Shown: piece after piece, positions 1-21,382 of the stretch
Layout of the letters: every line of letters starts with the position of its first letter
Numbering within the stretch: position 1 is the stretch's first letter
Source: a virus
Strand: one strand, 5' to 3'
Length of the DNA stretch: 21,382 bases
IMG/VR virus record: IMGVR_UViG_3300030104_000105
Coordinates: 1-21,382 of that record
Notes under the pieces: model-generated
Databases searched by the model: none
What the model saw: the letters and a program-made list of their open reading frames with translations, nothing else
Told to the model about the DNA's origin: nothing
Made by a program: the position numbers and the translations under genes

Positions 1-261
1 ATTATTTCTATAAAAAGGAAAACTAGCATAATTATATTTGTGTGAATTAATATAATGTAGTACAGAAGTTCTATCCTTTTTAATTATATCTGCTATTATT
101 GTAGGATGTATGTCTTTAGTAATTATACCTATAACACTTGCAACCATTCTTGGCACTAAAACTTCTTGCTTCCTTGTTTTGTATGCTAATGAACCTTTCT
201 GCAACCCTACTATCTGTGTAGTAAGGTCGCAAATGGTTTCAAATTTTTCTCTATCTGTCAT
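1..261 (-). CDS. DnaA domain IV-like helix-turn-helix protein (3' part beyond window)
   Basis: An open frame begins with ATG at 261 and runs without a stop to the window edge, giving 87 residues that start MTDREKFETICDLTTQIVGL. The segment VLVPRMVASVIG near residues 35-46, followed by KKDRTSVLHYINSH near residues 62-75, resembles the C-terminal DNA-binding domain of DnaA. That domain has a basic PRxIAMYL-type helix and a signature helix of the form GxRDHSTVxHA. No AAA+ ATPase domain precedes it, so this would be a stand-alone DnaA-C-type protein that binds DNA, perhaps at an origin or operator. It follows the SSB-like gene with only one base between stop and start, so the two are probably co-translated. 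The C-terminus cannot be seen. The alternative is an unrelated HTH protein; the spacing of the PR and RTSVLH motifs favours the DnaA-like reading. Confidence 0.62.
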   Translation of the reverse strand, partial: MTDREKFETICDLTTQIVGLQKGSLAYKTRKQEVLVPRMVASVIGIITKDIHPTIIADIIKKDRTSVLHYINSHKYNYASFPFYRNN

Positions 262-262
262 A

Positions 263-676
263 TTAAAATGGTAAATCAGAATCAAACTTTTCTGCTACTT
301 TATTAATTTTAGTTTGTGTAGGAGTTAAACCCCATACCCATTCATAAAACATTTGAGCATTTTTAAGTACATCTTCAGGAGTACATTTATTATCATAATC
401 TACTGCTGCTTTCAAACTTGATTGTTTTACAATAAGTTTCTGTACATCATCTTGTTTAGGACTTGATTGTGTTTGATTCTTTTGATAATCTGTTACAATC
501 TTAATACTTCCCTTGTCATTCATAGTGTAAGATATATCTTGTCCTACACTTAATTTAGAATCATTTGACTTACGATATATTTTACCTATATCTCCATTAT
601 CTAATTCTATTTCAAATACATATAGTTCTTTAAACATCCCTGAACCTTGTACGTTTTTTACTTTACTATTTTTCAT
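263..676 (-). CDS. OB-fold / SSB-like protein with acidic DSDLPF tail
   Basis: This 137-residue protein begins MKNSKVKNVQGSGMFKELYV. Its first 65 residues alternate beta-type segments with a glycine-containing turn (ELDNGDIGKIYRK, then VGQDISYTMNDKGSIKIV), as expected of a small OB-like barrel. A polar linker with NQTQSS follows, then a mostly helical part, and the protein ends FDSDLPF. That end matches the DDDLPF/DDDIPF tip by which single-stranded DNA-binding proteins recruit replication and repair partners. The tip and the N-terminal beta domain suggest a phage single-stranded DNA-binding or replication-associated protein. It is smaller and more diverged than host SSB, so the function is inferred. 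The start is preceded by the A-rich leader AATTAAATAAAT typical of Bacteroidetes. It lies between an unknown 119-residue gene and the DnaA-C-like gene. Confidence 0.6.
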   Translation of the reverse strand: MKNSKVKNVQGSGMFKELYVFEIELDNGDIGKIYRKSNDSKLSVGQDISYTMNDKGSIKIVTDYQKNQTQSSPKQDDVQKLIVKQSSLKAAVDYDNKCTPEDVLKNAQMFYEWVWGLTPTQTKINKVAEKFDSDLPF

Positions 677-682
677 ATTTAT

Positions 683-1042
683 TTATTTAATTATTATTAA
701 TTGTTTATTGTTTTCTTTATATGCTTTTAGCATTTTGTCTGTAAGATTTAAATGATATGTACCTGTTATATTGTCTATTGTATCATCTGCACACATTTGC
801 CTTTCAGTTCCAACCATTACGACTGAGTTCCAACCTGTTACAACATCTGAAAATTGTTTATGTGTTACAGAATCAGTTGATGCTACTGCTATAGTTCCTT
901 TATAGTAATGTAATTTAGCTAATACAATAGTATTATCATAGGTTAATAATCTTTTTTGTCTTTCTTTTTCTTGTTGCTTTCTCATCTCAACTAACTCTTC
1001 ATCAGTTGGTGGGGTTGGTGTAGGTATTCTATTTATATCCAT
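683..1042 (-). CDS. hypothetical protein with proline-rich N-terminus
   Basis: I do not recognise this 119-residue protein. Residues 6-13 are proline- and threonine-rich (IPTPTPPT). A strongly charged, probably helical stretch rich in E, K, Q and R follows (about residues 14-33), and then a beta-rich C-terminal part with few charges. No signal peptide or membrane segment is visible. It is the first full-length gene after the 1043-1419 intergenic region and is followed seven bases later by the SSB-like gene, so it probably belongs to the replication-side operon. The ATG at 1042 overlaps the end of a hydrophobic open frame from upstream (stop at 1033-1035), an arrangement usual for coupled phage genes. 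Confidence 0.6.
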   Translation of the reverse strand: MDINRIPTPTPPTDEELVEMRKQQEKERQKRLLTYDNTIVLAKLHYYKGTIAVASTDSVTHKQFSDVVTGWNSVVMVGTERQMCADDTIDNITGTYHLNLTDKMLKAYKENNKQLIIIK

Positions 1043-1211
1043 AACATAATAACTTTAGTAACACATACTACAAAAGCTACTGCCAAAATGCTAGTAGCTA
1101 ATGTTTTTAAAAATGTATATGTTGAATTTGGTATTACTCTACAACTTCTTTTGCATTAAGTATATACTCGTTTCTAGTTTCTCTATTAATTACTTTATAG
1201 TTTGTTTTCAT
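1033..1211 (-). pseudogene. possible frameshifted small membrane protein (25-codon ORF plus hydrophobic frame)
   Basis: An ATG at 1211 after an A-rich leader opens a 25-codon frame (MKTNYKVINRETRNEYILNA, then KEVVE, stop at 1134-1136). The overlapping -1 frame is open from about 1155 to a stop at 1033-1035. It encodes a membrane-helix-like stretch (FLKTLATSILAVAFVVCV) but has no ATG of its own. A shift near the AAAA at 1149-1152 would join them into a protein of about 59 residues, with a soluble N-terminal segment and one membrane segment. Its stop then overlaps the ATG of the next gene, as in a normal compact phage operon. This could be a disrupted gene, an assembly error, a programmed -1 frameshift or only a 25-residue peptide. 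I favour an interrupted or shifted small membrane protein. Confidence 0.35.
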
Positions 1212-1221
1212 TTTTTTTGTT

Positions 1222-1278
1222 TTAAATAAAAAGAGAACGAAAGACTTTAAACTCTATTGGGTTTTTTTACGTTCACAA
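1222..1278. other. possible leader hairpin
   Basis: On the minus strand GTGAACG pairs with the later CGTTCTC apart from one mismatch, enclosing about 30 bases. Inside, AAACCC and GAGTTT can form a short second stem around an AATA loop. On the plus strand the inner stem reads AAACTC-TATT-GGGTTT and is followed by a run of T, so it could also act as a weak terminator of rightward, antisense transcription. It lies between the candidate promoter and the first small ORF, in the presumed 5' leader. The stems are short and AT-rich, so this is tentative. Confidence 0.25.
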
Positions 1279-1321
1279 ATATTTTTTATCTGTTTTTTCT
1301 TTTTATAAATTAATTATAGTA

Positions 1322-1329
1322 CAAATATA
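1322..1329 (-). promoter_or_regulatory. candidate Bacteroidetes-type -7 promoter element
   Basis: Read on the minus strand this is TATATTTG, an exact match to the TAnnTTTG -7 consensus of the Bacteroidetes primary sigma factor. It lies in the only long non-coding region and points towards the SSB-like and DnaA-C-like genes. No clean TTTG is seen at the expected -33 position; the TAATTAA repeats lie there instead. That would fit a promoter needing an activator or controlled by a repressor. In AT-rich DNA the match alone is weak evidence. Confidence 0.35.
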
Positions 1330-1333
1330 TAAA

Positions 1334-1364
1334 TAATTAACTAAGTAATTAACTAAGTAATTAA
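1334..1364. repeat. three TAATTAA boxes at 12-base spacing (candidate operator)
   Basis: The heptamer TAATTAA occurs at 1334-1340, 1346-1352 and 1358-1364, separated each time by CTAAG. This is a tandem repeat of a 12-base unit just over one DNA turn long, so bound proteins would line up on one face. It sits immediately upstream, in minus-strand sense, of the candidate -7 element and overlaps where the -33 region would be. That suggests an operator or activator array, or small iterons near an origin. Chance repetition in AT-rich DNA is possible, but the exact spacers argue against it. Confidence 0.45.
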
Positions 1365-1393
1365 AAAAGTTATTAACAATTAGAATGTTAATA
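1363..1393 (-). terminator. AT-rich intrinsic terminator after the metallophosphoesterase gene
   Basis: In minus-strand sense TATTAACA (1393-1386) pairs perfectly with TGTTAATA (1378-1371) around a seven-base loop, and two bases later comes a run of six T (1368-1363). It starts 27 bases past the stop of the metallophosphoesterase gene. The stem has only two G-C pairs, so it would be weak unless the virion operon relies on several such sites. Confidence 0.45.
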
Positions 1394-1419
1394 TATATAA
1401 GTTATTGATTATAAGTAGA

Positions 1420-2526
1420 TTAGAAGTAGTGTACTAATCTTGCAATTTGTCCTGATTCTTTAGAATGTATAAAACCTTCTACTGCTTTTTGTACACCACA
1501 GTAACCTTTTCTGCTATGCCAACTATCAGTTCCACTTGGAGAACGCATATATTCTACAGTAACACCTATAAAATCTTTTGCATCTCTCCACTTGTATTTT
1601 ATTTTGTGATGTAAGTGATGTAGATACCAATATCTATATTTAGTATCTGACCATTCATTAGGTCTTTCATTAGCCATAAGCATAGGAAGATTATCCATTT
1701 TAGCACCATCTCCGTGTTCAAGTCCTATTAAGTTTAACCCATACTTATAATATTTTCTATGTGCTACACTAATATCAAATGTAACATCTTTAGCTTTTCT
1801 AAACCAACTTTTAAGTGAATGTGCTAAATGAAAACCTGACTGATAATCGTGATTAGACATACAATGTACAACATCTACAGGTGCAACCTCTCTAAGTATT
1901 TCTACACATTTAACATATAAATCTAAAGCTAATTCAAAATGTTGCCACCACTTACCATTAACATCTTGCCTTGTACCTGCCGTAGTTTGATTATATACAT
2001 TATCAATGTGCAATATATCGTTTCCTATGCAAAACAACACCTTGTCTATACTAAACCCCTTTGCTTTACTTAAAAGACCTGTAACACCCTCTAAAACTCT
2101 TTTACAAGCAATCTCACTATTATACTCATCATTAGTTTCTAATGCTACTGCAAGTTTTCCTATATGAATGTCAGCAGGATTTATGACTAAAAGATGTTCT
2201 CCTTTAGTCCTTTTTATTGTTGGGTATTTTGGTGCATAATTATCTATTAAGTTTTTAATATCTTCAAGCAATTCGTTTTGCTCTACACCATATTGTTCTT
2301 TGGTAACTATAGAGAATCTTAGTTCTCCTGACATACTTTGCCAATGCTTTACACTAACTATGTCTTTTTTATTAATACCTCTTTCTTTTATATGTAAGTC
2401 AAGTGCAGTATTACCATTTATGTTATCTAAGTTTTGTCCCCTAAACTCATTGATTAATTCAACTTCTTCAGGGGACAATCTTAGTCGTTTCCCTTGTGAG
2501 GACAATTTATTTTGCTTCTTTACCAA
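1420..2526 (-). CDS. calcineurin-like metallophosphoesterase (SbcD/Mre11-type)
   Basis: This 368-residue protein carries the full set of metallophosphoesterase motifs: D119-x-H121 (ADIHIGK), G168-N169-D170 (IGNDILH), N225-H226-D227 (SNHDY), H271-G272-D273 (LEHGDGAK) and a late His cluster, H303-H307 (HHLHH). These residues bind two metal ions and cleave phosphoester bonds. In phages such proteins are usually called DNA repair exonucleases, related to SbcD/Mre11. No SbcC partner is visible here. The N-terminal 100 residues include LSPEEVELINEFRG, which may form a small helical or HTH-like domain that positions it on DNA. The gene overlaps the preceding membrane-protein gene by 20 bases and is the last gene before the 1043-1419 intergenic region. 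A nuclease role in replication, packaging clean-up or host DNA breakdown is inferred; the substrate is unknown. Confidence 0.85.
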   Translation of the reverse strand: MVKKQNKLSSQGKRLRLSPEEVELINEFRGQNLDNINGNTALDLHIKERGINKKDIVSVKHWQSMSGELRFSIVTKEQYGVEQNELLEDIKNLIDNYAPKYPTIKRTKGEHLLVINPADIHIGKLAVALETNDEYNSEIACKRVLEGVTGLLSKAKGFSIDKVLFCIGNDILHIDNVYNQTTAGTRQDVNGKWWQHFELALDLYVKCVEILREVAPVDVVHCMSNHDYQSGFHLAHSLKSWFRKAKDVTFDISVAHRKYYKYGLNLIGLEHGDGAKMDNLPMLMANERPNEWSDTKYRYWYLHHLHHKIKYKWRDAKDFIGVTVEYMRSPSGTDSWHSRKGYCGVQKAVEGFIHSKESGQIARLVHYF

Positions 2527-2695
2527 AGTCCTGTAAACCTGTAACTCCTAGTAGTGCTAATAATGCCCAAAATATTTCGCTAATGTGAACTTCATCTACA
2601 CCTAAACTTCTAGCAATAAAAGGTACTACCATAGCTGCTATTGTGTACCATACTTTCTTTGATTTTAACATAGTCATTATTAAATATTCTTTCAT
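2507..2695 (-). CDS. small membrane protein, holin candidate
   Basis: This 62-residue protein begins MKEYLIMTMLKSKKVWYTIA. It has a hydrophobic segment at about residues 16-30 (WYTIAAMVVPFIARS), a short polar turn (VDEVHI), a second hydrophobic segment at about 39-53 (EIFWALLALLGVTGL) and a charged end (DFGKEAK). Two short membrane helices with a small loop are typical of phage holins. It starts one base after the stop of the DUF5675 gene, within a lysis-like cluster, and overlaps the following metallophosphoesterase gene by 20 bases. MTMLKSKK at residue 7 offers an alternative internal start. Another small membrane protein lies at 3203-3385, so the pair could be holin and antiholin. The role rests on size, hydrophobicity and context only. 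Confidence 0.6.
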   Translation of the reverse strand: MKEYLIMTMLKSKKVWYTIAAMVVPFIARSLGVDEVHISEIFWALLALLGVTGLQDFGKEAK

Positions 2696-2696
2696 T

Positions 2697-3146
2697 TTAT
2701 TTATTTTTTATTAATAATTTAATATTCTCGCCACCTAAATTAAGTATTCTCCTCATCAAAAAGTCCATAGCATATTCTGACTTACTAACATAGTCCTGTT
2801 CATTGTTCATTCCTACTAGAATACAACCCTGTGTATGTTCAGGTCTATTACCTTTGTGAAATAGGATATAACTTCTATCAGGCACTTCCTGTACTAAAAG
2901 ATGTAAATAATCTCTTGTAGCACTCTCTCTTGGTGTACGCATCCTTACATTGTATTTACCTTCAGGAATACAACTTATATTGCGTTCATTGTTTATGTAT
3001 GGATTCTCTAAGGTATCACATACATATTCTTTATTCAGATACAATCTACCTATTATAGAATTATCTGTAAATATTTCTCTCTCAAGAACAAGATTAACCT
3101 TGCCCTCTACTTTTTTTCTTGAAACCAACTTGACCTTTGGAAGCAT
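2697..3146 (-). CDS. DUF5675-family protein, probable lysis or cell-wall protein
   Basis: This 149-residue protein has the DUF5675 pattern: LVLEREIF near residue 20, IGRLYLN, CDTLENPY, SCIPEGKYNV, then SYILFHKGNRPEHTQGCILVG at about 92-112. The closing HKGN...GCI segment resembles the His/Cys catalytic region of YkuD L,D-transpeptidases, so a peptidoglycan-modifying or lytic role is plausible but unproven. The conserved part begins near residue 18. The first codons overlap the 3' end of the small basic gene (3094-3219) in another frame across a run of seven A at 3111-3117, so the true start or a frameshift fusion remains open. It lies between two small membrane proteins, in the position expected of an endolysin. 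No classical muramidase or amidase is seen in the window. Confidence 0.7.
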   Translation of the reverse strand: MLPKVKLVSRKKVEGKVNLVLEREIFTDNSIIGRLYLNKEYVCDTLENPYINNERNISCIPEGKYNVRMRTPRESATRDYLHLLVQEVPDRSYILFHKGNRPEHTQGCILVGMNNEQDYVSKSEYAMDFLMRRILNLGGENIKLLIKNK

Positions 3147-3219
3147 TTTTAGAATGTACTCCTTTACGTTTTGTAGGAGTTTTTTTAATAATTGTATAAG
3201 ATTTAATTTTTTTTGGCAT
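3094..3219 (-). CDS. small basic protein ending RGQG
   Basis: An ATG at 3219 inside the 3' end of the upstream membrane-protein gene opens 41 codons, starting MPKKIKSYTIIKKTPTKRKG and ending KKKSRGQG. The product is very basic (many K and R, almost no acidic residues). From memory, tiny basic proteins with a KRKGVHxK segment and an RGQG end occur at this place in flavobacterial phages, which supports it as real. It overlaps the membrane-protein gene by 17 bases and the DUF5675 gene by 53 bases in different frames. It may bind nucleic acid or be a minor virion protein; the role is unknown. Confidence 0.55.
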   Translation of the reverse strand: MPKKIKSYTIIKKTPTKRKGVHSKNASKGQVGFKKKSRGQG

Positions 3220-3385
3220 TCTTCTTTTTTTGATTATACCATTTATCTACAGTATAAGCTATTGAAATTACTAGCAGTATAATCTTTAGTGCTAGTTCTA
3301 AATTAGAAAATGTTGTTACACTTAGGACTGTTCCGTTTACTGCTGCTACTTCTAGTGTGTCCTGTACTGTTTTTTGTATTGGCAT
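3203..3385 (-). CDS. small single-pass membrane protein, holin or lysis accessory candidate
   Basis: This 60-residue protein begins MPIQKTVQDTLEVAAVNGTV. It has a hydrophobic helix at about residues 29-46 (NLELALKIILLVISIAYTVD) and a lysine-rich tail (NQKKKNAKKN). That layout, a polar N-terminus with one membrane helix and a basic cytoplasmic tail, is common in small phage holin-like or membrane-anchoring proteins. It lies after the head-tail connector gene and before the small basic and DUF5675 genes, where a lysis cassette begins. A 47-codon frame from 3446 overlaps its 5' half. Function is inferred from topology and context only. Confidence 0.5.
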   Translation of the reverse strand: MPIQKTVQDTLEVAAVNGTVLSVTTFSNLELALKIILLVISIAYTVDKWYNQKKKNAKKN

Positions 3386-3446
3386 TAGTCAAATATGTTT
3401 TTAATTTAATCTTATTTACTTCTTTTACTTTATATCTTTTCTTCAT
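3303..3446 (-). CDS. possible 47-residue basic micro-protein coupled by TAATG
   Basis: The stop of the head-tail connector gene overlaps an ATG at 3446 in a TAATG junction. The frame from there encodes MKKRYKVKEVNKIKLKTYLT and on to residue 47, ending at 3303. The product is lysine-rich at the start and serine/asparagine-rich after residue 21. The second half overlaps the membrane-protein gene in another frame, so only the first 20 codons lie in otherwise unused DNA. The same TAATG coupling is used by three undoubted gene pairs in this window, which is the main support. Confidence 0.3.
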   Translation of the reverse strand: MKKRYKVKEVNKIKLKTYLTNANTKNSTGHTRSSSSKRNSPKCNNIF

Positions 3447-4021
3447 TATGTAAGATCAGGTGTTAAAAAATCTCTAAGTGTTATTCTATCTCCCTGCATT
3501 TTAGGTCTTTCTAAATTCATTCCTGCATAGTATGCGTTGCTATCAGGAGATACATCTGCACCTGAATTTGTATTGTACTCAGGAAACAAGCTAATGTTGT
3601 TTTTAATATATTCTATCATACGTTCCATATAATATTCCCCTGTATTTAATACTTCACTTCTAAGATGTTGTGCTTCTTCTGTAGTTAAAGCTACTCCATT
3701 TTCTGATGTTTTAGAGTATATGTTTCCATTCTCTATCTTAAAACGTAAAAAAGGTATTGCGTGATATAACGCAAAGTTAGGTAGCATATCTCCTATATAA
3801 GTATTTAATAATGTTTTGTAGTTAGCATTAGCAGGATCATTAATAGTACCTGCCGTTATTAGGTCTTTAATCTTTTGGTTAAGGTCTGTGCCTAGCTTGG
3901 TTTCTACATAAAGTTTCTGTGCCTGTTTTATAAAAGGTAGTAGAAACTCAGGATCAACGTTTAAACTTAAAGAAGTTGAATCAACTAATTTATCTTGTGA
4001 TATGAATAGTACGTATGCCAT
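3446..4021 (-). CDS. head-tail connector (adaptor), DUF6712-like
   Basis: This 191-residue protein begins MAYVLFISQDKLVDSTSLSL. It has a helical N-terminal part with DPEFLLPFIKQAQKLYVETKLG (about residues 23-44), then NYKTLLNTYIGDMLPNFALYHAIPFLRFKI (about 67-96), and later helices with YYMERMIEYIKNNI. An all-helical protein of about 190 residues directly after the portal gene matches the gp6/gp15-type head-tail adaptors that dock under the portal. In Bacteroidetes phages this sequence type is grouped as DUF6712 (from memory). One base separates its start from the portal stop, so the two are probably translated together. It would form a ring on the portal for attachment of the tail. Confidence 0.7.
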   Translation of the reverse strand: MAYVLFISQDKLVDSTSLSLNVDPEFLLPFIKQAQKLYVETKLGTDLNQKIKDLITAGTINDPANANYKTLLNTYIGDMLPNFALYHAIPFLRFKIENGNIYSKTSENGVALTTEEAQHLRSEVLNTGEYYMERMIEYIKNNISLFPEYNTNSGADVSPDSNAYYAGMNLERPKMQGDRITLRDFLTPDLT

Positions 4022-4022
4022 A

Positions 4023-6203
4023 TTATCTCTTTTTTACAAATCCGTTATTTTTCATTCTCTTAGGTGCTATTGCTACTCTCTTATCGTTTTTCTTAGCAGT
4101 AAACCCTTCTGATCTAGCTTTAGTATATCCTACTAAATCTGCATCCTTAATCTTTGTACTTACAGATATACCTAGTTCTGTTCTGTATATTTGTCTTAAC
4201 CAAAAGTGATGACAATTACCTCCACCTTTGTATAAAAATATATCGTAAGTATCTGCACCACCTTTACCCCAACCTGGATTAACTCTTTTTGTACTCATTC
4301 TAGAAATATCTTCCTTACGATATAATTTTTTAGATTCTAACATTTTTTTGCAAAAATCTCTTTGTTTGCCTGATTTTCTACTCAAAAAATTATCTTCTGC
4401 ATATACATAACGTACTCTATAGTAATCGTATGTCTTTTTAGATATACCATCTTGTTCAGATTTACTATCAGGTCTAGCAACTCCTGTAGTAGCTAACTCT
4501 ACTTTTTCACTAGCTATTTGATTTAGTTCTTCTTCAAAATCAAAGTCAGCGTGTTCTCCATCTACTACTTCTTCATCTATTAGTTCCCAACCTTCAGGTA
4601 TATCCTCTACAGTTTCTAAGAAAGCATCTAACTCAGTTTTTGCTTTTATAGGTACACAGTTAGGTACTTTCCTACCATCTTTTATTTTATGTCCTATAGG
4701 TTCATATCCTGATTGACAAGGGTTCGGTGTTATCATATCTACATCTTCATAACATTTCTTGTCGCATTCTTTTTTCTTATCTCCACAATCACAATCTTTT
4801 AAATCAATTAATTGATCGTGGTTTTCACAAGGCATATAATACTCATTACCATCTTGTGTATGTATATGATGTCCACTACAACCTAACCTTTCTGCTTCTG
4901 CTTCAGCTTCTTCTATACTATCAAATAATGGTAACTCTTTACCATCAGTAACCATAGTACCTACTTTCTTTAAGCTATATCTATCTTCATCTTCTGCCGT
5001 AAGTTCTCCATCAGTTAAAGGTTTTAGACCTAGTTCTTCTCTAATCTCATCTTCAGTCATTACTTCTTTCATATCCTCTATAGTAAATTTAGATGTAATA
5101 GGTTTAGCTTGTACAAAAGAGAAAGGTATATTAATACCATTAACCTCAAATATTTTAGATAGTGTTTTTACTATGTGCCTTTGGTAAGGAATAATTACAG
5201 TATTTAGATATATCTCAAAAGCTGCATTCATCTCATCTACATTAGAACCTAGCCCTGTGTCGTTTTTAATACCCATAAGCATAGGAGAAGTAACTCTATG
5301 ACCTGTAAGTATGTTTTGCACCAGAAGTTCTTGGAGTGCGAGATATTGTTTGTCCTGATTTGCTACAGTAATTGGTGTAATCTCAGGAGTTCTAGTTTTA
5401 TCATCTGAGAACGTAAGTACAAACTTTCCTGAATTACTAGCACCTGTAAACTTCTCTGCTAAACTTCTCTCAATTTGAAATCTCTCTTCCTGAGATGGAA
5501 TTCCATTTGCGAAGCTGATAACATACGACCCCGAGAAGCCATTAGATATATTGTTGAGATGGAACTCAGCAACTCTTTGATCTACTAACGCCCAATTATT
5601 TGCAGCTAAGTAATCAGGAGTATGATAAATATCCATATTAGGACTGTACGAACCTGTATATAATAACTGACTAGGATTAGTTCTATCCTTAGTATTAAAA
5701 GCAGCTATCTTTACAGGTTTGTTTACTCTTGTGTTACTCCAATCTGCACTTATATAATAGCAATCTATTTTACCCATAGCATTAGGTCTAGCTGCTCTTA
5801 CTCTTTCTACAGGTACATGGTGTATTTCAGCTATTTCTGTTTTTGCTTTATTCCATATAATGTGTAAAGCAAAAGCACCCTGTAGCTTAAAGTCAAATGA
5901 AATCTTTTTAATTACTTCGTGTAGTGTTTCTTTACCATTAGCTTCAGCAAAGAATTTTTTAAGTTTAACAAATTGTTCTAGGTTTTCGTTCTCATCTACT
6001 ATAATGTCCTCTCCTGCAATCATTTCAGCAGTAGTGTTTATAATAGCTGCGTGTGTACTAGAATTATAATATAGATCAATTAAGAACTGAGGGTAAAGGT
6101 TTCTCCAATTCTCCGTTCCGTATTCTATATACTCTCTCCCTCGTACTTCTTGTACGACAGGACTTGTTTCACTTGATAAATCTAATGATAAAATTTGTTC
6201 CAT
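4023..6203 (-). CDS. portal protein with Cys/His-rich and C-terminal extension domains
   Basis: The first 400 or so of 726 residues form a portal core of the siphophage type (ENWRNLYPQFLIDLYYNSST near 31; LVQNILTGHRVTSPMLMGIK near 294; DEMNAAFEIYLNTVIIPYQR near 323). The portal is the dodecameric vertex through which DNA is packaged and ejected. Three unusual segments follow. Residues 440-463 hold GCSGHHIHTQDGNEYYMPC. Residues 471-484 hold a cysteine cluster (CDCGDKKKECDKKC), followed by CQSGYEPIGHKIKDG and KVPNCVPIK at 496-520. A C-terminal domain at about 568-726 begins GVARPDSKSEQDG and contains VRYVYAEDN, REDISRM-like helices, VNPGWGKGGADTYDIFLYKG and NCHHFWLRQIYR. I recall similar tails on other marine flavophage portals, but their function is unknown to me; the Cys/His pattern suggests metal binding. 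The connector gene follows after one base. Confidence 0.85.
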   Translation of the reverse strand: MEQILSLDLSSETSPVVQEVRGREYIEYGTENWRNLYPQFLIDLYYNSSTHAAIINTTAEMIAGEDIIVDENENLEQFVKLKKFFAEANGKETLHEVIKKISFDFKLQGAFALHIIWNKAKTEIAEIHHVPVERVRAARPNAMGKIDCYYISADWSNTRVNKPVKIAAFNTKDRTNPSQLLYTGSYSPNMDIYHTPDYLAANNWALVDQRVAEFHLNNISNGFSGSYVISFANGIPSQEERFQIERSLAEKFTGASNSGKFVLTFSDDKTRTPEITPITVANQDKQYLALQELLVQNILTGHRVTSPMLMGIKNDTGLGSNVDEMNAAFEIYLNTVIIPYQRHIVKTLSKIFEVNGINIPFSFVQAKPITSKFTIEDMKEVMTEDEIREELGLKPLTDGELTAEDEDRYSLKKVGTMVTDGKELPLFDSIEEAEAEAERLGCSGHHIHTQDGNEYYMPCENHDQLIDLKDCDCGDKKKECDKKCYEDVDMITPNPCQSGYEPIGHKIKDGRKVPNCVPIKAKTELDAFLETVEDIPEGWELIDEEVVDGEHADFDFEEELNQIASEKVELATTGVARPDSKSEQDGISKKTYDYYRVRYVYAEDNFLSRKSGKQRDFCKKMLESKKLYRKEDISRMSTKRVNPGWGKGGADTYDIFLYKGGGNCHHFWLRQIYRTELGISVSTKIKDADLVGYTKARSEGFTAKKNDKRVAIAPKRMKNNGFVKKR

Positions 6204-6211
6204 AATTTATT

Positions 6212-6457
6212 TTATTCTTGTTCAGGTGTCCAATCAGAACCTCTTACTATTGCTAATATCTCCTCGTGAGTATATTGGTCTAACCCTTCTAAAAAAGATG
6301 GAGTTTCGCCCATAAATTTAGCAATAAATAATTTTTCATCTAAAGACCTTCTTACAGTTGCTGGAGAATCCTCTATAATTTGTGAGAAATCACATACAGG
6401 GTTTCCTTCTGCATCTACTTCTGTCAATAAACTTGTGTTTGGTGTTGTATATATCAT
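6212..6457 (-). CDS. hypothetical 81-residue protein upstream of the portal gene
   Basis: I do not recognise this protein. It begins MIYTTPNTSLLTEVDAEGNP and is acidic overall, with probable helices around RRSLDEKLFIAKFMGETPSF and THEEILAIVRGSDWTPEQE. No membrane segment or signal peptide is visible. It lies between the LamG adhesin gene (12-base gap) and the portal gene (8-base gap), so it is probably expressed with virion genes and could be a minor structural or assembly protein. Confidence 0.6.
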   Translation of the reverse strand: MIYTTPNTSLLTEVDAEGNPVCDFSQIIEDSPATVRRSLDEKLFIAKFMGETPSFLEGLDQYTHEEILAIVRGSDWTPEQE

Positions 6458-6469
6458 AATTTTAATTTT

Positions 6470-8299
6470 TTAATTCGGTTCATTTGGTGTGTCTAGTACA
6501 ATATCTGATGCACTCATATTTGTCATAATTCCTGGAGAACCATTTACTTGTTTTAATGATACGTTGTCTATACTTCCTACAAAACTTGAATTTGCAGTAA
6601 AACCTGAGTTACCATTATGTCCTGATTCTATATATATATTAAAACTATAATTTCCATTAGCACTAACTTGTTGAGCTAAAGTTCCTGCTGCACCAAAAAA
6701 TGCAGTTTCTAAAGTTCCTGCACTATAGTTGCTTAGTGTAAATGATATATTAATAATTTTACCTGATAAATTTCCTAAATTTTGATAAAAGAGAGAACTT
6801 GATGATTGACTTCCATCACAACTAGCTAAACCATTTGCTATACTCCATCCTGTACCTTTTATCCAATCACTATCTGTAGAGAAATCTCCGTTAGTAACCA
6901 ACTCACTACCTAAACTAGGATTAGTTTGGTCAGCAATAAGAGGATAACCATCTAATATACCATCTCCCATTCTATAGTAATTTTGTAAATTAGATGCTGA
7001 CTGATAAGCACCTGCATTAAGCATTAAGTTTGTAGCATCGTGCTTTAGTTCTTGTACTACTATGTTGTCTATTGAACCCCTAAAAGAACCCCCATAAAAT
7101 CTTAAAAGAGCAGTTGATGATGTTGTAAAATTGAATGTTTTATTTCCTAATGATGATGTTGTTTGAGCAGAAGCACCACCTAAATCTACAAATAAAGTAC
7201 CACTTGTATAATCAGTAACTTCAACAGTTACCTTATAATCTCTATTAGCAGTAACACCAAAATCTTGTGTTAAGTTGTTACTTAGTGAACTACAAACTGC
7301 TTTACCATTTTCTATAGACCACCCTATACCAAATGTCCAATTCTGCCCTACTTCTTTTACTGATACGTTGTCTATGCTACCTACAAAACCATTTGAAAAA
7401 TCTTCTTGAAAATAAAGTATATTACCACTAGGTACTGTTATATAAAAAACATACGACCCATTAGCACTTATATTACCTTGTCTTGTAGAACCACCTAGAT
7501 TTATATCAATAGCACCTGAAACATAATTACTGACAGTAAAAGTAGCTTTATATGTTTTACTAGAAGAAACTACTCCTGACTGTGTTAAAAAGGTATTAGC
7601 ATTACCTGTAAAGTTTGCAGAACCTCCTGATATAGTAATTCCTGTTCCTTTACTCCAATCACTATCTGTAGCAAAGTCGCCATTAGTTACTTCTTCGTTT
7701 CCAATCTGACTAAAGTTACCATTAGCTACTCGGTTAGGAGAGTAGTATGTGTTAAACATACGAGTAATCTCTGCTTGTGTAAGTTCTCTATCGTAAACTG
7801 CAAACTCATCTATCTTGCCTTCAAAGTGATTACCACCTGACTGCCTATCTGCACCTATTGTTAAACTTTCAGTATAAGCATCGTATCCTGTATTATTTAC
7901 TGCATTAGTTTGTGTTTGTAAAACCCCATCTATATAAAGTTTACAATTAGCAATAGTTGTAGCATCTGCATATACTACCCAATGATGCCACTCTCCATCA
8001 TCTTGTGCAGTAACATCTTGCCAGTAAACATAAGTATTACTACTAAAACCTAATAATGGTTTATTTGATAAATAATTTAAACTAAAACACCCTTTAGTTA
8101 AACTACCATGTCCAAAAACAGTATTAGAACCTGATTCACTTGTTTTACACCAAAAAGAATAAGTAGTATTTTGTAATACATTATCTGCACCATCAGTAAC
8201 TATCTTATCATCTACTCCATCAAAGTCAATAGAATGTTCGTTTACAAACCTATAGATAGGTCTTGTGTTAAGAGATAGCTTGTTCGCTAATGCTAACAT
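6470..8299 (-). CDS. LamG-domain virion adhesin with three carbohydrate-binding-like repeats
   Basis: Residues 22-185 of 609 form a concanavalin A-like/LamG jelly-roll: SIDFDGVDDKI, WCKTSESGSN, DGEWHHWVVYAD, LYIDGVLQ, GKIDEFAVYDRELTQAEI. Three copies of a beta-sandwich follow at about 203-317, 319-418 and 467-586. Each starts with a W-containing segment (TDSDWSKGTG, NWTFGIGWSI, TDSDWIKGTG), has a middle like FTVSNYVSGAIDINLGG and ends GSIDNVSVKEV or a close variant. These look like carbohydrate-binding modules. Between copies 2 and 3 lies LQNYYRMGDGILDGYPLI, a phrase I know from other marine phage structural proteins. The protein is probably a fibre or head/tail decoration that binds host surface polysaccharide. 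The repeats are visible in the DNA too. It starts 3 bases after the preceding small gene. Which virion part carries it is not shown. Confidence 0.75.
   Translation of the reverse strand: MLALANKLSLNTRPIYRFVNEHSIDFDGVDDKIVTDGADNVLQNTTYSFWCKTSESGSNTVFGHGSLTKGCFSLNYLSNKPLLGFSSNTYVYWQDVTAQDDGEWHHWVVYADATTIANCKLYIDGVLQTQTNAVNNTGYDAYTESLTIGADRQSGGNHFEGKIDEFAVYDRELTQAEITRMFNTYYSPNRVANGNFSQIGNEEVTNGDFATDSDWSKGTGITISGGSANFTGNANTFLTQSGVVSSSKTYKATFTVSNYVSGAIDINLGGSTRQGNISANGSYVFYITVPSGNILYFQEDFSNGFVGSIDNVSVKEVGQNWTFGIGWSIENGKAVCSSLSNNLTQDFGVTANRDYKVTVEVTDYTSGTLFVDLGGASAQTTSSLGNKTFNFTTSSTALLRFYGGSFRGSIDNIVVQELKHDATNLMLNAGAYQSASNLQNYYRMGDGILDGYPLIADQTNPSLGSELVTNGDFSTDSDWIKGTGWSIANGLASCDGSQSSSSLFYQNLGNLSGKIINISFTLSNYSAGTLETAFFGAAGTLAQQVSANGNYSFNIYIESGHNGNSGFTANSSFVGSIDNVSLKQVNGSPGIMTNMSASDIVLDTPNEPN
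6558..7671 (-). repeat. diverged DNA repeats encoding the adhesin's duplicated domains
   Basis: Plus-strand segment 6558-6585 and segment 7362-7389 (both starting GATACGTTGTCTAT) match at all but two of 28 bases; they encode the conserved domain end GSIDNVS. Segments 6849-6879 and 7641-7671 (both containing CCAATCACTATCTGTAG) match at 28 of 31 bases and encode the domain start DSDW. Domain copies 1 and 3 therefore arose by a fairly recent internal duplication, or are kept alike by recombination, while copy 2 has diverged more. Confidence 0.6.
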
Positions 8300-8302
8300 A
8301 TT

Positions 8303-8563
8303 TTATTCTTTATATCCGATAGCTAATCCACTCGTAAGTTGAATTGCTGTAATGTTCATAAAAAGAGTTGTACCTGCAGGAATAGTCGTTACAAGACTAC
8401 CTTCTCCTGTACAATCTGCTACAGTCAATGAAGATATTACACTTTCTAGTACAAACTGTACTGCATAAAAATCTTTTCCTGTTTGTGCAGTTGTAGTAAA
8501 TACTTCTACAGTACCTTTTCCTAACTGCTCTCTTAATAATTCATTATTATTTTCTATTACCAT
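8303..8563 (-). CDS. small structural protein candidate, 86 residues
   Basis: I do not recognise a named family. The protein begins MVIENNNELLREQLGKGTVE and is mostly beta-rich after residue 18, with VEVFTTTAQTGKDFYAVQFV, then TIPAGTTLFMNITAIQLTSG. The pattern of an IPAGT turn followed by a strand and a final LTSGLAIGY is one I associate with small phage decoration or fibre-tip proteins, but that is weak. It lies between the 158-residue structural candidate and the LamG adhesin gene, both probably virion components. It may be a capsid or fibre decoration protein. The start has a good A-rich leader (AATAAATAAAAAATT). Confidence 0.55.
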   Translation of the reverse strand: MVIENNNELLREQLGKGTVEVFTTTAQTGKDFYAVQFVLESVISSLTVADCTGEGSLVTTIPAGTTLFMNITAIQLTSGLAIGYKE

Positions 8564-8579
8564 AATTTTTTATTTATTA

Positions 8580-9056
8580 TTAACTAACGTATATGTAATT
8601 TGTACCACTTGGTTCAGGATGTTCTGTATATTGTACTTCTTCTGATCCTGCCGTTTCTGATACTAATAATTTTCCTTTCTCTACTAACCCTTGTACTACA
8701 CCTTTACTTATAGCAGGTGGTGTTAGTACATCATTCTCATTTGCAGGTGCTTCTCCTGCACTTAATGTTACAGAACCCTGCCAACTAACCTCGTATATCT
8801 CATAAGTCCAATAGCCATTTGGTGTAAAATTTACTGTGCCAGTATAAACATCATTAGTTCCGTGATTTATACTTACTAATGTATATCTATCATTTACTGT
8901 TTGACTTTGTCCATATCCATACACAACACTCTTAGACATATTATTTGTAAACTTAAACAAATATCTTATATTAGAAGTTGGTACACCTGTATCTATTCTT
9001 TTTTCTTCTGTTGTTACATAAAACCTACCTGTATTGCCGTATTGTATATGTATCAT
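8580..9056 (-). CDS. beta-rich virion protein, 158 residues
   Basis: This protein begins MIHIQYGNTGRFYVTTEEKR. It alternates short beta-type segments (YLFKFTNNMSKSVVYGYG, RYTLVSINHG, DVYTGTVNF) with PNGYWTYEIYEVSWQG at about 101-116 and a C-terminal EKGKLLVSE at about 131-139. From memory, unnamed marine phage structural proteins share the phrase GxWxYxIYE followed by a late EKGKLxV, so I assign it to that group. Such proteins are probably attached to the head or tail. It is the first gene after the tail-tube terminator hairpin and would need readthrough or its own promoter. No promoter motif is evident in the 85-base gap. Confidence 0.55.
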   Translation of the reverse strand: MIHIQYGNTGRFYVTTEEKRIDTGVPTSNIRYLFKFTNNMSKSVVYGYGQSQTVNDRYTLVSINHGTNDVYTGTVNFTPNGYWTYEIYEVSWQGSVTLSAGEAPANENDVLTPPAISKGVVQGLVEKGKLLVSETAGSEEVQYTEHPEPSGTNYIYVS

Positions 9057-9090
9057 ACTATATAATAGAAAAAGGTCGTTTTTGTTTGAT

Positions 9091-9120
9091 AAAAAAAAAG
9101 ACTACCGAAGTAGTCCTTTT
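9091..9120 (-). terminator. strong intrinsic terminator with UUCG loop downstream of the tail tube gene
   Basis: In minus-strand sense GACTAC (9115-9110) and GTAGTC (9105-9100) form a perfect stem around the stable tetraloop TTCG, followed by nine T (9099-9091). The stem can extend by a G-T pair and four A-T pairs using 9120-9116. It lies 22 bases after the stop of the tail tube gene. On the plus strand only four T follow, so it mainly stops leftward transcripts. Confidence 0.88.
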
Positions 9121-9141
9121 AAAAAATATGAAAACAATAGT

Positions 9142-9708
9142 TTAAGAAGCAACTATAGCATTATAAGTAAACGCTGAATTGTCTAATGGATTAGTAGTAT
9201 AATCTGCAACAGTTACCATTGGGTTCCTTTCCATACCATCGAAAGTCCATGTATAACCGTTCATATCCCCAAAACTTGCACCAGTTGCGTTAGTACCTGA
9301 GTTTAGTTCCATTCCATTTTCTAATCCTAAAGCTAATAATACATTATGCGAGTTAGTTGTTAAAATCTCATTTAATTCCAAAAACACTACTAATCTTTGA
9401 GAAGCTAGTAATTTAATTTGGTTTTGATCTTCTTTAGTTAACTTGTGTAGCATTATTTGAACTGAAGGTGTATAAAATACTGTACCATTCTCACTAGAAC
9501 CTGTGATAGTTTCTGTACAAGAAGCAGTACCTCTTTTCAGATTGTATTTATAAATATCATCTGAACCTCCTAAGTCAAAATCAGTTAGTTCGCCTGATGC
9601 AGTTACATAAGAAGAAACTTCATCAAATTGTGCAAAGTAAATTGCCTTTACACCACCAACTGTATCTCTACAAGTTATTTGTCTTCCTTTTGTTAAGTTA
9701 CAAGACAT
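9142..9708 (-). CDS. major tail (tube) protein
   Basis: This 188-residue protein begins MSCNLTKGRQITCRDTVGGV, a start I recognise from tail tube proteins of marine Bacteroidetes siphophages (MxCNLTKGRxxxCKxxxGG). Further features of that family are YKYNLKRGTASCTETITGS (about 53-71), VQIMLHKLTKEDQNQIKLLA (about 83-102) and a late GASFGDMNGYTWTFDGMER (about 144-162). Hexamer rings of this protein stack to form the tail tube. It is isolated between two hairpins, one just upstream after the major capsid gene and a strong terminator just downstream, so its dosage may be set separately. No tail chaperone frameshift genes are beside it, and the tape measure gene lies upstream of the head genes instead. 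Confidence 0.8.
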   Translation of the reverse strand: MSCNLTKGRQITCRDTVGGVKAIYFAQFDEVSSYVTASGELTDFDLGGSDDIYKYNLKRGTASCTETITGSSENGTVFYTPSVQIMLHKLTKEDQNQIKLLASQRLVVFLELNEILTTNSHNVLLALGLENGMELNSGTNATGASFGDMNGYTWTFDGMERNPMVTVADYTTNPLDNSAFTYNAIVAS

Positions 9709-9728
9709 ATTATTAAGTTTTAAAAGTT

Positions 9729-9758
9729 AAAGAAAAGGAGATTGCTCTCCCTTTCTTT
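9729..9758 (-). terminator. long hairpin with GCAA tetraloop after the major capsid gene
   Basis: In minus-strand sense AAAGAAAGGGAGA (9758-9746) pairs with TCTCCTTTTCTTT (9741-9729), 13 pairs including one G-T, around the GNRA tetraloop GCAA. The U-rich strand is part of the stem. It begins 12 bases after the capsid gene stop. It may be an intrinsic terminator that is partly read through, or a 3' stabiliser that lets the capsid message outlast the rest. Confidence 0.75.
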
Positions 9759-9769
9759 TTAATTAGTTA

Positions 9770-10675
9770 TTATGATTGGTTTACAATGTCAGCACCAACT
9801 CCAACTTGTACACCACCTGAGAACTTAGCAACTACTCTAAGGTTATCTGAACCATCTAGGTCAGTCATATCAAGCATTTTGATTGAAGACCCCATATCAG
9901 AAATCAAATCACAACCAAAGAATAAGTTAGAAGTTTCAGCAGCACACATTACGTTATCTGCCATACCTGGACATGGTTGGATAGTGATACCTTCAAATAC
10001 AGGAACGTAGTCGCCTTGCATATTGTAAGCATTAACATATCCTAATGTAGAGATAGCTGAAATGTAGAATCTGTAAGTTTTCATATTCATATAAATTCTT
10101 AAATCATCTCTACCATATACGTTAGCAGGTATATCTGCTACTAATGTTTGTAGGTTAGCTATAATGTTAGTAGCTGAATAAGCTGCTGAAGCACTTGAAG
10201 ATACAACTGTACCATCTACTGCAAAAGCACCTGTAGTTCCTGTTTGGAAACCTTCAAATTCTCCTGCCGTTGCAGCAGCACCTTGCCAAATAGAACCTTC
10301 TACTGAATCTGCAATAATTTCTCCAAAGTAAGATAATACATACTGATCAAAAGTAGGTGCAGTTCTGTTGAAAGAACCTGCTTTCATTTCTTCTGCTTCC
10401 CATCCTGATAATAAAGTTTTCTTACATAGGTCTATGTTAATTTGTAAGTTCTTTGGGGTTAATACTTTTTCTGTTAAAGCTAAAGTTCCTGCATCAGTAA
10501 AATCACACGTCGCATCTTTTACTAAAGTGCTCGCATTCATTTTCCTAATAGATTCTTTATACTTAATATTTTCTAAGACAGTTAAACCTTCTAAAGATTT
10601 AGCTTCTTTTAAAGCAGCCGAAATATATTGTCCGAATGCTTTTCCTGAATAGTTTGATGTTACGTTAAACGCCAT
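9770..10675 (-). CDS. major capsid protein (HK97 fold)
   Basis: This 301-residue protein begins MAFNVTSNYSGKAFGQYISA. Its layout fits an HK97-type capsid protein: a helical N-arm, a domain with VLTPKNLQINIDLCKKTLLSGWEAE (about 70-94), the spine-helix region FDQYVLSYFGEIIADSVEGSIWQG (about 108-131), and a C-terminal beta part (LRIYMNMKTYRFYISAI, then VFEGITIQPCPGM and a final VKFSGGVQVGV-like strand). The glycine/serine/alanine-rich loop at about 135-170 may be the E-loop or P-domain insertion. It follows directly after the scaffold gene with a leader of TAAATAAATAAAAAA, the richest A-leader in the window, and is closed by a strong hairpin. No delta-domain precedes the fold, in keeping with a separate scaffold gene. 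Confidence 0.85.
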   Translation of the reverse strand: MAFNVTSNYSGKAFGQYISAALKEAKSLEGLTVLENIKYKESIRKMNASTLVKDATCDFTDAGTLALTEKVLTPKNLQINIDLCKKTLLSGWEAEEMKAGSFNRTAPTFDQYVLSYFGEIIADSVEGSIWQGAAATAGEFEGFQTGTTGAFAVDGTVVSSSASAAYSATNIIANLQTLVADIPANVYGRDDLRIYMNMKTYRFYISAISTLGYVNAYNMQGDYVPVFEGITIQPCPGMADNVMCAAETSNLFFGCDLISDMGSSIKMLDMTDLDGSDNLRVVAKFSGGVQVGVGADIVNQS

Positions 10676-10683
10676 TTTTTTAT

Positions 10684-11334
10684 TTATTTAGTTATGTTAT
10701 ATAATATTCTTTCTCTTTTAGACATTTTAGCAATATCACTCTTTGAGAGTTCTTTACCTAATGCACTAAACTTATTAATATCTACAGGGTTTGCAGCAGG
10801 TTCGTTTGATAACTCTACTACTTGTGCAGATAGTTTTTCTTTTTCTGAAGATAATTCTTCATTTGTTGATTTAAGTTCTGCTAACTCAGATTTTAATGTT
10901 TCTATCTCAGTATTTACATTACTCATTAGATCAACTACTACGGACTTAACTTCATCCATAAAAGCAACCGAATCAAATTCTACTGCTTCTGTTTCTTCAA
11001 CTTCTTCAGTAATTTCTTCGTTCATTTCTTCCTTTTCAGTTTCTTCTGTAGCTTCTTCTTCTACTGCTTCTTCTTCAGTTTCCATAATTTCAGAAACAGT
11101 ACCCTCAACTTCAACTTTGAAGCCCATACCATCTTCTAAACGATATTCGCCAACAGGAAGTAACATAGTTGTTCCATCTTCTGTAAGAACTGATACATCC
11201 ACTCCTGCTTCTAATGAATCAGCAGTAGAAACTATAATCGTACCATCTTCAAGTTTCGCCTGATACTCGAGAGAAACACTTTCTTCTTGTTTGTCAAGAC
11301 CAAGTGCTACTAATATTTGTTGTTTTAAATCCAT
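10684..11334 (-). CDS. scaffolding protein
   Basis: This 216-residue protein begins MDLKQQILVALGLDKQEESV. A small beta domain (about 22-80: LEDGTIIVSTADSL, PVGEYRLEDGMGFKVEVEG) is followed by a very acidic stretch at about 83-120 that is mostly Glu. Next come a coiled coil at about 140-176 (TEIETLKSELAELKSTNEEL) and a C-terminal helix-turn that is basic and ends SKRERILYNITK. An acidic middle, a coiled coil and a basic C-terminal capsid-binding end are the hallmarks of phage scaffolds, and it sits directly before the capsid gene. It would template procapsid assembly inside the shell and then be removed by the protease encoded just upstream. Confidence 0.78.
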   Translation of the reverse strand: MDLKQQILVALGLDKQEESVSLEYQAKLEDGTIIVSTADSLEAGVDVSVLTEDGTTMLLPVGEYRLEDGMGFKVEVEGTVSEIMETEEEAVEEEATEETEKEEMNEEITEEVEETEAVEFDSVAFMDEVKSVVVDLMSNVNTEIETLKSELAELKSTNEELSSEKEKLSAQVVELSNEPAANPVDINKFSALGKELSKSDIAKMSKRERILYNITK

Positions 11335-11380
11335 TTGTCTTTTTTTTATATAATAGAATTAATTATTGTTTGTTTGATTT

Positions 11381-11773
11381 TTATAATAATTGTAATGCTT
11401 TTTCAACATTACCTTGAGTATCTTTTGATTCTTTAAAAGCTTTTTCTAAATCTTTTTCAATTTTTTGCATAATACTTGGATAATCAATACCAAGTTCTTT
11501 TGCTGCTTTTTTAAATTTTTCAATTTTATTTATAGCTTCAACTGCATCTTGTTTTATTTTTACTATATCCATTTTAACTTCTCTTACAGTATCTATTGCT
11601 TTGTTTTGTTGTTTTTTTACTACAGATTTTTTAGCTATGATATTTGCGTGTAATTGTTTTATATCATCTACTAAACCCAACTCAATCTTTTCAGCTTTTA
11701 GTTCTGTCTTTTCTTTTATTAGCTTGTTTAAAGCACTTAGTATTTGTTCTTGTGTTGGTTTCATATTATCCAT
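11381..11773 (-). CDS. coiled-coil protein, paralogue of the protease C-terminal module
   Basis: This 130-residue protein is almost wholly charged helix: MDNMKPTQEQILSALNKLIK, then KAEKIELGLVDDIKQL (about 26-41), a long lysine-rich helix, and FKKAAKELGIDYPSIMQKIE (about 87-106). It shares the order of these two motifs with residues 185-306 of the protease and with the 122-residue protein at 12688-13056, so the three are paralogous modules. Its start overlaps the protease stop by 8 bases, which suggests coupled synthesis. It sits immediately before the scaffold gene. I infer a procapsid or scaffold accessory role; no enzymatic motif is seen. Confidence 0.6.
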   Translation of the reverse strand: MDNMKPTQEQILSALNKLIKEKTELKAEKIELGLVDDIKQLHANIIAKKSVVKKQQNKAIDTVREVKMDIVKIKQDAVEAINKIEKFKKAAKELGIDYPSIMQKIEKDLEKAFKESKDTQGNVEKALQLL

Positions 11774-12686
11774 AATTTTTTATAGAATTTATAACTTTAT
11801 TATAATACTTTACTTCTTCTTTAGCTTGTGTTACTGTTTTACTAGCATCTTTATACACATCATTATCATCAGGTTTTAAACCTAATTCTTTTGTAGCTTT
11901 TGCAAATTTATCTAAATCACTTTCTAAATACTCTACTGAAGTTTCTGCAAAATCTAATGCTAATTTAACTTTTCTTTTTAAAATACTTATATCTTCGTTA
12001 ATATCAGATTGTTTATTAGGTAATTCTTTTTTTATGGTTTTATTTCTATTTAACAAATCCGAATATAAAGATAGTTCAACTTTTTTAACACTTAACAATT
12101 CTTTTAGTGCAGTTCTTATTTCTTCGTTTGAAAATTGTTGTTTTCCCATTTTTTCCATTTTATTAATAAAGTAGCCCTCTATACTTAGACCTTTTAGTTC
12201 TCCATCTTTTATCTTATTCCACATCTCATCATTCTCTATCTTCATCTTAACAAACCAAGTACCATCAGGTAAGTCAAAGCCATATAGCTTAGATTTGTCT
12301 TGTTCGCCTTCTTTTATCCAACTCTCTATAGTCAATACACCTGATACTCTATCTTCGTGTTGATATGTAGCTTTATGATGGTTGTTATGCTTTAGATATA
12401 ACTCACTTGCTTGTCTTACTGTTTCTTTTGAGAAATATACATAGTAATTACTGTCAGTATTAGGATCATATCTAAATATTTGTTTGTTTGGTATTAATGC
12501 AGGACTTACTAGCATTCTTTTTTCTTCATCTATCTTAGCTAGTGTTAAATTGTTCTTGTCCTTACCGAAAAATACAAAATCTTGCTCTATTGCAGGACTT
12601 GTAACTAAACTGATAGCATCTATTGTTAATTCTTGGCTTTCATCAGAAATTACAAGTTCTATAATTTTAGTTGCTTTTCTTTTCAT
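11766..12686 (-). CDS. prohead protease (XkdF / Peptidase_S78_2-like) with C-terminal coiled-coil module
   Basis: The first 180 of 306 residues match the XkdF-type maturation protease: TIDAISLVTSPAIEQDFVFF (21-40), KRMLVSPALIPNKQIFR (56-72), YQHEDRVSGVLTIESWI (108-124), LPDGTWFVKMKIENDEMW (139-156) and ELKGLSIEGYF (163-173). Likely catalytic residues are H110 and S168. It would cut scaffold and other head proteins inside the procapsid. Residues 183-306 form a separate charged, helical module with KKVELSLYSDLLNRN and FAKATKELGLKPDD, related to the two stand-alone proteins encoded on either side. It starts one base after the stop of the upstream paralogue and overlaps the downstream one by 8 bases. 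The module may act as a scaffold-like delivery domain that is itself cleaved off. Confidence 0.8.
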   Translation of the reverse strand: MKRKATKIIELVISDESQELTIDAISLVTSPAIEQDFVFFGKDKNNLTLAKIDEEKRMLVSPALIPNKQIFRYDPNTDSNYYVYFSKETVRQASELYLKHNNHHKATYQHEDRVSGVLTIESWIKEGEQDKSKLYGFDLPDGTWFVKMKIENDEMWNKIKDGELKGLSIEGYFINKMEKMGKQQFSNEEIRTALKELLSVKKVELSLYSDLLNRNKTIKKELPNKQSDINEDISILKRKVKLALDFAETSVEYLESDLDKFAKATKELGLKPDDNDVYKDASKTVTQAKEEVKYYNKVINSIKNYG

Positions 12687-12687
12687 A

Positions 12688-13056
12688 TTATTTTAAAACT
12701 TTTGTAAGAGATTTTCTTTGCTGCTCGTATGCTTTTATCATACGTTCTAATTTTTGTATTTGTGGTACTTTAACACCTAATTCTTTTGCTGCTTCTTGCG
12801 TATCTCCTAAAATTCTTGTAGCAACTTTTTTTACTGCATCTAATCTATTTAATTCTCTAACTCCTTTTGCTATTGCTTCTCTTGCATCAGTAGCATATTG
12901 CATAAGTTCATCTATTCCTTTTTCCAACTCTATTTCGTATTTTTCTAATTCTTTAACTCCTGCTAACTCTACTTTTTCTGCTTTAGTCAAGTTTACCTTT
13001 TCTAATTCTTCTTGATATTCTTTGTAAGTTTTACCTAATGGATTTATATTATTCAT
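12688..13056 (-). CDS. coiled-coil protein, paralogue of the protease C-terminal module
   Basis: This 122-residue protein begins MNNINPLGKTYKEYQEELEK and is highly charged and helical throughout. Residues 24-38 read KAEKVELAGVKELEK and residues 87-101 read TQEAAKELGVKVPQI; both motifs, at similar spacing, recur in the protein at 11381-11773 and in the protease C-terminus. It follows the tape measure gene after 50 bases and precedes the protease gene by one base, so it heads the head-assembly gene set. Function is unknown. A role in procapsid assembly, perhaps as a co-scaffold or as a partner for the protease tail, is inferred from position and paralogy. Confidence 0.6.
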   Translation of the reverse strand: MNNINPLGKTYKEYQEELEKVNLTKAEKVELAGVKELEKYEIELEKGIDELMQYATDAREAIAKGVRELNRLDAVKKVATRILGDTQEAAKELGVKVPQIQKLERMIKAYEQQRKSLTKVLK

Positions 13057-13106
13057 TTTCTTATTCTTTTAATATATAATAGATTATTTATTAATTTATT
13101 TGATTT

Positions 13107-14513
13107 TTAAATAGTAGCCCTCCTACGAATATTTGCTAACTTGTTTTGGTTGTTAGTCATATCATCTGTTACAACGTATGCTTGTACAGGTTGTGGTTCA
13201 GGTGTGCCACCTAAAGTAAAAGAACCACTTAACATTTCAGGTGCAGGAGTTCCTGTGTCTGATGGTACTGCACCACCACCTCCACTTCCTACATCTGTGC
13301 TTAATATTTTTCTCACATTAGCTAAACCTGCTGCTATAATAGCTGCTGCTTGTATAAAACCTAAAGGTGTACCTGCACCTTCTCTTAATGCTTTATTTGC
13401 ACCTGCAAATGTATCTATAATAGCAGATGCTACTGCTAATTGTTTATTTTCTCCTGCTAAACTACTTAATGCACTTGCTAGGTCGCTATATGCTTGTAAC
13501 TGTGCATCTGCATTTTCTATAGCTAGTTGTGTTTTCTCTTTTTCTAATGATACTTGATTAGTAAGTTGCTCAGATTGAAAACCTGTAATCTGTGCTTCTA
13601 CTCCTTTCTTTTCGTTTAATGCTTCTTGTAATTTAATTTGATTTTCTAAACTATCATTTTTTGCTAAATCTAATTCAGCTTCTCTAATTCTAATGTCAAT
13701 CAGTCTAAGCATTTCTTCTTCTTGTTCTTTAAGAACTCTACCTAACTCCTCATTGGCTGCTATTCTCTCCTCAAATGTCTTAGTTTCATCATCTCTTACT
13801 TGTCTTAGCTTTTCTGCTTGTCTGTCATATTCCTCTATAAGTCCTTGTACTTGTACCTGTGCAAGTTCACTTTCTTTTCTTAACTCTACCATATTAGTAG
13901 CAGTATCTATAGTAGATTTTGCGTATTTTTTTATTGCATCAGTTGCAGTAGTAACTGTTTCAGTTATTTTATCTACACTATTATCTACACCTGTCATAAC
14001 ATCTATACTTTCTTTACCTGCATCTTTTACACTTTGCCAAGCATCTTCAAATTCTCCTTCAAACAAATGTTTTAATGCTTTCCCTAAGTGTCCAAAAGTA
14101 TCTAACAAACTTTCAAACCTTTCTATAAGATTTTCTTTTATAGCAGTACCAAAATCTATTAAACTTTGTTTAGGATTTTCAAATATACTTTTAAAGTAAC
14201 CTGTTACTGCACCTATGTTATTTTCTAAAAACTTAAATAGATCATTAAAAGCAATAGACAAACTTTCCATAGCTATATTAAAGAAATCTAATACTTTTTG
14301 GTTTTGTCTAAATACATCCATTAACTTAGCAAATAAAGCTACTATTAAACCTATACCTGCTGCTTTTAAAGCAGTACCTAAACCTCTAACAGTTTTTGTT
14401 ATACCTTTAAAACCACCTTGTGCATCTTTTGTAGAATCTGCTAATTTTTCTGTTTGTTCAGCTACTTCGCCAACATTTGACTTAACTTCCATTTCTAATG
14501 TCTTGTCTGCCAT
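13107..14513 (-). CDS. tape measure protein (short)
   Basis: This 468-residue protein begins MADKTLEMEVKSNVGEVAEQ. A hydrophobic segment lies at about 46-66 (LGTALKAAGIGLIVALFAKL), a long charged coiled coil at about 205-335 (RQAEKLRQVRDDETKTFEER, KEQEEEMLRLIDIRIREAEL), a second hydrophobic region at about 376-400 (FIQAAAIIAAGLANVRKIL) and a Gly/Pro-rich linker. The end, AYVVTDDMTNNQNKLANIRR, is typical of Bacteroidetes phage tape measures. The tape measure sets tail length and is ejected with the DNA; at about 0.15 nm per residue this length would give a tail near 70 nm, an estimate only. It is short for the family. It lies after the fibre gene and before the head genes, away from the tail tube gene. 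Confidence 0.75.
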   Translation of the reverse strand: MADKTLEMEVKSNVGEVAEQTEKLADSTKDAQGGFKGITKTVRGLGTALKAAGIGLIVALFAKLMDVFRQNQKVLDFFNIAMESLSIAFNDLFKFLENNIGAVTGYFKSIFENPKQSLIDFGTAIKENLIERFESLLDTFGHLGKALKHLFEGEFEDAWQSVKDAGKESIDVMTGVDNSVDKITETVTTATDAIKKYAKSTIDTATNMVELRKESELAQVQVQGLIEEYDRQAEKLRQVRDDETKTFEERIAANEELGRVLKEQEEEMLRLIDIRIREAELDLAKNDSLENQIKLQEALNEKKGVEAQITGFQSEQLTNQVSLEKEKTQLAIENADAQLQAYSDLASALSSLAGENKQLAVASAIIDTFAGANKALREGAGTPLGFIQAAAIIAAGLANVRKILSTDVGSGGGGAVPSDTGTPAPEMLSGSFTLGGTPEPQPVQAYVVTDDMTNNQNKLANIRRRATI

Positions 14514-14515
14514 AA

Positions 14516-15361
14516 TTATATCGTTTGTGTTATTTTATTTTGCCATAGTTTTACTTCGGCAGTCCATTGTATATATGTTTCTGCTAATCCTGTTACTGCT
14601 ACACCAAAGCTAGTAGCCGTTGCATCTTTCATTACTGCCGTTATATTCATACCACTATGTCCTGATGTTACTATATGTGTAGTTGCTTGATGATATGTAG
14701 AAGCCAAGCCGTTAGTAAACTTTACTGCACCTGTAATCTGTACATAACCATATTCTCCTGCACTACCTTCTCCTACACCTGTATTAACACCTATTACATT
14801 TGCTTCAAATCCTATTACAGAGTTTTTTACTTTTTCTATAAATTTATTAGTAATATTTTGAGTATATAAAGATGTTTCTGTACCATCTGTAGTATTACCT
14901 GTTTGTTGTATAAAAGATGTTTGTGCTAAAGCTAACGTACTGCCAAAGCCACCACCACCTATTACTACTTCTCCTTGATTTAGTGCTTGTGCATAACTAC
15001 CTGCTAAAATATTAGTGTTATTTAATCCTCTTGTTAGTTCGTGTTCTTGACCATTTACTAAACAATTATTATTACTACCTTTAGTTTTGTTGTTTGTACC
15101 ATTTAACAAAGTTTTATTAGTTGCTCTCTCAGTTGTGTTGTCTGCACCTAATTGATTATTATTTATATTATTAAAAAAACCCTGTATTTTAGTATTATAA
15201 TCAAAAGCTACACAAGTGCTAGTATCTGCATTGTATTTATATCCGTATGCTTCACAAGATAACTGATTAGGTACAACTTTATTAGTTCCATCAGTAAAAA
15301 TAACTTCTCCTGATTGACTAACCTCTAATGGTTTTATTTTAAATCCTTTTTTAAAATTCAT
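14516..15361 (-). CDS. tail fibre / receptor-binding protein with YadA-like beta-roll
   Basis: Residues 1-55 of 281 form an N-terminal attachment domain (MNFKKGFKIKPLEVSQSGEV, SCEAYGYKYNADTSTC). Residues 66-137 show short repeats typical of trimeric YadA-like left-handed rolls (NKTLLNGTNNKTKGSNNN, LTRGLNNTNILAGSYAQALN, VVIGGGG). A helical neck (TNKFIEKVKNSVIGFEANVI) at about 171-190 leads to a C-terminal beta domain with HSGMNITAVMKDATATSFGV and ETYIQWTAEVKLWQN. That build fits a slender trimeric fibre with a terminal receptor-binding knob. The gene starts at a TAATG junction with the hub gene and ends two bases before the tape measure start, so it is part of the tail operon. Confidence 0.65.
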   Translation of the reverse strand: MNFKKGFKIKPLEVSQSGEVIFTDGTNKVVPNQLSCEAYGYKYNADTSTCVAFDYNTKIQGFFNNINNNQLGADNTTERATNKTLLNGTNNKTKGSNNNCLVNGQEHELTRGLNNTNILAGSYAQALNQGEVVIGGGGFGSTLALAQTSFIQQTGNTTDGTETSLYTQNITNKFIEKVKNSVIGFEANVIGVNTGVGEGSAGEYGYVQITGAVKFTNGLASTYHQATTHIVTSGHSGMNITAVMKDATATSFGVAVTGLAETYIQWTAEVKLWQNKITQTI

Positions 15362-18153
15362 TATGGTATAAGTATAAATTCAACTGTAGATAAGTCGTTA
15401 GGTTTGTAATCTATTCTATTTACTCTATATGATCTATTCATTATCATTACTTTATCGTTAAAATCAAATTGTGCTATATCTGCTGCATTAAGATTTACTT
15501 TTACAGTCATTGACTTAGTATCAAAGTTATATAACTCATCAAAATAAGTAGACCAATTTTCTTGATATAAACTATTTAAAGTATTACCTGAAATTCCTAT
15601 TAATTGATTAGTACCAAAATTAAAATTTAATGATGTACTTGTTGGTGGTAATTCCGTAGTATGACTAAACTGTAAAAATCTAGTTTCAGCAGCAGTTTCA
15701 GCTACACCGTTTTGTGCAGGTATTTTATAAGTAGTACCATCAGTCATTGTAAAAGGACTAGCAGAAGTTTTATATAATATTCTAGGTAAATTATCAAAAC
15801 TTTCAAATGTTCCACTTTCTTTAGAATATATAGCAGGTGTTAAAAATTGTGATAAATAATCAAATAAAGGTTTAACTACAGTTGCAGAAAATGCTATAGC
15901 TTCTATTTGCTCACTACCTTCAAAAATTGTATTACCTCTTGCAGTAAACACTTTACCACCATAAGAACTACTAAAAGTATTTTTATAAAAATTAGTAGGA
16001 TAATCTTCTTCATCTTCTGCATAATCAAATATAGTTTCTTTAACTAAATTTAATGGTGTTAATTTTATTTCAGAAGCATCTACTTTATCTGTCCAATCGT
16101 GTGTTATATTTCTATCTAATAAAGTTAAACCTGAACCTATTTGATTAAATACTGTATCGTAAGTTTCTATTAATAAATTAGTAGGATTAGATTCATCTTG
16201 TCTAATAATTAAATTAAACATATTAATAATACTTTTAAGAAAATCCCATTGTGCTAAATCTCCTCTAAGATTATTTAATAAAGTAGAATCTGTTATAGCA
16301 TCTACTGATTTAGTAACTAAAACTGTAGAAAAATTTATTTGAGGGGGAGAAAATATTGTGTCAAATTTTTGATATACTGAATTAGTAGATGAAGCTAAAA
16401 ATTGTGCTTGTGCAGTTTCTCCTAAATCTAAAGTAATTGTTAAATTACCACTATATGTTACTGTACCCCCTGTAGATATGGTTAAAGGTATTAAATCTTT
16501 TTCTTCTGTAGAACCATCATTTCTTGTGATTAACCATCTAGTAGAATATTGATTAAATGGAAAAGCAGCATTTACAACTATGTCATAAGAATAATCTATA
16601 GTATATGTACTATTATTATTTACAGAAGTTATTATATCAGTAGAATCGTTATAATCTACACTTGTACCCCAACCAACAAAACCTAATGCGTTTCTATTTA
16701 ATTTTAAGTTAGTATAGCTTGTACCTGCGTAGTGATGTGTATTATTCATATAAAGACCTATTTCACTATTGCTACCAAGATCAACAGGTGCATTACCTGC
16801 ACCCCAATTAAAGTCCATAAATAAATTAGTAAAGGTAGAACTATCTAAAAAGGTAGATGTATATGTAAATCCTGCATCATCAAATATTTTATTTAATATG
16901 TACTTGCAGTTTATAAAAGGTCTAAACGCATCTTCTAATTTATTTAGAATTGGCATATTAGAACTATCAACAGTCAAATCTCCTGTCCAATCAACAAAAG
17001 GATATTTTAATACTTTAGTATTGTTTACTCCTAAACCTGAATCATAAGCAAATGATGTTGTGTCTAATGCGTTACTAAGTGTAATACCTGTACTATCATA
17101 CCAACTATTTACTATATTTGTTTTGTGATATTCGTGTTCTAATTCAGAAAAATCTAAATCACTAAACTTTTTATTTTTAAGTACATCTACTAATACTATA
17201 GATTCAGTATATAAGTTTACATTGTAACTTATTTCTCCTTCTTTATTTACTATGTCTAATAATTTAAGAAAACCTCTAAATATTATGTTACCATCTTGTT
17301 TTAACACGCATTGTGTTTGTATATAAGGATTAAAGCTATCTCCGTTACTTTCTACTGAGTTTGTTATCTCAAATATTTGTGTAAATATTTTATTATTTCT
17401 TTTAGTTGCAGGTAAGTTAAAATCTTTAGAATAACTTTGTGTTTTTTCAGCTACATTTTTAAAATCATCTATAGATAAACTTAAAGGTATATCTTCATCT
17501 TCATATAAGTCGCATATAACTTGACCATCAAATAAATCTGTAATTACAGTAGGTGGATTAGCACCTGCACCTTTAATACTTATTCTTCTAACATCTATAT
17601 AATCATTACCACTATTTTGATAATCTAATATTAATACTTCTGTAGAATTACTTGCTGTAAAATCGTATGTTTTAAAACCTGTAGTTGCAGTAGATATTAA
17701 AGTAACACCACCACCACCTAAATTATTACCAAAACTACCATTACCTATAAATATAAAACCATTAGCTGCTGCATTTACTATTTTAAATTTTAATTGATAC
17801 GTTGTGCCAACTACTAAATTATTTATTTGTTGATATATACCACTACTTGAATTAGAACCACCTGAAGCTGCTCTGAATCTTAACTTAGGTACAAAACCAC
17901 CTATTCTTATAGGATAATCTACATCTGCATAAGATGAACTACCTTGCGACCTAAATTTTTTCCAATTACTTATTGGTGCATCATTTGTTACTGCATCAAA
18001 AGCAGGATCATTAGCAGAAGAACTATATCCTGTGTGGTTTCCAATAGTATTAAAACCTGTACCATCTGCTACTAAATTAGTTGTATTAGTAGTAGAATTA
18101 GATGTATGTATTCCTTGATAACTTTGTGGGTATATTATTAGTTGTACACTCAT
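15361..18153 (-). CDS. large tail-hub / baseplate-like protein with N-terminal jelly-roll
   Basis: At about residues 205-330 of 930 there is a segment I know from tail-tip proteins of flavobacterial phages: DLYEDEDIPLSLSIDDFKNV, then KTQSYSKDFNLPATKRNNKI, NPYIQTQCVLKQDGNIIFRG and NVNLYTESIVLVDVLKNKKF. The C-terminus (VKVNLNAADIAQFDFNDKVM, then INRSYRV-type strands and VEFILIP) resembles the end of hub proteins that close a beta-barrel. Residues 25-197 look like an added beta-sandwich: WKKFRSQGSS, GTTYQLKFKIVNAAANGFIF, TTGFKTYDFTASNSTEVLIL, DYIDVRRISIKG. It is of the same type as the repeats in the LamG adhesin. The protein probably forms the tail tip, binding both fibres and host glycans. Both ends use TAATG junctions with neighbouring genes. 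Confidence 0.65.
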   Translation of the reverse strand: MSVQLIIYPQSYQGIHTSNSTTNTTNLVADGTGFNTIGNHTGYSSSANDPAFDAVTNDAPISNWKKFRSQGSSSYADVDYPIRIGGFVPKLRFRAASGGSNSSSGIYQQINNLVVGTTYQLKFKIVNAAANGFIFIGNGSFGNNLGGGGVTLISTATTGFKTYDFTASNSTEVLILDYQNSGNDYIDVRRISIKGAGANPPTVITDLFDGQVICDLYEDEDIPLSLSIDDFKNVAEKTQSYSKDFNLPATKRNNKIFTQIFEITNSVESNGDSFNPYIQTQCVLKQDGNIIFRGFLKLLDIVNKEGEISYNVNLYTESIVLVDVLKNKKFSDLDFSELEHEYHKTNIVNSWYDSTGITLSNALDTTSFAYDSGLGVNNTKVLKYPFVDWTGDLTVDSSNMPILNKLEDAFRPFINCKYILNKIFDDAGFTYTSTFLDSSTFTNLFMDFNWGAGNAPVDLGSNSEIGLYMNNTHHYAGTSYTNLKLNRNALGFVGWGTSVDYNDSTDIITSVNNNSTYTIDYSYDIVVNAAFPFNQYSTRWLITRNDGSTEEKDLIPLTISTGGTVTYSGNLTITLDLGETAQAQFLASSTNSVYQKFDTIFSPPQINFSTVLVTKSVDAITDSTLLNNLRGDLAQWDFLKSIINMFNLIIRQDESNPTNLLIETYDTVFNQIGSGLTLLDRNITHDWTDKVDASEIKLTPLNLVKETIFDYAEDEEDYPTNFYKNTFSSSYGGKVFTARGNTIFEGSEQIEAIAFSATVVKPLFDYLSQFLTPAIYSKESGTFESFDNLPRILYKTSASPFTMTDGTTYKIPAQNGVAETAAETRFLQFSHTTELPPTSTSLNFNFGTNQLIGISGNTLNSLYQENWSTYFDELYNFDTKSMTVKVNLNAADIAQFDFNDKVMIMNRSYRVNRIDYKPNDLSTVEFILIP

Positions 18154-19589
18154 TATGCAGATTGTATTCTTTTATTCTTAGTTTTTTCTAATTCAAATGT
18201 ATATTGTATTAGCTTGTCGTTTGCCTTTGTTTTTCTAGTATAACTTGAAGTAGTTACATTAACAGGTTCTACATACTTATTTACCATACCACTTGTATCA
18301 GAACTAGAGTAACCATTTAGTATATAAACTTCAGGACTGTTTATTAAATCCTCAAACCATATTGCATCTGCATCTACTAAGTAATCAGTATTTATACGGA
18401 TCATTTCTTTTGTGTTTACCCTAAAGTTTTTCTTACCACCTTTAAATCCATCTATCATATATGTACTTTCATTCCAAGTACCATCTAATTGAGTATATGA
18501 TGTCCTATTAGTAGATAATGACCTAACTGATTTTTTAGTAAATGTGTAATAATCCCAAGTTCCGTGAGGATTTAACCAAGTTAATCTAATACCCTCAAAT
18601 CCTTTACAGTCATCTGTTATTATGTTTATTGTATATAATTGACTAATTGCATTGTTATCATCATCAAATGCTTGTATTGTATAGTATGATGTGTTTGCTT
18701 TATGTGCATCCCAAGATGTACTCCAACCATCTAAATTAGCAGGGAAAGCACCTAAGTAATTTATCCTAGTTCTAGATAGATTGTTTGCGTTTGTAAAAGC
18801 ACCATTTGTCCAATTAGCAAAGTTTGTAATGTTAGCTAACAATGAATTAGAACTATTATATAATTTTATATTAAAATAATTAACTCTAAAATCAGTTGCA
18901 TTATTAGTACCTACTTGAAATGAATAATCTACTGTAGATAAAAAGTTAAAGAAAGGTAAAGTACCATAATCAGTTAATCTTGCATATTGAGTAGTAGGTG
19001 CATTACTTAAAAATTTAGCATCAGTATCATTCATTACATAATTGAAATCATCTAACTGATAACCATAATCTGCACCTATTTGATTTAGTACATCATTGTA
19101 TTGTAAATAACCATTATAAAATAAAAAAAAGTCAGATAATTTAAAATTAGTTGTATCTATAGTAACAACACCTGTTTGTGTTGTAGAATATTCTAAAAAA
19201 AACTCGATCATAAAATATTTAGCAGCATTTTTTGATGTAGCAAATTTATCTATTAAGTGAATAGGGTGTGGTGTAGCATCTGAATAGCTTACTGTTTTGT
19301 ATGTACTTGTGTTACCAAAATCAGTTCCTTTATTATCAGGTTTTACAAAGTTTTCTAAAACTGGTTGTAAAGAAAATATACCTACACCTGCATTATTAGG
19401 TGTTGTTTTTAAAACTGCTATAGGTGTAGTATTATATAAATTTGAACTACTTTCATCTACATATACTTTTGCCACAAACTTTACATTAAAGTTATTAGCT
19501 ACTATATTATCATCTTTTACTGTAAATATTATATCTTGACCTACTGGTAAAGTTTTGTATAATGGTTTTTGTTCTATTATTATTGCCAT
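18153..19589 (-). CDS. tail structural protein, 478 residues
   Basis: This protein begins MAIIIEQKPLYKTLPVGQDI and is beta-rich throughout, with many Asn, Thr and aromatic residues. Characteristic segments are CKGFEGIRLTWLNPHGTWDY with YTFTKKSVRSL (about 328-358), WFEDLINSPEVYILNGY (about 413-429) and a C-terminal IQYTFELEKTKNKR. The phrase WxNxxGxWDxxxF followed by a late YTFxLE occurs, to my memory, in unnamed tail proteins of marine Bacteroidetes phages beside the hub gene. It probably forms part of the tail tip with the 930-residue protein, whose gene overlaps it by TAATG. No enzyme motif is seen. It starts one base after the gp10-like gene. Confidence 0.6.
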   Translation of the reverse strand: MAIIIEQKPLYKTLPVGQDIIFTVKDDNIVANNFNVKFVAKVYVDESSSNLYNTTPIAVLKTTPNNAGVGIFSLQPVLENFVKPDNKGTDFGNTSTYKTVSYSDATPHPIHLIDKFATSKNAAKYFMIEFFLEYSTTQTGVVTIDTTNFKLSDFFLFYNGYLQYNDVLNQIGADYGYQLDDFNYVMNDTDAKFLSNAPTTQYARLTDYGTLPFFNFLSTVDYSFQVGTNNATDFRVNYFNIKLYNSSNSLLANITNFANWTNGAFTNANNLSRTRINYLGAFPANLDGWSTSWDAHKANTSYYTIQAFDDDNNAISQLYTINIITDDCKGFEGIRLTWLNPHGTWDYYTFTKKSVRSLSTNRTSYTQLDGTWNESTYMIDGFKGGKKNFRVNTKEMIRINTDYLVDADAIWFEDLINSPEVYILNGYSSSDTSGMVNKYVEPVNVTTSSYTRKTKANDKLIQYTFELEKTKNKRIQSA

Positions 19590-19590
19590 C

Positions 19591-20100
19591 TTATATTGTA
19601 TTTATTATATCTTCTTTTATTGCGTTACCTACTTGATTGTAAAAATCTTTTAATCCTAATTGTAATGGTCTTTGAAAAAAACTAATACCTTGTATTCCTT
19701 GTGTGTATATTTTATTAGCTATTAGATACTGTAAACTTTTTCGTGATATAAATTTTCCTTGACTATCTCTAGGTGCTATCCCTCTACGAACTATCCATTT
19801 ATCAAATGCTTTCATAGGTGGTCTTTTACCTCTATATTTATACGGACTTTCAACTCTCCTGCCATCATAAGTAGTGTACTCATTTATTTTTTTAGTACCT
19901 GATACTCCTTTGTCTATAAAAGTACCATAATCTGCCATAAAGAATTGTACACTAAAACCTTCTGTAGTTTTTACAACTCTAAACTCTAAGGAGTTATATA
20001 ATTCTTTACTAACATTCTTTTTCTTTCTACTTAGGTTAGATTTAGATTGTTGTATTATATACTTACCGAAACTATTTAAGTATCGTTCTAATGCTACCAT
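19591..20100 (-). CDS. HK97 gp10-like neck / tail-completion protein
   Basis: This 169-residue protein begins MVALERYLNSFGKYIIQQSK. It has the HK97-gp10-type layout: an N-terminal amphipathic helix, a strand-turn segment FFMADYGTFIDKGVSGTKK (about 53-71), a middle loop with basic residues (YKYRGKRPPMKAFDKWI, about 87-103) and C-terminal helices (GLKDFYNQVGNAIKEDI). The YGxFIDKGVSGT phrase corresponds to the family's conserved Y/F-x-x-EFGTG-type segment. Such proteins join the head-tail interface during siphophage assembly. It overlaps the preceding gene through TAATG and is followed after one base by the 478-residue tail gene. Confidence 0.68.
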   Translation of the reverse strand: MVALERYLNSFGKYIIQQSKSNLSRKKKNVSKELYNSLEFRVVKTTEGFSVQFFMADYGTFIDKGVSGTKKINEYTTYDGRRVESPYKYRGKRPPMKAFDKWIVRRGIAPRDSQGKFISRKSLQYLIANKIYTQGIQGISFFQRPLQLGLKDFYNQVGNAIKEDIINTI

Positions 20101-20543
20101 TACACACTAGCTACAAATATTTCTACATCTAAAGTAGCAGCAGGACTAACCTGTAAGCTAGTTAAATCTGCCATAGTACCAAAGCTAGGAGATGTATCTG
20201 CTTCTGCTAACATAACATCTTCTGCTGCACATAGTATATGTGATTGACCTGCTTTTAGTAATACTTGATATAAAGTAGCTGCACCAACTACTGCTAATTC
20301 TAATGAGTTAGTTTGATCTAAGTTAGTTACTCTAATATATCTAACATCTTCTTTGTCTATCTGTACTGCTGAACCATAAGAGTTAGTATCAAAAGCTGCT
20401 AAGAAAGTAGTTTGTCCTGTAGTACAAGTTACTAAACGTTCATATACATTATTGATACCTGTAGTTGTTACTGTGTTTGTAGTTCCCCTTACACTTCCAT
20501 TCAAAGTGCAACTCTCACTAATTGTTGTTGTTAAATCTGCCAT
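20100..20543 (-). CDS. beta-rich virion structural protein, 147 residues
   Basis: The protein begins MADLTTTISESCTLNGSVRG. It consists of alternating short strands (NNVYERLVTCTTGQTTFLAA, DVRYIRVTNLDQTNSLELAV) with KAGQSHILCAAEDVMLAEAD at about 107-126 and a strand-like end. RYIRVTNLDQ...L and LKAGQSHIL occur, as I recall, in unnamed structural proteins of many marine phages, possibly decoration or fibre-base proteins. It is probably a single jelly-roll. It lies between the Gly/Trp domain gene and the gp10-like gene and is coupled to the latter by TAATG. Confidence 0.55.
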   Translation of the reverse strand: MADLTTTISESCTLNGSVRGTTNTVTTTGINNVYERLVTCTTGQTTFLAAFDTNSYGSAVQIDKEDVRYIRVTNLDQTNSLELAVVGAATLYQVLLKAGQSHILCAAEDVMLAEADTSPSFGTMADLTSLQVSPAATLDVEIFVASV

Positions 20544-20545
20544 AA

Positions 20546-20896
20546 TTATTTTTTATCTATTTGTTTTAATTTATTTATTGCCCATTCTATTCCTGAAGTA
20601 CCACCCCAAGCATCCCACATTATACCCCCACACCCTTCGCTATAAGGTACATCTTTATTTTGTTGATGTCTTTTAAAACTAGCCATCCTTGCTATAGTAT
20701 CTCTACTAATATTTTCTTTTCTTGCTAGTTGTCCTGCTCTAGTCCATCCTACCCTAGTACCACAAGAACTTCCGTTCTCCTCTTTCCATTCTATTGCTCT
20801 CTTTGCATTGTTACTAGCAGAATCAGGATAGTCATTATAGCTTTCTAGTCCTATACTTATTTCTTCTAGCTTCTCTAATATATCTTCATATTTCAT
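20546..20896 (-). CDS. stand-alone phage-head accessory domain (Gly/Trp-rich C-terminus)
   Basis: Residues 20-116 carry a recognisable phage domain: YPDSASNNAKRAIEWKEENG, TRVGWTRAGQLARKENISRD, TIARMASFKRHQQNKDVPY, then GCGGIMWDAWGGTSGIEWAI and a basic tail. From memory, this domain is often joined to the C-terminus of portal or XkdF-type protease genes in other phages; here it is a separate 116-residue gene in the tail region. Its function is unknown to me. The residues before 20 form a helix (DILEKLEEISIGLESYN). The gene begins inside a possible 22-codon frame and ends two bases before the next gene's start. Confidence 0.6.
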   Translation of the reverse strand: MKYEDILEKLEEISIGLESYNDYPDSASNNAKRAIEWKEENGSSCGTRVGWTRAGQLARKENISRDTIARMASFKRHQQNKDVPYSEGCGGIMWDAWGGTSGIEWAINKLKQIDKK

Positions 20897-20954
20897 AGGT
20901 AATCTTCGGTGGTATTAGTTGTATTGTTAATTTTCCTATTTTTATTTTAAACAT
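20886..20954 (-). CDS. possible 22-residue micro-ORF coupled by TAATG
   Basis: The stop of the tail-completion-like gene overlaps an ATG at 20954, and the frame runs for 22 codons (MFKIKIGKLTIQLIPPKITY and two more), ending at 20886 past the start of the next gene. It fills the only gap between two genes. It is either a tiny protein or a reinitiation bridge that carries ribosomes to the next start. Support is only the TAATG junction, used by surer genes here, and the beta-like, non-random residue pattern. Confidence 0.28.
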   Translation of the reverse strand: MFKIKIGKLTIQLIPPKITYEI

Positions 20955-21382
20955 TATTTTCCTGCATAAGTTGTTAGTTGTGGTGCTATACAAGTATTAT
21001 AGTCATTCTCAATTATTATTGGTAATGTAAACACCCATCCACTTACTGAGTTATCAAATCGTTCTGTAAAAGGTTCTATAGTTACATCTCCTTCTGTAAA
21101 GTATGCAGGACTTTCTCCGTGTGTTGTATTAGATAGATATAAACTCTCTCCGTTCTTTAGTGTACCTATAAGATCATTACAAATACTAAGACAATCTGAT
21201 AATACTTCTTGTTCATTACTCTCATCAGGAAATACTAAGTCCATTATAAATATCTGAAAGTTTAAAGTCATTTGATTGTTTTGTGCTACTGCGTTTACAG
21301 GATTTATGTGCATTAAAGGATATAGAGTATTCTTTTCTAAGTCAATCTCAAATATATCTCCTGTTGTTACAGTTTTAATTTG
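20954..21382 (-). CDS. tail-completion (tail terminator-like) protein, 5' end beyond window
   Basis: The frame is open to the right edge, 23 codons upstream of the first internal ATG (21313). The upstream part reads QIKTVTTGDIFEIDLEKNTL before YPLMHINPV, so M at 21313 is unlikely to be the true start. The visible 142 residues include NFQIFIMDLVFPDESNEQEV, LSDCLSICNDLIGTLKNGES, TIEPFTERFDNSVSGWVFTL and a final NDYNTCIAPQL. I recall this pattern (xMDLVxxDESNEQEVLSD, then PFTExxDDxVxGW) from a common Bacteroidetes phage protein near the neck genes, probably the tail terminator or completion protein that caps the tail tube. Its position at the start of the tail genes fits. Confidence 0.62.
   Translation of the reverse strand, partial: QIKTVTTGDIFEIDLEKNTLYPLMHINPVNAVAQNNQMTLNFQIFIMDLVFPDESNEQEVLSDCLSICNDLIGTLKNGESLYLSNTTHGESPAYFTEGDVTIEPFTERFDNSVSGWVFTLPIIIENDYNTCIAPQLTTYAGK

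Follow-up and report, generated by a model that had tools for sequence, protein, structure and literature searches.

A 12-bp-phased box array on a predicted early promoter of uncultured phages and its link to a DnaA domain IV-like protein

The window analysed here is the whole of an uncultured virus record, 21,382 bp in length. On its minus strand, structural genes are followed by an exonuclease gene (1420–2526), intergenic DNA, small early genes and a gene encoding a DnaA domain IV-like protein (hereafter referred to as DnaA-C). The features of this region are as follows.

1420–2526, minus strand: metallophosphatase or 'DNA repair exonuclease' gene (phrog_704, E 2.5e-68), which closes the late block
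1386–1393, minus strand: TATTAACA, inverted partner of the first box and left arm of an AT-rich stem, found in the window's subgroup
1367–1379, minus strand: TTGTTAATAACTT, the first and most conserved box, as seen in exonuclease-retrieved relatives
1363–1368, minus strand: run of six T (T6), described in the earlier note; unconserved
1360–1365, minus strand: box TTTAAT, at +12 of the array, the weakest
1353–1356, minus strand: degenerate -33 element TTAG with a 23-nt spacer, overlapping the box at 1353–1348
1348–1353, minus strand: box GTTAAT, at +24 of the array
1336–1341, minus strand: box GTTAAT, at +36 of the array
1322–1329, minus strand: -7 element TATATTTG (TAnnTTTG), exact position; TAnnTTTG follows the element in relatives
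1134–1211, minus strand: first open reading frame (ORF) downstream of the promoter, 25 aa, with a 40-nt deletion relative to L233 (72 aa)
683–1042, minus strand: early gene of unassigned function, 119 aa
263–676, minus strand: early gene, 137 aa, SSB-like solely through its DSDLPF tail (an impression)
1–285, minus strand: DnaA-C gene, truncated by the record end, with a PF08299 match; candidate binder of the array

Further along, the operon of relatives encodes an HTH_36 replication initiator, NinG, NinB and a sigma-like protein, with the terminase gene after these; the HTH_36 protein gives PHROG matches to replication initiation proteins, and the main genes are co-directional in the stretches inspected. 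The gene order in the window and its relatives thus places the intergenic element after the late block and ahead of the early operon. The proposal of the earlier note that a control region lies at this boundary is supported by this order and by the conservation described below. The element is kept when the upstream gene is replaced by another metallophosphatase. The 137-aa early protein (263–676) has no convincing family match, and a search for RNA families over positions 1–3500 of the window found none.

The slot just upstream of the element is occupied by two unlike metallophosphatase genes in related phages (L115:247–966 versus 1420–2526 of the window). A leader of about 100 nt (about 1215–1315, minus strand) lies between the -7 element and the first ORF, and its marker sequence occurs, among the loci examined, in the window and contig 3300030372_000485 only. 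The 40-nt deletion that leaves the first early ORF with 25 rather than 72 aa may be either genuine or an assembly fault.

The intergenic array is regular. Three TAATTAA boxes 12 bases apart and a -7 element had been read from the sequence before, and both are there: the boxes start at exactly 1334, 1346 and 1358 on the plus strand, in 12-nt steps, and TATATTTG occupies 1329–1322 on the minus strand (CAAATATA at 1322–1329 on the plus strand). That description was incomplete, because a fourth unit and an inverted fifth unit exist besides, the conserved core of the repeat is GTTAA on the minus strand rather than TAATTAA, and the most conserved piece, TTGTTAATAACTT (1379–1367), went unnamed. In minus-strand order, the units are GTTAATAAC (from 1377), TTTAAT (1365), GTTAAT (1353) and GTTAAT (1341), followed by TATATTTG (1329). 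Tandem Repeats Finder (TRF) reports 4.0 copies of period 12 at 1330–1377 with a score of 68. None of 500 shuffles equalled the best lag-12 self-match (31 of 36) at lags from 7 to 24, and a 7-mer repeated three times at a single even spacing of 7–30 arose in only 5 of 2,000 dinucleotide shuffles of the 377-nt intergenic region (about 380 bp), making a chance origin of the array unlikely. The AT content is 0.895 over 1296–1400, compared with 0.694 for the whole window.

The DnaA-C protein of the window matches PF08299 (Bac_DnaA_C) with an E value of 5.7e-5 and 23.5 bits, below the cut-off of 31.5, and this cut-off is exceeded in 0 of 21 contigs. A phmmer search for a solved relative returned nothing useful, and a search with a DnaA-C profile reached DnaA at E 0.95 only. 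Because sequence searches gave little, the domain IV fold is assigned from structure comparison: in the predicted model of the full-length homologue from a sister contig (L020, 5627–6139; mean pLDDT 92.7), residues 5–97 match DnaA domain IV (3pvp, Z 16.0; 1j1v, Z 15.3; rmsd 1.9). The 171-aa protein consists of this domain and a short α/β part (residues about 105–171) with weak structural matches (Z 4–5), and the AAA+ domain III is absent from it, as judged from the model and the structure match. In DnaA, R399 reads TTA in the minor groove, and the helix-turn-helix, with its helix around 432–439, reads TnCACA (PMC5742627, PMC7561715, PMC5043019). We assigned the equivalent positions through a by-eye alignment based on the DRTS/DHTT motif and the profile match. 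The proteins fall into two types. Those of type A carry Arg38, the equivalent of R399, in 32 of 32 rows, and Arg64 in place of His434 in 31 of 31 rows (three rows being references in either count). Those of type B have NLHHAS at the recognition-helix position and score above the Pfam cut-off.

Relatives were gathered through the exonuclease, two early proteins, a DnaA-C profile and a DNA pattern. Conservation of the boxes in related phages, a check that the earlier note had proposed, is evident from the recurrence of the 12-bp array in these relatives. In 25 of the 26 nearest exonuclease relatives, GTTAATAAC follows the stop codon, and the 26th (L006) ends within the box. All 13 columns of TTGTTAATAACTT are invariant in 21 exonuclease-retrieved loci; the 21 elements were located by the 13-mer itself, though the loci were retrieved by the exonuclease, and all 21 had the 13-mer. 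At the fourfold sites of the exonuclease gene in the same loci, 14 of 76 are invariant and the mean identity is 0.684 (the L023 exonuclease, whose aligned frame holds a stop, was left out). Identity scores in the exonuclease-retrieved loci are 0.66–0.73 for the 12-bp boxes and 0.38–0.55 for the DNA between them, and TTAACA of the inverted partner (1386–1393) has a mean pairwise identity of 0.952. A set of 34 representatives was anchored on TTGTTAATAAC, so the invariance of the TTGTTAATAAC columns in that set is by construction. Per contig, TTGTTAATAAC occurs once in 18 of 20, twice in one and not at all in one.

The 12-bp phase is kept in distant relatives (for example, L281, L289 and L297) that retain little other sequence. 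Among 26 distinct candidate promoters upstream of DnaA-C genes, pairs of GTTA occur 19 times at lag 12, 16 times at lag 24 and 13 times at lag 36; no other lag between 4 and 40 has more than 3 pairs. We scored 69 of 80 DnaA-C-retrieved loci (11 with less than 900 nt upstream were left out), plus 13 type-B loci. A 12-bp triple matching at least 13 of 15 letters is present in 58 of the 69, compared with 0–5 for the other spacings between 8 and 16, and in 0 of the 13 type-B loci. A search of the viral collection by DNA alone, for three GTTAA at 12 bp followed by a -7 element, found 71 contigs, 11 of the matches lying within coding frames; control searches found 0 contigs at 11 bp and 1 at 13 bp.

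The promoter type and the nearest isolates suggest hosts of the marine Flavobacteriia type. By portal protein, the nearest isolate is Nonlabens phage P12024S, in which the corresponding intergenic stretch has TATATTTG and lacks TTGTTAATAAC; queries with type-A DnaA-C found no isolate among isolated phages, and a host or prophage search found no exonuclease relatives in genome contigs. The DNA-pattern search of genome contigs gave 12 matches (ORFs were listed for L166, L167 and L174 only), and the phage promoter is present in L172 only. That promoter (L172:1125–1167) lies in a contig labelled as a Pseudooceanicola sp. metagenome-assembled genome, which is probably a phage contig misbinned with a bacterium. 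Five Marinimicrobia genomes (L166, L169, L170, L171 and L176) share a conserved TTGTTAATAACTTTTTAAATA stretch, which in L166 is directly ahead of a smpB-like gene by ORF reading; no tie between it and the phage element was established.

Bacteroidota sigma-A promoters, a type already known, have a -33 element (TTG or TTTG) about 17–23 nt from the -7 element. A clean -33 is missing in the window, as had been remarked before: the tetramer there is TTAG, 23 nt from the -7 element, and sister L003 has TTTG at the same place, also at 23 nt. The gap between the last box and the -7 element is 14 nt in 59 of the 71 DNA-retrieved matches (4–26 nt were allowed). Of 55 relatives with this gap, 30 have TTTG as the -33 tetramer and 41 fit xTTG, the spacer being 19 nt, and the G of the last box is the end of the tetramer. 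The fixed gap and this shared G indicate that the array is an integral part of the promoter. The window's branch has the array in a shifted position: its last box lies 12 nt from the -7 element, with TTAG at 23 nt. Across the 58 triple-bearing loci, this distance is 12 nt in 25, 20 nt in 18, 9 nt in 9, 24 nt in 4 and 32 nt in 2. The -7 box of Flavobacterium psychrophilum sits at -12 to -5 (PMC9723704), and the transcription start of the early operon is predicted near 1317. Type-B loci (for example, L046:5032–5232) have an early promoter without the array, which by eye looks canonical (TTTG, 19 nt, TANNTTTG).

The boxes resemble the DnaA box with one consistent departure. On the plus strand, the first box is TTATTAACA (1370–1378), with one mismatch to TTWTNCACA; even this best box has A at position 6, leaving the DnaA-box 9-mer unmatched. 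In the wider family, the box is TTTTTAACA, in which TTA/TTT is kept and position 6 changes from C to A. At the positions of box 1 that the search left free, T, T, W and A, as in the DnaA box, occur in 16, 16, 19 and 15 of 19 clusters, respectively; boxes 2 and 3 of the gap-14 arrays deviate from the DnaA box at the free positions, and box 3 is often GAATTAACA. Chance alone yields many DnaA boxes with one mismatch (97 in the window versus 81 expected), so this resemblance is modest evidence, and it is the association with DnaA-C and the 12-bp phase that carry the argument. A 9-mer plus 3 bp gives the 12-bp phase, and the boxes share one orientation, within the 2–4-bp separation described for low-affinity DnaA boxes of Escherichia coli (PMC5742627).

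Host DnaA was considered as the binder and rejected. A search of 41 genomes from one bacterial family (that of Winogradskyella record L167) covered 30 dnaA loci, within 3.2 kb of which there was no TTATCCACA- or TTATTAACA-type box cluster; this exclusion is partial, as the host origin was not located. In the Winogradskyella genome L167, TTGTTAATAAC is not enriched (16 sites versus 31 for the reversed control).

The array is linked to one type of DnaA-C. All 29 of the non-coding gap-14 arrays for which 3.1 kb or more of downstream sequence is available are followed by a DnaA-C gene, and TTGTTAATAACTT lies upstream of 45 of 46 distinct type-A proteins (three more are cut), compared with 0 of 24 type-B proteins. 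The element tracks the DnaA-C type, and neither the upstream gene nor the type of initiator N terminus. L084 encodes a type-A protein without TTGTTAATAACTT and retains two AGTTAAAAA units 12 bp apart; L290 and L291 encode a type-A protein and lack the array in their upstream sequence of about 2.9 kb or more. DnaA-C is absent from the contigs of both non-coding gap-13 arrays that have 3.1 kb or more downstream (L331 and L364). The L331 array lies on the opposite strand, before a small gene pair that is next to the terminase of a same-family phage, and because its neighbours resemble the structural and early genes of the window's family, its DnaA-C gene may lie past the contig end.

Gap-13 arrays constitute a second array-promoter type (L331:2487–2537; also L364, L329 and L339). 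Two large contigs, L305 (105 kb) and L320 (129 kb), have a gap-14 12-bp triple before a -7 element and lack a DnaA-C gene; the L320 match falls in an open frame.

The earlier note had put forward the DnaA-C-like protein as a candidate binder, and by co-occurrence and shared phase it appears to be the best one. The HTH_36 initiator is as universal, being encoded downstream in 29 of 29 array loci, and several other early genes are present in type-A loci and were not found in type-B loci, most loci ending about 4 kb past the exonuclease. All of these phages are related, so that the counts do not separate common descent from function, and joint inheritance may account for the association.

We consider it probable that the array is an operator on the early promoter, bound head to tail by the phage's own DnaA-C, which would cover the -33 element and repress its own operon. 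This reading builds on the array, its 12-bp phase and conservation, its fixed distance from the -7 element, its link to DnaA-C and the predicted fold of that protein. Host RNA polymerase would start the early operon at about 1317, through the TAnnTTTG -7 element and a -33 element inside a box. The boxes (GTTAA on the minus strand; TTWTTAAC[A] on the other) run head to tail every 12 bp from about -60 to the spacer, a span that suggests an operator array over the -33. The orphan DnaA DNA-binding domain, itself a product of the operon that the promoter drives, would load monomer by monomer in one orientation, occupying the strongest, first box first and then filling the weaker 12-bp units toward the -33 and the spacer. 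Coverage of the -33 would block polymerase, and early transcription would be shut down once enough product had been made. On a broader view, a DnaA DNA-binding domain may have turned into a phage transcription factor, with loss of the ATPase, a helix-5 change from His434 to Arg and a shift from TTWTNCACA to TTWTTAACA; at least three 12-bp boxes over the -33 would then form a family-wide early switch, with at least one further promoter (that of the opposite-strand accessory gene pair) in the regulon. We regard this broader view as about evenly balanced between right and wrong.

The same promoter and array could instead serve activation, with DnaA-C or another early factor substituting for a poor -33. 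In the window, the -33 is off consensus (TTAG at 23 nt), so weaker or activated transcription is possible there, and the strongest box lies about 55–62 nt upstream of the predicted start. However, in the gap-14 relatives, an xTTG element with a 19-nt spacer (41 of 55) is overlapped by a box, and the candidate activator gene sits in the operon that would need activation. Most relatives have a near-consensus -33 overlapped by the boxes; for this reason we prefer autorepression and judge activation unlikely. Of the two possibilities initially raised for this promoter, an operator or activator dependence, an operator for a repressor thus seems the likelier.

Another candidate ligand is the HTH_36-type replication initiator, for which the array might be an operator or part of an origin. 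Its presence in all 29 array loci and its PHROG matches to replication initiation proteins are consistent with such a role, but all 13 type-B loci encode the initiator too, and 0 of these 13 have the array. Moreover, type-A phages have initiators with two different N termini (27 and 15 distinct) and the element occurs with both, and the initiator gene contains iteron-like repeats of its own. We thus find initiator binding improbable.

A replication origin, with the small iterons that the earlier note had also entertained and an AT-rich region for unwinding, proved poorly supported and seems to us quite improbable. The high AT content of 1296–1400, the DnaA-like boxes and the usual single copy of TTGTTAATAAC per contig (18 of 20) would suit an origin. 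Against it stand the fixed -7 gap, the recurrence of the same array ahead of the opposite-strand gene pair in the same-family phage L331, and a better, λ O-like candidate inside the initiator gene, where the codons for YNNTSINTTSNNIS are kept at the DNA level: in 20 distinct initiator genes, codon identity given the same residue is 1.0 for YNNTSINTTSNNIS, compared with 0.83 gene-wide.

In the HTH_36 initiator gene of L115 (2766–2795) and in 19 further distinct genes, two 15-bp repeats (TAATAATACAAGTAT and TAATACTACAAGTAA) lie within the linker codons. We consider these repeats a candidate λ O-like origin on the basis of their codon identity.

The AT-rich stem is present on the minus strand (TATTAACA at 1393–1386 and TGTTAATA at 1378–1371, followed by T6 at 1368–1363), all A–T save for one G–C pair. 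That it forms, with the T run, an intrinsic terminator of the late operon, the remainder being plain AT-rich promoter DNA, is the least probable reading. The hairpin (-5.3 kcal/mol, z about -3.5) forms at least 6 of its 8 pairs in 33 of 34 representatives, but the stem is not G+C-rich and a terminator scan found none. Among the 34 representatives, the T run has 6 nt in 9 and just 2 nt in 19, and L024 and L085 have a disrupted core stem with the right arm retained. The right arm is invariant beyond the paired part, more than pairing would require, and the wider array family shows no left arm.

To our knowledge, gene control in marine Bacteroidota phages is almost unmapped, and we found no description in the open-licence literature of a phage DnaA domain IV protein paired with an altered box and a promoter array of 12-bp period. 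Prediction of early promoters and of their probable regulator from a DNA motif, in dozens of uncultured phages, provides a directly testable switch, and natural variants of DnaA domain IV with matching DNA would show how recognition of the DnaA box can be rewired.

The 'Putative DnaA protein' of Cellulophaga phage phi46:1 (NC_021800), retrieved with a type-B query, is likewise a phage protein annotated from the DnaA C-terminal domain, but its genome context differs. As in Bacteroidota sigma-A promoters, TATATTTG of the window matches the -7 consensus TAnnTTTG, and TTTG or xTTG lies 19 nt upstream in most array relatives; unlike in those promoters, the -33 here belongs to a 12-bp box array, and that of the window is degenerate, with a 23-nt spacer. 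Promoters with DnaA boxes are known, and the dnaA promoter is autoregulated by DnaA. The proposed arrangement is similar in that a DnaA-type protein would act on the promoter of its own operon, whereas the phage protein lacks the ATPase, the boxes are phased and number at least three, and the operon is an early phage operon. The DnaA-box arrays of E. coli oriC (PMC5742627) differ from the phage array in having C rather than A at position 6 of the box, a binder with an AAA+ domain and a location other than a promoter. Both consist of asymmetric 9-mers in one orientation, here 3 bp apart, and both combine one strong box with several weak ones, the candidate binder of the phage array having the predicted domain IV fold.
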